From Candidatus Blautia intestinigallinarum (GTDB taxonomy: Bacteria > Bacillota > Clostridia > Lachnospirales > Lachnospiraceae), in assembly GCA_019112635.1 (NCBI GenBank), contig DXIX01000015.1, positions 1 through 64,000 on the forward strand: DNA of 64,000 nucleotides, read 5' to 3'. Within the stretch, counting starts at the first letter, position 1. Each line of letters opens with the position of its first letter. Position numbers and translations under genes: made by a program. The notes under the pieces are model-generated. The model did no database searches and was not told the origin of the DNA. It saw nothing but the letters and a program-made list of their open reading frames with translations. Below, piece by piece: positions 1 through 64,000 of this stretch.

Positions 1-1083
1 CTTCAGAATCTCTCTGTCTTCCTTGGAAATCTCGTTCTTTTTAATATAATAGTTGATATGGTAATTGCCATAACTTACTTTTGTGATATTTTTCTTATCC
101 CGGATTACCGGATTCATCATGGCAAAAATCTCAGCCAGATCTTCCTTCGCTGAGGCATCCAGATTGTACTCTGTCACACCTTCCTTCGCCTGCTGATAAA
201 TATAGATAGCCAGAATATCCTGCCAGTTGCGCACAAGAAGGTTATCCCAGGAACTGGTAAGATGATTCTCTGTCGTGTCGGACACATCGGACAGCTTATT
301 GGCTTCCTTATATTCCTGCTCAATCTCGTCCATCATATCCGCGAAATCATCTGAGAAGGTAAGCTGGTAGTTTTCTTCCAGGCTGTCCAGATAAAATCCC
401 TTGCCCGCGTGAAGATTGGAAATCGCCGCGCTTCCCAGCGTCACTCTCTGACCGATCTGTACATCCGCGGGATCCTCGACACTGTCGAGTCCATCTCCTT
501 CACCACTGTCTTCACTGCCAATTTCATTCTCCTCATCCGGCTTCTGCGTGTCCTCTTCTTTTTCCTTCAGTTCATCCAGTATTTTTCTGGACTCCTCCAG
601 ATCTTTATAATTGCTGACCTGCGCTTTTTCTTCCTCCGATAGCTCTGCATAGGCATTCTCCGCCTTGACAATGAGCTCCTCGCATTCCAGGGTAATCTCA
701 TCTGGAATCTGCTCAATCAGATCAATCACTGCCTGCGCTGCCTCGGTAACTTCCTCCAGACCCGGTGTGGGTGTGGGTTCCGGCGACGGTGTCGGCGTCT
801 GCGAGGGCTCCGGTGTCACAGTCGGTTCCGGCGTGATCGTGGGTTCCGGTGTCACCGAAGGCTCCGGTGTGATCGTGGGTTCCGGTGTCACTGTGGGCTC
901 CGGCGTGTCCGTAGGCTCTGATTCCGGTGTATCGGTCGGCTCTGGTGTCGGTGTTCCTGTATTTTCCTCAGTCCCCGCCATGAGCGCTTCCTCCGCTGAG
1001 GCCAGAGCACTGGCCGGACTGGCCAAGACCATGGCAGAAATCAAAGTCATGCACAGAAACTTCATCAGATACTTATTCTTCAT
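1..1083 (-). CDS. Secreted protein with signal peptide and Thr/Pro-Glu-Pro repeat linker; C-terminus runs off the left edge (partial)
   Basis: Reverse-strand frame open from ATG at 1083 to base 1: [37 protein letters not shown]...(TV/ITPEP)n...[26 protein letters not shown]...; missing from the ORF track because no stop lies in the window. Confidence 0.8.
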
Positions 1084-1270
1084 CCTAAAAAAATTACTCC
1101 CTTCATCTTGCTGAACGGCACCTTTACTCCCCTGCATAAAGGCCTGTCTCAATACAAAATTGCATAATAAATACCGTCTTTCATTTTAGCACAGCCCCTA
1201 TTCAAAATCAATATGTTCATATTTAATTCACAATAATAGTAACTTTTTCTTTATATTATTTACAATTTGT

Positions 1271-2710
1271 TTATTTTCTCGCCAATTGCTCCCGGAGGAT
1301 CCGGTTCACCAGTCCTGGATCTGCCTGACCCCTGCTTTTTTTCATCGTCTGCCCCACAAGGAAACCCAGAACTTTTTCTTTTCCTTCCTGATATTCCCGA
1401 ACACTCTTTGGGTTCTCTGCAAGTACTTCCAGAATCAGCTTTGTGAGGCTGGACTCATCGGTCACCGCCCCCATTTTATGCTCCTGCACATACTCTTTGG
1501 GATCTACATCCTTCTCAAAAATCTCACGGAATACCTTCTTGGCATTGCTGTTGCTGATCTCTCCTTTTTCTGCCATCAAAATCAATTCTGCCAGATGTCC
1601 GGGGGAGAATCGCACCTGTTCCGGCTCCAGATTCTGCTCTTTCATCCTCCTCAACACTTCACCCATCATCCAGTTGGCAGCTTTCTTCGGCAGATGACAG
1701 CTTTGAACGGTCTGTTCAAAAATTTCCGCCAGAATGCGGGACTGGGTCAGGACCTGTGCATCATAAGCAGACAGACCATATTCTTTTTCATACCGTGCCG
1801 CTTTTTTCTCCTGCAATTCCGGCTGCTCTTCCCGCAGACGCTCCAGCCACTCATCGCCAATCGTCACCGCAGGCAGATCCGGATCCGGAAAATAGCGGTA
1901 ATCCTTGGCATCTTCCTTGGAACGCATAGCCCGCGAGAACTCCTTATTGTCATCCCAGCGCCGGGTCTCTTGCTGTACTTCCTTTCCCTCCTCCAGAAGT
2001 TCAATCTGTCTCATCCGTTCTCCGTCAATGGCATGGGAGATGGCTTTAAAAGAGTTCAGGTTCTTCATTTCCGTCCTGGTTCCAAAGCGTTGGCTTCCCA
2101 CCTCACGCACGGACAGGTTCACGTCCGCACGCATGGAACCTTCCTGAAGTTTACAATCTGAGATTCCCAGATATTGACAGATCATGCGAAGTTTCTCCAG
2201 ATAGGCAATGACCTCCTGGGAACTTCTCATATCCGGCTCCGAGACAATCTCAATCAGTGGCACACCACTTCGGTTATAGTCCACCAAAGAACAGTCTTCC
2301 CACTCATCATGAATCAGTTTCCCGGCATCTTCCTCCATATGCATCTCGTGGATACGAATCTTCTTTCCCCCTGTCTCGGTGGGAATCTCAATCCAGCCGT
2401 CATGGCAGATTGGAAGATACAGCTGGGAAATCTGGTAATTCTGCGGGTTATCCGGATAGAAATAATTCTTCCGGTCGAACTTACACACCTGGTTTACCTG
2501 GCAGTTCATGGCCAGACCTGCCTTCAGTGCGTACTCCACCACCTTCTTGTTCAAAACCGGAAGAGAACCCGGCATTCCTGTACACACCGGACAGGTATGG
2601 GTGTTGGGTTTTGCTGCAAACTCTGTGGAACAGCCACAGAATATTTTTGTCTTCGTGGAGAGCTCCACATGGACTTCCAGCCCGATGACCGTCTCATATT
2701 GTCTTCCCAT
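1271..2710 (-). CDS. gatB: Asp/Glu-tRNA(Asn/Gln) amidotransferase subunit B
   Basis: 479 aa, MGRQYETVIGLEVHVELSTKTKIFCGCSTEF..., typical GatB N-terminus and YFPDPDLPAV motif. Confidence 0.97.
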   Translation of the reverse strand: MGRQYETVIGLEVHVELSTKTKIFCGCSTEFAAKPNTHTCPVCTGMPGSLPVLNKKVVEYALKAGLAMNCQVNQVCKFDRKNYFYPDNPQNYQISQLYLPICHDGWIEIPTETGGKKIRIHEMHMEEDAGKLIHDEWEDCSLVDYNRSGVPLIEIVSEPDMRSSQEVIAYLEKLRMICQYLGISDCKLQEGSMRADVNLSVREVGSQRFGTRTEMKNLNSFKAISHAIDGERMRQIELLEEGKEVQQETRRWDDNKEFSRAMRSKEDAKDYRYFPDPDLPAVTIGDEWLERLREEQPELQEKKAARYEKEYGLSAYDAQVLTQSRILAEIFEQTVQSCHLPKKAANWMMGEVLRRMKEQNLEPEQVRFSPGHLAELILMAEKGEISNSNAKKVFREIFEKDVDPKEYVQEHKMGAVTDESSLTKLILEVLAENPKSVREYQEGKEKVLGFLVGQTMKKSRGQADPGLVNRILREQLARK

Positions 2711-2713
2711 TTT

Positions 2714-4174
2714 CTATACCTCCTGTCCCTGGGGCAGCTTCCACTCTCCCCGGATTTTTTCATACGTATAAGCCGCCTGAAGCAGCTTTCCTTCCTGAAA
2801 ATGGCCAGCCAACATCTGAATTCCCACAGGAAGCCCGCGGCTGTCCACCCGGCAGGGCAGACTGATCCCGGGGATTCCCGCCAGGTTCACTGCCGCCGTA
2901 TAAATATCGCTCAAATACATCTTCATCGGATCCTGGAGGCTCTCTCCGATCTTCGGCGCCGTCTGAGGAGCCGCAGGAGCCAGGATGATATCATAATTCT
3001 GGAAAGCCCGTAAGAAAGCTTCCTGGATCAGCCGGCGTACTTTCAGCGCCTTCAGATAGTAGGCATCGTAATAGCCGGAACTTAACACGAAAGAACCCAG
3101 CATAATTCTGCGCTTTACTTCCTCCCCGAATCCCTCCGTTCTGGTGCGCTTGTACATCTGATGCAGGCCTTCATAGTCTGAAGCACGGTATCCATATTTC
3201 ACACCGTCAAACCGTTCCAGGTTGGAACTGGCCTCCGCGCAGGCAATCACATAATATGCCGGTATGACGTACTCCACCAGATCCAGAGAAAAATATTCCA
3301 CCGTGGCCCCGGCCTTTCGAAGCTCTGTCTCCATCTCTTTTAGCGTGTCACAGATCTCCTGATCCAAACCTTCTGTCAGATACTCCTTGGGGATTCCAAA
3401 CCTCATTCCCCGCACATCTTCTCTTAGATATCTCCGGAAATCCAGATCTTTGCGGTTCAAAGAAGTGCTGTCCTTTGGATCCTGTCCGCTCAATGCCTCC
3501 AGCATGGCCGCACAGTCAGACACATCCCGGCCGATGGGTCCTGCCTGATCCAGCGAGGAGGCATACGCCACCAGACCATACCGTGAGATCGTGCCGTAAG
3601 TCGGCTTGATTCCCGTGACTCCGCAAAAAGCACTGGGCTGGCGGATGGAACCTCCCGTGTCGGATCCCAGCGCTGCAGTCACCTCGCCGGCGGCCACAGC
3701 TGCACAGGAGCCACCGGACGATCCGCCCGGAACCCGGCTTGTGTCCCATGGATTGTGTGTCACCCCGAATGCCGAGGTCTCGGAAGTACTGCCCATGGCG
3801 AACTCATCCATGTTCGTCTTTCCGATGACGATCATCCCTGCGTCCTCCAGATTTTTGACCGCCTGAGCTGTGTAAGAGGGAACAAAGCCTTTCAGAATCT
3901 TTGACGCACAGGTGGTCTCTATCCCCTCAACACAGAAATTGTCTTTGACAGCCAGGGGAACCCCCGCCAGCGGTCCTGTGTAACGGCCATGGGCAATTCC
4001 CTCTTCCACTTCTGCTGCCCTCTTAAGCGCGTATTCTTCCGTCACATTCAAAAACGCGTGAATCTGCGGTTCCTGTCTTTGGATCTGATCCAATGACAGG
4101 CGGACTGCCTCCGCCGCACTGATTTTTCCTGTCCGTATCTGCACTCCCAGTTTCAAGGCTGTTGTCTGCGTCAT
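2714..4174 (-). CDS. gatA: Asp/Glu-tRNA(Asn/Gln) amidotransferase subunit A
   Basis: 486 aa amidase signature (GGSSGGSCAAVAAGEVTAALGSDTGGSIRQPSAFCG). Confidence 0.97.
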   Translation of the reverse strand: MTQTTALKLGVQIRTGKISAAEAVRLSLDQIQRQEPQIHAFLNVTEEYALKRAAEVEEGIAHGRYTGPLAGVPLAVKDNFCVEGIETTCASKILKGFVPSYTAQAVKNLEDAGMIVIGKTNMDEFAMGSTSETSAFGVTHNPWDTSRVPGGSSGGSCAAVAAGEVTAALGSDTGGSIRQPSAFCGVTGIKPTYGTISRYGLVAYASSLDQAGPIGRDVSDCAAMLEALSGQDPKDSTSLNRKDLDFRRYLREDVRGMRFGIPKEYLTEGLDQEICDTLKEMETELRKAGATVEYFSLDLVEYVIPAYYVIACAEASSNLERFDGVKYGYRASDYEGLHQMYKRTRTEGFGEEVKRRIMLGSFVLSSGYYDAYYLKALKVRRLIQEAFLRAFQNYDIILAPAAPQTAPKIGESLQDPMKMYLSDIYTAAVNLAGIPGISLPCRVDSRGLPVGIQMLAGHFQEGKLLQAAYTYEKIRGEWKLPQGQEV

Positions 4175-4178
4175 GTCA

Positions 4179-4481
4179 TCACCCTCCTATTGTCTTTGGC
4201 ACCTGGTACTGCCCCTCTTTGGAGACAGGGGCATTGGCCAGCATCTGTTCATGTCTGTCTGTGTTTGTCACCACATCCTCACGGAAGACATTCTCCAACG
4301 TTACGGCACAGGTCACCGGTTCCACATCCTCTGTGTCCAGTTCCTGGAGCTTTTCCACATACTGCAGCATTTTCTCCATCTCCTCAGCAGCTTTTTTTCT
4401 CTCCTCTTCACTCAGTTCCAGCTTTGCCAGAATCTCCACATTTTCCATCACTTCATCGGTTATTCTCTTCATATTTTCCAT
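4179..4481 (-). CDS. gatC: Asp/Glu-tRNA(Asn/Gln) amidotransferase subunit C
   Basis: 100 aa, EILAKLELSEEERKKAAEEMEKMLQYVEKLQELDTEDVEP; lies in gatCAB order. Confidence 0.93.
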   Translation of the reverse strand: MENMKRITDEVMENVEILAKLELSEEERKKAAEEMEKMLQYVEKLQELDTEDVEPVTCAVTLENVFREDVVTNTDRHEQMLANAPVSKEGQYQVPKTIGG

Positions 4482-4485
4482 CTCC

Positions 4486-5814
4486 TTATGGCTCCAGCCT
4501 GTTCAGATCCCTTGGGAACAAAGTCGTCTCCCTCACATTGTCTCTTCCGAGAAGCTGCATGGTCAGACGCTCCAGTCCGATTCCCAGCCCGCCATGGGGA
4601 GGCATTCCATATTTAAACGCATCCAGATAAGCTTCCATCCCCTCGGTCTCCATCTGCCTCTTTTCCAGTTTCTCCATCAGCATTCCATAATCATGGATCC
4701 TCTGTCCTCCCGTGGTGACCTCCAGCCCGCGGAACAACAGATCGAAGCTCAGAGTAAATCTCTCATCCTCCGGGTCATCCATAGCATAGAATGGGCGTTT
4801 TTTGGAAGGGTATTCTGTGATGAACACGAAATCCGAATCATACTCTTCCTTGAAATATCTTCCAATCAGATTCTCCTCCTCCGGTTCCAGGTCAAAAGGA
4901 TTGCGGATTTTCCGGTTATATTTCTCTGATGCCAGTCTCTTCGCCTCATCAAACCGGACTTTGGGAATTTTCTCTACAGAAGGAAGTGTCACTCCCAAAA
5001 GGTCCAGCTCTTTTTGATAATCTTTTTTCAGCAGATCCATGGTATAGTTCAAAAATCCAGTCTCCATCTCCATCAGATCTTCATAGCTGTCAATATATCC
5101 CATCTCAAAATCCAGGCTGGTGTACTCATTCAGATGGCGCTTGGTATTATGTTTCTCTGCCCGGAAAACCGGTGCAGTCTCAAATACCCGGTCAAACACT
5201 CCCACCATCATCTGCTTATAAAACTGCGGACTCTGGGCCAGAACCGCCGGTTTGTGGAAATAGCTAAGTTTGAACATATTAGAGCCTCCCTCAGCTCCTT
5301 TGGCTCCGATCTTGGGTGTGTGAATCTCTGTAAATCCCTGCGCTGTCAGATATTCCCGGAATCCCCGCACCAATCCCTCCTGAATTTTAAACACAGCTCT
5401 CTCCCGGATATTACGCAGCGCCAGAGGTCTCATATCCAGCTTCGCCTCAAGGGAAGTCTGAAGCTTCCATTTGTCAATGGCAAGGGGCAGGGGCTGCGCC
5501 GGCGTGGACAGAACCTTCATCCGGTTTAAATGCAGCTCCTTTCCGTGAGGTGCCCGCTCTTCCCTGCGCATGGTTCCCCACACCTGTACCGTGGACGCTT
5601 CTTTCAGCTCCCGGATGGGAAACTCGCAAGCCTCACTCTCATACACCATCTGCAAAAGCCCCTCTCTCCTTCGCAAAATCACAAAGACAACTTCACCCAT
5701 GTTCCGGATGCTGTGAACGGCTCCCTTAGTCATAACTTCCTGTCCTTCTTCCTGCTCCAGCAGCTGAGGCAGTGTCTGTTCCTTTTGTTTTCCCGGTTCC
5801 TGCACAAACTTCAT
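4486..5814 (-). CDS. aspS: Aspartyl-tRNA synthetase, archaeal-type (short form, likely non-discriminating)
   Basis: Class II aaRS motifs (FRAEKHNTKRHLNEYTSLDFEMGYID; GIGLERLTMQLLG) without the bacterial GAD insertion. Start placed at 5814 (RBS GGAGG 7 nt upstream); the ORF-track start at 5871 reads through a terminator hairpin. Confidence 0.88.
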   Translation of the reverse strand: MKFVQEPGKQKEQTLPQLLEQEEGQEVMTKGAVHSIRNMGEVVFVILRRREGLLQMVYESEACEFPIRELKEASTVQVWGTMRREERAPHGKELHLNRMKVLSTPAQPLPLAIDKWKLQTSLEAKLDMRPLALRNIRERAVFKIQEGLVRGFREYLTAQGFTEIHTPKIGAKGAEGGSNMFKLSYFHKPAVLAQSPQFYKQMMVGVFDRVFETAPVFRAEKHNTKRHLNEYTSLDFEMGYIDSYEDLMEMETGFLNYTMDLLKKDYQKELDLLGVTLPSVEKIPKVRFDEAKRLASEKYNRKIRNPFDLEPEEENLIGRYFKEEYDSDFVFITEYPSKKRPFYAMDDPEDERFTLSFDLLFRGLEVTTGGQRIHDYGMLMEKLEKRQMETEGMEAYLDAFKYGMPPHGGLGIGLERLTMQLLGRDNVRETTLFPRDLNRLEP

Positions 5815-5830
5815 ATCCATTCCTCCTATA

Positions 5831-5878
5831 AAATAAAAAAAGTCCCAGTATGCCCAGATTCCTCCGGACATACCGGGA
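5831..5878 (-). terminator. Intrinsic terminator downstream of dapL
   Basis: Minus-strand TCCCGGTATGTCC...GGGCATACTGGGA followed by CTTTTTTTATTTT. Confidence 0.8.
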
Positions 5879-5891
5879 TGGATCCATACGA

Positions 5892-7106
5892 TTACATCTT
5901 TGTAATCCTCTCCAACGCCTTCTTTGTGTTTTCATGTGTTCCGAATGCTGTCAGACGGAAGTATCCTTCTCCGTGAGGACCAAATCCGCTTCCCGGTGTT
6001 CCCACCACATTCGCTGTCTGCAAAAGTTCATCGAAGAACTCCCAGGAAGTCATGGTTCCCGGTGTCTTCAGCCAGATATAAGGAGCATTCACACCTCCAT
6101 ATACCTGATATCCTGCCTTCTTGAGCCCTTCCAGGATCATTTTGGCATTTTCCATATAATAAGCGATCTGCTCTTTGATCTGCGCCTGTCCCTGCGGGGT
6201 GTACACTGCGGCTCCCGCTTTCTGTACAATGTAAGGTGCCCCATTGTACTTGGTGCCATGTCTTCTCGCCCAAAGGTCATGCAAAGACACACCATTGCTC
6301 TTCAAATCCTTCGGCACAACCGTGTAGCCAAGACGCACACCGGTGAATCCTGCATTCTTTGAGAAACTGTGGAATTCAATGGCACAGCTTCTGGCTCCCT
6401 CACACTCATAGATGGAATGGGGAACATCCGGCTCTGAGATATATGCCTCATAAGCTGCGTCATATAAGATTACGGCTCCATTTTTATTCGCGTAATCCAC
6501 CCACTCCTGAAGCTGTGCCTTCGTGATCACGGCTCCAGTGGGATTATTGGGATAGCACAGATAAATCAGATCCGGGGTCTCCTTTGGAAATTCCGGAACA
6601 AAATCATTCTCCGCCATACACGGCATATAGATAACACCGTCATAACCCTGAATAGCCTCGTTGTATTTTCCGGTTCTGCCTGCCATTACATTGGTGTCCA
6701 CATAAACCGGATAAACCGGGTCGCAGACAGCCACTTTATTGTCTGTGCTGAAAATTTCCTGGATATTTCCACAGTCGCATTTCGCGCCGTCTGACACGAA
6801 AATCTCATCCGCGTCAATCTGGCATCCTCTGGCCTGATAATCATTTTTCGCGATTGCGTCACGCAGGAATTCATAGCCCAGATCCGGAGCATATCCATGG
6901 AAGGTCTCCGCAGCGCCCATCTCCGTCACCGCGTCCTGCAGTGCCTGAATCAGAACAGGAGCCAGAGGCTGGGTCACGTCTCCGATTCCCAGACGGATCA
7001 CTTCCTTGTCCGGATTCTGCGCAGAAAATTCATTGACCTTCTTCGCAATTGTGGAAAACAGATAGTTTCCCTGAATTTTGAGATAGTTCTCATTCACCTT
7101 GTACAT
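5892..7106 (-). CDS. dapL: LL-diaminopimelate aminotransferase
   Basis: 404 aa, [24 protein letters not shown]...[11 protein letters not shown]..., PLP-lysine region [17 protein letters not shown]. Confidence 0.95.
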
Positions 7107-7125
7107 CTTAACACTTCTCCTTTAT

Positions 7126-7674
7126 TTAAATTTCATCATAAATTAGCGTAATCACCATCTGTGCGGTCTCCACCATATTCGTGCCCGTATCCATGCTGGT
7201 CTTCTGGAGATACCGGTAAGCCTCCTCCTCTGTCAGATGATTTCTTTCCATCAGAATACGCTTCGCGTTCTTGATATAGTTCTCCTCCTGCTCTGTCCGC
7301 TTTCTGGCTTTCTTCCGGTTCTGCCTTTGCTTTTTCATGCTGGTCTCAATCATCTGAAGCGTATTTACCAGATCATAGACCTTCAAAGGAGTGGTCAGGG
7401 CAATCAGCCCTGCCGCACTTCCGGAGACAGTCTTCGCAGACCCGATCAGCAGAATCCGGAAAGTATCCGGCAGAGATTCCACCAGTTGGGTATAATACAT
7501 ATCAGACAGACGGTATCCGCTGATTACGATTCCTTCCTCAAAATGTTCCGCCGACTGGAAGACAGCAGCCCCTGTGATACAGACACTGTATACTTCGAAT
7601 CCGTTCTGCTCCAGGATTCTTCGAATTTTCTTCCCGTCATCCAGTTTTGGAAGCGCAATGATAATCCCTCTCAT
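7126..7674 (-). CDS. ANTAR-domain response-regulator-like RNA-binding protein
   Basis: Receiver-like N-terminus (MRGIIIALPKLDDGKKIRRILEQNGFEV) and C-terminal ANTAR-like helices (KNAKRILMERNHLTEEEAYRYLQKTSMDTGTNMVETAQMVI). RBS GAGGG supports the start at 7674 rather than 7698. Confidence 0.85.
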   Translation of the reverse strand: MRGIIIALPKLDDGKKIRRILEQNGFEVYSVCITGAAVFQSAEHFEEGIVISGYRLSDMYYTQLVESLPDTFRILLIGSAKTVSGSAAGLIALTTPLKVYDLVNTLQMIETSMKKQRQNRKKARKRTEQEENYIKNAKRILMERNHLTEEEAYRYLQKTSMDTGTNMVETAQMVITLIYDEI

Positions 7675-7704
7675 CTGGTCCCTCTTCTTGTATGCCAAAA
7701 GCGC

Positions 7705-9000
7705 TTATATCTTATACAGATAATTTTCCAGTTCCCAGGCACTGACCTGCCTGCGGTACTCTTCCCACTCCATCTCTTTCGCCGACAGATAGGCCAGGAA
7801 GAATTCCTCCCCCAAGACCTGAATTGCCAGCTTGTCTTCCTTCATACACTCCAGTGCTTCCTTTAGATTCTCCGGAAGTTTCTGGGTGCTGCCCTTCTCA
7901 CTGTCCGGCTCTCCTGGAAGAATCCGGTTCTCAATGCCGTCCATTCCTGCCGCCAACGCAAGGGCCAGTACCAGATATGGATTCGCCGAGGCATCCGGAG
8001 ACTGAAGCTTCATTCTCGGTTCACCTTCCTTGTTATAAGTGACTTTCAGAAGTGCCGATCTGGATTTCGTTGACCACCCCACAGACGTGGGAGCCACAAA
8101 TCCCGGCACCAGACGTTTATACGAATTCACCAGCGGGTTCAAAACCGCAGTAATTCCGCGGATATTTTTCAGAATTCCGCCGATAAAATAATAAGCTTCC
8201 TGACTCAGACGCAGAGGATCTTTCTCATCAAGGAACAGATTCTTGCCGTCTTTTCTCAATATCATATGAATGTGCATGCCAGATCCGTTGACTCCCGCTT
8301 TCGGTTTCGGCATGAAAGTGGCGTGAAGGCCATGCCGCTTCGCCACGGTACGGATCACATTCCTGGCGGTCACCATCTGGTCGGCGGTCTCCAGCCCCTT
8401 GGCATAGCGAAAATCAATTTCATGCTGCGCCGGCGCGATCTCATGGTGAGAGGAGTCCACCGCATAGCCCATCTCCTTGAGCGTGAGCACGATATCTCTC
8501 CTGGCGTTCTCTCCCAGATCCAGAGGACTCATCTCCAGATATCCCGCCTGCTCATGGGTCATAGTGGTGGGCATACCGTTTTCATCCGTGTGAAACAAGA
8601 AGAATTCACACTCCGGATGGGAATAGAACGTGTAGCCCTTCTGTTCATATTTTTCCAGAACTTTCCGCAAAATATCCCTGGAACTCTTACAAAAAGGAGT
8701 TCCGTCACTCTGGCGGATATCACAGATAATTCTCGCAACCTTTCCGCTCTGGGGACGCCACGGCAGAATCTTGAAGGTGGACAGATCCGGTTTCAGATAG
8801 ACATCCTCTTCCTCTTCGTGGAGAAAACCCTCCACAGAAGACGCATGGATCTGTATCTTATCTTCCAGGGCACTTCCCAGATTCTCCGAAGTGATTGCCA
8901 CATTTTTCATGGTTCCGAACAAATCGGTAAACTGCAGCCGGACGAACTCCACATCCTCCTCGATCAGCTGCTCTATATTCTCTCTGGTATACTTTTCCAT
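7705..9000 (-). CDS. glnA: Glutamine synthetase type I
   Basis: 431 aa; GSGMHIHMILRKDGKN and NPLVNSYKRLVPGFVAPTSVGWSTKSRSA motifs. Confidence 0.93.
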   Translation of the reverse strand: MEKYTRENIEQLIEEDVEFVRLQFTDLFGTMKNVAITSENLGSALEDKIQIHASSVEGFLHEEEEDVYLKPDLSTFKILPWRPQSGKVARIICDIRQSDGTPFCKSSRDILRKVLEKYEQKGYTFYSHPECEFFLFHTDENGMPTTMTHEQAGYLEMSPLDLGENARRDIVLTLKEMGYAVDSSHHEIAPAQHEIDFRYAKGLETADQMVTARNVIRTVAKRHGLHATFMPKPKAGVNGSGMHIHMILRKDGKNLFLDEKDPLRLSQEAYYFIGGILKNIRGITAVLNPLVNSYKRLVPGFVAPTSVGWSTKSRSALLKVTYNKEGEPRMKLQSPDASANPYLVLALALAAGMDGIENRILPGEPDSEKGSTQKLPENLKEALECMKEDKLAIQVLGEEFFLAYLSAKEMEWEEYRRQVSAWELENYLYKI

Positions 9001-9026
9001 GATATTCTCCTTCTATCACAATCCTG

Positions 9027-10649
9027 TTACTCAATTTCAATCTGATGTGCCGAATCTGAATTTTTCCGCTCCAGAGCCGCTGCTACCAGCCCGCGGAACA
9101 GCGGGTGGGCATGATTGGGCCGGGACTTAAACTCCGGATGGGCCTGGGTTCCAATATAAAAAGGATGATCCGGCAATTCCACCATCTCCACAATCCGTTT
9201 GTCCGGAGACAGGCCGCACAGACAAAGCCCGGCTTTCTCCATCACTTCCCGGTAATCATTGTTGACTTCATAACGGTGTCTGTGACGCTCCTGAATGATC
9301 TCCCTTCCGTAGAGCGCATACGCCTTGGAGGAAGTATCCAGAGCACAGGGATAAGCGCCAAGACGGAGGGTTCCCCCGATGTCCTCCACCTGATCCTGAT
9401 CCGGCATCAGGCTGATCATCGGATAAGGTGTCTTCGGATCGAACTCTACACTGTTCGCTCCCTTATACTGTAACACATTTCTGGCAAATTCTACAACTGC
9501 CATTTGCATTCCAAGACAAATTCCCAGATAAGGAACTCGATTTTCTCTGGCGTAATGTGCCGCCAGAATCATCCCTTCTGTTCCCCGGCTTCCAAAACCA
9601 CCTGGTACAAGGATACCATCCACGTCTTTGAATGTCTCCTCCAGGTTCTCCTCATTTAAAAGTTCTGAGTCTATCCACTTAATCTCCACTTTTACCTGAT
9701 TTTCAATTCCTCCATGTCTAAGTGCCTCCACAACACTCAGATATGCATCGTGTAATTCTACATATTTTCCCACTAATGCGATTGTGACGGAGTCCTTCGG
9801 ATGATACAGATGGTCCACGATCTTGGTCCACTCGCTCAGATCCGGCTCCTTGCACGGCAGATGCAGACACTCGCAGACTACCTGAGCCAGGTGCTCTTTT
9901 TCCATTGCCAGAGGAACCTCATAGAGATATTCCACATCCAGATTCTGCAGGACATGATTCTTCTCCACATTACAAAACAGCGCGATCTTTTCCCGGATTC
10001 CATCCGTCAGAGGATAATCCGACCGGCAGACTAAGATATCCGGTTGAATTCCCATCCGCTGCAGTTCTTTCACACTGGCCTGTGTAGGCTTCGTCTTCAT
10101 CTCCTGAGAGGCCTTGAGATAAGGAATCAAAGTGACATGGATAAGGATGGCGTTCTCCCTGCCCACTTCCTGCTGAAACTGCCGGATCGCCTCCAGAAAC
10201 GGCTGGCTCTCGATATCTCCTGCAGTCCCTCCCACTTCGATGATCACAATGGGATCCCCGGAATGATAAAAGCGGCTCTTAATCTCGTTGGTAATATGAG
10301 GAATCACCTGGACCGTGCCGCCGCCAAAATCTCCATGCCTTTCCTTCTGCAGCACCGACCAGTAAACCTTTCCAGTCGTCACATTGGAATTGCATCCTAA
10401 ATTTTCATCGATAAATCGTTCATAATGTCCCAGATCCAAATCCGTCTCGGTGCCATCTTCTGTGACAAAAACCTCTCCATGCTGCACCGGATTCATGGTT
10501 CCCGGATCTACATTAATATAGGGATCAAACTTCTTCATGGTCACTTGATAGCCCCTGGCCTTCAACAGCCTGCCAAGGGATGCCGCCGTGATTCCCTTTC
10601 CCAGTCCTGAAACCACTCCGCCGGTTACAAACACATATTTTGTCGCCAT
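9027..10649 (-). CDS. pyrG: CTP synthase
   Basis: 540 aa, [35 protein letters not shown]-terminal glutaminase GICLGMQ. Confidence 0.97.
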
Positions 10650-10670
10650 TCTCTTTCCTCCTTATATCAT

Positions 10671-10706
10671 AAAAAGCGTCAAAATCCCCTATGGATTTCT
10701 GACGCC
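10671..10706 (-). terminator. Intrinsic terminator/attenuator in pyrG leader
   Basis: Minus-strand GCGTCAgAAATCC-ATAGG-GGATTTTGACGC-TTTTT between the pyrG promoter and the RBS. Confidence 0.7.
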
Positions 10707-10729
10707 ATTGCCATAAAAAACATGGAACT

Positions 10730-10758
10730 ACTATAGAACATTTTCAATAATTTGTAAA
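10730..10758 (-). promoter_or_regulatory. pyrG promoter (-35 TTTACA, 17 nt, -10 TATAGT)
   Basis: Minus strand TTTACA-N17-TATAGT upstream of the leader hairpin. Confidence 0.65.
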
Positions 10759-10810
10759 CCTTTTTTTTCGGAAAACACTTGAATTTTATTTTGATTTTTA
10801 AAAAAAGGGA

Positions 10811-10838
10811 TTGACAAATCAAAAATCTGGGGTATACT
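10811..10838 (+). promoter_or_regulatory. glnN promoter (-35 TTGACA, 16 nt, -10 TATACT)
   Basis: ttgacaaatcaaaaatctggggtatact. Confidence 0.75.
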
Positions 10839-10869
10839 ACTGCACATAAAAGAAAACATGTTATTCGAA

Positions 10870-10914
10870 CCGCAAGCAAAGGTGCTTCGGACTTTGTCCG
10901 AAGTGCCTTTTTTT
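10870..10914 (+). promoter_or_regulatory. Candidate ANTAR-type antiterminator overlapping an intrinsic terminator
   Basis: CCG(c)AAGC-[AAAGGT]-GCTTCGG hexaloop hairpin (A1, G4) overlaps the 5' arm of the 13-bp terminator AGGTGCTTCGGAC-TTT-GTCCGAAGTGCCT-TTTTTT. Confidence 0.65.
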
Positions 10915-10979
10915 GCAGTTATCCAGCGTTATTCTGACCATGGCAGATCATCAGCACCTACATGAAAGGAGCAACTTCT

Positions 10980-13082
10980 ATGACGAAAAATATTCCTGAA
11001 TTATATGGCAGTATGGTCTTCAGCGACAAAGTAATGAAAAACAAATTACCGAAAGATGTCTACAAATCCCTGCGCAGGACCATTCAGCAGGGAACCCATC
11101 TGGACAAAGATGTGGCCAACGCAGTGGCAGTTGCCATGAAAGAGTGGGCAGTGGAAAACGGGGCCACCCATTTCACCCACTGGTTCCAGCCAATGACAGG
11201 CATCACAGCGGAAAAACATGACAGTTTCATCTCTCCTGTGGGAGACTGTGAAATCAACATGGATTTCTCAGGCAAGGAACTGATCAAAGGCGAGCCTGAC
11301 GCATCCAGCTTCCCTTCCGGAGGCCTGCGTGCCACCTTCGAGGCCAGAGGCTACACAGCCTGGGACCCTACTTCTCCGGCCTTTATCAAAGACAATACCT
11401 TATATATTCCCACTGCCTTCTGTTCTTACAGCGGAGAGGCCCTCGACAAAAAGACACCTCTTCTGCGGTCTATGGAAGTGCTGAATGAGGAAGCCCTGAA
11501 GATTCTGCACCTGTTCGGCAACGAGGAGGTCAGCCGGGTCATCACCACAGTAGGTCCGGAGCAGGAATATTTCCTGGTCAGCAAAGAACTCTTTGAGAAA
11601 CGCCGGGATCTTCTCTTCTGCGGCCGCACACTCATCGGCGCCCCCGCTCCGAAAGGACAGGAAATGGAAGATCATTACTTCGGTGTTCTCAAACCTCAGA
11701 TCGCTGAGTATATGCATGATCTGGATGAAGAACTCTGGAAAGTGGGAATTCCGGCCAAAACCGAACATAATGAAGTAGCTCCGGCTCAGCATGAGCTGGC
11801 TCCGGTCTTCGACACCACTAACGTGGCCGTGGATCACAATCAGCTCACCATGGAGATTATGAAGAAAGTCGCAGACCGGCATGGACTTGTCTGTCTCCTC
11901 CACGAGAAACCCTTCGAGGGAATCAACGGAAGCGGAAAACACAACAACTGGTCCATGACTACAAACACCGGCGTCAATCTTCTGAACCCCGGCAAGACAC
12001 CGGCAGAGAATACGCAGTTTCTGCTCTTTCTGACTGCCGTCATTCAGGCCGTGGATGAATATGCGGATCTGATGCGGATCAGTGTGGCCACTGCCGGCAA
12101 CGATCACCGTCTCGGCGCCAACGAAGCACCTCCGGCCATCGTGTCCATCTTCCTGGGAGAAGAACTGACCAAGGTACTAGAGTCCATCGAGAATGACACT
12201 TATTTCGACAACTCCAACCATCACATTCTCATGGAGACCGGTGCATCGGTGCTGCCGCATTTTACCAAAGACAACACAGACCGGAACCGTACCTCTCCTT
12301 TTGCCTTCACCGGCAACAAATTCGAGTTCCGTATGCTTGGTTCCTCTCTGTCCGTATCCGGTCCGAATATTATTCTGAATACCGCAGTGGCAGAAGTTCT
12401 CTCACAGTATTATGAGAAACTCAAACATGTCCCTGCGAACGAACTGGAAAGTGCTGTACATGCCCTCCTTCAGGAAGCAATCTCAAAACACAAGAGAATT
12501 CTCTTTGACGGCAACGGCTATACAGACGAATGGGTGGAGGAAGCCAGACAGCGCGGACTTGCCAACCTGCGCTCCACACCGGAAGCACTTCCTCATATAC
12601 TGGACAAGAAAAATGTTGACCTTTTCACCAAACATAAAATTTTCACTGAGGGTGAAATCCATGCCCGCTATGATATTCTCATGGAGACCTACAGCAAATC
12701 CATTCATATCGAGGCGAAGACGATGACAGACATGATCACCAAAGATCTTCTGCCCGCTCTTCTGAGTTATATGAAGGACCTCTCCAAGACAGCTCTGCAG
12801 ATGAACGAACTGTGTCCTGACCTTGCTCTGGCCTCCCAGAAAGAACAGCTGAAAAAGCTTTCCGGGCTCTATGACGAACTTTTCTCACTGAACAGCCGGC
12901 TGGCTGCTGATACTGTCACAGCAGAGAATATGAAAGACGCGCTTTCCTGCGCAAATTATTACCACGAGACCATCCTGGCAGATATGGAAGATCTGCGCAG
13001 GGTAGCCGATGAGGCAGAATGCCGTATTCCAAATACCTATCTGCCCTATCCGACTTACGACCAATTATTATTTACTCTATAG
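10980..13082 (+). CDS. glnN: Glutamine synthetase type III
   Basis: About 700 aa, MTKNIPELYGSMVFSDKVMKNKLPKDVYKSL...; AGNDHRLGANEAPPAIVSIFLG. RBS AAAGGAG supports the start at 10980. Confidence 0.95.
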   Translation: MTKNIPELYGSMVFSDKVMKNKLPKDVYKSLRRTIQQGTHLDKDVANAVAVAMKEWAVENGATHFTHWFQPMTGITAEKHDSFISPVGDCEINMDFSGKELIKGEPDASSFPSGGLRATFEARGYTAWDPTSPAFIKDNTLYIPTAFCSYSGEALDKKTPLLRSMEVLNEEALKILHLFGNEEVSRVITTVGPEQEYFLVSKELFEKRRDLLFCGRTLIGAPAPKGQEMEDHYFGVLKPQIAEYMHDLDEELWKVGIPAKTEHNEVAPAQHELAPVFDTTNVAVDHNQLTMEIMKKVADRHGLVCLLHEKPFEGINGSGKHNNWSMTTNTGVNLLNPGKTPAENTQFLLFLTAVIQAVDEYADLMRISVATAGNDHRLGANEAPPAIVSIFLGEELTKVLESIENDTYFDNSNHHILMETGASVLPHFTKDNTDRNRTSPFAFTGNKFEFRMLGSSLSVSGPNIILNTAVAEVLSQYYEKLKHVPANELESAVHALLQEAISKHKRILFDGNGYTDEWVEEARQRGLANLRSTPEALPHILDKKNVDLFTKHKIFTEGEIHARYDILMETYSKSIHIEAKTMTDMITKDLLPALLSYMKDLSKTALQMNELCPDLALASQKEQLKKLSGLYDELFSLNSRLAADTVTAENMKDALSCANYYHETILADMEDLRRVADEAECRIPNTYLPYPTYDQLLFTL

Positions 13083-13099
13083 AAAGTGTGAATTTAGAA

Positions 13100-14515
13100 A
13101 TGAATAACCAAAGAACTTTTTCTCAGACAGGTGTGCACGAAGAATGCGGTGTCTTCGGCATCTACGATCTGGATCATCAAAACGTCGCTCCCTCCATTTA
13201 CTATGGCCTCTGTGCTCTGCAGCACCGTGGCCAGGAATCCTGCGGAATTGCTCTCACTGACACAACCGGTCCGAAAGGCAATATCCAGGTTCACAAAGGT
13301 CTGGGGCTTGTGAGCGAAGTTTTCCGCTCATCCACGCTTGAGAGTCTTCACGGAGATCTGGGAGTGGGCCATGTACGCTATTCCACAACGGGAGCTTCCG
13401 TGGTGGAAAATGCCCAGCCTTTGGTCTTAAACTACCAGAAAGGAACTCTGGTTCTGGCCCACAATGGTAATCTGATCAACACGGATTCCCTCCGTGAGAA
13501 ATTGGAACAGACCGGAACCGTCTTCCACTCCACCACAGACTCTGAAGTTCTGGCCTGCCTCATCGCCCAGGCACGTGTGCGCACAGGCCAGGTGGAGGAC
13601 GCGATCATCCAGGCGGTTTCACAAATTCAGGGAGCCTATGGTCTGGTGATCTCAAGTCCCCGTAAACTTATCGGTGTCAGAGATCCCTATGGGCTGAAAC
13701 CGCTCTGTCTGGGAAAAAGGGATCATGCCTGGATTCTGGCATCGGAGAGCTGCGCTCTGGATTCGGTAGGTGCCGAATTCGTCCGCGATCTCCTGCCAGG
13801 AGAAATCTTGACCATTTCCGCAGATGGGCTTCATTCTAATACCTCTTTGATGATCCCCAAGTCAAAACAAGCCCACTGCATATTCGAATATATTTATTTT
13901 GCAAGGCTGGACAGCACGTTGGATGGAATCAATGTCTATGAATCCCGCCTCCGTGCAGGTGCCGCCTTGGCAAAAGCCTATCCTGTGGATGCTGACCTTG
14001 TGGCCGGCGTCCCTGATTCAGGCCTGGCCGCCGCCCAGGGTTACGCACAGGAAGCAAATATTCCTTTCTCACTGATTTTTCACAAAAACAGCTATGTGGG
14101 ACGCACCTTCATCAAACCGACTCAGAAAGAACGCGAGAACAGCGTTCGTCTGAAACTGAATGTCTTATCCTCCGTAGTGAAAGGAAAACGAATTGTCCTG
14201 ATCGATGACTCCATGGTGCGCGGCACCACAATGGCCAATCTGATTCAGATGTTAAAACATGCCGGAGCGCTGGAGGTACACGTGCGGATCTGTTCACCGC
14301 CGTTTATGCATCCTTGCTATTTCGGCACGGATGTCCCTTCCAACAAGGAGCTGATTGCCTCCTCCCATTCCACAGAGGAAATATGCAGCATTATACAGGC
14401 AGACTCTCTGGGGTATATGAAGATCGAAGATCTCAGCGAGATGACCAAAGACCTTCCTCTGTGCAAAGCATGTTTTGACAATCATTACCCTATGCCTGTT
14501 CCATCGGATAAATAA
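13100..14515 (+). CDS. purF: Amidophosphoribosyltransferase
   Basis: HEECGVFGIYDLDHQNVAPSIYYGLCALQHRGQESCGIA; PRPP motif VLIDDSMVRGTT. Start set at ATG 13100; upstream residues in the ORF overlap glnN. Confidence 0.95.
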   Translation: MNNQRTFSQTGVHEECGVFGIYDLDHQNVAPSIYYGLCALQHRGQESCGIALTDTTGPKGNIQVHKGLGLVSEVFRSSTLESLHGDLGVGHVRYSTTGASVVENAQPLVLNYQKGTLVLAHNGNLINTDSLREKLEQTGTVFHSTTDSEVLACLIAQARVRTGQVEDAIIQAVSQIQGAYGLVISSPRKLIGVRDPYGLKPLCLGKRDHAWILASESCALDSVGAEFVRDLLPGEILTISADGLHSNTSLMIPKSKQAHCIFEYIYFARLDSTLDGINVYESRLRAGAALAKAYPVDADLVAGVPDSGLAAAQGYAQEANIPFSLIFHKNSYVGRTFIKPTQKERENSVRLKLNVLSSVVKGKRIVLIDDSMVRGTTMANLIQMLKHAGALEVHVRICSPPFMHPCYFGTDVPSNKELIASSHSTEEICSIIQADSLGYMKIEDLSEMTKDLPLCKACFDNHYPMPVPSDK

Positions 14516-14516
14516 C

Positions 14517-14558
14517 AAAAATACCGTCGAATCCTGAAAAGATTCGACGGTATTTTTT
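14517..14558. terminator. Bidirectional intrinsic terminator between purF and the YoaK-family gene
   Basis: aaaaataccgtcgaatc-ctgaaaa-gattcgacggtatttttt. Confidence 0.9.
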
Positions 14559-14567
14559 AATTTCTGT

Positions 14568-15242
14568 CTAGGATTCTTCTTCCCGGATCAACATAACCAG
14601 AAACGCCAGGAACAGCAGCACACAGCTGACCAGCACGGCTTTTTCCTCCCACTGGAATGCCGCGAAAGTGCCCGCAGCGGCTCCCACAAGGAAAACCAGA
14701 TCAACACCCAGGTATCCCAGGCCTTTTCTTTGATACTCTTTTTCTCCGGTCTGATGATACAGATACAGCGCTTCCACGCCGCTTCGCAAATTGCCGGTGC
14801 ACATGGTAGTCGCACAGGTGATTCTGTGAATCTTCCGGAAAGTCTGCACCTGCAAAGAGCAGACAAAAGAGACCAGTACATTGGCAATCGTGTTCATCTC
14901 CTGGGGAAGAAATGCCACGATCACCAGCAAAAGAAACTCGATGGTGATCACTATCTGCCTCCAGTGAAACGCTGTGTTTCTCCGTTTCCGGTACCGGTTT
15001 TTGATGGCTTCCGCCATCAGAATTCCCACCGCGAAAGCTACGATAGGCACAATATACCTCGCCGCCTTCTCATACTGCCCCTGGGCCAGATAAACACCCA
15101 GGAGCACAATATTTCCAGTCTGGGCATTGGCAAACACGCCGCCCCTTGCAAGAAAAGAATAGGCATCCAGAATTCCTCCTGTCAAAGCCAGAAGAATTCC
15201 CGCCTCTATGGATTCTGATTTCTGCCATGTCGTTCTGTCCAT
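14568..15242 (-). CDS. YoaK/DUF1275 family membrane protein
   Basis: 224 aa, GILLALTGGILDAYSFLARGGVFANAQTGNIVLLG. Confidence 0.88.
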   Translation of the reverse strand: MDRTTWQKSESIEAGILLALTGGILDAYSFLARGGVFANAQTGNIVLLGVYLAQGQYEKAARYIVPIVAFAVGILMAEAIKNRYRKRRNTAFHWRQIVITIEFLLLVIVAFLPQEMNTIANVLVSFVCSLQVQTFRKIHRITCATTMCTGNLRSGVEALYLYHQTGEKEYQRKGLGYLGVDLVFLVGAAAGTFAAFQWEEKAVLVSCVLLFLAFLVMLIREEES

Positions 15243-15280
15243 TTTTCCATCCCTCTTCTCTTTTTTCTCTTCTGCTTATA

Positions 15281-16681
15281 TCATATATACAGGAAGAAAA
15301 TACCGATCGCTGCCATCAGAAGACACATGGGCATACAGTAAAACATGGATTTCAGCGGGTCAACTTTCTTGCCGAGAAGTCCGCCAACGATGCCTGCCAC
15401 CGCGAAAGTGGTAAGGTCTGCCGGCGGAAGTCCCTGTCCGGCTGTTGCCAGATGTGCGCCTGCCACCGCTGTGTTCACCTTGCTGACGCCGGAATTAATC
15501 AAAGCCGGACCGAAGAAGGAGAATACCACGTTCTGGGAAGTGGACTGGGAACCAGCCAGCATCCCCATCAGCACCAGCGCAAAGGAACCGCCCAATTTCA
15601 ACACATTGGTGTCTAACCCCTGGGCAAATACCTGGACCGCCTCGATCTGGCCGCCTGCATAGAAACTTCCCAGCATAAACGCGGCACACAGCTGAATCTT
15701 CACGGTCACCTTCACATTCCGGAAACCTGTGGAGAGAGTGTCTTTCCAGTCACAGCGAACCTTCGGAAAGAAAAATGTCACCACCGCAACGAACAAAAGG
15801 GAAAGCACGATACCATTGGTCAAACCATTCAAAATCGTGATATTTCCGATTGCATCAATCAGGGAGAGATCCTCACTCAGCTTAATATAGCCCAGAACCT
15901 CCGGCACAAAGTCGAACTGAACTCCCGGTATACTGATGGTACGGAAGAAAATCACGACAATCAGAATAAACAGCGGAACCAGTGTAATCCAGTTCTTTCT
16001 CAAAATTTGGCTGGCCGTCTGCCCTTGATTCGCACTGATTGAGTCCTCAGACAATTTCACATCCTTTGTAATCATGAAAATACCCACATAAAGACAGATG
16101 AAAATCACGATCACAGAGATTGTTCCATATCCGATGCGGACCACTGCGTCCGGGTCTGCTCCCACTAACGAGGAAGACAGGGCAAATGCCTGAGAGATGG
16201 GAGGCATGATGGATCCGGCACTGGCACCCATGACGATGATGGCACAGATTTTCTCTCCGGAGAGCTTCATATCTGCCAGAACACCGATCGTCAAGACACC
16301 GATGACCGTGGAAGCCGCAATGGCATCTCCCAGCAGAGATCCGGAGACCACCAACGCCAGAACGATACTGATGGTGAGTGCTCTGGGAGAATTCTGAAAT
16401 CTGGCCTTCAAAGCACCCATAATGGTCTCCATCGTTCCCAGCTTCACCTGGGTCTCCGCATAGATACTTCCCACTATTGACAGCGCAATTACCCAGGCAA
16501 TCCGGTTAATACCGTCAATCCAGGCTCCTACCCATTCCACCACGGAGAACACGCCGCCTGTCAGCAGGGAGAGAATACCGGCCGCAATCAGCGCCACATG
16601 GATATTGCCGCCGATTTTTGGAATCTTCTTGCACAGGATAATCGCCATCATTACAACGACAGGAATAATTACTTTTATCAT
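15281..16681 (-). CDS. Large multi-TM permease (ion-transporter superfamily, DctM/CitMHS-like)
   Basis: 466 aa polytopic; VVSGSLLGDAIAASTVIGVLTIGVLADMKLSGEKICAIIVMGASAGSIMPPISQAF. Confidence 0.7.
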   Translation of the reverse strand: MIKVIIPVVVMMAIILCKKIPKIGGNIHVALIAAGILSLLTGGVFSVVEWVGAWIDGINRIAWVIALSIVGSIYAETQVKLGTMETIMGALKARFQNSPRALTISIVLALVVSGSLLGDAIAASTVIGVLTIGVLADMKLSGEKICAIIVMGASAGSIMPPISQAFALSSSLVGADPDAVVRIGYGTISVIVIFICLYVGIFMITKDVKLSEDSISANQGQTASQILRKNWITLVPLFILIVVIFFRTISIPGVQFDFVPEVLGYIKLSEDLSLIDAIGNITILNGLTNGIVLSLLFVAVVTFFFPKVRCDWKDTLSTGFRNVKVTVKIQLCAAFMLGSFYAGGQIEAVQVFAQGLDTNVLKLGGSFALVLMGMLAGSQSTSQNVVFSFFGPALINSGVSKVNTAVAGAHLATAGQGLPPADLTTFAVAGIVGGLLGKKVDPLKSMFYCMPMCLLMAAIGIFFLYI

Positions 16682-16717
16682 AAACTTCTCCTTCCCTAAT
16701 CATGGAAAATCAACGGG

Positions 16718-17902
16718 TTACTCAATACTGCCCTCCGACAGTTTCCGGAAACGGGCGGGGGAGAAAGCATCCAGAGGGTAAGAAGTCTTTCCTTCTGTCA
16801 CAAGCTGCGCCATCAGTTTTCCCGTGATCGGCGCCAGCGCAATTCCGTCTCCTTCATGGCCGGCAGCCACGAAAAATCCCGGAACTTTTTCGGACTCACC
16901 CAGAATCGGCAGTCCGTCCGGCGTAAACGGGCGCAGTCCCGCAAATGCCCGGATAATATTCACATCCCGAAGAGCCGGGAAGAAACGCACAGCCCGCTTC
17001 ATGGTGGCCTCCATGGCCTCCAGGGTATTTTCTCTGTCGAATCCCGCAAATTCTCTCGTGCTTCCGATAATCAGGCCGCCTTCTTTGAGCTGCTCAATGC
17101 TGAGACTGGCGCCCATGCGCAGCACTGCCTTATCTCCCACTGCCTCTGGCTTGAATTTGATCACATTGTACCGGGCACACTGCAAAGTCACATCCATGAA
17201 ATGTCCCAGCGGCTCCGTGATGAACAGCTGTCCCTTTCTCGGACGGATCGGGAGATCCTCCCCTGCCATGGCCGCCACTTCCGCTGCCCAGGAACCCGCC
17301 GCGTCAATGATCTGGTCCGCGTAATAAGTTCCCTTTGTGGTCTCCACTCCCATCACACGGTTCATCTTCACCAGCACTTTGGTCACCTCTGTGTTATAGA
17401 GCACTTCCGCCCCCAGCCGTTTTGCCGCACGGATATAGGCAAAAGTAAGTTTCAGAGGATTCACTTTCCCGCTGGTTGGGGAATAGAGTGCTCCGTACAG
17501 ATCCGGATTCAGCTGCGGTTCAATTTTACATGCCTCTTTCATGGAAATCATATAGATATCCACGCCGCTTTTTCTCTGTTCCTTGACTATATCGGAGAGA
17601 ATCTTCCACTCCAGTTCCGTCTCAGCCGGCTGCATGCCGCCGCAGTTTTTGCGGTACTCCACATCCATTCCCAGCTCCTGGGACAGATCGTCAAACATGG
17701 CGATACTCTGGATGGCCAGCTCCATCTGAAGTCCCGGTTTCTTCGTGTGATATCCCACAACTCCATCCGATGCTCCCGCCGAGCCGCTGCAGTTATCCCT
17801 TCTCTCGATCATCAAAACACGTTTTCCCATCTTACTTAAATAATATGTAATGGAACTGCCTATTACTCCGCCGCCGATTACAATAATATCTGGTTTACTC
17901 AT
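16718..17902 (-). CDS. FAD-dependent DAO-family oxidoreductase (glycine/sarcosine/D-amino acid oxidase-like)
   Basis: GGGVIGSSITYYLSKMGKRVLMIERRDNCSGSAGASDG; C-terminal RPFTPDGLPILG and GHEGDGIALAP. Confidence 0.88.
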   Translation of the reverse strand: MSKPDIIVIGGGVIGSSITYYLSKMGKRVLMIERRDNCSGSAGASDGVVGYHTKKPGLQMELAIQSIAMFDDLSQELGMDVEYRKNCGGMQPAETELEWKILSDIVKEQRKSGVDIYMISMKEACKIEPQLNPDLYGALYSPTSGKVNPLKLTFAYIRAAKRLGAEVLYNTEVTKVLVKMNRVMGVETTKGTYYADQIIDAAGSWAAEVAAMAGEDLPIRPRKGQLFITEPLGHFMDVTLQCARYNVIKFKPEAVGDKAVLRMGASLSIEQLKEGGLIIGSTREFAGFDRENTLEAMEATMKRAVRFFPALRDVNIIRAFAGLRPFTPDGLPILGESEKVPGFFVAAGHEGDGIALAPITGKLMAQLVTEGKTSYPLDAFSPARFRKLSEGSIE

Positions 17903-18167
17903 CTGTCTGCCCTCCGATGACCCCGATTTTCACCGGACGAACCGGCATTCTCTTCTTCTGAGGAAGAATCTCTTCCATAGGAATCCCTGTCTCCTCAGCT
18001 ATAATCTTCATCACAAGGCGCTCACAGGTCTTTCCCTGGCACAGTCCCATACCTGCTCGCACTCTTCTCTTCACACCGTCCACTGTCGTCGCGCCGTCCC
18101 GGATCGCATCCACAATCTCCTGTCTGGTCACTTCCTGACAGCGGCAGATAATCACATCATTATCCAT
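17895..18167 (-). CDS. BFD-like (2Fe-2S)-binding protein
   Basis: MDNDVIICRCQEVTRQEIVDAIRDGATTVDGVKRRVRAGMGLCQGKTC; start moved to 18167 (RBS AGGAGG). Confidence 0.85.
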   Translation of the reverse strand: MDNDVIICRCQEVTRQEIVDAIRDGATTVDGVKRRVRAGMGLCQGKTCERLVMKIIAEETGIPMEEILPQKKRMPVRPVKIGVIGGQTDE

Positions 18168-18180
18168 CTTATCGTCCCTC

Positions 18181-18690
18181 CTAAGATCTGCAAAGCCTCT
18201 TGATACTCCGAACTTCATCCACAAACTCCAGAGGAACAGCGATGCTGACCACTGCGGTCCCCTGGTAGGACTTCGGCTTTTTCACAGACAGCACGCGTGC
18301 CGGACAGACTACCTCTCCTCCACGGCTCACTGCCTCCACCTGATCTCCTTTCTGGGGAAGCGGAAGATACTCGAACGGAAAATCGATTGTCCCTTCTGTC
18401 TCACTGTAACTTTTGTCCACCACGGTGATGGCAAGCCCCGGACAGGCAGCCACACACGCACCGCAGCCGGTACATTTCTCTTCATCAATTCGCGGAAGAT
18501 CTGTGATCTGTTCCCCGATGTGGATCGCCTGAAAACGGCAGGCACTCTCACAGGGATTGCAGGGAATCTCCTGTACACACTCAATCACTGCCACACGCCC
18601 CTGTCTCATCCTCTCCTGGGACGGTACGCCCGGGGCCTGTCTTAATTCTTCTTTGGAAGGAACTCCTGTGTATGCCACTCCCTCTCTCAC
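18181..18690 (-). CDS. 4Fe-4S ferredoxin-type subunit
   Basis: CNPCESACRFQAIHIGE...CTGCGACVAACPGLAITVV. Confidence 0.85.
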   Translation of the reverse strand: MREGVAYTGVPSKEELRQAPGVPSQERMRQGRVAVIECVQEIPCNPCESACRFQAIHIGEQITDLPRIDEEKCTGCGACVAACPGLAITVVDKSYSETEGTIDFPFEYLPLPQKGDQVEAVSRGGEVVCPARVLSVKKPKSYQGTAVVSIAVPLEFVDEVRSIKRLCRS

Positions 18691-19805
18691 CGTGTCATCT
18701 CCCCTTTCTGATAGCTTTCCATATCTGCCAGCTGCTTCTCCTTGGAACTCTTTCTTCTCTCTCCAAAGACGCCGGAGCGCAGGACATTCAGGCGGTTCTG
18801 GATCTGTTCTTTCTTCACAGCCGCCTCCTCATGGCTCAGATATCCCAGAGACTCTGCTGCCGCCACTCCGGCCATATTTCCTTCTTCCATGGCTGAGGAC
18901 GCTTCTTCCACACCCGTGATATCACCAGCCACATAGACACCTTTCACCGTTGTCTCCATATTCCGGTCATGCAGCGGCACATGTCCTCCGAAAGCCGGGA
19001 TATAGTCAAACTTACATCCCACCATCCAGGCAAGCTCCGTCATCGGGTTCAGTCCCACGGCAAGGCAGACCGTGTCCACGTCAAAATCCTGCTCTGTTCC
19101 CTCGATCATATTCCAGTGTTCATCCAGGGCTGCAATCTGCACACCCTCCACCTCTTCTTTTCCATAGACCTGCTTGATCGTGTGGCTCACATAGATCGGC
19201 ACGCCTGCTCTTCGAAGCTTGCCGGCATGTACGCCATAACCGCCGATCTTCGGCGCGCCTTCCACCAGAGCCACAACCTCTGCCCCGGCCTGCATCAGCT
19301 GATAAGACACAATCAGCCCCACATTTCCCGAGCCCACCATCAGGATTCTCTTACCTGGCAGTACCCGGTTCACATTGATCATTGTCTGCGCTGCCCCAGC
19401 TCCCATGACACCTGGGAGAGTACTTCCCGGGAATGCCATATAGTTTTCCTTCGCCCCGCTGGCGATGATAATCTTCTTCGCCTTGACAGAATAATTGAGT
19501 CCCTCGTGAATGACTCCCACACTCTTATCCGGCAAAAGACCATAGACCAGGCTGTCCAGCATGACATCCGCGCCGCTCTCTTTCACCTGTGTGAGCAGTT
19601 CCTCACCGATCAGATAGCCGCGCACCCCTGCGTGATGCTCCCTGGAGCCGAAAAATTTATGGATTTGCTTGAACAGCTGTCCGCCGGGCCTTTTGTTCTC
19701 ATCAATCAAGGTCACTTTCGCTCCGGCAGCGGCAGCCTGGTAGGCGGCAGACAAACCGGCCGGGCCCGCCCCGATCACCGCGATATCTGTCTCAATCTGC
19801 CTCAT
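18687..19805 (-). CDS. NAD(P)/FAD-dependent oxidoreductase (HcnB/sarcosine oxidase alpha-like)
   Basis: MRQIETDIAVIGAGPAGLSAAYQAAAAGAKVTLIDENKRPGGQLFKQIHKFFGSREHHAG; second GxGxxG MVGSGNVGLI. Confidence 0.88.
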   Translation of the reverse strand: MRQIETDIAVIGAGPAGLSAAYQAAAAGAKVTLIDENKRPGGQLFKQIHKFFGSREHHAGVRGYLIGEELLTQVKESGADVMLDSLVYGLLPDKSVGVIHEGLNYSVKAKKIIIASGAKENYMAFPGSTLPGVMGAGAAQTMINVNRVLPGKRILMVGSGNVGLIVSYQLMQAGAEVVALVEGAPKIGGYGVHAGKLRRAGVPIYVSHTIKQVYGKEEVEGVQIAALDEHWNMIEGTEQDFDVDTVCLAVGLNPMTELAWMVGCKFDYIPAFGGHVPLHDRNMETTVKGVYVAGDITGVEEASSAMEEGNMAGVAAAESLGYLSHEEAAVKKEQIQNRLNVLRSGVFGERRKSSKEKQLADMESYQKGEMTR

Positions 19806-20134
19806 TTTTCTGCCTCCTTCCCGGTATGTTTCAGTGCGACCAGTCCCTCCTGTTTTTCCACACGCATACCGTCCTTGACATAAGTCACACAGGTTCTTGT
19901 GTTCGGCACACCGTCCACAATCATCATACAGTCGGTACATCTTCCGATTGCACAGAAAATTCCTCGCGGTTCTTTTCTCTTGGCCGTTGTGCGGAAGACA
20001 CGAATTCCTGCGTTCATCAGGGCCGCCGCCACAGGCTCGCCCTCGTAAGCTTCCAGAGGCCTGCCGTTATAATACAGTGTCACTTTCTTCTGTTGGGGAA
20101 GATCGCCCAGAATCGGATGTTTCTCCACTCTCAT
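19802..20134 (-). CDS. (2Fe-2S)-binding protein (HcnA-like)
   Basis: GIFCAIGRCTDCMMIVDGVPNTRTC plant-type 2Fe-2S motif; start at 20134. Confidence 0.85.
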   Translation of the reverse strand: MRVEKHPILGDLPQQKKVTLYYNGRPLEAYEGEPVAAALMNAGIRVFRTTAKRKEPRGIFCAIGRCTDCMMIVDGVPNTRTCVTYVKDGMRVEKQEGLVALKHTGKEAEK

Positions 20135-20277
20135 CTTTTCTTCGTACCTCTCTTCTTTTTTTATTGGCAGAAAAAAGGCTGTACGCTTTGACTCTTTCTT
20201 TTGAACCACTGCACATACCGCATTTTCAAAAAAGAATCATCAAAGCTGTACAGCACTTTCATGCAATGTAAAACCTT

Positions 20278-21222
20278 TTAATCTCTCGTAAATCCTTTGG
20301 TGAAATCCGGTGTCCCGTCCAGGTCATAAGGTGTGATCTGATAAACATAATAATTTAGCCAGTTGGTATACAGGTTATTGGCATGCGCTCTCCACATCAG
20401 AAGAGGTTTGATCCCCGGATCGTCTTTCTCATAATAATTTTTCGGAATATCAATGGGCAGTCCTTTGGACAGATCCCTTTTGTACTCCCCGTCCAAGGTA
20501 ATTCTGTCATATTCCGGATGTCCCATCACAAAGATCTTTCTTCCCTCATCCGCCATAGCCAGGAAAAGGCCTGCCTCCTCAGACTCCGCAAGTACCGTCA
20601 GTTCCTTGCATTTTCTGATCTCTTCCATCGGCACTTCCGTGTGTCTGGAATGAGGCGCCAGAAACATATCATCAAATCCCCGCACCAGCGGCACTTTGCG
20701 GTTATAGACCTTGTGCCAGAACAGACCGAACATCTTATGGTCCAGAGGGCGCTTCTGCAGGCCGTAATGGTAATACAGCCCCGCCTGAGCGGCCCAGCAC
20801 AGATAGATGGTGGAAGTGACATTGTCTTTCGTCCACTCCATAATCTCCTTGAGTTCTTCCCAGTAGTCCACTTCCTCGAACTCCATCTGCTCCACAGGCG
20901 CCCCTGTGATGATCATTCCGTCGAATCTGCGGTGTTTCAGCGTACGGAAAGTCTCATAGAATTTATTCAGATGGCTCATGGAAGTATTCTTGGACTCATG
21001 GCTCTCCACAGTCATAAAAGTAATATCCACCTGAAGAGGTGTGTTGGATAAAGACCGCAGAAGCTGAAGTTCGGTGTCTTCTTTCAGAGGCATCAGATTC
21101 AGAATCAGGATCTGTATCGGACGGATATCCTGGTGAGTTGCCCTTCCTTCCTCCATCACGAATATATTTTCTTTCTCCAGGATCTCCCGAACGGGAAGAT
21201 CTTTTTGTATCTTGATTGGCAT
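20278..21222 (-). CDS. metA: Homoserine O-acetyl/succinyltransferase
   Basis: 314 aa, [51 protein letters not shown]. Confidence 0.96.
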
Positions 21223-21295
21223 TTACTTCAGTCCTTTACTATAATTTTTACAATTATCTTACATTGTACTCCCATATCCCTATGTTTTGCAAGAC

Positions 21296-23269
21296 TTACT
21301 TGTCCTCCAGGGCACCGGATTCCACCAGCCGGAGGAAATCCTCCTCGGAGAGAATGGGAATTCCCAGAGACTGGGCCTTCTTATTCTTTGAGGAAGCCGA
21401 GGCGGTATCATTGTTGATCAGGTAATTAGTCTTTGAGGTGACTGATCCTGTCACCTTCCCCCCCTCTTTTTCAATGAATTCCTTCAGCTCGCTTCGATTT
21501 GTGAAATGCTCCAGGCTGCCCGTCACCACGAAAGTAAGTCCTTCCAGCCTCTTTTGTCCGGTCTGCTCCGGTTTCTCAATTCTCAGGTGAGACAACAGAT
21601 GATCCAGTTTCTCCCGGTTTTCTTCGGAGGCCATGAACTGTACAAGACTTCCGGCGATCACGGGACCAATCCCTTCAATACCGCTGATCTCTTCCTGCGT
21701 TGCCTTACGGATTTTCTCCAGATCATAGTCAAAATACCGGCAGATCACCTTCGCGTTTGAAAGACCGATGTTGGGAATCCCAAGGCTGTAGATCACCCTG
21801 GGAAGCGTCACATCCTGCGCCCGGCGGATGCTGGCCATAAGATTCTCATAGGATTTCTCTCCCATACCTTCCATCTGGATAATCTGTTCCCGATAACGGT
21901 CCAACTCAAAAATGTCCCCGAAATCGTGGATAAATCCTCTGGCAATGAACTTCTCCAGTGTGGCCTCCGACAGACCGTCCACATTCATGGCATCCCGGCT
22001 CACGAACAGAGTGAAGGCCTTAATTCTCTTTGCCTGACATTGGGGATTCATACAGTAAAGCGCTTCCACCTCGTTCTCTCTGAGAATCTTAGCTTCCTTA
22101 TGACAGACCGGACAGGTATCCGGGATGGTCAGATTCCCGCTCCTGGTGAGATTCTCCGCAATCTGGGGGATAATCATATTTGCCTTATAGACTTCAATGT
22201 GGTCTCCGATTCCCAGCTGAAGCTCTTTCACGATACTCACATTGTGCACACTCGCCCGGCTGACCGTGGTTCCTTCCAGCTCCACCGGGTCAAAGACCGC
22301 AATCGGGTTAATCAGACCTGTCCTGGAAGGGCTCCACTCAATCTGTCTTAAGACCGTCTCTCTCTTCTCATCTGCCCACTTAAAAGCATAGGAATTTCTC
22401 GGAAACTTCGCCGTGCTTCCCAGGGAATCCCCGTAGGCAATATCATCGTACAGGGCCACCAGACCGTCTGACGGAAAATCATTCTCCACAATTTTCCTGG
22501 AAAAATACTCCATGGCATCGTCCAGCGTCTGTGCGGTGACAATCCGGTACTCCACCACTTCAAATCCCTGATCTTTCAGCCACTGCATCTGTACTTCCCG
22601 TGAATTTTCAAAATCCACTCCCTGGGCACTCACCAGGGTAAATGCCAGGAACTGTACATTTCTCTTCGCCGTCACTTCGTTGTTCAGCTGTCTCACCGAA
22701 CCGCTGCACAGATTTCTTGGATTTTTGTAACGGGTCTCCACGTCCGGATTCATCTCGTTGATCCGCCTGAAATCGGAATATTTGATAATCGCCTCTCCCC
22801 TCAGAATCAGCCTTCCCTCATAGGGGATCTTCAGAGGAATGTTCTCAAAAACTCTGGCATTGTTGGTGATCACTTCTCCCACTGTGCCGTTTCCTCTGGT
22901 CACCGCCTTGGCCAGTTCTCCGTTTTCATAGGTGAGGACAATGGTCAGACCATCCAGTTTCCAGGACAATAACGTTCTGTGATTTCCGATAAACTCCCGT
23001 AATTCTTCCACATCCTTTGTCTTATCCAGGGAGAGCATCGGTGACTCGTGCTCCTCTTTCGGCAGCTCCTCCATAGCTGCATATCCCACCTGTACGGTGG
23101 GACTGTTGGCCAGAACCACCTTCGTCTCCCTCTCCAGTTCTGCCAGCTCATCATAGAGCTTATCATATTCCAGATTGCTCATGATCTCCCGGTCTTCCTG
23201 ATAGTAAGCTTTGGATGCCTCATTTAACTTTTGTACCAGTTCTTTGATTCTTTCTACTGCTGCCTCCAT
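21296..23269 (-). CDS. ligA: NAD-dependent DNA ligase
   Basis: 657 aa; SWKLDGLTIVLTYENGELAKAVTRGNGTVGE, Zn-finger C-x2-C...C, HhH and BRCT. Confidence 0.96.
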   Translation of the reverse strand: MEAAVERIKELVQKLNEASKAYYQEDREIMSNLEYDKLYDELAELERETKVVLANSPTVQVGYAAMEELPKEEHESPMLSLDKTKDVEELREFIGNHRTLLSWKLDGLTIVLTYENGELAKAVTRGNGTVGEVITNNARVFENIPLKIPYEGRLILRGEAIIKYSDFRRINEMNPDVETRYKNPRNLCSGSVRQLNNEVTAKRNVQFLAFTLVSAQGVDFENSREVQMQWLKDQGFEVVEYRIVTAQTLDDAMEYFSRKIVENDFPSDGLVALYDDIAYGDSLGSTAKFPRNSYAFKWADEKRETVLRQIEWSPSRTGLINPIAVFDPVELEGTTVSRASVHNVSIVKELQLGIGDHIEVYKANMIIPQIAENLTRSGNLTIPDTCPVCHKEAKILRENEVEALYCMNPQCQAKRIKAFTLFVSRDAMNVDGLSEATLEKFIARGFIHDFGDIFELDRYREQIIQMEGMGEKSYENLMASIRRAQDVTLPRVIYSLGIPNIGLSNAKVICRYFDYDLEKIRKATQEEISGIEGIGPVIAGSLVQFMASEENREKLDHLLSHLRIEKPEQTGQKRLEGLTFVVTGSLEHFTNRSELKEFIEKEGGKVTGSVTSKTNYLINNDTASASSKNKKAQSLGIPILSEEDFLRLVESGALEDK

Positions 23270-24008
23270 AGGTCCCTCCTGTCTTTGCGGCAGGCATGTC
23301 AGATGAATCTGACAGAAGCCTTCTCAGTTCTCTCATTTCCCGGGGTGTGACTTCCCGGTATCTGCCAAGGGGCAGATCTCCCAGCTTCAGATTCATAATC
23401 CGAATCCGGTTCAGCCGGACAACATGATAGCCAAAATACTCACACATACGCCGGATCTGGCGGTTCAATCCCTGGGTCAGAATAATCCGGAAGGAAGTCT
23501 CCCCGGTCTTCGTCACCGTGCAAGGTCTCGTCACCGTGTCCAGAATGGGAACTCCCTGTCCCATTCCCCGCAGAAAATCCTCTGTCACGGGGCGGTCCAC
23601 TGTCACCAGATATTCCTTCTCATGGTAATTCCCCGCTCGCATGATTTTATTCACCAGATCTCCCTGATTCGTCAGCAAAATTAATCCCTGAGAGTCCACA
23701 TCCAGACGTCCCACGGGATATACGCGAATCGGATAATTGACATAATCCACAATATTATCTTTCTGATTCTTGGCCGTACATATGATTCCTCTGGGTTTGT
23801 TAAACAAAAGAAGTACTTTCCGCTCCTCACGGGTGACACGTTTTCCATCCACCAGAATGCGCTGTCCGCTCTCCACCCGCTCTCCTGTCACGGCTCTTCG
23901 TCCGTCCACCGTCACCCTGCCCTCCAAGATCAGCTGATCCGCTTCTCTTCTGGAACATACGCCGGCTTCGCTCAAATATTTATTTAATCTTATCTTTTCT
24001 GCACTCAT
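23220..24008 (-). CDS. Pseudouridine synthase (RluB/RluF/RsuA family)
   Basis: S4 domain MSAEKIRLNKYLSEAGVCSRREADQLI; GRLDVDSQGLILLTNQG. Start at 24008. Confidence 0.92.
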   Translation of the reverse strand: MSAEKIRLNKYLSEAGVCSRREADQLILEGRVTVDGRRAVTGERVESGQRILVDGKRVTREERKVLLLFNKPRGIICTAKNQKDNIVDYVNYPIRVYPVGRLDVDSQGLILLTNQGDLVNKIMRAGNYHEKEYLVTVDRPVTEDFLRGMGQGVPILDTVTRPCTVTKTGETSFRIILTQGLNRQIRRMCEYFGYHVVRLNRIRIMNLKLGDLPLGRYREVTPREMRELRRLLSDSSDMPAAKTGGTYGGSSRKNQRTGTKVK

Positions 24009-24154
24009 TGCTCTATTATAGTATTTTTTCCCCGGATACGCAATGCGCGAAACAGGGGTTTTTTCTTTTTTCCACAGATATCTATTGTCATTTCTGCCTG
24101 GAAACGGTATCATAACAGAAAACAGTAACTTTCAAAAAAGGAGGAGACGTTCCC

Positions 24155-24991
24155 GTGCCAGGCCGAAAAAAACAAACCAACCGTGTTCTGATTCTTATCA
24201 CTGTGCTGCTCTGTATCCTATCCGGCGCTGTCTGTACCCGTTCTTCCTCAGAGCTTACGCCTGCCCAGTCCCAGAACCGGCTGCCGGATATGATTGTGGC
24301 AGACTCAGAAACCGGAACTTCTGACGACACTGGGAAGGAAGATCCGTTCTCTTCCCCGTCGGTTTCTCCCACGCCCGCTCCCACAGAAGTTCCCGCAGGA
24401 TCCCAGGTTGCCCTGACCTTCGAGGACGGCCCGGACATCTACACAGAACGTCTTCTCAATGCCCTCGAGGAACAGGATGCGAAGGCCACCTTTTTCGTCG
24501 TAGGTGACGCGGCATCTGATTTTCCGGACACCATCAACCGGATTCTGAATACAGGAAACGAGCTGGGAAATCACACCTACTCCCACGAGACTCTCACAAA
24601 ACTTGACAGCAGTGAGATTCCTTATCAGATCAATGACCTGAATCAGGTCATCGAACAGCTCACGGGAACTTCCACCGACCTTCTCCGGCCGCCTTACGGT
24701 GCCGTGAATGAGACCGTCCAGGAAAACAGCGATTTCCCCATCATCCTGTGGTCTCTGGACAGCGGTGACAAGGACACCAGTGAGATTGGAGACATTGTCC
24801 AAAAGGTACTGGAAAACGTAAAAGACGGGGACATCATCCGTATGCATGACACCCATGAGACCTCCGTGGCAGCTGCTGAAGTCCTGATTACGGAACTTAA
24901 AAACCGTGGATTTGAGTTGGTCACCGTCAGCGAATTGGCCCGTTCCAAGGGGATTGATTTAAAGGCAGGAGAGATTTATAAGAATTTTTGA
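24155..24991 (+). CDS. Polysaccharide deacetylase family protein (GTG start)
   Basis: QVALTFEDGPDIYTERLLNALEEQDAKATFFVVGD...NHTYSHETLTKL...LRPPYG; RBS AAGGAGGAG. Confidence 0.92.
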   Translation: MPGRKKQTNRVLILITVLLCILSGAVCTRSSSELTPAQSQNRLPDMIVADSETGTSDDTGKEDPFSSPSVSPTPAPTEVPAGSQVALTFEDGPDIYTERLLNALEEQDAKATFFVVGDAASDFPDTINRILNTGNELGNHTYSHETLTKLDSSEIPYQINDLNQVIEQLTGTSTDLLRPPYGAVNETVQENSDFPIILWSLDSGDKDTSEIGDIVQKVLENVKDGDIIRMHDTHETSVAAAEVLITELKNRGFELVTVSELARSKGIDLKAGEIYKNF

Positions 24992-25030
24992 AAATTTTCC
25001 TTCTATATTAATAGGGTACGCAGGAACAGA

Positions 25031-25060
25031 AATACGGCGGATTTGCCCGCCGTATTTTTT
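25031..25060 (+). terminator. Intrinsic terminator after polysaccharide deacetylase
   Basis: AATACGGCGG-atttgc-CCGCCGTATTTTTT. Confidence 0.85.
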
Positions 25061-25088
25061 CACATCTTTTTCTTTTCCCTCATATCTT

Positions 25089-26318
25089 TTATACAAAAAT
25101 CACCATCACACTGACGATCACAATGGAGACCGCATTAGATATCAACATCGTCCCCATTCCCAGCACCGGACCAATCTGGCTCTTCAGATATCCTCTCTCC
25201 GCTTCGCTTTCCCCAATGGAAGCTGCCTGCTCTGTCAGCATCTGATTCACCGGGAATCCCATCATACAGTTCATGGTCAGGGCAATTCCGTGCTCCGCAC
25301 TGAAATGACAGATCCTGGCTCCGATGACACCGCAGAGAATTAAGAGAATTGTGGAGACCACGAACACCAGAATCAGCGGCGGCAAAAAGGCAGCCAGCTC
25401 TTTCCAGGAATACCCGGCCAAGGTATTGGCCATCAATCCCATCAGTCCGAGAATCAAAAGTCCGTAGGAATCGGATTTAAAAAGAGGTGCCTGGTCCATC
25501 AGTCCCACACTGCCCAGAATACATCCGAAAATCAGGGCGGTCAGGTTGGGGTTGATATTCATTCCTGCCAGCACCGTCCCGTGAAGCAGGTTGTTGAGCA
25601 CGGTCACGATCATGATAATCCCAAGATAATAAGCTGTGCTCTTATATTTTCCCGGAATCTTCTCACACAGGCGTTTCTTTGCTCCGGAAGCTTTCTGCAC
25701 ATCTGCCATGCCTTTTTGCGGTCTCTCGCCAAAAGCAGCCTGTCCCGTCTCCTGCGATTTGCTCCTCTCCCGGAAACCGCGCAGCAATGTACGGCTCTCC
25801 CGTCTCAAAGCCCAGGTCACTACGGGAACGCTGAACAGTCCCTGGAACATGAAAATCAGCCAGGGGAACACGGAGATGGCCGGATTCTTGTCCAGAACCC
25901 ACCGGGATGCGATCGCACAGGAAGCGCCTCCGCCGATGACAGATCCCGGAGATACCATGGCAAGTCCCCTTCCCAGAAACGGCATCAGCCCGATTCCCAC
26001 TCCGATTACCAGAACCAGCGAGGAAACCACACAGAGAATGGTCTCCTGTTTTCGCGCGGCCAGCATCTTCAGGTTAATCATCGTACCGGAGTGAATGACC
26101 AGCACATTGAAAGCGATGGTTCCCACAGCAATCATATTCGCGGACAGCAGCATATCCGTCGGCAGAATTTTCAGCGCAAAGCCGGCCGCGAACAGCACTC
26201 CATAGATCAGAGGCATTGGAATCAGAGATCTGACCTTTTCCGCCAGCGCGATGGAGACAAAGGCGATCAGGAGAAATACCAGAAAACTACGGTCAAATGC
26301 CCATGTATACTCTGTCAT
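25089..26318 (-). CDS. DUF3100-type multi-TM membrane protein (putative transporter)
   Basis: 409 aa polytopic; PGSVIGGGASCAIASRWVLDKNPAISVFPWLIFMFQGLFSVPVV; family assigned from memory. Confidence 0.65.
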   Translation of the reverse strand: MTEYTWAFDRSFLVFLLIAFVSIALAEKVRSLIPMPLIYGVLFAAGFALKILPTDMLLSANMIAVGTIAFNVLVIHSGTMINLKMLAARKQETILCVVSSLVLVIGVGIGLMPFLGRGLAMVSPGSVIGGGASCAIASRWVLDKNPAISVFPWLIFMFQGLFSVPVVTWALRRESRTLLRGFRERSKSQETGQAAFGERPQKGMADVQKASGAKKRLCEKIPGKYKSTAYYLGIIMIVTVLNNLLHGTVLAGMNINPNLTALIFGCILGSVGLMDQAPLFKSDSYGLLILGLMGLMANTLAGYSWKELAAFLPPLILVFVVSTILLILCGVIGARICHFSAEHGIALTMNCMMGFPVNQMLTEQAASIGESEAERGYLKSQIGPVLGMGTMLISNAVSIVIVSVMVIFV

Positions 26319-26352
26319 AATAAAACACGTCCTTCCTATTTTTCCTGTTTTA

Positions 26353-26395
26353 AGTATAAAAGAACCGGCCCTTTTTGACTGTCATACATGCGACA
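26353..26395 (-). promoter_or_regulatory. Crp/Fnr-like site + promoter upstream of DUF3100 gene
   Basis: Minus strand TGTCGC-ATGT-ATGACA (26395..26380), 21 nt, TATACT (26358..26353). Confidence 0.6.
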
Positions 26396-26448
26396 TTCCG
26401 TGTGTTTCCCGTCAACCTGGAAAGACTTTGAATTCCCTGCATAAGAGA

Positions 26449-26492
26449 AGCGCTCCCCGGACTGCACCCATATCTGCAGTCCAAAAAGCGCT
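26449..26492. repeat. Nested inverted repeat, probable terminator after hydrolase A
   Basis: AGCGCT-cccc-GGACTGCA-cccatatc-TGCAGTCC-aaaa-AGCGCT. Confidence 0.6.
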
Positions 26493-26527
26493 TTTACTGT
26501 CATCTTTTCTATATGGAAACGAATTCT

Positions 26528-28351
26528 TTATTCGTCTTCCACTTCGATCTCATAGTCATCCTCAAACGGCTGCAGCCAGTTCTCCGGATCGGTGTAAGGA
26601 ACGATCGGAAGGAGCAGGTAAGACGGATGATTGTTGTCTCTGTAAATCTTGTAGGAAGTTGTTGTATTGGTCGGAACCACATTCATGTTTCCTACTTTTC
26701 CTGTCCAGGACTCTTTGTGGCACTCGTTCGGGCACTGGCTTGTGATTTCCAGTTCCAGCCAATGACCTGCCGGAATTACCATAGAGGTCGGGTTCATCTC
26801 GATAACATACTCACGGATCTCACCTGGTGTAACCGGGATGGATACGCTGTTGTCATGTACCGGACGTCCGATCTGGCTCTTCTCTTCGTTAAGCGGATGA
26901 GAAGCTCTCAGTGCGCCGTAACGCAGAAGCGGCATACGAGTTCCATCAGGCAGAACATCGAACAGACTGCATACAAAGTTTGCGTCTTCCGCATCGATGG
27001 ATGCCCACAGATGCAGCTCGATCGGTCCTGTGATCTCTTTTGGCTGCGGGAACCGTGAGGATTTGTACACGATCTTGTTGACTTCCGTAGAAATTGACGG
27101 AGGCAGATGTGTGAATCCATCCGGCGGCAGATCCTTATCCGGCTCTCTGTCCCAACGCAGACGGTTGAAGGAGCGCAGATACATCTTCTTCCACTCGGTT
27201 CTCTTAAGAGGCCATTCGTTCTCGTATCTCATGCCGGCATTGAGCACACCGAATTTGTAAGGAGGCTCGTCCATGATACCGGTGTCGACACCTTTCAGCC
27301 AGTGATCGTACCATCTCAGGCACTCTTCGTTCAGTGCACGGTAAGGCAGTTCCAGTCCATCGTAGCCTTCCAGTACACCCAGACGTTTCGGAACATCCAG
27401 TCTGTCATCGTTCATAGCTGTGAAGATCGGAGCACTCCATCTTCCCAGAGGTGACCATGCGCAGTGCAGATATACCGGAACTTTTACTTTATCATACATC
27501 TGGTTTGCGGAACGCTGTTTCCAGTACTCGTCATCCAACGGATGAAGCAGATAATCCAGATAGAATGTATGATACGTCGGCGGCCATGTCGTCAGGATCT
27601 TCGTAAAATAGGAGTTCACTGCAATGTCGGGATCTTTCAGACGTTCTTTCATCATCTCTTTCGTCTTCTCTTCTCCGTACATCTTCAATGTCCATGGCAT
27701 CGGTTTGTTAGATGGGCACAGTTCCCAATAAATGCTCATGTAAGTAGACGGCACACCGCCGTAGTATCCATGCTGATAATAATCGTCCACGAAAGAACAA
27801 GGCATGATACATTTCAGATGAGGCGGCTGCTGTGCTGCTGCCAGGATCTGGCAGATTCCGAAATAGGAATAGCCAACCATACCAACGTTGCTGTCACACC
27901 ATTCCTGCTCTGCAGCCCACTCGATCAGATCATAAATATCCTTATGCTCCTGTGGATTGTAAACGCCGTAGAATTCGCCTTCACTCTTGCCGATTCCTCT
28001 TGGATCCGGAATGATATAGGCATATCCACGTTTCACGAAATATTCAATATCGCCGGCTTCCAGGCTGTGATCAAACAGCAGAGATTCTGGTGGGATCGCA
28101 CCTCTTTTAATTCCCTGCATTTCTTTACTGTAAGCAGACCAGCTCACCAATGCCGGAACCGGACCTGCATCTTTCGGAAGATAAACATCTACACAGAGAC
28201 GGACACCGTCGCGCAGTGTCATCCAGACATCCTGATGGAGTTCTACCTCATAGCGTGGCCTTGAGAGTTTATCCAGATTTTTGACATAACGCTTATCCCA
28301 GTAATTAGGCAGAACGTCGATGCCAAGGACTTCTGTCAGTCTTTTTTTCAT
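26528..28351 (-). CDS. CocE/NonD (S15 X-Pro dipeptidyl-peptidase-like) alpha/beta-hydrolase, paralog A
   Basis: 607 aa; YIIPDPRGIGKSEGEF, nucleophile VGYSYFGICQ, C-terminal jelly-roll-like GPIELHLWASIDAEDANFVC; no signal peptide. Confidence 0.88.
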   Translation of the reverse strand: MKKRLTEVLGIDVLPNYWDKRYVKNLDKLSRPRYEVELHQDVWMTLRDGVRLCVDVYLPKDAGPVPALVSWSAYSKEMQGIKRGAIPPESLLFDHSLEAGDIEYFVKRGYAYIIPDPRGIGKSEGEFYGVYNPQEHKDIYDLIEWAAEQEWCDSNVGMVGYSYFGICQILAAAQQPPHLKCIMPCSFVDDYYQHGYYGGVPSTYMSIYWELCPSNKPMPWTLKMYGEEKTKEMMKERLKDPDIAVNSYFTKILTTWPPTYHTFYLDYLLHPLDDEYWKQRSANQMYDKVKVPVYLHCAWSPLGRWSAPIFTAMNDDRLDVPKRLGVLEGYDGLELPYRALNEECLRWYDHWLKGVDTGIMDEPPYKFGVLNAGMRYENEWPLKRTEWKKMYLRSFNRLRWDREPDKDLPPDGFTHLPPSISTEVNKIVYKSSRFPQPKEITGPIELHLWASIDAEDANFVCSLFDVLPDGTRMPLLRYGALRASHPLNEEKSQIGRPVHDNSVSIPVTPGEIREYVIEMNPTSMVIPAGHWLELEITSQCPNECHKESWTGKVGNMNVVPTNTTTSYKIYRDNNHPSYLLLPIVPYTDPENWLQPFEDDYEIEVEDE

Positions 28352-28383
28352 TTGATTTTTACCTCCTTTGTTTTTCTGAACTT

Positions 28384-28431
28384 ATCATACACAAAAATGG
28401 TATGTACAATTGTCATGTACACACCATTTTT
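28384..28431 (-). promoter_or_regulatory. Putative promoter and large dyad upstream of hydrolase A
   Basis: Minus-strand TGGTGT-GTAC-ATGACA, 21 nt, TATGAT; embedded in AAAAATGGTrTGTACAattgtcaTGTACAyACCATTTTT. Confidence 0.45.
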
Positions 28432-28477
28432 GCAAATAATTTTTAAATTTTTTCTTTTATTTTTTCAACACTATATT

Positions 28478-29854
28478 TTATTTATTTGCAGAGGCCTTCG
28501 CCTGCTCTTCCATCTCTTCCCATGGCTGATAGGTCTCTTTCATCTTCTCGAAAATATCGTACCCGTCATTTTTCTTCACATAGTTTCTACGGATAATCGT
28601 ATAGCCGATTGCGAATATGTAATAACAAATCATCATGATCCAGTTGTGAGGAGCCATCTCAAACAGTACATAGTATCCGAGCACAACTGAGAGAACGATC
28701 GCTGCCACGGTCAGGATACAGTTCAGAGAATGAGGTGTTCTGATAAAACGTGCGCTGTATGCATGTGGGTACTTCTTCGGCAGCATAAATACGCTGAAGA
28801 AAGCGATAGGCAGCAGCAGAAGTCCCGGGATTGTGGTAACCTTCACCACGTCGTCCAGATTGAAGCCTGCCAGGATCAGAACGATAGCGAGGATGGAGTT
28901 CAGCCACAGAGAAGCTGCAGGAGCACCATGTTTGTTGGTCTCAAAAATTTTCTTCGGAAACAGTCCGTCTCTGGCTGCCGCGAAGTTGATACGGGAGAAC
29001 ATCATCATGGCAGAGTTAATACTCGTCACGATCGCCAGAAGAGCTCCGCCCGCAATAAAGAAGATCCACACTGCCGGACTCATGAATTTTTCCGCTATGG
29101 TTGCCATGTTATCGATGTCCCACCATTCCGGCTGTACACCAACGGTAACATATGCCATCAGGCCATATACAACCGCAACTGCAAGAGTACTTACCAGATA
29201 CGCGATCGGAACAGTCTTTCCAGGATTCTCAATGTCATCTGCTGAGTAGTACAGCGCATTGGCACCGATCAGACTGCCGTGCATGATTCCCATTGCCGCC
29301 CACAGGGAACCCAGCTCGATTGTGGAGGTAACAACCTCTTTAAAGGACACTACTGTCGCGCCCCAGCCGCCGATGATATAAATGCCCAGAGCAATCAGAA
29401 GAATTACCACGCAGACATTCTGCACTGTCGATGAGAATTTGATTCCGAAACAGGAAATAATTGTAAACAGCACGATGCAGGCGCAGGCTGCCAGCCAATC
29501 CGGACACGCCGGAACCAGCATGCAGAAATAAGTGGAAAAGGTCAGTGCCATGGTACCGATCTTCAGCACACCAACTGCCAGCTCGTTGAACGCATCCCAG
29601 GTACCCATAACAGGGTGTACCAGACGGGTGAGGTACATGTAGGAACCACCGCTTGCCGGGAGCGCTGATACCAGAATCATCTCAGGGATACTGCGCAAAA
29701 ATACGAACAGCGCCGCACAGATGAAGCCGATCACAATACCATTGCCGCCGATGATTTTGATTGCGATCGGGGTAGAGGCGAATACACTTGCACCAATGAT
29801 GCTTCCTATCGCCATCAGGATACTCGAAAATAGATTCATTTTCTGTTTTTCCAT
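28478..29854 (-). CDS. APC-family amino acid permease
   Basis: 458 aa polytopic; MNLFSSILMAIGSIIGASVFASTPIAIKIIGGNGIVIGFICAALF...SGGSYMYLTRLVHP. Confidence 0.88.
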   Translation of the reverse strand: MEKQKMNLFSSILMAIGSIIGASVFASTPIAIKIIGGNGIVIGFICAALFVFLRSIPEMILVSALPASGGSYMYLTRLVHPVMGTWDAFNELAVGVLKIGTMALTFSTYFCMLVPACPDWLAACACIVLFTIISCFGIKFSSTVQNVCVVILLIALGIYIIGGWGATVVSFKEVVTSTIELGSLWAAMGIMHGSLIGANALYYSADDIENPGKTVPIAYLVSTLAVAVVYGLMAYVTVGVQPEWWDIDNMATIAEKFMSPAVWIFFIAGGALLAIVTSINSAMMMFSRINFAAARDGLFPKKIFETNKHGAPAASLWLNSILAIVLILAGFNLDDVVKVTTIPGLLLLPIAFFSVFMLPKKYPHAYSARFIRTPHSLNCILTVAAIVLSVVLGYYVLFEMAPHNWIMMICYYIFAIGYTIIRRNYVKKNDGYDIFEKMKETYQPWEEMEEQAKASANK

Positions 29855-29888
29855 ATACTTACCTCTTTTCTCTTAGATTTTTAAGGTA

Positions 29889-29931
29889 AATATAAACATT
29901 TTATAAACTTTTTACTGTCACCTCCGTGACA
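29889..29931 (-). promoter_or_regulatory. Crp/Fnr-like perfect dyad + promoter upstream of APC permease
   Basis: Minus strand TGTCAC-GGAG-GTGACA, 21 nt, TATATT. Confidence 0.65.
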
Positions 29932-30052
29932 CTTTCGGAATTTTCTATATATTTATTTCGTTAACTTATTTTTACAAAAACTTTTTTTATTCAAAAGTAT
30001 GTGTTAGAATAGTTGCAAGTTTCTCAATTTACACGAAAGAAAGGATGGTTCT

Positions 30053-30784
30053 ATGGAAAACAATATCCCCCGTATGGATGAACTTCCAAAGGAAACACAG
30101 GCAATATTCAAAACCTTGAAATCCACGGCTCTGTTCAGCGAGCTCAGTGCGAAACAGCTGATCTCGCTTGCCTCTCACTGCAGGCTGAAACAGGTCAAGA
30201 AAGGGACAACCATCTACCGCAAAGGAGATCTGGCCAATCACCTCTATGTGATTCAGTCCGGATATATTATCGAATCCGTCTACTATGGCAGCAGCGTGGA
30301 TGTCATTGTAAAAGTTCGCAGCGACGGAGAATATTTTGGCGAGATCGGTCTGCTCTCCTCCGGCCCCTATCCCAATACGGTGATCGCCCTGGAGGACTGC
30401 TGCCTGATTGATCTGGCCAAATCTTACTTCATGGAAGCTGTGGACGAGAACACTTCCGTCTGCAAAGTCATCATTCTGGAGTTGATCGACCGCCTTCTGA
30501 ACTCAGCTCAGAACATGGTCAATTCCATGTACCTGGACGCGCCCGGCCGGCTGGCGTCCACGATTGTCAACCTGACCACCAACAGCCGTCAGAAAATTAT
30601 GACAATCCGCATTACCCAAAGCGCTCTCGCCTTTTCCTCAGGAATGGCCCGGCAGACTGCGGCGAAAATTCTGAGTGAATGGCGCAAGGAAAAAATCATA
30701 GCCACCGAGCGCGGTCATCTGAAAGTTCTGGATTTCAATAAGCTTTTGGATATTATTCTGGACAGTGAGATTAACAGCTGCTGA
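30053..30784 (+). CDS. Crp/Fnr-family transcriptional regulator
   Basis: 243 aa; cNMP-binding fold (GTTIYRKGDLANHLYVIQSGYI...GEYFGEIGLLSSGPYPNTVIA) and HTH ITQSALAFSSGMARQTAAKILSEWRKEKII. Confidence 0.9.
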   Translation: MENNIPRMDELPKETQAIFKTLKSTALFSELSAKQLISLASHCRLKQVKKGTTIYRKGDLANHLYVIQSGYIIESVYYGSSVDVIVKVRSDGEYFGEIGLLSSGPYPNTVIALEDCCLIDLAKSYFMEAVDENTSVCKVIILELIDRLLNSAQNMVNSMYLDAPGRLASTIVNLTTNSRQKIMTIRITQSALAFSSGMARQTAAKILSEWRKEKIIATERGHLKVLDFNKLLDIILDSEINSC

Positions 30785-30817
30785 TTTGATAGAAAATTTA
30801 AAATATTTTTGCTCTTG

Positions 30818-30860
30818 TGTCACATTTCAGACAGACAACTCCTCCTGTTTTTTGTATACT
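30818..30860 (+). promoter_or_regulatory. Crp/Fnr-like site + promoter upstream of hydrolase B
   Basis: TGTCAC-ATTT-CAGACA (30818..30833), 21 nt, TATACT (30855..30860). Confidence 0.6.
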
Positions 30861-30894
30861 GGGCTCATCAAGAAACGAGACAGGAGGTACAAAT

Positions 30895-32739
30895 ATGAAT
30901 CAAGAAGAATTCTGTGAACAGACAGGCCTTGAGAAAGTTCCTGTATATTGGGACCGCAGATACACGAAAAACCTGGATAAGCTCTCAAAACCTATCTATA
31001 CTGTCAAGTTGGAAGAAGACGTAGAAGTGGTGTTAAGAGACGGAACCAAAACTTATGTGGATGTATATCACCCGGCAGAGCTGGACAGAGCCCCCTCTTT
31101 GATCGCTTACTCTGCATACGGAAAGAAAATGCAGCGTATGCGTCACGGATCTCTGCCGGGATCTTCCAACTATTTTGACCATAGTCTGGAAGCCGGTGAT
31201 ATTGATTTCTTCGTAGAGAGAGGTTACACCTTCATCATTCCCGACGGGCGTGGTATCGGGCGCAGCGAAGGCGAATACCTTGGCGTTTACAATCCTCAGG
31301 AACAGGAAGACGTCTATGACTACGTAGAATGGGCCGGTACCGAGTGTCAGTGGAGCACAGAGAAAGTTGCTCTCCTTGGCTATTCCTATTTCGGCATTAT
31401 TCAGGCATTGGCTGCTGCTCTTCAGCCGCCTCACCTGGTATGTATCATGCCTTTAAGTTTCACAGACGACTATTATCAGCACGGTTATTATGGCGGTGTG
31501 GGCAACACTTACATGAACATGTACTGGGAGCTTTGCCCATCCAACAATCCGACCACCTGGACAAGCAAGATGATGTCCGAGGACGAGATGAAAGCTCTGA
31601 TCGAAGAAGTTCAGAAAGACCCGGATATCGCAATCAATACGTACTTTAACAAGATGTTCAACGTGTGGCCACCGAAATATCACACTTTCTATCTGGATTA
31701 CCTTCTCCATCCCCAGGAAGACGATTTCTGGCGCCCACGTTCCATGAAATATAAATACGACAAGATTAAAGTTCCTGTATATTTCAAATGCGGATGGTCT
31801 CCAAACGGACGTTGGTCTGCTCCGGTATTCAACGCTATGAATTCCAAGGAGCTCACCGTCTACAAACGCTGCGGCGTTATGGAGAACTACGGCGGAATGG
31901 AACTGCCCTACCGTTTCATGAACGAAGAGATGCTGCGCTGGTATGATTACTGGATGAAAGGCATCGATACCGGTATCGTAGATGAGCCTCCGATGAAACT
32001 GAATATCATCGGCCGCGGTTACCGCTATGAATATGAGTATCCTCTGGCAAGAACCCACTGGAAAAAACTGTATCTTCACACCTTCGGCAATCTGCGCTGG
32101 GAGCCTGTTCCAGAGGGAAATCTGCCGCCTGACAGCTTCACTCACCGTCCTCCACACATCACAACTGAAGTGGAGACACTGGTTTACCGCACAGACCGCC
32201 TGAGCCGTCCGACTGAGTTCACCGGACCGATCGAACTGCATCTGTGGGCATCCATCGACAGCACCGACGCCAACTTTATTGTCAAACTGTGGCAGATCAC
32301 ACCTGGCGGAACCAGACTGCCTATCTCCCGCTACGGCGCTCTGAAAGCAAGCTATCCTCTGGATGAGGAAAAGAGCGAGATTGGACGTCCGGTTCATGAT
32401 TACACCAAGAGAGTTCCGGTAACTCCAGGTGAGATCCGTGAGTATGTCATCGAGATCAACCCAATCGGTATGGTATTCCCGGCAGGATCTGCGATCGAGC
32501 TGGAAATCAAGGCAATGGATAACTACGAACCGCAGAGCGGCGCATGGCAGGCTAAGATGGATCACTTAGGACCGATCCCGAGCGCAACAACTGTCAACTA
32601 CAAGATTTACCGTGACAAGGATTATCCTTCCTATGTCCTGATGCCATATATCCCGGAGACACCGGAAGAACAATGGCTGCAGCCTATCGTTGATGATGAT
32701 ATCGTCATCGGAGGCAGCGGAAAAGGAAGTACTCACTAA
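30895..32739 (+). CDS. CocE/NonD (S15-like) alpha/beta-hydrolase, paralog B
   Basis: MNQEEFCEQTGLEKVPVYWDRRYTKNLDKLSKPIYTVKLEEDVEVVLRDG; LLGYSYFGIIQALAAALQPPHLVCIMP; clear paralog of 26528..28351. Start at 30895 (RBS AGGAGG). Confidence 0.88.
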   Translation: MNQEEFCEQTGLEKVPVYWDRRYTKNLDKLSKPIYTVKLEEDVEVVLRDGTKTYVDVYHPAELDRAPSLIAYSAYGKKMQRMRHGSLPGSSNYFDHSLEAGDIDFFVERGYTFIIPDGRGIGRSEGEYLGVYNPQEQEDVYDYVEWAGTECQWSTEKVALLGYSYFGIIQALAAALQPPHLVCIMPLSFTDDYYQHGYYGGVGNTYMNMYWELCPSNNPTTWTSKMMSEDEMKALIEEVQKDPDIAINTYFNKMFNVWPPKYHTFYLDYLLHPQEDDFWRPRSMKYKYDKIKVPVYFKCGWSPNGRWSAPVFNAMNSKELTVYKRCGVMENYGGMELPYRFMNEEMLRWYDYWMKGIDTGIVDEPPMKLNIIGRGYRYEYEYPLARTHWKKLYLHTFGNLRWEPVPEGNLPPDSFTHRPPHITTEVETLVYRTDRLSRPTEFTGPIELHLWASIDSTDANFIVKLWQITPGGTRLPISRYGALKASYPLDEEKSEIGRPVHDYTKRVPVTPGEIREYVIEINPIGMVFPAGSAIELEIKAMDNYEPQSGAWQAKMDHLGPIPSATTVNYKIYRDKDYPSYVLMPYIPETPEEQWLQPIVDDDIVIGGSGKGSTH

Positions 32740-32753
32740 AAGCATTCATTCCG

Positions 32754-32786
32754 GAAAAAGCCTGTACAATCGTATGGGCTTTTTCC
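32754..32786 (+). terminator. Intrinsic terminator after hydrolase B
   Basis: GGAAAAAGCC-tgtacaatcgtat-GGGCTTTTTCC. Confidence 0.65.
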
Positions 32787-32840
32787 CGTGTCTGTTTTAA
32801 AAAAATCCACACTGAGGCTCTCCTGCCCTCTTCCTGATAT

Positions 32841-32883
32841 AGATAAAAAAAGAATTCTGCTGTGCAGAATTCTTTTTTTATCT
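32841..32883. terminator. Bidirectional terminator, long perfect inverted repeat
   Basis: agataaaaaaagaattctgc-tgt-gcagaattctttttttatct. Confidence 0.85.
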
Positions 32884-32898
32884 ATACCCTATTTTTAT

Positions 32899-33795
32899 TT
32901 ACTCCAACAATTCCCCGTAAATATAACCGGTCTGGCCGTCATACTCGACCTGCACCCACTCGCCTTCTTCGCCCACGCGGGTAACCTCTTCGCCCGCCTG
33001 CGCACTGCCGATCACTTCAGAATCTGAGGATGCCTCCGCTCGAATATTGCAGCCCTCTTTCACTGTCATCGTATCTCCAGTCTCACTCTGCTCACCTTCG
33101 CCAAGCCCTTCCAGAAATGCTTTCAAATCCGGATCGGACTCCTGCGCTTTCTTGTAAGCGTCCTCAACCTGTTCAATCAGCTCCTTGACATCGTTCTCCT
33201 CAAGAAGCGAGTCCATATAGCTCTGAACCTCTTCGTCTTCCTCTGCATGGGAATAAATCTTCAGCTCACCCTCCGAGTCCTCTTTCACGTAAATCTGACT
33301 CAGAGCAGGAACCGGTGTATCAATTCCTGTACAGACATAATCATACTGGGCATATACAACATACTCGCCTTCGTTGAGGCCTTCCTTTGTATAAACCTCC
33401 AGATTCTCGTATCCTTCGATATACCGTGCATTGGTAATCTTCGATTCCTCTGTGGGATCCAGCTCATCTACCACATCACGAATTGCGTCCACATCTCTGG
33501 CACCCAGAGCATCGTAATAATTCTGAATCAATGCATTGACTTTCGGATACTTGTTTTTCTCCATGGGATTTGTACTTTCATTCTCCTCGTCTGTCTCCCC
33601 GCTATTTTCAGGAGAAGAAGGATCATTTCCCTTGCTATCCTCTGATGTCTCGTCCATGACCTGAGCTGCGTCACCCTTCATTGCGCTGGTACACGCACGG
33701 ACTCCAAAGAATAATCCAGCAATAATTATCAGAATCCCCGCACCCAGAAGGATGTAACGGAGGTTATCTGATAACCACTCTCTAAAATTATTCAA
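32899..33795 (-). CDS. Membrane-anchored protein with C-terminal SH3b domain
   Basis: Single TM (YILLGAGILIIIAGLFFGV), acidic linker, C-terminal TVKEGCNIRAEASSDSEVIGSAQAGEEVTRVGEEGEWVQVEYDGQTGYIYGELLE. A TTG start at 33795 fits RBS GGAGG better than the ORF-track ATG at 33825. Confidence 0.75.
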   Translation of the reverse strand: MNNFREWLSDNLRYILLGAGILIIIAGLFFGVRACTSAMKGDAAQVMDETSEDSKGNDPSSPENSGETDEENESTNPMEKNKYPKVNALIQNYYDALGARDVDAIRDVVDELDPTEESKITNARYIEGYENLEVYTKEGLNEGEYVVYAQYDYVCTGIDTPVPALSQIYVKEDSEGELKIYSHAEEDEEVQSYMDSLLEENDVKELIEQVEDAYKKAQESDPDLKAFLEGLGEGEQSETGDTMTVKEGCNIRAEASSDSEVIGSAQAGEEVTRVGEEGEWVQVEYDGQTGYIYGELLE

Positions 33796-33847
33796 GTTCT
33801 TGTCCTCCTTATGAATCGAACACACAGGTCATCCCTATCCTGTGCAG

Positions 33848-33919
33848 CACACCTGAAGGGAATCGAACCCCCGCACATGGTACCGGAAACCACTGCTCTA
33901 TCCACTGAGCTACAGGTGC
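33848..33919 (-). tRNA. tRNA-Arg(CCG), CCA not encoded
   Basis: Minus-strand cloverleaf GCACCTG TA GCTC AGTGGATA GAGC A GTGGT TTCCGGT ACCAT GTGC GGGGG TTCGATT CCCTT CAGGTGT G; anticodon CCG. Confidence 0.92.
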
Positions 33920-33922
33920 GTA

Positions 33923-33996
33923 ATGTTATAGTATGTCTGCCGAAGTCCTGACGGCCTTGCGGCAACTGTCAAATAACACCTTTCATACTATAACAT
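33923..33996. repeat. 13-bp inverted repeat flanking a 48-nt GC-rich spacer upstream of tRNA-Arg
   Basis: ATGTTATAGTATG (33923-33935) ... CATACTATAACAT (33984-33996); a TTGACA (minus) lies inside. Confidence 0.7.
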
Positions 33997-34088
33997 ATTT
34001 CCTTAAAAATGTAAAGCTTTTTTGGTTTTTCCTCCACTAAAGAGAAAAAAATTCTTCTAAACCCTGGTTTTTAGGGACTGATATGGAG

Positions 34089-34112
34089 AAAAATTGGGAT
34101 GATTCACCCCAA
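34089..34112 (-). terminator. Intrinsic terminator after DUF5688-like gene
   Basis: Minus TTGGGGTG-AAT-CATCCCAA-TTTTT. Confidence 0.8.
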
Positions 34113-34123
34113 AACCGCTTTTT

Positions 34124-34711
34124 TTAGTCCTGACTGTAAATACAGTCCTCCCGGACACTGTAGTAATAAACCTGGTATGACAGAATCTCCTGAGGCGGAA
34201 CCTGCGTGTCATTGACACTGCGCACCATCTCCCTCAGCTCTTCTCTCCCGCACCCGGCACTCTCCGGAACCAGAATACACTCGTGGACGCTGCTGGGGAG
34301 AATATAGAAATCCTCCTCCAACTGGCTTCCCAGCCTGTGCAGCAGCCCTGGGTACAGAATGACCGATGCCCCCAGAAATTTCTGTGCGTTGGTCAGAAGG
34401 TACATGGGCAGCCTGGAAGGCTCTCTGTGGAGCATAATTCCCATTTCCGCCTCAAGCCCTCGGATTACATCATCCAGCGGATGAAAACAGGCAGGACAGC
34501 TTCTGGGCGTGTTCACAGCCGCCAGTTCCTCCAGGCGTTCCAGATCCTTAGCCTCCTCCTGTGTAATCATCCTCCGCGGGCCTTCCTCTTCCTCCTTGAT
34601 GGAAAAGATAATCGCCAGATCCAGATAGGGAATGTGGGCGATTCTGCCAAGCAGCTCCTCATTCCGCTCATAATTGAGCAGATGATACCAGATTTTTTCT
34701 GTTTTTCTCAT
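34124..34711 (-). CDS. DUF5688-like protein, apparently short at N-terminus
   Basis: 195 aa; LLNYERNEELLGRIAHIPYLDLAIIF...MYLLTNAQKFLGASVILYPGLLHRLGSQLEEDFYILPSSVHECILVPE. Confidence 0.7.
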   Translation of the reverse strand: MRKTEKIWYHLLNYERNEELLGRIAHIPYLDLAIIFSIKEEEEGPRRMITQEEAKDLERLEELAAVNTPRSCPACFHPLDDVIRGLEAEMGIMLHREPSRLPMYLLTNAQKFLGASVILYPGLLHRLGSQLEEDFYILPSSVHECILVPESAGCGREELREMVRSVNDTQVPPQEILSYQVYYYSVREDCIYSQD

Positions 34712-34852
34712 ACATTCTCCTTTCCCGGCACATGCTTCGCAGACCGCACAGACAAAGCACGGCCGTCCTGATTTTGATCTGCAAGTGCCACAGGAGAAAG
34801 ATATTGATAAAAAATGATATGGGGGATTTATAAAGAATTGAAATGATGATAG

Positions 34853-34886
34853 AAAACAGGGCGGACATGAGATTCCGCCGCCCTGT
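34853..34886 (-). terminator. Intrinsic terminator after efp
   Basis: Minus ACAGGGCGG-...-CCGCCCTGT-TTTC. Confidence 0.75.
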
Positions 34887-34908
34887 ACACTTCAAAAGAA
34901 ATAGAAAA

Positions 34909-35466
34909 TTAAGCTCTGGACAGATATTCACCTGTTCTGGTATCAATCTTGATCACATCGCCCTGGTTTACGAACAACGGCACGTTGACGGTAGCTCCAG
35001 TCTCCACAGTAGCCGGTTTGGTTGCTCCCTGTGCGGTATCACCCTTGAATCCAGGCTCTGTCTCTGTCACTTCCAGTTCCACGAACAATGGTGCCTCAAT
35101 GGCGAATACATTGCCGTTGTGAGAACATACCTTCACGTTCTCATTCTCTTTTACAAACTTCAGAGCATCGCCCACGGTGTCTGCTGACAGAGCGATCTGC
35201 TCAAAAGTCTCATTATCCATGAAGTTATACATCTCGCCATCGAAATACAGATACTGCATATCCACACGCTCGATTCTTGCCTGCGGGAATTTCTCCGTAG
35301 GACGGAAAGATTTTTCCAAAACCGCGCCGGTGATAATGTTCTTATATTTGGTTCTTACAAACGCTGCGCCTTTTCCCGGTTTAACATGCTGGAATTCTAC
35401 AATCTGACATACATTTCCATCAATTTCCAGTGTAATTCCGTTTTTGAAATCGCCTGCTGAAATCAT
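34909..35466 (-). CDS. efp: Elongation factor P
   Basis: 185 aa, [43 protein letters not shown]. Confidence 0.97.
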
Positions 35467-35514
35467 ATATTTTCCTCCTTAATGTACACTTGACTATGTT
35501 TCATTCTATAATAT

Positions 35515-36048
35515 TCACTGGTTTTTTTCAACTGTTTTTTCACAGTTTTCCAGTTTCTTCTCAATTTCATCGATCAGATCGTCAAAAGGTTTCTCGCCTG
35601 TGACCACCTCAAGGTCCGCCATTTTCTCATAAATCGGCCCGCGGACCGCCAGAAGTTTTTTGATTCTCTCCGGCACATTTTCTCCGCCGTGAAAATTCCC
35701 GCTGTCCTGCAGACGCTTCGCCAGCGTCTCCACAGACGCCTTCAGATAAACCACCGTTCCCAGCTCTTTTAAGCACTTATGGTTCTGCTCCTGCAGCGGC
35801 AGTCCTGCTCCCACAGAGATCACACACTTCAGATCAATCTCCGCAAGCTCCTTGATCTGCGTCGTCTCCAGAGCACGGTAAAACGGCTCTCCGAACCTTG
35901 TATAGATCTCGTTGATACTCATCTTCATCTTTCTGACAATTTCTTTATCCACGTCCACGTATGGAAGACCCAGATCTTTGGCCAGACGTTTTCCCACTCT
36001 CTTTTTGCCAGAGCCGTTGAATCCTATGATTACAATATGATTCTTCAC
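35515..36048 (-). CDS. Shikimate kinase-like protein (atypical Walker A)
   Basis: 177 aa; GFNGSGKKRVGKRLAKDLGLPYVDVDKEIVRKMKMSINEIYTRFGEPFYRALET. Confidence 0.78.
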   Translation of the reverse strand: MKNHIVIIGFNGSGKKRVGKRLAKDLGLPYVDVDKEIVRKMKMSINEIYTRFGEPFYRALETTQIKELAEIDLKCVISVGAGLPLQEQNHKCLKELGTVVYLKASVETLAKRLQDSGNFHGGENVPERIKKLLAVRGPIYEKMADLEVVTGEKPFDDLIDEIEKKLENCEKTVEKNQ

Positions 36049-36548
36049 TCTCGCCCCTCCTCCTTCAGGTAAAAATGTAAAACTATTTTCTCCAGATATC
36101 TCTTGAGGACAATCTGGATTTCTTCTTTGGGATGAAGCGGTTTCACCAGAATATTTCTGATTCCGGCACGCTTCGCGCCCCAGATATCTGTGAAGAGCTG
36201 ATCCCCGATGAAGACAGTGCTTTTTCTGTCTGTCCCCATCAGATTCATCGCTCTCTCATAATTTTTCACAGATGGTTTGTGAGCATTCTCGATAAATTTC
36301 TGTCCCACCGGGCGGTTAAACGATTCCACTCTCTCCCGCTTGTTGTTGGACAGGAAACAGCACTGAAATCCCAGCTTTTTCAGCCTGGAGAACAGGCGCA
36401 GGGAACGCTCGTCCTGAGGCGCCCCATGGGGAACCAGGGTGTTGTCGATATCAAAAATCAATCCCCGGTATCCCTGCTCATACAGCCCCTCGTAATCTAC
36501 CGCATACGCGGAGTCCAGATACTCGTCTGGAAAAAAACACTGAAACAT
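36045..36548 (-). CDS. YqeG family HAD IIIA-type phosphatase
   Basis: 167 aa; GLIFDIDNTLVPHGAP; VFIGDQLFTDIWGAKRAGIRNILVKPL. Confidence 0.92.
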   Translation of the reverse strand: MFQCFFPDEYLDSAYAVDYEGLYEQGYRGLIFDIDNTLVPHGAPQDERSLRLFSRLKKLGFQCCFLSNNKRERVESFNRPVGQKFIENAHKPSVKNYERAMNLMGTDRKSTVFIGDQLFTDIWGAKRAGIRNILVKPLHPKEEIQIVLKRYLEKIVLHFYLKEEGRE

Positions 36549-36563
36549 AGACAGCCTCCCGTA

Positions 36564-37925
36564 TTACCGCTGTTCCAGCGGAACGTAAGCCACTTCTTCC
36601 ATCACGTTTTTGTAGGCAGGACGGATGATCTTATCCATGTTGATCAGCTCTTCCATGCGGTGTGCGCTCCAACCCACAATTCTCGCGATGGCAAACATCG
36701 GTGTGTAAAGCTCCAGCGGAAGATCCAACATACTGTACACAAAACCGCTGTAGAAGTCCACATTGGCGCTGACACCTTTGTAGATTCTGCGCTCATCCGC
36801 AATCACCTTCGGAGCCAGTCTCTCGATCATCGCGTACAGATTATAATCTTTCTGTCTGCCTTTCTCGATGGCCAGCTCTTTTACAAAGCCTTTAAATACC
36901 TCGGCACGGGGATCGGATACGGAATAGATCGCATGTCCCATTCCATAGATCAGGCCTTTCTGGTCAAAGACCTCCTTGTGCAGAAGCTTGCGCAGGTATG
37001 CCTCCACCTCTTCTTCGTCGTTCCAGTCTTTCACATGATGCTTCAGATCGTGAATCATCTTCACAACTTTCAGGTTCGCTCCGCCGTGTTTCGGTCCCTT
37101 CAAAGATCCCAAAGCAGCGGCAATCGCTGAGTATGTGTCTGTTCCGGAAGAAGAAACCACATGGGTGGTGAAAGTCGAGTTATTACCGCCGCCGTGCTCC
37201 ATATGAATCACCAGGGCCAGGTCCAGAATCTTCGCCTCCAGCTCTGTATATTTCTTATCCGGTCTTAACATCATGAGAATATTTTCTGCCGTGGAGAGTG
37301 AGCGGTCCGGGTGATGAATATAGAGACTCTTGCCTCTCTCATAGTGATTGTAGGCATGGTAAGCGTACACAGACAACAGCGGAAAGACACTGATCAGATT
37401 GATGCACTGGCGCAGCACGTTGGGCAGTGACACGTCATCCGGATTGTTGTCGTAGGAATACAGAGTCAGCACACATCTGGACAGCGCATTCATGATATCC
37501 TTGCTGGGTGCTTTCATGATCACATCCCGCACAAAATTTCTCGGCAGAGAACGTTGGCTCGCCAGAACTCTCTGGAAATCATCCAGCTGTTTTTCATCCG
37601 GAAGTTTCCCGAACAGCAGCAGATAAGTCATCTCCTCAAATCCATATCTGTGTTCTTTCAGAAATCCCTGGGTCAGCTCCTTGATGTTGATTCCACGGTA
37701 GAATAAGTTGCCCTCGCAGGGCACCTCCTTGCCATCCACTACTTTCACTGCCTGGACATTGGAGATTCTGGTAAGACCGGCCAGAACACCTTTTCCGTTG
37801 ACATCACGAAGCCCTCTCTTCACATCATATTTTCCATACAGATCCACATCAATCTTACTGTTCGCCTTGCAGATTTCTGTAAGCTGCTCAATCTCTGGTG
37901 TTACTCTCATATTAAATCCTGACAT
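36564..37925 (-). CDS. gltA: Citrate/2-methylcitrate synthase
   Basis: 453 aa; HMEHGGGNNSTFTTHVVSSSGTDTYSAIAAALGSLKGPKHGGAN; GMGHAIYSVSDPRA. Confidence 0.93.
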   Translation of the reverse strand: MSGFNMRVTPEIEQLTEICKANSKIDVDLYGKYDVKRGLRDVNGKGVLAGLTRISNVQAVKVVDGKEVPCEGNLFYRGINIKELTQGFLKEHRYGFEEMTYLLLFGKLPDEKQLDDFQRVLASQRSLPRNFVRDVIMKAPSKDIMNALSRCVLTLYSYDNNPDDVSLPNVLRQCINLISVFPLLSVYAYHAYNHYERGKSLYIHHPDRSLSTAENILMMLRPDKKYTELEAKILDLALVIHMEHGGGNNSTFTTHVVSSSGTDTYSAIAAALGSLKGPKHGGANLKVVKMIHDLKHHVKDWNDEEEVEAYLRKLLHKEVFDQKGLIYGMGHAIYSVSDPRAEVFKGFVKELAIEKGRQKDYNLYAMIERLAPKVIADERRIYKGVSANVDFYSGFVYSMLDLPLELYTPMFAIARIVGWSAHRMEELINMDKIIRPAYKNVMEEVAYVPLEQR

Positions 37926-37976
37926 TACTACGTCCCCTTTCTGTCTTTTAAATTTTCTTTTTTCTGTCTCCCTCCC

Positions 37977-38045
37977 AAAAAAAACGACCTCTATCTCGAT
38001 TGATCAGGCGCCGCGTCAAGGCGGCAACCACCTTTTTCTATTATA
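37977..38045 (-). promoter_or_regulatory. gltA promoter and structured leader with overlapping hairpins ending in U8
   Basis: Minus TATAAT then AGAAAAAGGTGGTTGCCGCCTTGACGCGGCGCCTGATCAATCGAGATAGAGGTCGTTTTTTTT. Confidence 0.55.
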
Positions 38046-38120
38046 CCATATAATTGCCATCCCGGTCTAGTCTAACTGTTCCGTAAATGCCCCTGCAGAC
38101 AGCTTTGCATCCTCTTCTCT

Positions 38121-38576
38121 TCAACCGGCAAAGGAAATCCCAAGCCTCTCCCACACGCCCAGAATTCCAAACACCGACCGTGCCGTGTAAGTCATCGGCT
38201 CCGTCTCCGGGAAGAAGAGTGACATCCGGTAAAAATAAAAGAGGAACAATCCGATTCCAAGAAGAATCAGCGGCCATTGCATCCAAAGGGTGCTTCTGCC
38301 CAGCAGATAACGGAATAAGACAAAGATCACTGCCATCAAAAAGGCAGGATAGATGAACGGATGAATGAGAAATGCTTCCCGAAATCTTCCCTCAAGAAAA
38401 AGGAATCCTGCCCGTGTCATCCCACAGGCAGGACAAGGAAGACCCGTGATTCCCCGGAACGGACAGACACTGATCCGCAGCAGGCCATTCATGAAAAGAA
38501 TGTAGCCGCCAATGATCAGCGCAGGCTGCCATCCCGTCTTGATATCCCGGTTGATACGCGTCCAGATCTTTTTCAT
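38121..38576 (-). CDS. DUF2752 family membrane protein
   Basis: 151 aa; CPFRGITGLPCPACGMTRAGFLFLEGRFREAFLIHP. Confidence 0.85.
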   Translation of the reverse strand: MKKIWTRINRDIKTGWQPALIIGGYILFMNGLLRISVCPFRGITGLPCPACGMTRAGFLFLEGRFREAFLIHPFIYPAFLMAVIFVLFRYLLGRSTLWMQWPLILLGIGLFLFYFYRMSLFFPETEPMTYTARSVFGILGVWERLGISFAG

Positions 38577-39790
38577 TTCTGACGGTAAGTGCTCAGAAAA
38601 TCCGCAAGTCTGTCTGTCGCTGTCTTTAAAAGCTCCACATCCGGCAGATATACAATCCGGAAATGATCCGGATTCGGCCAGTTGAATCCGCTTCCATTGA
38701 CGATAAGAACCTTCTTCTCCCTCAGAAGATCCAGAGCGAACTGCTCATCGTCAGTGATATGAAAACGCTCTGTGTCAAGCTTCGGGAAGATATAAAAGGC
38801 TGCCTTCGGTTTTACCACAGAGATTCCCGGAATCGCTTTCAGGGCATTGTAGATGCACTCTCTCTGCTCATAAATTCTTCCGCCCGGGCACAGATATTCC
38901 TTGGTGCTGTCAATGCAGTCCAAAGCCATTTTCACCACGCTCTGGGCCGGAACATTGGAGCAAAGTCTCATGGATGACAGAAGGACAAGCCCGTCAATAT
39001 AATCTTTTGCAATTTCTTTGTTTCCGCTTAAGACCATCCAGCCCAGACGGAATCCGGCCACCATGTGGGATTTGGACAGTCCGTTAAAGGTGACACAAAA
39101 CAGATCCGGCGCAAGGGAGGCGATGGAGACATGCTCCAGGCCATCCATCACCAGACGGTCATAAATCTCATCACAGAAGATGATCAGCTCATGCTCTCTG
39201 GCCACCTGGACAATCTGTTCCAGCACTTCCCTGGGATAGAGTGCCCCGGTCGGATTGTTCGGGTTGATCACAACAATCGCCTTGGTCTTATCCGTAATTT
39301 TTCTGCGGATATCATCCAGATCTGGATACCAGTCGGACTTCTCGTCACAGATATAATGAACCACATTTCCGCCGGACAGTGTGGCACTTGCAGTCCACAG
39401 AGAATAGTCCGGTGCCGGAATCAGGATCTCATCCCCGTCGTTCAACAGCGCCTGCATGGCAATGCTGATCAGTTCACTGACTCCGTTGCCGGTGTAGATA
39501 TCCTCACATCCCACGTTGGGCAGATTCTTCTTTTTGCAGTAGGACAGAATCGCCTCTCTCGCCTCAGACAATCCCTTTGAATCCGAATATCCCTGAGAGG
39601 ATTGAATTCTGTCCACCATCTCATCCAGAACCGCTTTGGGCGCTGAAAATCCAAAAGGATAGGGATTTCCGATATTCAGCTTCAAAACCTTTTCTCCCTG
39701 TGCCTCCATGGCGGCCGCCTGCGCCACCACCGGCCCCCGGATGTCATATGATACGTGATCCAATTTTGAAGATTTCTCAAAGGTTCTCAT
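38573..39790 (-). CDS. PLP-dependent aminotransferase (class I, AlaT-like)
   Basis: 405 aa; NPNNPTGALYPREVLEQIVQVAREHELIIFCDEIYDRLVMDG; FNGLSKSHMVAGFRLGWMV. Confidence 0.92.
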   Translation of the reverse strand: MRTFEKSSKLDHVSYDIRGPVVAQAAAMEAQGEKVLKLNIGNPYPFGFSAPKAVLDEMVDRIQSSQGYSDSKGLSEAREAILSYCKKKNLPNVGCEDIYTGNGVSELISIAMQALLNDGDEILIPAPDYSLWTASATLSGGNVVHYICDEKSDWYPDLDDIRRKITDKTKAIVVINPNNPTGALYPREVLEQIVQVAREHELIIFCDEIYDRLVMDGLEHVSIASLAPDLFCVTFNGLSKSHMVAGFRLGWMVLSGNKEIAKDYIDGLVLLSSMRLCSNVPAQSVVKMALDCIDSTKEYLCPGGRIYEQRECIYNALKAIPGISVVKPKAAFYIFPKLDTERFHITDDEQFALDLLREKKVLIVNGSGFNWPNPDHFRIVYLPDVELLKTATDRLADFLSTYRQK

Positions 39791-39804
39791 CTAATTCGCT
39801 CCTC

Positions 39805-41115
39805 TCATTCGTTTGTCTTTCTATTCTTGATAAATAATATAAATATCAGACCGCTGACTGCCATCAGTACCGGATAAAAGCAGTACGGAATGATGGCGTA
39901 AGGAGTCAGCTGCGTCAGACTTGCCGCTGATAATAACTGAGCGCCGTACGGAATCAGGCCCTGACCCACCGAAGTAAACATATCCAGCAGGGAGGCTGAC
40001 CGCTTGGGGCTGATCTCAAACTCGTCACTGATTTCCTTGGCGATCGGACCCGCCATGACAATGGCCACCGTGTTGTTGGCCGTACACATATCCACCAGAA
40101 GGGCCAGGATGGCGATTCCCAGCTCTCCGCCCTTCTTTCCCTTGATCCGGCTGCGGATCACATTCAGAATGAACTGAATGCCGCCCATCTCCTTGACCAG
40201 AGACACAATACAGGCAACCACCATGGAAATCACCGTGATATCATACATTCCCATGATTCCTCCGGTTCCATCCGCTCCCTGAGCGACAACCACGAAGATG
40301 TCTCCCGGCGCGATACTGCCCGTGGCGACTCCCACCGCCAGGGAGAGAATAATTCCCGCAAGCAGCACCAGAAAAACATTAAAGCCGATCAGGGCGCCGA
40401 TCAGGACCACCAGGTAAGGCAGAACTCTCCAGAGGTTGTAGTGCAGATCCTCCCCCAGATCAAAACTTCCATGTCTGGTCAGTACCAGGAAAAGAATGAT
40501 GGTGATGATCGCTGCCGGGAGAACAATGATAAAATTCTCCTTAAACTTATCCTTCATCTCACAGCCCTGGGTCTTCACCGCGGCGATCGTGGTATCCGAG
40601 ATCATGGAGAGATTGTCTCCGAACATGGCTCCGCACACCACCGCGCCGATACAGATAGGCATTCCAAATCCCGTCTTCTCGCTGATTCCCACGGCGATGG
40701 GCGCCAGGGCCGCAATGGTTCCCATAGAGGTACCCATGGACACGGAGATGAAACACCCGATCACAAACAGGCCGGCCACTGCCACCGAGGAAGGCAGAAC
40801 AGAAAGCCCCAGGTTCACGGTGCTCTCCACGCCTCCTGCTGCGGTAACCGCCCCGGAAAACCCTCCTGCCGCCAGGAAGATCAGACACATGGTGATGATG
40901 TTGTCATCTCCCACTCCCTGTGCCACAATGTGAATCTTCTCATTGAAGTCGTGCTCCTTGTCCTGAATAAACGCCACAAACAATGCAATCAAAAAGCCGA
41001 CGATCGCCGGCATGCTGTAAAAGTCTCCGCTGACAAAACCTGCTCCAAGAAAAATCACCAGAAATACCACAATGGGTAAAAGGGCAATTCCCCTTGCCTT
41101 TGTTTTCTTTTCCAT
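39805..41115 (-). CDS. Na+/H+ antiporter NhaC-family protein
   Basis: 436 aa polytopic; ISVSMGTSMGTIAALAPIAVGISEKTGFGMPICIGAVVCGAMFGDNLSMISDTTIAA. Confidence 0.9.
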   Translation of the reverse strand: MEKKTKARGIALLPIVVFLVIFLGAGFVSGDFYSMPAIVGFLIALFVAFIQDKEHDFNEKIHIVAQGVGDDNIITMCLIFLAAGGFSGAVTAAGGVESTVNLGLSVLPSSVAVAGLFVIGCFISVSMGTSMGTIAALAPIAVGISEKTGFGMPICIGAVVCGAMFGDNLSMISDTTIAAVKTQGCEMKDKFKENFIIVLPAAIITIILFLVLTRHGSFDLGEDLHYNLWRVLPYLVVLIGALIGFNVFLVLLAGIILSLAVGVATGSIAPGDIFVVVAQGADGTGGIMGMYDITVISMVVACIVSLVKEMGGIQFILNVIRSRIKGKKGGELGIAILALLVDMCTANNTVAIVMAGPIAKEISDEFEISPKRSASLLDMFTSVGQGLIPYGAQLLSAASLTQLTPYAIIPYCFYPVLMAVSGLIFILFIKNRKTNE

Positions 41116-41134
41116 ATTTTCTTCTTTCCCCTCT

Positions 41135-41596
41135 CTACTCCTGTTTTCCCTCCAGAAGTTTGCTCAATTCCTTCATGAATGTATTGACATCCTTGAATTC
41201 ACGGTAGACAGACGCAAAACGCACATAGGCCACCTCGTCCAGATTTTTCAATTCTTCCATGACAATCTCACCGATCTTGCTGCTGGAAATCTCTCTGTCC
41301 TCCGTATTGAAAATCTTCGCCTCAATGGCATCGATGGTGGAATTGATTCTCTCCACCGGAACCGGGCGCTTGTAACAGGCTCTCAGAATCCCTGCCTCAA
41401 TCTTTCCCCGGTCATACTGCTCCCGATTCTGATCCTTCTTGATCACAATCAGGGGAATGGTCTCCACCTTCTCGTAAGTGGTAAACCGCCTTCCGCAGGC
41501 ATCGCACATTCTTCTTCTGCGGATGGAATTGTTCTCCTCCACCGGCCGGGAGTCCACCACCCGCGTATTATCCTGATTACAATATGGACATCTCAT
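41135..41596 (-). CDS. nrdR: Transcriptional repressor NrdR
   Basis: 153 aa; MRCPYCNQDNTRVVDSRPVEENNSIRRRRMCDACGRRFTTYEKVE. Confidence 0.97.
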   Translation of the reverse strand: MRCPYCNQDNTRVVDSRPVEENNSIRRRRMCDACGRRFTTYEKVETIPLIVIKKDQNREQYDRGKIEAGILRACYKRPVPVERINSTIDAIEAKIFNTEDREISSSKIGEIVMEELKNLDEVAYVRFASVYREFKDVNTFMKELSKLLEGKQE

Positions 41597-41723
41597 GTCG
41601 TTCTCTCCCCATCAGAATCATTTTCTGCTTCCTGTAAGTATACTGAAAATTCCACAGCACGTCAAGAAAAAACGCATAAACACGAACTTCCTTCCATATC
41701 CTGATAAAAAAGGAGTTCTGTCT

Positions 41724-41981
41724 ATGCGTCTGTTTGAACTTCGTCAAAAAGAGATCATCAATATCTGCACCTGCAAAAGCCTGGGCTGCCCGGTGGATCT
41801 GGATTTCGACCCCAGGGGCGGCCGGATTCTGGCTATGATCGTCCCCGGACCGGCCAGACTCTGCGGCCTCTTCGGCAGAGACAGTGAGTATATCATTCCC
41901 TGGGACTGCATCCGGCAGATTGGGGAGGATATCATTCTGGTGGAAATCAACGAAGACCGCTGCATCTGCAAAGATCTCTGA
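41724..41981 (+). CDS. YlmC/YmxH family PRC-barrel sporulation-associated protein
   Basis: 85 aa, MRLFELRQKEIINICTCKSLGCPVDLDFDPRGGRILAMIVPG; RBS AAGGAG. Confidence 0.88.
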   Translation: MRLFELRQKEIINICTCKSLGCPVDLDFDPRGGRILAMIVPGPARLCGLFGRDSEYIIPWDCIRQIGEDIILVEINEDRCICKDL

Positions 41982-42008
41982 CCGGAAATCTCCTCCCCTG
42001 CCTGCTTC

Positions 42009-43961
42009 TTATTTTTTCTCAATAATCAGGCCATCCCGGTATGCTTTCAAAAGCTGCTTTAACTCCTGAATTCTCTCCTTGAGTGCTTCCCCATTGTCCG
42101 TGTCCCCCACAAGCTGTCTGCGCTGTGTTCTGCGCACCGCCACCTGGCGGGAGACAATGTCATTCTCATCCCGCACAGCAGCCTCGGCGGACTGGAAAGG
42201 CTCATGAGCCGACAGCAGCAGTCCGTAAGAATTGTAAATCAGCGTATAACCGGCAATTCCTGTCACTTTCTGGTAAGCTCTTGAGAATCCGCCGTCAATC
42301 AAAAGCACCTTGCCGCCGCATTTTACCGGACTCTCCCCATCCTGCTGATGAACCGGGACATGTCCGTTGACAATGTGGGATCTCTCCCCGTTCAGCCCGA
42401 ATTCTGCCAGAATCTGGTTCACAACCTTCTCATCCTCCAGATAACGGTAATAAGGATTTTTCTTCTCCACATGAGTCTGCTTGTCTTCAATAAAATACCG
42501 CTCAAAGGTCGTCATCCGGTCTTTGCCAAACAACGGGGAATTGGGGCCGGTCCAGATAAACCAGCAGATATCCTTGCCGTGTTCTCTCTCCACCGGATCG
42601 ATGGCGAAGAACGCCTTTCTCACATACATTTCCAGAGCCTCATACAAGGCCTTACCTTTATAAAGCCTGCCGAAGACATTCACTTCCCGGAAGCTTCCGT
42701 CCTCATTGAGGGGGATACATCCGTGGTACAGCAGATTTCCATTGTAAACCTTGTACAGATTTCCCTTGCTCAGGAGAAGTTTCATATGTCTTTGAAGCTT
42801 TTCACAGTTCAGAAAAGCAGACTGAAGGCGGTCCATCACATCCGCCTCCTCCGCAGTGAGCTTGTAAGGATCTTTGGGATCAATCGTCGGGAAATAAGTG
42901 TCTTTCAGCGGATACTCTTTTCCATAGATTGTGATTGTCCCCTTCTCATAGTCAATCCGGTGAAGCAGTCTGCGGTCATCCATGCGAAAATCCGGATATT
43001 TCTCAATCAGCTGCCCCTCCAGCTTGAACTGAATCACCGAGATGGCCTTGTGCATCTTCATATCCAAGGCCGCATCCAGCTCCTGGGTGGTCTTGTCTCC
43101 CTTCAGCTTGAAGCACTCGCAGGGATCATCCCGATACGCGCTCATGGCAAAACGTCCCAGAGGGAACATATTGATTCCGTAACCATCCTCCAGAATATCC
43201 AAATTACCATAACGCACACTGATCCGGACAATGGTGGCGATGCAGGCCTTCTGTCCCGCAGCCGCTCCCATCCATACCATATCGTGGTTTCCCCACTGGA
43301 TATCCAAAGAGTGGTACTCACACAGACGGTCCATGATAAAATGGGGTCCCGGCCCTCTGTCATAAATGTCCCCCAGAATGTGCAGATGATCCACCACCAG
43401 ACGCTGAATCAGTTCTGCCAGAGCAATGATGAAGTTCTCTGCTCTCCCGATGTCGATGATCGTGTCCACGATGGCGTTGTAGTAGGCTTCCTTGTCCAGC
43501 ACCTCTGATTTCTCCGTGATCAGTTCCTCAATCACATAGGCGTAATCCTTGGGCAGTGCCTTTCGCACCTTGGAGCGGGTGTATTTGGAGCCTGTGATCT
43601 TACATACCTCAATCAGACGGTAGAGGGTGATTTTATACCAGTTCTCCATATCCTCCTCCGTCTTTTTGACCAGCTCCATCTTCTCCCTCGGATAGTAAAT
43701 CAGCGTGGCCAAAGAGCGCTTGTCCGCTGTGCTCAGCGTATGTCCGAAGACGTCATCAATCTTCTTTCGCACCGCACCGGAGCCATTGCGCAGCACATGG
43801 GAGAACGCCTCATATTCCCCGTGGATATCCGTCAGGAAATGTTCCGTTCCCTTGGGAAGATTCACGATGGACTGTAGGTTGATAATCTCCGTGGCCGCCG
43901 CACCGATGGTGGGATACAGCTCCGCCAGACACTTCAGGTAGCGCAGTTCTTCTTTTCTCAT
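42009..43961 (-). CDS. fbp: Fructose-1,6-bisphosphatase class III
   Basis: 650 aa; HILGDIYDRGPGPHFIMDRLCEYHSLDIQWGNHDMVWMGAA. Confidence 0.95.
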   Translation of the reverse strand: MRKEELRYLKCLAELYPTIGAAATEIINLQSIVNLPKGTEHFLTDIHGEYEAFSHVLRNGSGAVRKKIDDVFGHTLSTADKRSLATLIYYPREKMELVKKTEEDMENWYKITLYRLIEVCKITGSKYTRSKVRKALPKDYAYVIEELITEKSEVLDKEAYYNAIVDTIIDIGRAENFIIALAELIQRLVVDHLHILGDIYDRGPGPHFIMDRLCEYHSLDIQWGNHDMVWMGAAAGQKACIATIVRISVRYGNLDILEDGYGINMFPLGRFAMSAYRDDPCECFKLKGDKTTQELDAALDMKMHKAISVIQFKLEGQLIEKYPDFRMDDRRLLHRIDYEKGTITIYGKEYPLKDTYFPTIDPKDPYKLTAEEADVMDRLQSAFLNCEKLQRHMKLLLSKGNLYKVYNGNLLYHGCIPLNEDGSFREVNVFGRLYKGKALYEALEMYVRKAFFAIDPVEREHGKDICWFIWTGPNSPLFGKDRMTTFERYFIEDKQTHVEKKNPYYRYLEDEKVVNQILAEFGLNGERSHIVNGHVPVHQQDGESPVKCGGKVLLIDGGFSRAYQKVTGIAGYTLIYNSYGLLLSAHEPFQSAEAAVRDENDIVSRQVAVRRTQRRQLVGDTDNGEALKERIQELKQLLKAYRDGLIIEKK

Positions 43962-43984
43962 ACCTTCTCCTCCTAATGATACAT

Positions 43985-46900
43985 TTAGATAAAATCCATC
44001 AAAGACATCTGATTGGAATTCGGGATGTCCCCGAACAGATGCATATCATCCATCAGATCAATCACCGTCTTGCTGACTTTGGTCCGCATCCGGAAATCAT
44101 CCTTGGATAAAAAGGTACCTTCCTTGGCCGCCGAAACCACTGCGTCTGCAGCCTTATCCCCCAAACCTTCGATGGCATCCAGGGAAGGCATCAGTTTTCC
44201 ATTGACAATCTGGAATCTGTGCGCATCTGCCTGATAGAGATCCAGCGGCTCAAACTCGAAACCTCTGGCGTACATTTCCTGCACAATCTTCATATCTTTG
44301 ATCATATCCTGCTCTTTCTTTGTGGCAGCATCTCCTTTTTTACGAATCTCTTCCATGTGATATTCCAGCTTCTCCCTGCCCATACACATCATCTCATAGG
44401 AAAAACTGGTGGCACGGATACTGAAAAAAGCAGCGTAATAAGCCAGCGGGTAGAAAATCTTATACCAGGCAATCCGGTAGGCCATCATCACGTAGGCCGC
44501 CGCATGAGCCTTGGGGAACATATAGGAAATCTGTTTGCAGGACCAGATATACCAGTCCGGCACATTGTTCTCCTTCATGATCTCCTCCCACTCCGGTTTC
44601 AGCCCTTTTCCCTTACGCACGCTCTCCATAATGGTAAACGCCTGGCTGCTCTCCACTCCCTGATTGATCAGATACCCCATGATATCATCACGGGTACAGA
44701 TCGCCGTGGAGATGGTCGCCTTGCCCTGGCGGATCAGCTCCTGGGCATTTCCCAGCCACACATTGGTTCCATGGGAAAGGCCGGAGATACGCACCAGGTC
44801 GGAAAAACAGCTTGGCTTTGTATCCTGCAGCATACCGATGACGAAATCTGTTCCGAACTCAGGAATTCCCAGACATCCCAGAGGACATCCCCCAATGTCC
44901 TTGGGCTCAATCCCCAGAGCCTTCGTGCTGGAAAACAGGGACATCACCTCCGGATTGTCCAGAGGAACATCCTTTGCGTTGGTCCCCGTCAGATCCTCCA
45001 GCATACGGATCATGGTGGGATCATCGTGTCCGAGAATATCCAGCTTCAGCAGGTTTCCGTCGATGGAGTGATAGTCAAAATGTGTGGTGATAATATCTGA
45101 GTTCACGTCGTTGGCCGGATGCTGCACCGGCGTGAATTTCTCAATCTCCTCCCCATGGGGAAGGACAATGATTCCTCCCGGGTGCTGTCCTGTGGTCCGC
45201 CGGATTCCGGTACAGCCCTTCACCAGGCGGTTGATCTCGCAGTAACGCTTCGGCTGCCCGTGCTCCTCAAAATAGTTCTTCACATAGCCGAAGGCCGTCT
45301 TCTCCGCCAGGGTACCGATGGTTCCCGCCTTGAAGGTATGCCCCTCCCCGAAGATTACCTCCGTGTACTTGTGGGCAGTGGCCTGATACTCTCCGGAGAA
45401 ATTCAAGTCAATATCCGGCTCTTTGTCTCCCTTAAAGCCCAGGAACGTCTCGAAGGGGATGTCAAACCCATTCTTGTTCATCTTCGTGCCGCATTTTGGG
45501 CAGACTTTATCCGGCATATCACAGCCGACTTTTCCCACATATTTTTTCACGTCCTCCGAGTCGAAATCACTGTATTTACAGTTGGGACATACATAGTGGG
45601 GCGGCAGAGGATTCACCTCTGTGATTCCCGCCATGGTGGCAGCCAGGGAAGAACCGACAGACCCTCTGGAGCCCACCAGATATCCATCCTCATTGGACTT
45701 CCACACCAGTTTCTGGGCGATGATATACATCACCGCGTAACCGTTGGAGATAATGGAATGAAGCTCTTTTTTCAGCCGTTCCTCCACAATCGGCGGAAGC
45801 GGATCCCCATATATTTCATGGGCTTTATTATAACAGATATTTCTCAGATCCTGGTCCGAATTCTCTATGACAGGAGGACATTTGTCCGGGTGGATAGGCG
45901 ATACTTTGTCACACATATCCGCAATTTTCAGCGTGTTGGTGATCACCACCTCCTCCGCCTTCTCACTCCCCAAATAGGAGAATTCTTCCAGCATTTCCTC
46001 CGTAGTCCGCAGATAGAGCGGCGCCTGATCATCTGCATCGGAGAATCCTTTTCCACTCATGATGATTCTCCGGTAAATCTCATCCTGAGGGTCCATGAAA
46101 TGAACATCACAGGTGGCCACCACCGGCTTTTGAAACTGTTCTCCCAGCTTCACAATCCTGCGGTTCATCTCCTTCAAATCCTCCATGGAATGGATCTTGT
46201 CATTCTTCTCATCCGCGATCATAAATTTATTGTTTCCCAGGGGCTGAATCTCCAGATAATCGTAGAAATTCACAAGCCTTGCGATCTCCTGGGGAGAGGC
46301 ATCCCGCAGAAGAGCCTGGTACAGCTCCCCTGCCTCGCAGGCACTCCCGATGATCAGCCCTTCCCGGTGTTCCAAAAAGACACTCTTGGGAACCCTGGGT
46401 CTTCGGTTGTAATACTTCAGATGGGACAGGGACACCAGCTTATACAGATTGATTCTCCCCGTCTCACTGGCCGCCAGAATAATGGCATGGTAGGTGGGAA
46501 GCTTCTTCACCGTATTCTCCGATACGGAGCCCTGGCTGTTCAGCTCATCCACGTTGAAGATGTCTCTCTCCTCAAGCATCTTCACAAATTTCACAAAGAT
46601 TTCCGCCGTACACCCCGCATCATCCACCGCCCGGTGATGATGTCCCAGCGGAATATTGAGCGCCTTCGCCACCGTGTCCAGCTTGAAACGGTTCAAAGCC
46701 GGCAGCAGAAAACGCGCCATCCCCACCGTGTCAATGTATGTGAAATCATGGGCGATTCCCAGGCGGTCACAGTTCTCCTCGATGAAGCTCATATCAAAAT
46801 CCGCGTTGTGAGCCACCATCACTGCTCCCTGGCAGAATTCCAGAAATTGGGGAAGAACCTCCTCGATCACGGGAGCGTCCATCACCATATTGTCATTGAT

Positions 46901-48379
46901 GCTGGTCAGCTGTTCAATTCTAAATGGAATCGGTGTTCTGGGATTCACAAAGGTGGAAAAACGATCCACAATCTCACCGTCTGTCACCCGCACCGCGCCG
47001 ATCTCAATGATCTGGCAGCTTGCCGGGGAAAATCCTGTCGTCTCCAGGTCGAACACCACAAAAGAGCCGTCCAGACTCTGTCCTTTTCCATTGACCACCA
47101 TTCCCTTCAGATCGTCCACCAGATAGGCCTCCATTCCATAGAGCACTTTGAAATCCGCGTCCTTCGGGATATTCCAGGTCTCATGGAATGCCTCAGGGAA
47201 GGACTGGACCACCCCATGGTCCGTGATGGCAATCCCCTTATGTCCCCACTGATAGGCGCGCTTCACCAGTTCCTTGGCATCCGTCACACCATCCATATCG
47301 CTCATCTTTGTGTGACAGTGAAGCTCGATTCTCTTCACCGGACTGTTGTCCTGCCGTACCGTGGTGAAATCCGGAATCTTCTTGATTCCTGAGAGGGAAG
47401 CGATGGTCAGCTCCCGGTCGAACCGGTCAATGTTGGTGATTCCCTTCAACTTCAAAAAGGCACCCTTCTGGATGCTCTCCCGCATCTGGGGTACCTGTTC
47501 ATTTTTCAGGAATAACTTCACAGTGATGCTGTCTGTGAAATCGGTCACGGAGAAGATGAAAATCGTCTTCTCTCCACGGATCTCTCTCTCCTCCACTTCC
47601 ATCACCTGTCCACGGATCACCACTTCACCCATCTCACCGGTGATGGTCTCAAGAGGAATGGCCTCCTCGTCAAAGTCTCTTCCGTATACCAGATCCGCAG
47701 GTCTGTCCCGCCTGTGGGTCCGGGCGAAGTCGGATTCTTTGTCCTTTCGGCCTTTCTTTTCCTTCTCTTCTTTCTTCTCCGCCTCCTGCTCCTGGTTCTT
47801 CTGGACTTTGCGGACCATCTGGCTGATCTCCTGCTCAATCCGCAGCTTGGAATTCTTGCGGAATTTGCTCTCGCCCATCTTCACAAAGACCGGCTCCACT
47901 CGCAGATCCATGCCGCAGCGCTCACAGAAGACTTTCTCCAGATATTCCACAAGAATCTCTCCCTTCTCGTGGGAGATCAGAGAATCCGGGAGTGTCAGCA
48001 CCATATCGTGGCTGTCCTTAAACTCTATTTTGGACTGCTGGAACAAATTGTACTCCAGCATATTATAATTCTTAAGCTCCAGCAGCATGCTGGAGTGATA
48101 GATATCCAGAAAATTTTCCGGCGTATACTGTTTTGACAGCTGAAACTTCTCTATCACTTTCACTGCAATGGGGATACCGGGAAAGCACTGGCGTAAAATC
48201 TCCTGTTCCAGCGCCAGAATATGCTTTTTGTGTATCCAGCGATCACTTCGGATGTATACCCGCAGGCAGGTCTTATCTGGATTGCAGGCCACTTTGGTGA
48301 CATGGACCCGTTCCAGCAGTTCCCTCAACTCCTCCCCCACTTTCAGGTGCGGAAACACCTCAAAGAAATCTTTTTCCAT
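43985..48379 (-). CDS. polC: DNA polymerase III PolC-type alpha subunit
   Basis: 1464 aa; PHP domain (ELHCHTKMSDMDGV), exonuclease (FVVFDLETTGFSP), polymerase core. Confidence 0.98.
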   Translation of the reverse strand: MEKDFFEVFPHLKVGEELRELLERVHVTKVACNPDKTCLRVYIRSDRWIHKKHILALEQEILRQCFPGIPIAVKVIEKFQLSKQYTPENFLDIYHSSMLLELKNYNMLEYNLFQQSKIEFKDSHDMVLTLPDSLISHEKGEILVEYLEKVFCERCGMDLRVEPVFVKMGESKFRKNSKLRIEQEISQMVRKVQKNQEQEAEKKEEKEKKGRKDKESDFARTHRRDRPADLVYGRDFDEEAIPLETITGEMGEVVIRGQVMEVEEREIRGEKTIFIFSVTDFTDSITVKLFLKNEQVPQMRESIQKGAFLKLKGITNIDRFDRELTIASLSGIKKIPDFTTVRQDNSPVKRIELHCHTKMSDMDGVTDAKELVKRAYQWGHKGIAITDHGVVQSFPEAFHETWNIPKDADFKVLYGMEAYLVDDLKGMVVNGKGQSLDGSFVVFDLETTGFSPASCQIIEIGAVRVTDGEIVDRFSTFVNPRTPIPFRIEQLTSINDNMVMDAPVIEEVLPQFLEFCQGAVMVAHNADFDMSFIEENCDRLGIAHDFTYIDTVGMARFLLPALNRFKLDTVAKALNIPLGHHHRAVDDAGCTAEIFVKFVKMLEERDIFNVDELNSQGSVSENTVKKLPTYHAIILAASETGRINLYKLVSLSHLKYYNRRPRVPKSVFLEHREGLIIGSACEAGELYQALLRDASPQEIARLVNFYDYLEIQPLGNNKFMIADEKNDKIHSMEDLKEMNRRIVKLGEQFQKPVVATCDVHFMDPQDEIYRRIIMSGKGFSDADDQAPLYLRTTEEMLEEFSYLGSEKAEEVVITNTLKIADMCDKVSPIHPDKCPPVIENSDQDLRNICYNKAHEIYGDPLPPIVEERLKKELHSIISNGYAVMYIIAQKLVWKSNEDGYLVGSRGSVGSSLAATMAGITEVNPLPPHYVCPNCKYSDFDSEDVKKYVGKVGCDMPDKVCPKCGTKMNKNGFDIPFETFLGFKGDKEPDIDLNFSGEYQATAHKYTEVIFGEGHTFKAGTIGTLAEKTAFGYVKNYFEEHGQPKRYCEINRLVKGCTGIRRTTGQHPGGIIVLPHGEEIEKFTPVQHPANDVNSDIITTHFDYHSIDGNLLKLDILGHDDPTMIRMLEDLTGTNAKDVPLDNPEVMSLFSSTKALGIEPKDIGGCPLGCLGIPEFGTDFVIGMLQDTKPSCFSDLVRISGLSHGTNVWLGNAQELIRQGKATISTAICTRDDIMGYLINQGVESSQAFTIMESVRKGKGLKPEWEEIMKENNVPDWYIWSCKQISYMFPKAHAAAYVMMAYRIAWYKIFYPLAYYAAFFSIRATSFSYEMMCMGREKLEYHMEEIRKKGDAATKKEQDMIKDMKIVQEMYARGFEFEPLDLYQADAHRFQIVNGKLMPSLDAIEGLGDKAADAVVSAAKEGTFLSKDDFRMRTKVSKTVIDLMDDMHLFGDIPNSNQMSLMDFI

Positions 48380-48395
48380 TCTAAACTCTTACCTC

Positions 48396-49451
48396 CTATT
48401 GCTGCCAGTGCAGCAACTCTTCCCGCAGACAGTCCAGAAGTTCTGCCTCCGGAACTTTCTTCACAATCTCACCCTTCTTAATCAGAAGGCCGTTGCCAAG
48501 GCCGCCGGCGATTCCGATATCTGCCTCCTTCGCCTCCCCGGGACCGTTGACCACACACCCCATCACGGCCACTTTCAGGTCCAGAGGAATATCCTGCACC
48601 ATATCCTCCACCTGATTGGCCAGACCGATGAGGTCGATCTGCGTTCTCCCGCAGGTTGGGCAGGAGACCACTTCAATCCCGCCCTTTCGAAGTCCCATAG
48701 TCTTCAGGATTCTCTTGGCAGCCTTCACTTCTTCCAGGGGAGCCCCGGTCAGCGATACCCGGATCGTGTCACCGATTCCCTGATACAGGATAATTCCCAG
48801 TCCCACCGCCGACTTGATGGTACCGGAATACAGCGTCCCCGCCTCTGTGATTCCCACGTGGAGCGGGTAATCCGTCTCCCTGGAAATCAGTTCATGGGCT
48901 CTGGCACACATGAGTACATCTGAGGATTTAATGCTGATCACCAACTGATCATATCCCAGATCCTCGATGATGTGCACCTTATCCAGGGCACTCTCCACCA
49001 GCCCTTCTGCGGTGACTCCCTGATACTTCTCCACCAGTTCCTTTTCCAGAGAACCGCTGTTGACTCCCACACGGATGGGAATCTTTCTCTCCTTCGCCAC
49101 ATCCACCACTGCCTTGATTCTATCCCGGCCTCCGATATTGCCCGGATTGATGCGGATTTTATCCGCCCCGTTTTCCATGGACGCGATGGCCAGGCGATAG
49201 TCGAAATGGATATCCGCCACAAGAGGGATGTGAATCTGTTTTTTGATCCTGGACAATGCCTTTGCCGCCTCCATGGTGGGTACCGCGCAGCGGATAATCT
49301 CACATCCCGCCTGCTCCAGTGACAGAATCTGCTCCACCGTAGCTTCCACATCTTCTGTCTTCGTATTTGTCATAGATTGGATCAACACCGGATTGCCTCC
49401 GCCGATCTTCCTGTCACCGATGGCAATCACCTTGGTATGGTCTCGATACAT
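48396..49451 (-). CDS. ispG: 4-hydroxy-3-methylbut-2-enyl diphosphate synthase
   Basis: 351 aa; IQSMTNTKTEDVEATVEQILSLEQAGCEIIRCAVP; SCPTCGRTQIDL. Confidence 0.97.
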   Translation of the reverse strand: MYRDHTKVIAIGDRKIGGGNPVLIQSMTNTKTEDVEATVEQILSLEQAGCEIIRCAVPTMEAAKALSRIKKQIHIPLVADIHFDYRLAIASMENGADKIRINPGNIGGRDRIKAVVDVAKERKIPIRVGVNSGSLEKELVEKYQGVTAEGLVESALDKVHIIEDLGYDQLVISIKSSDVLMCARAHELISRETDYPLHVGITEAGTLYSGTIKSAVGLGIILYQGIGDTIRVSLTGAPLEEVKAAKRILKTMGLRKGGIEVVSCPTCGRTQIDLIGLANQVEDMVQDIPLDLKVAVMGCVVNGPGEAKEADIGIAGGLGNGLLIKKGEIVKKVPEAELLDCLREELLHWQQ

Positions 49452-49472
49452 AACTCTTTCCTCTCCTTTTGC

Positions 49473-50609
49473 TCAGCGAATCTCCAGCAATTTCTGTTTC
49501 AGCTCATTTTCCATCTGCCTAAGTTCCACTTCTGCCTGCCGGCGCTTCTGGCGGCCGTCCTGCTGAATCTTCATCACCTCGTCCAGCGTCTGAATCAGAG
49601 AGGCGTTGGTGTTTTTCAAAGTCTCAATATCCACAATTCCCCTCTCCGCTTCCTGGGCTGTCTGGATCGTTGCCATCTTAAGCGTCTGGGCATTCTTCCG
49701 CAGCAGTTCATTGGTCATATCCGTCACTTCCCGCTGGGCCTTCGCCGCCTGGGTGGAATGGGCGATGCCAAGGGCCAGAACCATCTGGCTCTTCCACAGA
49801 GGAATGGTGTTGACAATGGTAGTCTGAATCTTTTCCACCATCTGCGTGTCATTATTCTGCACCAGGCGGATCTGAGGCGCCGTCTGAATGGAAATCATAC
49901 GGGTCAGCTCCAGGTCATGGATCTTCTTCTCAAAACGATTGCACATACTGTCCAGATCCTGCGCCGCCTGGGCATCTTCCGGCAGTCCGGTGAGATTTGC
50001 CTTCTCCACCAGCTGTCTCAGCTGTCCGCTGCGTGTCTTCTCCAGCTTCTTCTTTCCCGCCAGAATGTACATAGACAATTCCTTAAAATAGGTCAGATTC
50101 TGGGCATACATTTTATCCAGCAGGGCAGAATCCTTCATCAGCCTCATCTGATGCTTTCTCAGAGCTTCCACGATGGCATCCACATTGGCCTCCGCCTTGC
50201 TGTATTTCAGTTTCATATTGTTGATCTTATTGCCCTGCTTCTTGAAAAAGCCAAACAGTCCCTTCTCTTCTTCCTCCGCATCGAAATTCTTCAGCTCACT
50301 GACCACCCCTGTGATCAGATCGCCCACCTCTCCCAGATCCTGGGTTTTCACATTCTCCAAGGCTGCGTCTGAGAAGTCCGCCATCTTCTTCTGCGTTCCC
50401 GCCCCGTACTGAAGAATCTGGTTGGTGTTGGTCAGATCGATCTGCTCGGCAAAGGAATCCACCATCTGCCGCTCCTTCTCGGTGAGAATGCTCTCATCCA
50501 TCGGCTGCTTTTCCTCTTCCGGCTTTGCAGGCGGCTTCTCCTGATTCGAAATACCCGGGTCCAGGGTCAGTGTGGGTGTGGTCTGGTCTGTATAATCAAA
50601 ATCTCCCAT
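49473..50609 (-). CDS. Toxic anion resistance protein, TelA family
   Basis: 378 aa helical; MYAQNLTYFKELSMYILAGKKKLEKTRSGQLRQLVEKANLTGLPEDAQAAQDL; IQTAPQIRLVQNNDTQMVEKIQTTIVNTIPLWKSQMVLALG. Confidence 0.92.
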   Translation of the reverse strand: MGDFDYTDQTTPTLTLDPGISNQEKPPAKPEEEKQPMDESILTEKERQMVDSFAEQIDLTNTNQILQYGAGTQKKMADFSDAALENVKTQDLGEVGDLITGVVSELKNFDAEEEEKGLFGFFKKQGNKINNMKLKYSKAEANVDAIVEALRKHQMRLMKDSALLDKMYAQNLTYFKELSMYILAGKKKLEKTRSGQLRQLVEKANLTGLPEDAQAAQDLDSMCNRFEKKIHDLELTRMISIQTAPQIRLVQNNDTQMVEKIQTTIVNTIPLWKSQMVLALGIAHSTQAAKAQREVTDMTNELLRKNAQTLKMATIQTAQEAERGIVDIETLKNTNASLIQTLDEVMKIQQDGRQKRRQAEVELRQMENELKQKLLEIR

Positions 50610-50629
50610 CGTCTCTCATTCCCTTCTCT

Positions 50630-51856
50630 TTATTCCTTCTGGAAATCATCTTTTGTCAGTCCCTCCTGGGCCAGCACGGTCTTCAGGACGGAAATATCGC
50701 TGGAGATATCCCATGCTTCTTCCTGGAAGATGGAATCCAAAAGCTTTTCAAATGCAATGTTTAAAGTGTCTAATGTATCTTCAATCTCCTTTTTGGAGTT
50801 TAAAATATTCTCCCCCTGCACCGGCTGCACAATCAGATCTTCATAGGCGTCCAGAAGCTTCACCGTCACCGGCAGATAATAATCCATCAGCTTATCCAGA
50901 TCCGGAATCACCTCCGGGTGTTCCTTCGCCCTCTGGAAAATCTTCTGCACCACCATCTCCATGTGGGAGATCTTCTGAGAAATCAGCTCGCCCGGAATGG
51001 CATCGTTGCTCTTTCGAATCTCTTCCAGATAATGATTGCCCCGATCCAGAACCTCCTGCACATCCTTATCCGAACTGGTCATGGAGGCTCTCTGTTCCTC
51101 CTGGGCTCTTAACATTTCCTCCCTTTGCTTTTGCAGTCTCAAATACTCCTTATAAGTCTGATTGCTGGTAATCAGAGTCGTCTCACTGTCATCCACATGT
51201 CCCTGGCGGAACCAGCCCTTGGAAATCATCCAGTAGAGTTCCTTGCGGATCTCTTTCTCCGTCTTCCCCACATACCTGGCAAGCTCATCAATCTCACAGT
51301 AAGTTCTCCCTTTCAGACGGATACAAAACCATTTGAAATGACTCACCAGCCGGTTCATGCGCAGCCCGCGGCTCAGGAGAAATCCGCCCGCTCCCCCGAA
51401 GACCAGGAGAAAAACCACCAGCATCGTCAGCTCCGCCGCCGAAGAAGTTCCACCTATTAGAAGGGTCAGAAGCCCAATCGCCATCAGAAGTCCCGTTCCC
51501 AGAAGTCCAATTCCCGCACAAATCTCAATAATCCCCTGTGCTCTGGGGCCGCCCGTCCGGGAATAGAGCAGTCTCTCCTGTTTTACCTGAGCAGGTGGTC
51601 TTTGCGCAGTCTGCTCCCTGTACACCTGTCTGGACTCCCTGTAAGACCGGGGACGGCGCACAGGAGGAGGACCTCCCGGCATTCCATCCCAGTCCTGTCC
51701 CAGAACATTTCGAAGCACCTCTGTGCCATCCCGCACCGCCCGATTCAGCGTCTGGGTGATGTTTTCGTTAAGCTGCCGGAAATCCCTGGAATTCACCGCA
51801 TCCTGAACGATCTTCTGTACTTTGTCACCGAGATCGTACCAATCCTGATTTCTCAT
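50630..51856 (-). CDS. XpaC-like (5-bromo-4-chloroindolyl phosphate hydrolysis) family protein
   Basis: Precedes telA; two TM helices then YWMISKGWFRQGHVDDSETTLITSNQTYKEYLRLQKQREE. Start set at 51856 (RBS GGAGG). Confidence 0.8.
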   Translation of the reverse strand: MRNQDWYDLGDKVQKIVQDAVNSRDFRQLNENITQTLNRAVRDGTEVLRNVLGQDWDGMPGGPPPVRRPRSYRESRQVYREQTAQRPPAQVKQERLLYSRTGGPRAQGIIEICAGIGLLGTGLLMAIGLLTLLIGGTSSAAELTMLVVFLLVFGGAGGFLLSRGLRMNRLVSHFKWFCIRLKGRTYCEIDELARYVGKTEKEIRKELYWMISKGWFRQGHVDDSETTLITSNQTYKEYLRLQKQREEMLRAQEEQRASMTSSDKDVQEVLDRGNHYLEEIRKSNDAIPGELISQKISHMEMVVQKIFQRAKEHPEVIPDLDKLMDYYLPVTVKLLDAYEDLIVQPVQGENILNSKKEIEDTLDTLNIAFEKLLDSIFQEEAWDISSDISVLKTVLAQEGLTKDDFQKE

Positions 51857-51957
51857 ATAATGCCTCCATCTTTTTACGTAGATACCTGGAATCATTATAA
51901 CGGAATCCCATAAAAAAAGCAATGCGCAGGGCCCTCCCCCGCGCATCGCTTTTGAAT

Positions 51958-52449
51958 TTATTTCACCCTCTCATACCGTACAAACTGATACTCCAGATCG
52001 AAGTAAGTCTGTTCCTCACTGGAGGCCGCCACTCTCCACTGAGGCATCTCATCCAGATTGGGAAAATGGGTATCCGCCTCATAGGCATAATCAATCTTTG
52101 TCACATGAGCCACATCGCAATAAGGAAGCAGCTGCTCATAGACACTGGCTCCCCCGATCACATAGACATTCTCAGAGGGATACTTCTTCAGTTCCTCAAG
52201 CAATTCCTTCTCACTGTGAACGATGACCGCGTCTTTTGCCTGATAATTTTCATTTCTTGTGAGAACAATATTCGTTCTCTTCTTCAGCGGCAGTCCGTTG
52301 GGAAAGCTTTCCAGCGTCTTTCTTCCCATGACCACCACATTTCCCGTCGTCGTCTCCCGGAAATATTTCATATCCGCAGGGATACTCACCAGCAGTTTGT
52401 TATCCTTGCCGATCCCCCAGTTCTGGTCCACAGCCACAATGATATTCAT
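51958..52449 (-). CDS. folA: Dihydrofolate reductase
   Basis: 163 aa, MNIIVAVDQNWGIGKDNKLLVSIPADMKYFRETTTGNVVVMGRKTLESFP. Confidence 0.96.
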   Translation of the reverse strand: MNIIVAVDQNWGIGKDNKLLVSIPADMKYFRETTTGNVVVMGRKTLESFPNGLPLKKRTNIVLTRNENYQAKDAVIVHSEKELLEELKKYPSENVYVIGGASVYEQLLPYCDVAHVTKIDYAYEADTHFPNLDEMPQWRVAASSEEQTYFDLEYQFVRYERVK

Positions 52450-52469
52450 TCTTCTCTCTCCTTCTTTTC

Positions 52470-53318
52470 TCAGATTGCAATGGGAATATTCTTCACCTGC
52501 GGCCCTGCCTGGTAATTCTCCACAACCAGATCATCCACCGTAAAGGCATAGAAATCCTTCACCTCCGGGTTCAGATAGACCGTGGGCGCAGGATACGTCG
52601 GTCTTTGAATCAATTCCTCAATCACCGGCACATGGCGGTCATAGATGTGACAGTCCGCAATCACATGCACCAGTTCTCCCACCTGCATATCACAGGCCTG
52701 GGCGAACATGTGGACTAACAGGGCATACTGGCACACATTCCAGTTATTCGCCGCCAGAATATCCTGGGAACGCTGATTCAAAATGGCATTCAACGTCAGC
52801 TTTTCGCTCCCCGGCTCCTGCGTCACATTAAAGGTCATGGAATAAGCACAGGGATACAGATGCATTTCATGCAGATCCTGATGCACATAGATATTAGTCA
52901 TGATTCTGCGGCTGAACGGATTGTTCTTCAAATCATAAAGAACCCGGTCTACCTGATCCATCATCCCTTCCTTATATTCATGCTTCACACTCATCTGATA
53001 GCCATAGGCCTTTCCGATGGAACCGCTCTCATCCGCCCAACTGTCCCAGATGTGGCTGTGCAGGTCGTGGATATTGTTGGATTTCTTCTGCCAGATCCAC
53101 AGGATCTCATCAAAAGCACTCTTGAGCGCTGTCTTGCGCAGGGTGAGCGCCGGGAACTCCTTTCTGAGATCGTAACGGTTCACAACCCCGAATTTTTTAA
53201 TGGTGTATGCCGGCGTCCCGTCCTCCCAGACAGGACGTACCTTCTCTCCCTTTGTGTCAGTACCGTTCTCGAGGACATCTTTGCACATGGAAATAAATAT
53301 ATGGTCTGCCAGGCTCAT
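52470..53318 (-). CDS. thyA: Thymidylate synthase
   Basis: MSLADHIFISMCKDVLENGTDTKG...; LYPCAYSMTFNV, LNAILNQRSQDILAANNWNVCQYALLVHM. Start at 53318. Confidence 0.93.
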   Translation of the reverse strand: MSLADHIFISMCKDVLENGTDTKGEKVRPVWEDGTPAYTIKKFGVVNRYDLRKEFPALTLRKTALKSAFDEILWIWQKKSNNIHDLHSHIWDSWADESGSIGKAYGYQMSVKHEYKEGMMDQVDRVLYDLKNNPFSRRIMTNIYVHQDLHEMHLYPCAYSMTFNVTQEPGSEKLTLNAILNQRSQDILAANNWNVCQYALLVHMFAQACDMQVGELVHVIADCHIYDRHVPVIEELIQRPTYPAPTVYLNPEVKDFYAFTVDDLVVENYQAGPQVKNIPIAI

Positions 53319-53341
53319 AGCTCTCTCCTTTCTCTCTGAAA

Positions 53342-53364
53342 AAAATTCCCGCTGCGGGAATTTT
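53342..53364 (-). terminator. Terminator-like hairpin in thyA leader
   Basis: Minus AAAATTCCCG-CAG-CGGGAATTTT-TTT just upstream of RBS GGAGAG. Confidence 0.65.
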
Positions 53365-53474
53365 GTCTTCATCACAATATAACTAGTATAACTTAAGAAA
53401 CCCAAGCCGACAAGGAGAAACTGAAAAAAGCACCGGCATCCATTCCAGGTTGGACATCCTGGCCATTTCATGTT

Positions 53475-54017
53475 ATGATAGGGCTCATGAAATACATCTA
53501 TATGATTTTAAAACCTTTTTCTTTTCTGCCCGCTCTCACCATTATGTATCTGATTTTTTCATTTTCAAGCCAGACCGGGGAGGTGTCCGGCGATCTGAGT
53601 TACCGCGTCAGCTACAAAGTGGTGGAAGTCGCAGAGATGGTGGACCAGGTGGTGGATCTGGGAATTGAACCTGGCAACACCGACTATTACGCGGAAAAAA
53701 TAAATTACTACGTGCGCAAAGCTGCCCACATGACTGAATATTTCTGTCTGGCTGTGGCTGTGGCGTTTCCCTTCTACGTCTACGGACTTCGGGGCTTTCC
53801 CCTGCTTCTTCTGGCAGGCGCGATCTGTGTAGGCTTCGCCGGACTGGACGAATATCATCAGTCTTTCGTGGAAGGAAGAGGACCCTCCCTGCGGGATGTG
53901 GGCATTGACAGCATCGGCATCTTCTTCGGCATCATGGTTGTCCGTCTTTTTTGCTGGACTACTTTGCAGATGCTTCCGAAGCCTAAGAAAAAGAGAAGAA
54001 CACGTCAGCGCAGATGA
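53475..54017 (+). CDS. VanZ family protein
   Basis: 180 aa; YYVRKAAHMTEYFCLAVAVAFPFYVYG...GFAGLDEYHQSFVEGRGPSLRDVGIDSIG. Confidence 0.92.
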   Translation: MIGLMKYIYMILKPFSFLPALTIMYLIFSFSSQTGEVSGDLSYRVSYKVVEVAEMVDQVVDLGIEPGNTDYYAEKINYYVRKAAHMTEYFCLAVAVAFPFYVYGLRGFPLLLLAGAICVGFAGLDEYHQSFVEGRGPSLRDVGIDSIGIFFGIMVVRLFCWTTLQMLPKPKKKRRTRQRR

Positions 54018-54997
54018 CGCCAGGTCCATCTGCCTGCCCCGGCGCAGAGCAGGGACAGCAGGACAAACAGGGTATTCTGTGCGAATTTCCAAAGCCGTTC
54101 CATTTCCCAGAACGGCTTTTCTGTCTGTAAAAACCAGTAAAAATTTTCTTTCTGTTCTCTTATGAGATCTCCCCAGTAGGAAAAGTCCGACCAGCTGGAA
54201 GGAATCCAGGAAGTCCCCGGCTTCAGACTCCACAGCAGCACCCCGGCTCCGGCCAGACACACCGCTGCAAAGATCCCTTTCTTCCAGCCTTTTTTCACCG
54301 GCCACCCTCTCTTTTCCAGCCAGCTGCTTCCGGCCCATATCATCCAGAACCAGTAGAGACATCCTGCCGCCAGCAGGATTCCTTTGTCAAAGCCAATCAG
54401 AAAATCTCCGCTCACAATCTCTCCCTGATATCCATAGCGTATAAGAAATTCTTCCGCCGCCTTTCTGGCATCTGCAAAGTCTGCTTTTTTCAGGTTCACC
54501 CAATTCATCTGCATTTCTTTCCCGGCGGAAAATAAGGCCTCCCGTCCTCTGGTTCGCAATACCTGGCGGATCGTATATTCCTTCTCCCCCAGTTGAACCT
54601 TCAGGCCTACTGCCTGAGTGGTCCCGAACAGCTCCCGGGCAGTCTGCTCATCCAGCACACAGCCAAAGGTATCCTCCACAGACAGGGTGTGGATGCGGCT
54701 GTCATAGAGATTCCCGTCCCCATACACGCCCACGCAGAAAGTGCGGACCGTCCTGCCCAGGGAGGGACTGGTGAGCTGCTGCCATCCCAGGCTCCCCCAG
54801 AAAAGACAGTTTTCCGGATTTTCCAGGGTCTTCTCCTTCTCCATCACCTGCTGCGCCTGGACGGCATCCGGGAACTGGCCGGCCAGCTGCACACTCACCA
54901 GCCTTTCATTGTCTTCCAGCGCTTTTCTCCCCTGCCAGGCCAGAAGAAAAAAGAGAAACGCCAGTCCAAAGAACCCTATCTGAATTCCCCGCCTCAT
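54005..54997 (-). CDS. Membrane protein with MacB-periplasmic-core-like domain, no FtsX-like TM bundle
   Basis: 330 aa; RIHTLSVEDTFGCVLDEQTARELFGTTQAVGLKVQLGEKEYTIRQVLRTRG. Confidence 0.6.
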   Translation of the reverse strand: MRRGIQIGFFGLAFLFFLLAWQGRKALEDNERLVSVQLAGQFPDAVQAQQVMEKEKTLENPENCLFWGSLGWQQLTSPSLGRTVRTFCVGVYGDGNLYDSRIHTLSVEDTFGCVLDEQTARELFGTTQAVGLKVQLGEKEYTIRQVLRTRGREALFSAGKEMQMNWVNLKKADFADARKAAEEFLIRYGYQGEIVSGDFLIGFDKGILLAAGCLYWFWMIWAGSSWLEKRGWPVKKGWKKGIFAAVCLAGAGVLLWSLKPGTSWIPSSWSDFSYWGDLIREQKENFYWFLQTEKPFWEMERLWKFAQNTLFVLLSLLCAGAGRWTWRHLR

Positions 54998-56343
54998 GAC
55001 TTCGCCAGCCGCACACGGCTGCCTCCCTGTATGGCCTTGTCTGTACTCACCACAATCTTCTGCTCATTGGTCAGAGTTCCGCTTTTTAAGGCAACTGTGG
55101 TCTCATTTTTCTCCTCCACTTCCACAGGAACCTGCCGTACCGTCTGAACATTCCCCAGAACCGAATCCTCCTCTTCCACCACGTAGACAAAGTAGTCGGA
55201 ATCATTTTCATAGAGCGCCGTAAGAGGAAGACAGCAGTCATACACCTGAGACTCCTTTGTGATCTGAAAATCCAAAGACTCACCAATCTCCACCTGAGAA
55301 GAAGGCACGGAGATCACCACACTCAATCCTCCCTCTTTTTGATGATTCACACTTTTTACCGTTCCTTTTTCTTTTAATTTCTTCCCCTCCTGGTCTGTGA
55401 GCTCCACCTCGGCCCCCGCCTGGGCGTACTCTTCCTGACTGGCATCGATGGATGCTGTCAACTGATAATTTTCACTTTCACTCTCCTGCCCGATGAGCAG
55501 TACCGCTTCTTCTGTAGTCTGACCTCCCGCAGACACATTGATCTTGCTCACTGTGCCGGAGCTGGGGGCAAGCACCTTTCCCTCCTGGTTCACAAGAGCA
55601 TCCACCTCATCCAGATCCGCCTGTTTTTGTCGGATAATCACTTCCTGAATCTGGGCTGAACTGTCAGTCTGCGCCGGCAAGGAAGCCGCCTCCACCGCCT
55701 GACGGGCAGCCAGAACACTCTGCTCCCGGTTCGCCACCGCAGTCTCCAGCGCTTTCTCCTTCTCCCGGACCTGTTCTGCCAGACTCTGTTCATCCTGGCC
55801 GGCCCCTTCCTCGGCAGAAAGTCCATCCGCGCTGGCGTCATAGAATTCATTCAATTCTTCCTGGGCCAGATCCAGATCTTCCTGGGCCTGGGCCACCTCC
55901 AAATCCGCCAAAGCCACTGCCTGGTCATAGCTTTCCTGGGCATGGGCCAGATCCGAATCCTGCTTTTCCTGGGCTAGCTGATTCTGCTGTCTGGCATCCT
56001 CCTGGGTCAGGCGTGCCTGCTCCATCTCAGCTTCTATGGATGCTCTCGTTTTCTTCAGAGTCTTCATATCCACCTGAAACAGCAGATCCCCCGCTTCCAC
56101 CTGGTCCCCTTCCTGGACGTTCATGGAAGTAATCTTCATCTGCGCCACAGTGAAAACTGCCTGCTGCTTTGTGCTCTCCACGTTTCCTGTTCCGCTGATA
56201 CTGTGGTCAATGACCATTTTCTTTATGGGTGATGTCGTCACCTGTGCCACCCGGAAGGAATCCACACTTCTGGAAAATACCGTCAGAAGACACATGACCA
56301 GAAAAAAGATTCCCAGGGCCTGCAATGCTTTCTTTCGATTCAT
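54994..56343 (-). CDS. HlyD-family periplasmic adaptor (membrane fusion) protein
   Basis: 449 aa; SGTGNVESTKQQAVFTVAQMKITSMNVQEGDQVEAGDLLFQVD; coiled coil; APSSGTVSKINVSAGGQT. Confidence 0.88.
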   Translation of the reverse strand: MNRKKALQALGIFFLVMCLLTVFSRSVDSFRVAQVTTSPIKKMVIDHSISGTGNVESTKQQAVFTVAQMKITSMNVQEGDQVEAGDLLFQVDMKTLKKTRASIEAEMEQARLTQEDARQQNQLAQEKQDSDLAHAQESYDQAVALADLEVAQAQEDLDLAQEELNEFYDASADGLSAEEGAGQDEQSLAEQVREKEKALETAVANREQSVLAARQAVEAASLPAQTDSSAQIQEVIIRQKQADLDEVDALVNQEGKVLAPSSGTVSKINVSAGGQTTEEAVLLIGQESESENYQLTASIDASQEEYAQAGAEVELTDQEGKKLKEKGTVKSVNHQKEGGLSVVISVPSSQVEIGESLDFQITKESQVYDCCLPLTALYENDSDYFVYVVEEEDSVLGNVQTVRQVPVEVEEKNETTVALKSGTLTNEQKIVVSTDKAIQGGSRVRLAKS

Positions 56344-56346
56344 ATC

Positions 56347-57183
56347 CTACTCCTTTGAGGCTGTGGCCACAATTCCCTGCTCCAGATACTCCTGGCCTGC
56401 CAGGAAAATACACACAGCCGGTATCAGTACCACCACCGATGTGGCAAAAGCCAGACCTGCCCGGTCCATCCCGATATTCGGAAGGAACAAAGACAGAGGC
56501 CACAGTGCTTTTGTCTTCAGAAATGCCATAGGCTGCTCAATCAGGTTCCAATATTCCAGAAAATCCAGAACCAGCGCCGAGAGAATCCCCGGAGAACCCA
56601 GGGGAATCCCGATTTTCAGAAAAATCTGAAACTCCCCTGCCCCGTCCAGTCTGGCCGCTTCCAGAAGGCTGTCCGGCACTCCACAGAAGAACCGGTACAT
56701 GATAAACACCGGAAATGTGGAGAATACTGCCGGGAGAACAATGCCCGCCTGGCTGTCCAGAAGGGAAAGCCAGTCCAAAACCAGATAATCCGACAACATC
56801 AAGACCTGGAAGGGCATCATCATCAGAACCAGATACAGAGTGAACAGCACCTTTCTTCCCGGAAAATGAAATTTTGCCATTCCCCAGGCCGCCGGCACCG
56901 CCACCAGAAGCTGGCCGGCCAGAATCTCTCCCGTCATTTTCACTGAATTCCAGAACATCTCATAGAACTCTGGCGAATCAAAGAGCAGTTTCACATAGGA
57001 TTTCAAGGTGGGATACAGGGGAAATAGTTTCCATTCCATATACCCGGGTGTCTCCTGCAAAACCGGCGCCAGCATTTCCTGAAGTTCCACATCTCCTGTC
57101 AGTGACCCCGTCACCAGAAACAGCACCGGGGATAACATCCAGGCAGCCAGAATCCCCAAAAACAAAATCCGAATCTTCTTCAT
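56347..57183 (-). CDS. Carbohydrate ABC transporter permease (MalG-type)
   Basis: 278 aa; EAA motif DSLLEAARLDGAGEFQIFLKIGIPLGSPGI. Confidence 0.88.
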   Translation of the reverse strand: MKKIRILFLGILAAWMLSPVLFLVTGSLTGDVELQEMLAPVLQETPGYMEWKLFPLYPTLKSYVKLLFDSPEFYEMFWNSVKMTGEILAGQLLVAVPAAWGMAKFHFPGRKVLFTLYLVLMMMPFQVLMLSDYLVLDWLSLLDSQAGIVLPAVFSTFPVFIMYRFFCGVPDSLLEAARLDGAGEFQIFLKIGIPLGSPGILSALVLDFLEYWNLIEQPMAFLKTKALWPLSLFLPNIGMDRAGLAFATSVVVLIPAVCIFLAGQEYLEQGIVATASKE

Positions 57184-57187
57184 TTTC

Positions 57188-58036
57188 TCACTCCTTTACA
57201 TCCCAGGCTTTTTCCAGACAGAATACCAGAAGAAAGATCACCGCACCGGTGACCACGGCGCCAGCCGCCATCTTGTCAAAGGACAGGTCCCGGTACCAGT
57301 TATTAAACAGATGCTGCAGAAGGTACATACTCTCATGGGGATAATCTCCCGCCACCAGGTAGGCCTCCCGGAACACCTTGAACGAATTCAACAGAGACAG
57401 AACCGTGACTGTAAACGCACAGGGCAGAAGGTTTGGAAGAGTAATCCAGACAAAACACTGCCAGGAATCTGCCCCGTCCACCTTCGCCGCCTCATAGAGA
57501 CTGTAGGGGATTCCGGACAAGCCGGCCAGCCATAAGATCACGTCATAGCCAAGATTCCGCCAGAGATAACTGAACACCAGAACACCAAAAGCGGCAGAGG
57601 AATTCATCCAGTCCACTCCTGTAAGATGCAGCCCTGTCAGAATGCGGTTGAGAAGCCCCTGCGAGTGGAACAGCAGCCGCCACAGCAGCACCACTGAGGC
57701 CACCGGTATGGCCATGGGAATCAGAAACGCACTTTTCAACGCCTGCCGGTGCCGGATTTTCCCGGACAGAAGTAATGCCGCCGCCAGGGACAGAACCAAA
57801 AGCAGCGGAATACAGACTCCCACAAAACGCAGGGTATTCCAGGCTGCCAGCTGAAACGCCGTGTTCTCAAACACATCCAGATAATTACGGATTCCCACAA
57901 ATTTCCCGGTCACTGCCTCCCCGAAGGAACGCCTGATCACATCCAAAAAGGGCAGGAACACAAACAGGCTCACTCCCGCCAGGCTGGGAGCCAGAAACAG
58001 AAGTCCTTTTAACTGAGACTTGCCAAATTTCTTCAT
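57188..58036 (-). CDS. Carbohydrate ABC transporter permease (MalF-type)
   Basis: 282 aa; EAA motif YSLYEAAKVDGADSWQCFVWITLPNLLP. Confidence 0.88.
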   Translation of the reverse strand: MKKFGKSQLKGLLFLAPSLAGVSLFVFLPFLDVIRRSFGEAVTGKFVGIRNYLDVFENTAFQLAAWNTLRFVGVCIPLLLVLSLAAALLLSGKIRHRQALKSAFLIPMAIPVASVVLLWRLLFHSQGLLNRILTGLHLTGVDWMNSSAAFGVLVFSYLWRNLGYDVILWLAGLSGIPYSLYEAAKVDGADSWQCFVWITLPNLLPCAFTVTVLSLLNSFKVFREAYLVAGDYPHESMYLLQHLFNNWYRDLSFDKMAAGAVVTGAVIFLLVFCLEKAWDVKE

Positions 58037-58124
58037 ATGTTTATCCTTTCTGAAAAGCTCTTTTCAGAATGAAATTATCACGGCAGTCTCTAAACTCTCT
58101 CTAAAGGAAATTTTCCGCATAAAA

Positions 58125-58147
58125 AAAGGACCGCACACCGGTCCTTT
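58125..58147 (-). terminator. Intrinsic terminator at end of thioesterase gene
   Basis: AAAGGACCG-cacac-CGGTCCTTT followed by T-run on minus strand. Confidence 0.8.
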
Positions 58148-58566
58148 CACTGTTCTTCCTGAAAAATCTTCTTTCCCATATCATAATAGGTGAATTCTCC
58201 CTGAACCAGGAGCTTTCCCTCATCGTTTCGGATCTGTACTTGGAAGACACTGATCCGTTTCCCATGTTTGATCACTCTCGCCTCTCCAGTCAGTTCTTTC
58301 ACCTGAAGAGCCGGAACCAGATAATTGATACTGGCGTTCACTGTGGTGGAATAATCTCCGTACGAGGAAGCTGCCGCGCCGGCCACCGAATCCGCAATAC
58401 TGAACAGACAGCCCCCGTGGACGGATCCAAGAAAATTGGTGTGATCTTTCTCCACCGCCAGTTTCACCTTCGCGTAACCTTCCCGAATCTCCACCGTCTG
58501 AATCCCCAGCTTGCGGGTGAAATGATTCCCTTCATCCCGAAACTGAATCAATTTTTCATAATCCAT
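58147..58566 (-). CDS. PaaI-family hotdog thioesterase
   Basis: 139 aa; NFLGSVHGGCLFSIADSVAGAAASSYGDYSTTVNASINYLVPA. Confidence 0.9.
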   Translation of the reverse strand: MDYEKLIQFRDEGNHFTRKLGIQTVEIREGYAKVKLAVEKDHTNFLGSVHGGCLFSIADSVAGAAASSYGDYSTTVNASINYLVPALQVKELTGEARVIKHGKRISVFQVQIRNDEGKLLVQGEFTYYDMGKKIFQEEQ

Positions 58567-58572
58567 ATCTTG

Positions 58573-59829
58573 TCACTCCTCTCCTTCTTTGTTCACCTGA
58601 TCTTCAAGCGGCAGGTACAATAACAACGCAAAAACACCTCCGGAAGTCTGAATCTGGATTCCGCCGCCGTGACGGCGGACAATCTCCTGCATACTCAAAA
58701 TTCCAAATCCATGCCGGCTCCTGTCCTGTTTCTCCGTGAGAAAGCGTCCTCCTTCCTGCCTTGGAACCTCCCGTATGGGATTACTCACCTTCAGCACAAA
58801 CAATCCCTTTCTCATGTGCGTCTCCAGAGAAATCTTATGTTCTTCCGCTGCCAGCCTGTCACAGGCTTCCATCGCATTGTCCAGAGCATTTCCAAAGAGA
58901 GCACAGATATCTGCCTTCTCAAAAGGCAATTCCGCGGGAATATCCACCGTCGGGCAAAACCGGATTTTCTTCTGTTCCATCAAAGACTGTTTCACACTGA
59001 GGACCGCATTCACCACCGGCTCCCCGCAGTATTTCCGGGGACCGGTCAGAGCCGCACTCTCCAGAAGGCTCTGGATATAAGTCTGTTTTTCTTCTTCCGG
59101 AAGAACTGCCAGCGCCTGCAGATGATTCGCCATATCATGCTTCAGCCGTCTCACCTCGAAATTCTGCTGTTCCAAAGACTCATAATACTTCTGGTTGATC
59201 TGGTCCAGCATCCTCTCCTGCTCCATCTTCTGCTGCCGGATCAGCACCGTGACCGCCCAGAGCAGGCCCACCAAAGACAGACCGGATAAAATCATCAGAA
59301 TCAACGCCTGAAGATTTTCCATGAAATCCATCCGATAACTCTGGCGGTTCAAAAGGGCCACAGTGATCACCACGCCAATCGGCGTGCACGTCAAAAGGAG
59401 CATAAGCCTCCACAAAGCCGGGCTTAACTCATATTCTCTGGTCATGCGCAGCCTCTTGGTCGCCAGGTAAAAAATCACAGCAAACAAAATCCGAAGCATC
59501 GCTGTACAATACCGGTCTAATTGAAAAAAATTGTCAATCACCGCGTTGAAGGCAAACACCCCGCTCATAATCATCAGGCCGATGGTCACCTTCTTCAGAA
59601 AGCTTCCCCGGCAGGCACACAAAAGGCAGAGCAAGAAGCACAGAAACGTGGGAATCAGATTGATCCAGTCTCGAAAAAAGATCACCATATTGATCTGCAC
59701 CGCACAGCCCAAAAGCAGAATTCCCTGATTCCACCATCCCTTTTTGCATTCCAGAAGATTTTTCACTGCCAGCTCCAAAGCCACACCGGAGACCGCCAAG
59801 AAAAAACACCCGAAAAAGACCTTCCACAT
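58573..59829 (-). CDS. Sensor histidine kinase, GHKL/AgrC-like
   Basis: H-box FEVRRLKHDMANHLQAL, N-box FGNALDNAMEACDRL, multi-TM N-terminus; start at 59829 (RBS GGAGG). Confidence 0.88.
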   Translation of the reverse strand: MWKVFFGCFFLAVSGVALELAVKNLLECKKGWWNQGILLLGCAVQINMVIFFRDWINLIPTFLCFLLCLLCACRGSFLKKVTIGLMIMSGVFAFNAVIDNFFQLDRYCTAMLRILFAVIFYLATKRLRMTREYELSPALWRLMLLLTCTPIGVVITVALLNRQSYRMDFMENLQALILMILSGLSLVGLLWAVTVLIRQQKMEQERMLDQINQKYYESLEQQNFEVRRLKHDMANHLQALAVLPEEEKQTYIQSLLESAALTGPRKYCGEPVVNAVLSVKQSLMEQKKIRFCPTVDIPAELPFEKADICALFGNALDNAMEACDRLAAEEHKISLETHMRKGLFVLKVSNPIREVPRQEGGRFLTEKQDRSRHGFGILSMQEIVRRHGGGIQIQTSGGVFALLLYLPLEDQVNKEGEE

Positions 59830-59892
59830 TCCAATTCTTCCTCCACCTGTAGACTGCCTCCAGTATAACACACTCCGGATAAATCGCAAAGA

Positions 59893-59925
59893 AGTGAGTC
59901 CCCATTTCACGAATGAGGACTCACT
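59893..59925. terminator. Hairpin between opu-type operon and histidine kinase
   Basis: AGTGAGTCC-ccatttcacgaatga-GGACTCACT. Confidence 0.6.
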
Positions 59926-59955
59926 TTCTGACACACATTATCGATTTTTTCCGTT

Positions 59956-64000: not shown

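Follow-up and report, generated by a model that had tools for sequence, protein, structure and literature searches.

A Crp/Fnr-family regulator gene lies among genes for an APC permease, two CocE/NonD-type hydrolases and a polytopic membrane protein in the 64-kb window, i.e. the whole stretch of DNA analysed here, raising the question whether these genes form a regulon with operators and an activator of its own. A sequence-only reading had proposed four promoters in which a 16-bp dyad precedes a -10 box by exactly 21 nt, and each of the four 43-bp strings is found exactly as given, at its coordinates and on its strand, with a 21-nt spacer:

25089..26318, minus strand: polytopic membrane protein, 409 aa, without Pfam or NCBIfam match
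26353..26358, minus strand: predicted -10 box TATACT of the membrane-protein gene
26380..26395, minus strand: putative operator of the membrane-protein gene, TGTCGCATGTATGACA, also present in L020 and L026
26528..28351, minus strand: hydrolase A, CocE/NonD (Peptidase_S15 + PepX_C), 607 aa, 85-97% identity in relatives
28384..28389, minus strand: predicted -10 box TATGAT of hydrolase A
28393..28431, minus strand: stem-loop AAAAATGGTGTGTACA-TGACAAT-TGTACATACCATTTTT (RNA fold), located between the permease and hydrolase A genes and overlapping the weak candidate operator
28411..28426, minus strand: weak asymmetric candidate operator of hydrolase A, TGGTGTGTACATGACA, right half-site conserved
28478..29854, minus strand: APC-family (AA_permease_2) permease, 458 aa (Pfam/NCBIfam profile searches)
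29889..29894, minus strand: predicted -10 box TATATT of the APC permease promoter
29916..29931, minus strand: putative APC permease operator TGTCACGGAGGTGACA, retained in 7/7 loci, 21 nt from the -10 box in six and 22 nt in L023
30053..30784, plus strand: Crp/Fnr-family regulator, 243 aa, cNMP_binding + HTH_Crp_2 (Pfam)
30818..30833, plus strand: putative operator of hydrolase B, TGTCACATTTCAGACA, spacing 21 nt in 7/7 loci
30855..30860, plus strand: predicted -10 box TATACT of the hydrolase B promoter
30895..32739, plus strand: hydrolase B, CocE/NonD (Peptidase_S15 + PepX_C), 614 aa, 76-96% identity in relatives

Putative operators and their confinement to the cassette

The cassette, comprising the Crp/Fnr regulator, the APC permease and a CocE/NonD paralog, is present at seven loci in different clostridial genomes, a small set with MAGs among it, and most of these loci also carry the second CocE/NonD paralog and the membrane protein. 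Within a family sample, hydrolases of at least 58% identity are confined to genomes bearing the regulator (3 genomes). Conservation of the sites upstream of orthologous genes had been set beforehand as the test on which the proposal could fail, and the sites recur in all seven regulator-bearing loci at 21 nt (22 nt before the L023 permease). Of 25 upstream regions of cassette genes other than the regulator gene, 21 have a site at 21 nt and another one has it at 22 nt; no spacing other than 21 nt is common to different genes. The three regions without a site belong to the membrane-protein genes of L022 and L027 and to the hydrolase A gene of L027, all closely following or overlapping another cassette gene; the membrane-protein gene directly follows a hydrolase gene in L022 and L027, and wherever it heads its own unit (3/3) the dyad is found at 21 nt. 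Upstream of the regulator gene there is no such dyad facing it, so that an autoregulatory loop is not evident.

The dyads of the window carry 2-3 mismatched pairs per 16 bp, and since short motifs are common, they might be taken for short dyads that happen to lie near -10-like boxes. We used a matrix that combines the 16-bp dyad with the -10 hexamer at 21-nt spacing, trained on 13 sites of relatives only, and the top three ranks in the window are the sites at 30818 (plus strand, 30.9 bits), 26395 (minus strand, 28.2 bits) and 29931 (minus strand, 25.4 bits), the next best match in 64 kb scoring 12.6 bits. All three exceed every one of 200 first-order Markov windows (maxima 12.7 +/- 2.0 bits, highest 18.6). 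Genome-wide tests were done by exact pattern, the matrix scan being applied to the 64-kb window. TGTC-N8-GACA-N21-TANNNT occurs three times in the 2.1-Mb assembly, each time inside the cassette, against a total of three matches of its TATANT version in 59 further genomes of the genus, all without a regulator match. Together with the retention of the sites in seven loci, this refutes a chance origin for three of the four sites and makes coincidence a practically negligible explanation. The sequence-only reading was thus right that comparable sites are missing elsewhere, both for the window (matrix) and for the genome assembly (exact pattern), and its description of a self-contained system holds in that the sites precede cassette units and, by exact pattern, occur nowhere else in their own genome. 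What the DNA itself shows is that the sites exist, stand at a constant distance from the -10 box, are conserved together with the regulator in seven loci and are confined to the cassette.

The fourth site, preceding hydrolase A, is weaker, as had been claimed. Its left half does not match, and with the relatives-only matrix it scores 11.5 bits, by itself at noise level. Nevertheless, the right half-site followed by 21 nt and TANNNT recurs in 5/6 loci, compared to a chance mean of 0.10 and a maximum of 2 in 2000 simulations. We dropped the idea of a spurious site (11.5 bits, left half off) because of this conservation. The proposal of an operator needs amending, the site being asymmetric and lying inside a stem-loop. 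A possible though less likely explanation is that the conserved element is this stem-loop, serving downstream of the permease gene as a terminator or in mRNA processing: in the window, L020 and L026 the stem is perfect or near-perfect and its 3' flank is rich in T, and the noise-level score of the site would fit. However, L022 and L023, which lack that stem sequence, also have the right half-site exactly 21 nt before TANNNT.

The regulator and its proposed recognition of the dyad

Membership of the regulator in the Crp/Fnr superfamily is supported by PF00027 (6.1e-19) and PF13545 (2.1e-12) in Pfam, and its structure model, in which the DNA-binding part is weakly confident (mean pLDDT 65.6), matches GlxR and CRP in Foldseek at around 1e-13 to 1e-11. 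The six orthologs of the regulator share 51-82% identity. Judged from its sequence, it is a regulator without the canonical cAMP, FNR and CooA signatures. Glu97, corresponding to Glu72 of CRP, is invariant, and the Arg82 position of the cAMP phosphate-binding cassette is occupied by Pro, Leu or Gln. The CRP equivalog model NF008732 (NCBIfam) gives 69.1 bits, far below its cut-off of 266. A single Cys (C137) is invariant among the seven orthologs, which does not provide for the [4Fe-4S] cluster of FNR, and the heme arrangement of CooA is lacking, as the segment GEIGLLSSGPYPNT, matching CRP 72-82, is present and an invariant His is absent.

In the CRP frame the motif reads TGTCA-N6-TGACA, one base per half-site away from the CRP box, the G of TGTGA being replaced by C in all strong sites, so that none conforms to TGTGA-N6-TCACA. 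The recognition helix GMARQTAA is invariant among the orthologs, with Arg-Gln-Thr at the positions of CRP 180-182 in all seven and Gln therefore at the Glu181 position. Residues 180 and 181 are specificity determinants of Crp/Fnr proteins, 181 having been named by co-evolution analysis (PMC1274295). Gln in place of Glu181 is in keeping with the changed base in the half-site, supporting the earlier suggestion that this substitution accompanies a changed specificity. The same suggestion for Lys at the Arg185 position fails: L022 has Ala there and unchanged sites, showing that Lys is not needed. In L018, a Crp paralog whose residue 181 is Pro lies near TGTAACCATGGTTACA, a GTAAC-N4-GTTAC motif, which is the published motif of the Pro-181 HcpR2 and hence a parallel for the link between residue 181 and the operator. 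Regulator and operator, with Gln at 181 and C in the half-site, represent a clean natural case for the Crp/Fnr recognition code.

The sites might belong to another transcription factor, as TGTC-N8-GACA dyads occur beyond Crp/Fnr proteins. We regard this as very improbable, because the only regulator gene seen common to the cassettes encodes the Crp/Fnr protein, because the 5-N6-5 geometry and the predicted -41.5 position are typical of this family and because the residues at its base-contacting positions are invariant.

A proposed class II regulon and its possible substrate

Based on these sequence features, we consider it very probable that the cassette is a local class II Crp/Fnr regulon, in which a dimer of the 30053-30784 product would activate the cassette promoters via TGTCA-N6-TGACA. 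The dyad has the spacing and promoter-proximal placement of Crp/Fnr sites at 21 nt before the -10 box in seven loci, and its centre, reckoned from the predicted -10 boxes, falls near -41.5, overlapping the -35 region. Bound there, the effector-loaded regulator would recruit RNA polymerase in class II fashion to the promoters of the permease, hydrolase B, the membrane-protein gene and, weakly, hydrolase A. We infer from the arrangement that the regulator binds these sites, that activation is the effect and that the -10 boxes are used.

Repression from a dyad at -41.5 is also conceivable, which counts against activation; the regulator would then cover the -35 region, overlapped by the dyad in all promoters, and be released by the substrate. 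The earlier claim of poor -35 regions fits the permease and the membrane-protein gene, where none is recognisable, but is too simple for hydrolase B: in 7/7 loci a further GACA stands 17 nt ahead of its -10 box, an ideal spacing at which it could serve as a -35 element, in favour of repression. For the permease and membrane-protein gene, TGACA as a mere -35 box is ruled out by the spacing of 21 nt instead of 17. Having no recognisable -35, their promoters would be weak unless activated. Moreover, repressors tolerate variable positions, whereas a distance that stays constant to the base in different genes and species is characteristic of class II contact with the polymerase. Repression thus appears improbable, and activation remains the preferred reading.

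The APC permease probably imports an amino-acid-like compound, which the two CocE-type proteins would process. Both hydrolases score well above the TIGR00976 cut-off of 66.3 bits (240.5 and 278.8 bits), placing them in the CocE/NonD family. Of the cocaine esterase Ser-Asp-His triad, Ser is kept in GYSYFG, the Asp position is Pro and the His position has no His (12 sequences); hydrolysis is only a family inference. The membrane protein, probably a transporter, had been labelled DUF3100, which is unsupported: Pfam searches up to E=10 gave no family, and NCBIfam and PHROGs gave no match. Its poor model (54.1) has CitS as the best Foldseek match (E=0.065), a low-confidence hint. In relatives, a gene for aspartase, malic enzyme or aspartate aminotransferase adjoins the cassette, which weakly hints at products feeding aspartate/C4 metabolism. 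Instead of cAMP, the effector may be a small molecule connected with the substrate that is taken up. A more speculative version, which we would sooner doubt than accept, combines a non-nucleotide effector, e.g. an imported amino-acid conjugate, with a CocE-type pair catalysing a different reaction or having unequal catalytic and regulatory roles; if true, gut Clostridia would possess an unknown catabolic pathway with its own switch.

We found no regulator relatives in the viral contigs searched, and the plasmid records contain no cassette relatives beyond hydrolase relatives at 31-33% identity. An empty insertion site was sought via the flanking deacetylase gene, for which no clear ortholog was found.

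Relation to known systems

In the L051-L053 clusters, too, a pair of neighbouring CocE/NonD paralogs is accompanied by an APC permease, but identity is only 31-42%, the regulator is of the MerR-GyrI class, and there are extra kynureninase-family and cyclase genes. The CprK operator differs from TGTCA-N6-TGACA. CprK of Desulfitobacterium is described as a Crp/Fnr activator that senses the substrate of its own catabolic gene set and works without cAMP (PMC2610375; PMC12937710); the cassette regulator resembles it in logic only, substrate and redox control being different. HcpR and HcpR2, FNR/CRP-family nitrosative stress regulators, are likewise Crp/Fnr regulators of anaerobes, with a motif varying with residues 180/181 and Gln at 181 in P. 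gingivalis HcpR (PMC1274295); the cassette has no hcp gene and other targets, and the fold match to P. gingivalis HcpR is at about 20% identity.

Compared to E. coli CRP at class II promoters, the fold family, the 5-N6-5 frame, Arg at the 180 equivalent and the predicted centre near -41.5 are shared. CRP recognises TGTGA-N6-TCACA instead of TGTCA-N6-TGACA, has Glu181 in place of Gln and retains the Arg82 that is absent in all seven orthologs, and its regulon is global, the proposed one local. CooA, the CO-sensing heme activator, has Gln at the 181 equivalent (Gln178) and also controls a local regulon for a substrate-use gene set. Its operator TGTCGGCNNGCCGACA has outer TGTC...GACA half-sites (PMC545781), which the cassette dyads share, with differing inner bases; the proposed departure from the classical CRP box amounts to one base per half-site, so that the specificity class is not unprecedented. 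CooA lacks the segment matching CRP 72-82, making room for heme (PMC12937710), whereas the cassette regulator keeps such a segment and has no invariant His, and no coo genes were seen in the cassettes. A literature search on the operator consensus among open-access papers found no paper. The cassette appears to be a genuine and self-contained regulatory circuit, undescribed so far and of a generally known type; it would be a compact regulon with operator, target list and regulator all well defined, and its presence in several clostridial species makes effector and substrate directly testable.

Gene content and distribution of the cassette

On sequence grounds, the genes around the Crp/Fnr regulator are best described as a real, undescribed and local Crp/Fnr regulon of known general kind with a predicted operator variant close to that of CooA, the regulatory part of this reading being well supported by comparison with relatives. 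The window belongs to a 2.1-Mb genome (37 contigs, about 75% complete) and holds the following features:

25089..26318, minus strand, membrane protein
26395, minus strand, predicted operator of the membrane-protein gene
26528..28351, minus strand, CocE/NonD protein (hydrolase A)
28393-28431, strong stem-loop between the permease and hydrolase A genes
28426, minus strand, weak predicted operator of hydrolase A
28478..29854, minus strand, APC permease
29931, minus strand, predicted operator of the permease
30053..30784, plus strand, Crp/Fnr regulator
30818, plus strand, predicted operator of hydrolase B
30895..32739, plus strand, CocE/NonD protein (hydrolase B)

The regulator combines a domain of the cyclic-nucleotide-binding type with a Crp helix-turn-helix and is flanked by two CocE/NonD (S15) proteins and the APC amino-acid-type permease. 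The DUF3100 label proposed for the membrane protein found no backing, as no Pfam model matched; the only clue to its structure is a resemblance to CitS, obtained with a poor model. Regulator orthologs are rare, occurring in two other genomes of the 299 in the family sample and in no other of the 64 genomes sampled in the genus, the order and class samples adding no further genome; four more named records carry one, including Candidatus Egerieimonas intestinavium and Clostridium sp. SCN 57-10. Permease and hydrolase B adjoin the regulator ortholog in every locus found, and hydrolase A is also present in all except the short stretch L021. Within the family sample, relatives of the hydrolases at 58% identity or more are confined to the three regulator-bearing genomes. 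This sporadic occurrence suggests that the cassette has passed from one lineage to another. The hydrolases (76-97% identity to their orthologs) are more conserved than the regulator (51-82%). In one relative (L020:5415-6808) the permease gene lies in two overlapping frames, reflecting an assembly error or a frameshift.

Predicted operators in the window and in relatives

All four strings proposed by the sequence-only reading are present at the positions it gave, each a 16-bp dyad followed by a 21-nt spacer and a -10-like hexamer, and the expected conservation upstream of orthologs holds, dyad and spacing recurring in relatives' loci. The 21-nt arrangement precedes hydrolase B in 7/7 loci, the permease in 6/7 (22 nt in L023) and the membrane-protein gene in each of the three loci in which that gene has a promoter region to itself. 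The membrane-protein genes of L022 and L027 directly follow a hydrolase gene and have no site; hydrolase A of L027, which overlaps the permease gene, has none either. Across the seven loci, GACA-N21-TANNNT occurs in 21 of 25 such upstream regions, no other spacing being common to the different genes, and faces none of the seven regulator genes. The one second peak, at 17 nt before the -10 box in the hydrolase B promoters (7/7), stems from a repeated GACA (window 30830-30860), possibly a partial -35 box.

With a matrix built without the window sites, the three strong sites score 25.4-30.9 bits, compared with 12.6 bits for the best remaining position in the window and a maximum of 18.6 bits over 200 simulated windows. 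The initial impression that comparable sites are lacking elsewhere is borne out for the assembled sequence, all occurrences of the pattern in the own genome lying inside the cassette. Both matches in G136 fall in its own cassette; in G148 the cassette holds three, and two more lie elsewhere, in keeping with chance. In 59 further genomes from the genus, the stricter TATANT box gives three scattered matches in total.

The hydrolase A site is the least certain of the four. Taken alone it scores at noise level; GACA-N21-TANNNT is nevertheless found there in 5/6 loci, whereas 2000 simulations gave 0.10 loci on average by chance and never more than 2. The site lies within the stem-loop, which is kept in three loci (window, L020, L026), so that operator and RNA element may overlap.

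Class II activation by CRP/FNR proteins uses a site centred about -41.5. A dyad centred near -41.5, as predicted here, and a spacing that does not vary would fit this mode, by analogy with established CRP/FNR knowledge.

CocE-type proteins and putative substrate

Plausibly, the permease would take up a substrate that the CocE-type proteins then process. In both CocE/NonD proteins and all orthologs the nucleophile Ser (GYSYFG) is conserved, but Pro occupies the CocE Asp position and His is lacking at the CocE His position; these proteins may form a subfamily whose active site differs, or may not be hydrolases. 3ib3, the structure of another member of the family, likewise has no Asp in the aligned stretch, so the absence of Asp may be a subfamily trait.

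In relatives, the genes that adjoin hydrolase A or the one for the membrane protein encode lyase, malic enzyme and aminotransferase-family proteins: an aspartase-type Lyase_1/FumaraseC_C protein directly behind hydrolase A in L020 (1979-3460) and two genes on from it in L026, a malic enzyme also in L026 (neighbours there at 15810-18479), and an aspartate aminotransferase-family protein in L022 (1366-2640). These neighbours give a weak lead to aspartate/C4 metabolism.

Distant clusters (L051, L052 and L053 of genomes G085, G057 and G035) combine a MerR-type regulator, an APC permease, a kynureninase-family protein and two adjacent CocE/NonD paralogs, the second with the nucleophile Ser replaced by Gly; L051 and L052 also hold a cyclase-family (PF04199) gene.

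Operator recognition and regulator input

In the CRP frame the predicted operator reads TGTCA-N6-TGACA, differing from the CRP operator TGTGA-N6-TCACA by one base pair per half-site and sharing the outer TGTC/GACA with CooA (PMC545781). All seven orthologs have the same recognition helix, GMARQTAA, which places Arg and Gln at CRP positions 180 and 181, the specificity-determining positions of the family (PMC1274295). Lys at position 185, initially proposed as a basis of specificity, does not define it, since L022 has Ala there with unchanged operators. Two loci with other Crp/Fnr genes have nearby dyads of their own, TGTAACCATGGTTACA in L018 (22 nt before a -10-like box; Pro at 181) and TGTAGCATGTGCTACA in L015 (21 nt; Thr at 181), which is in line with the residue 181 code.

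Signatures of known effectors are absent from the regulator. None of the orthologs retains Arg82 of the cAMP phosphate cassette, they share only one invariant Cys and no invariant His, and whereas CooA lacks a segment to seat heme (PMC12937710), the same segment is present in the cassette regulator. The likeliest input would be a small effector, maybe the cassette's substrate, following the model of substrate-sensing CprK.
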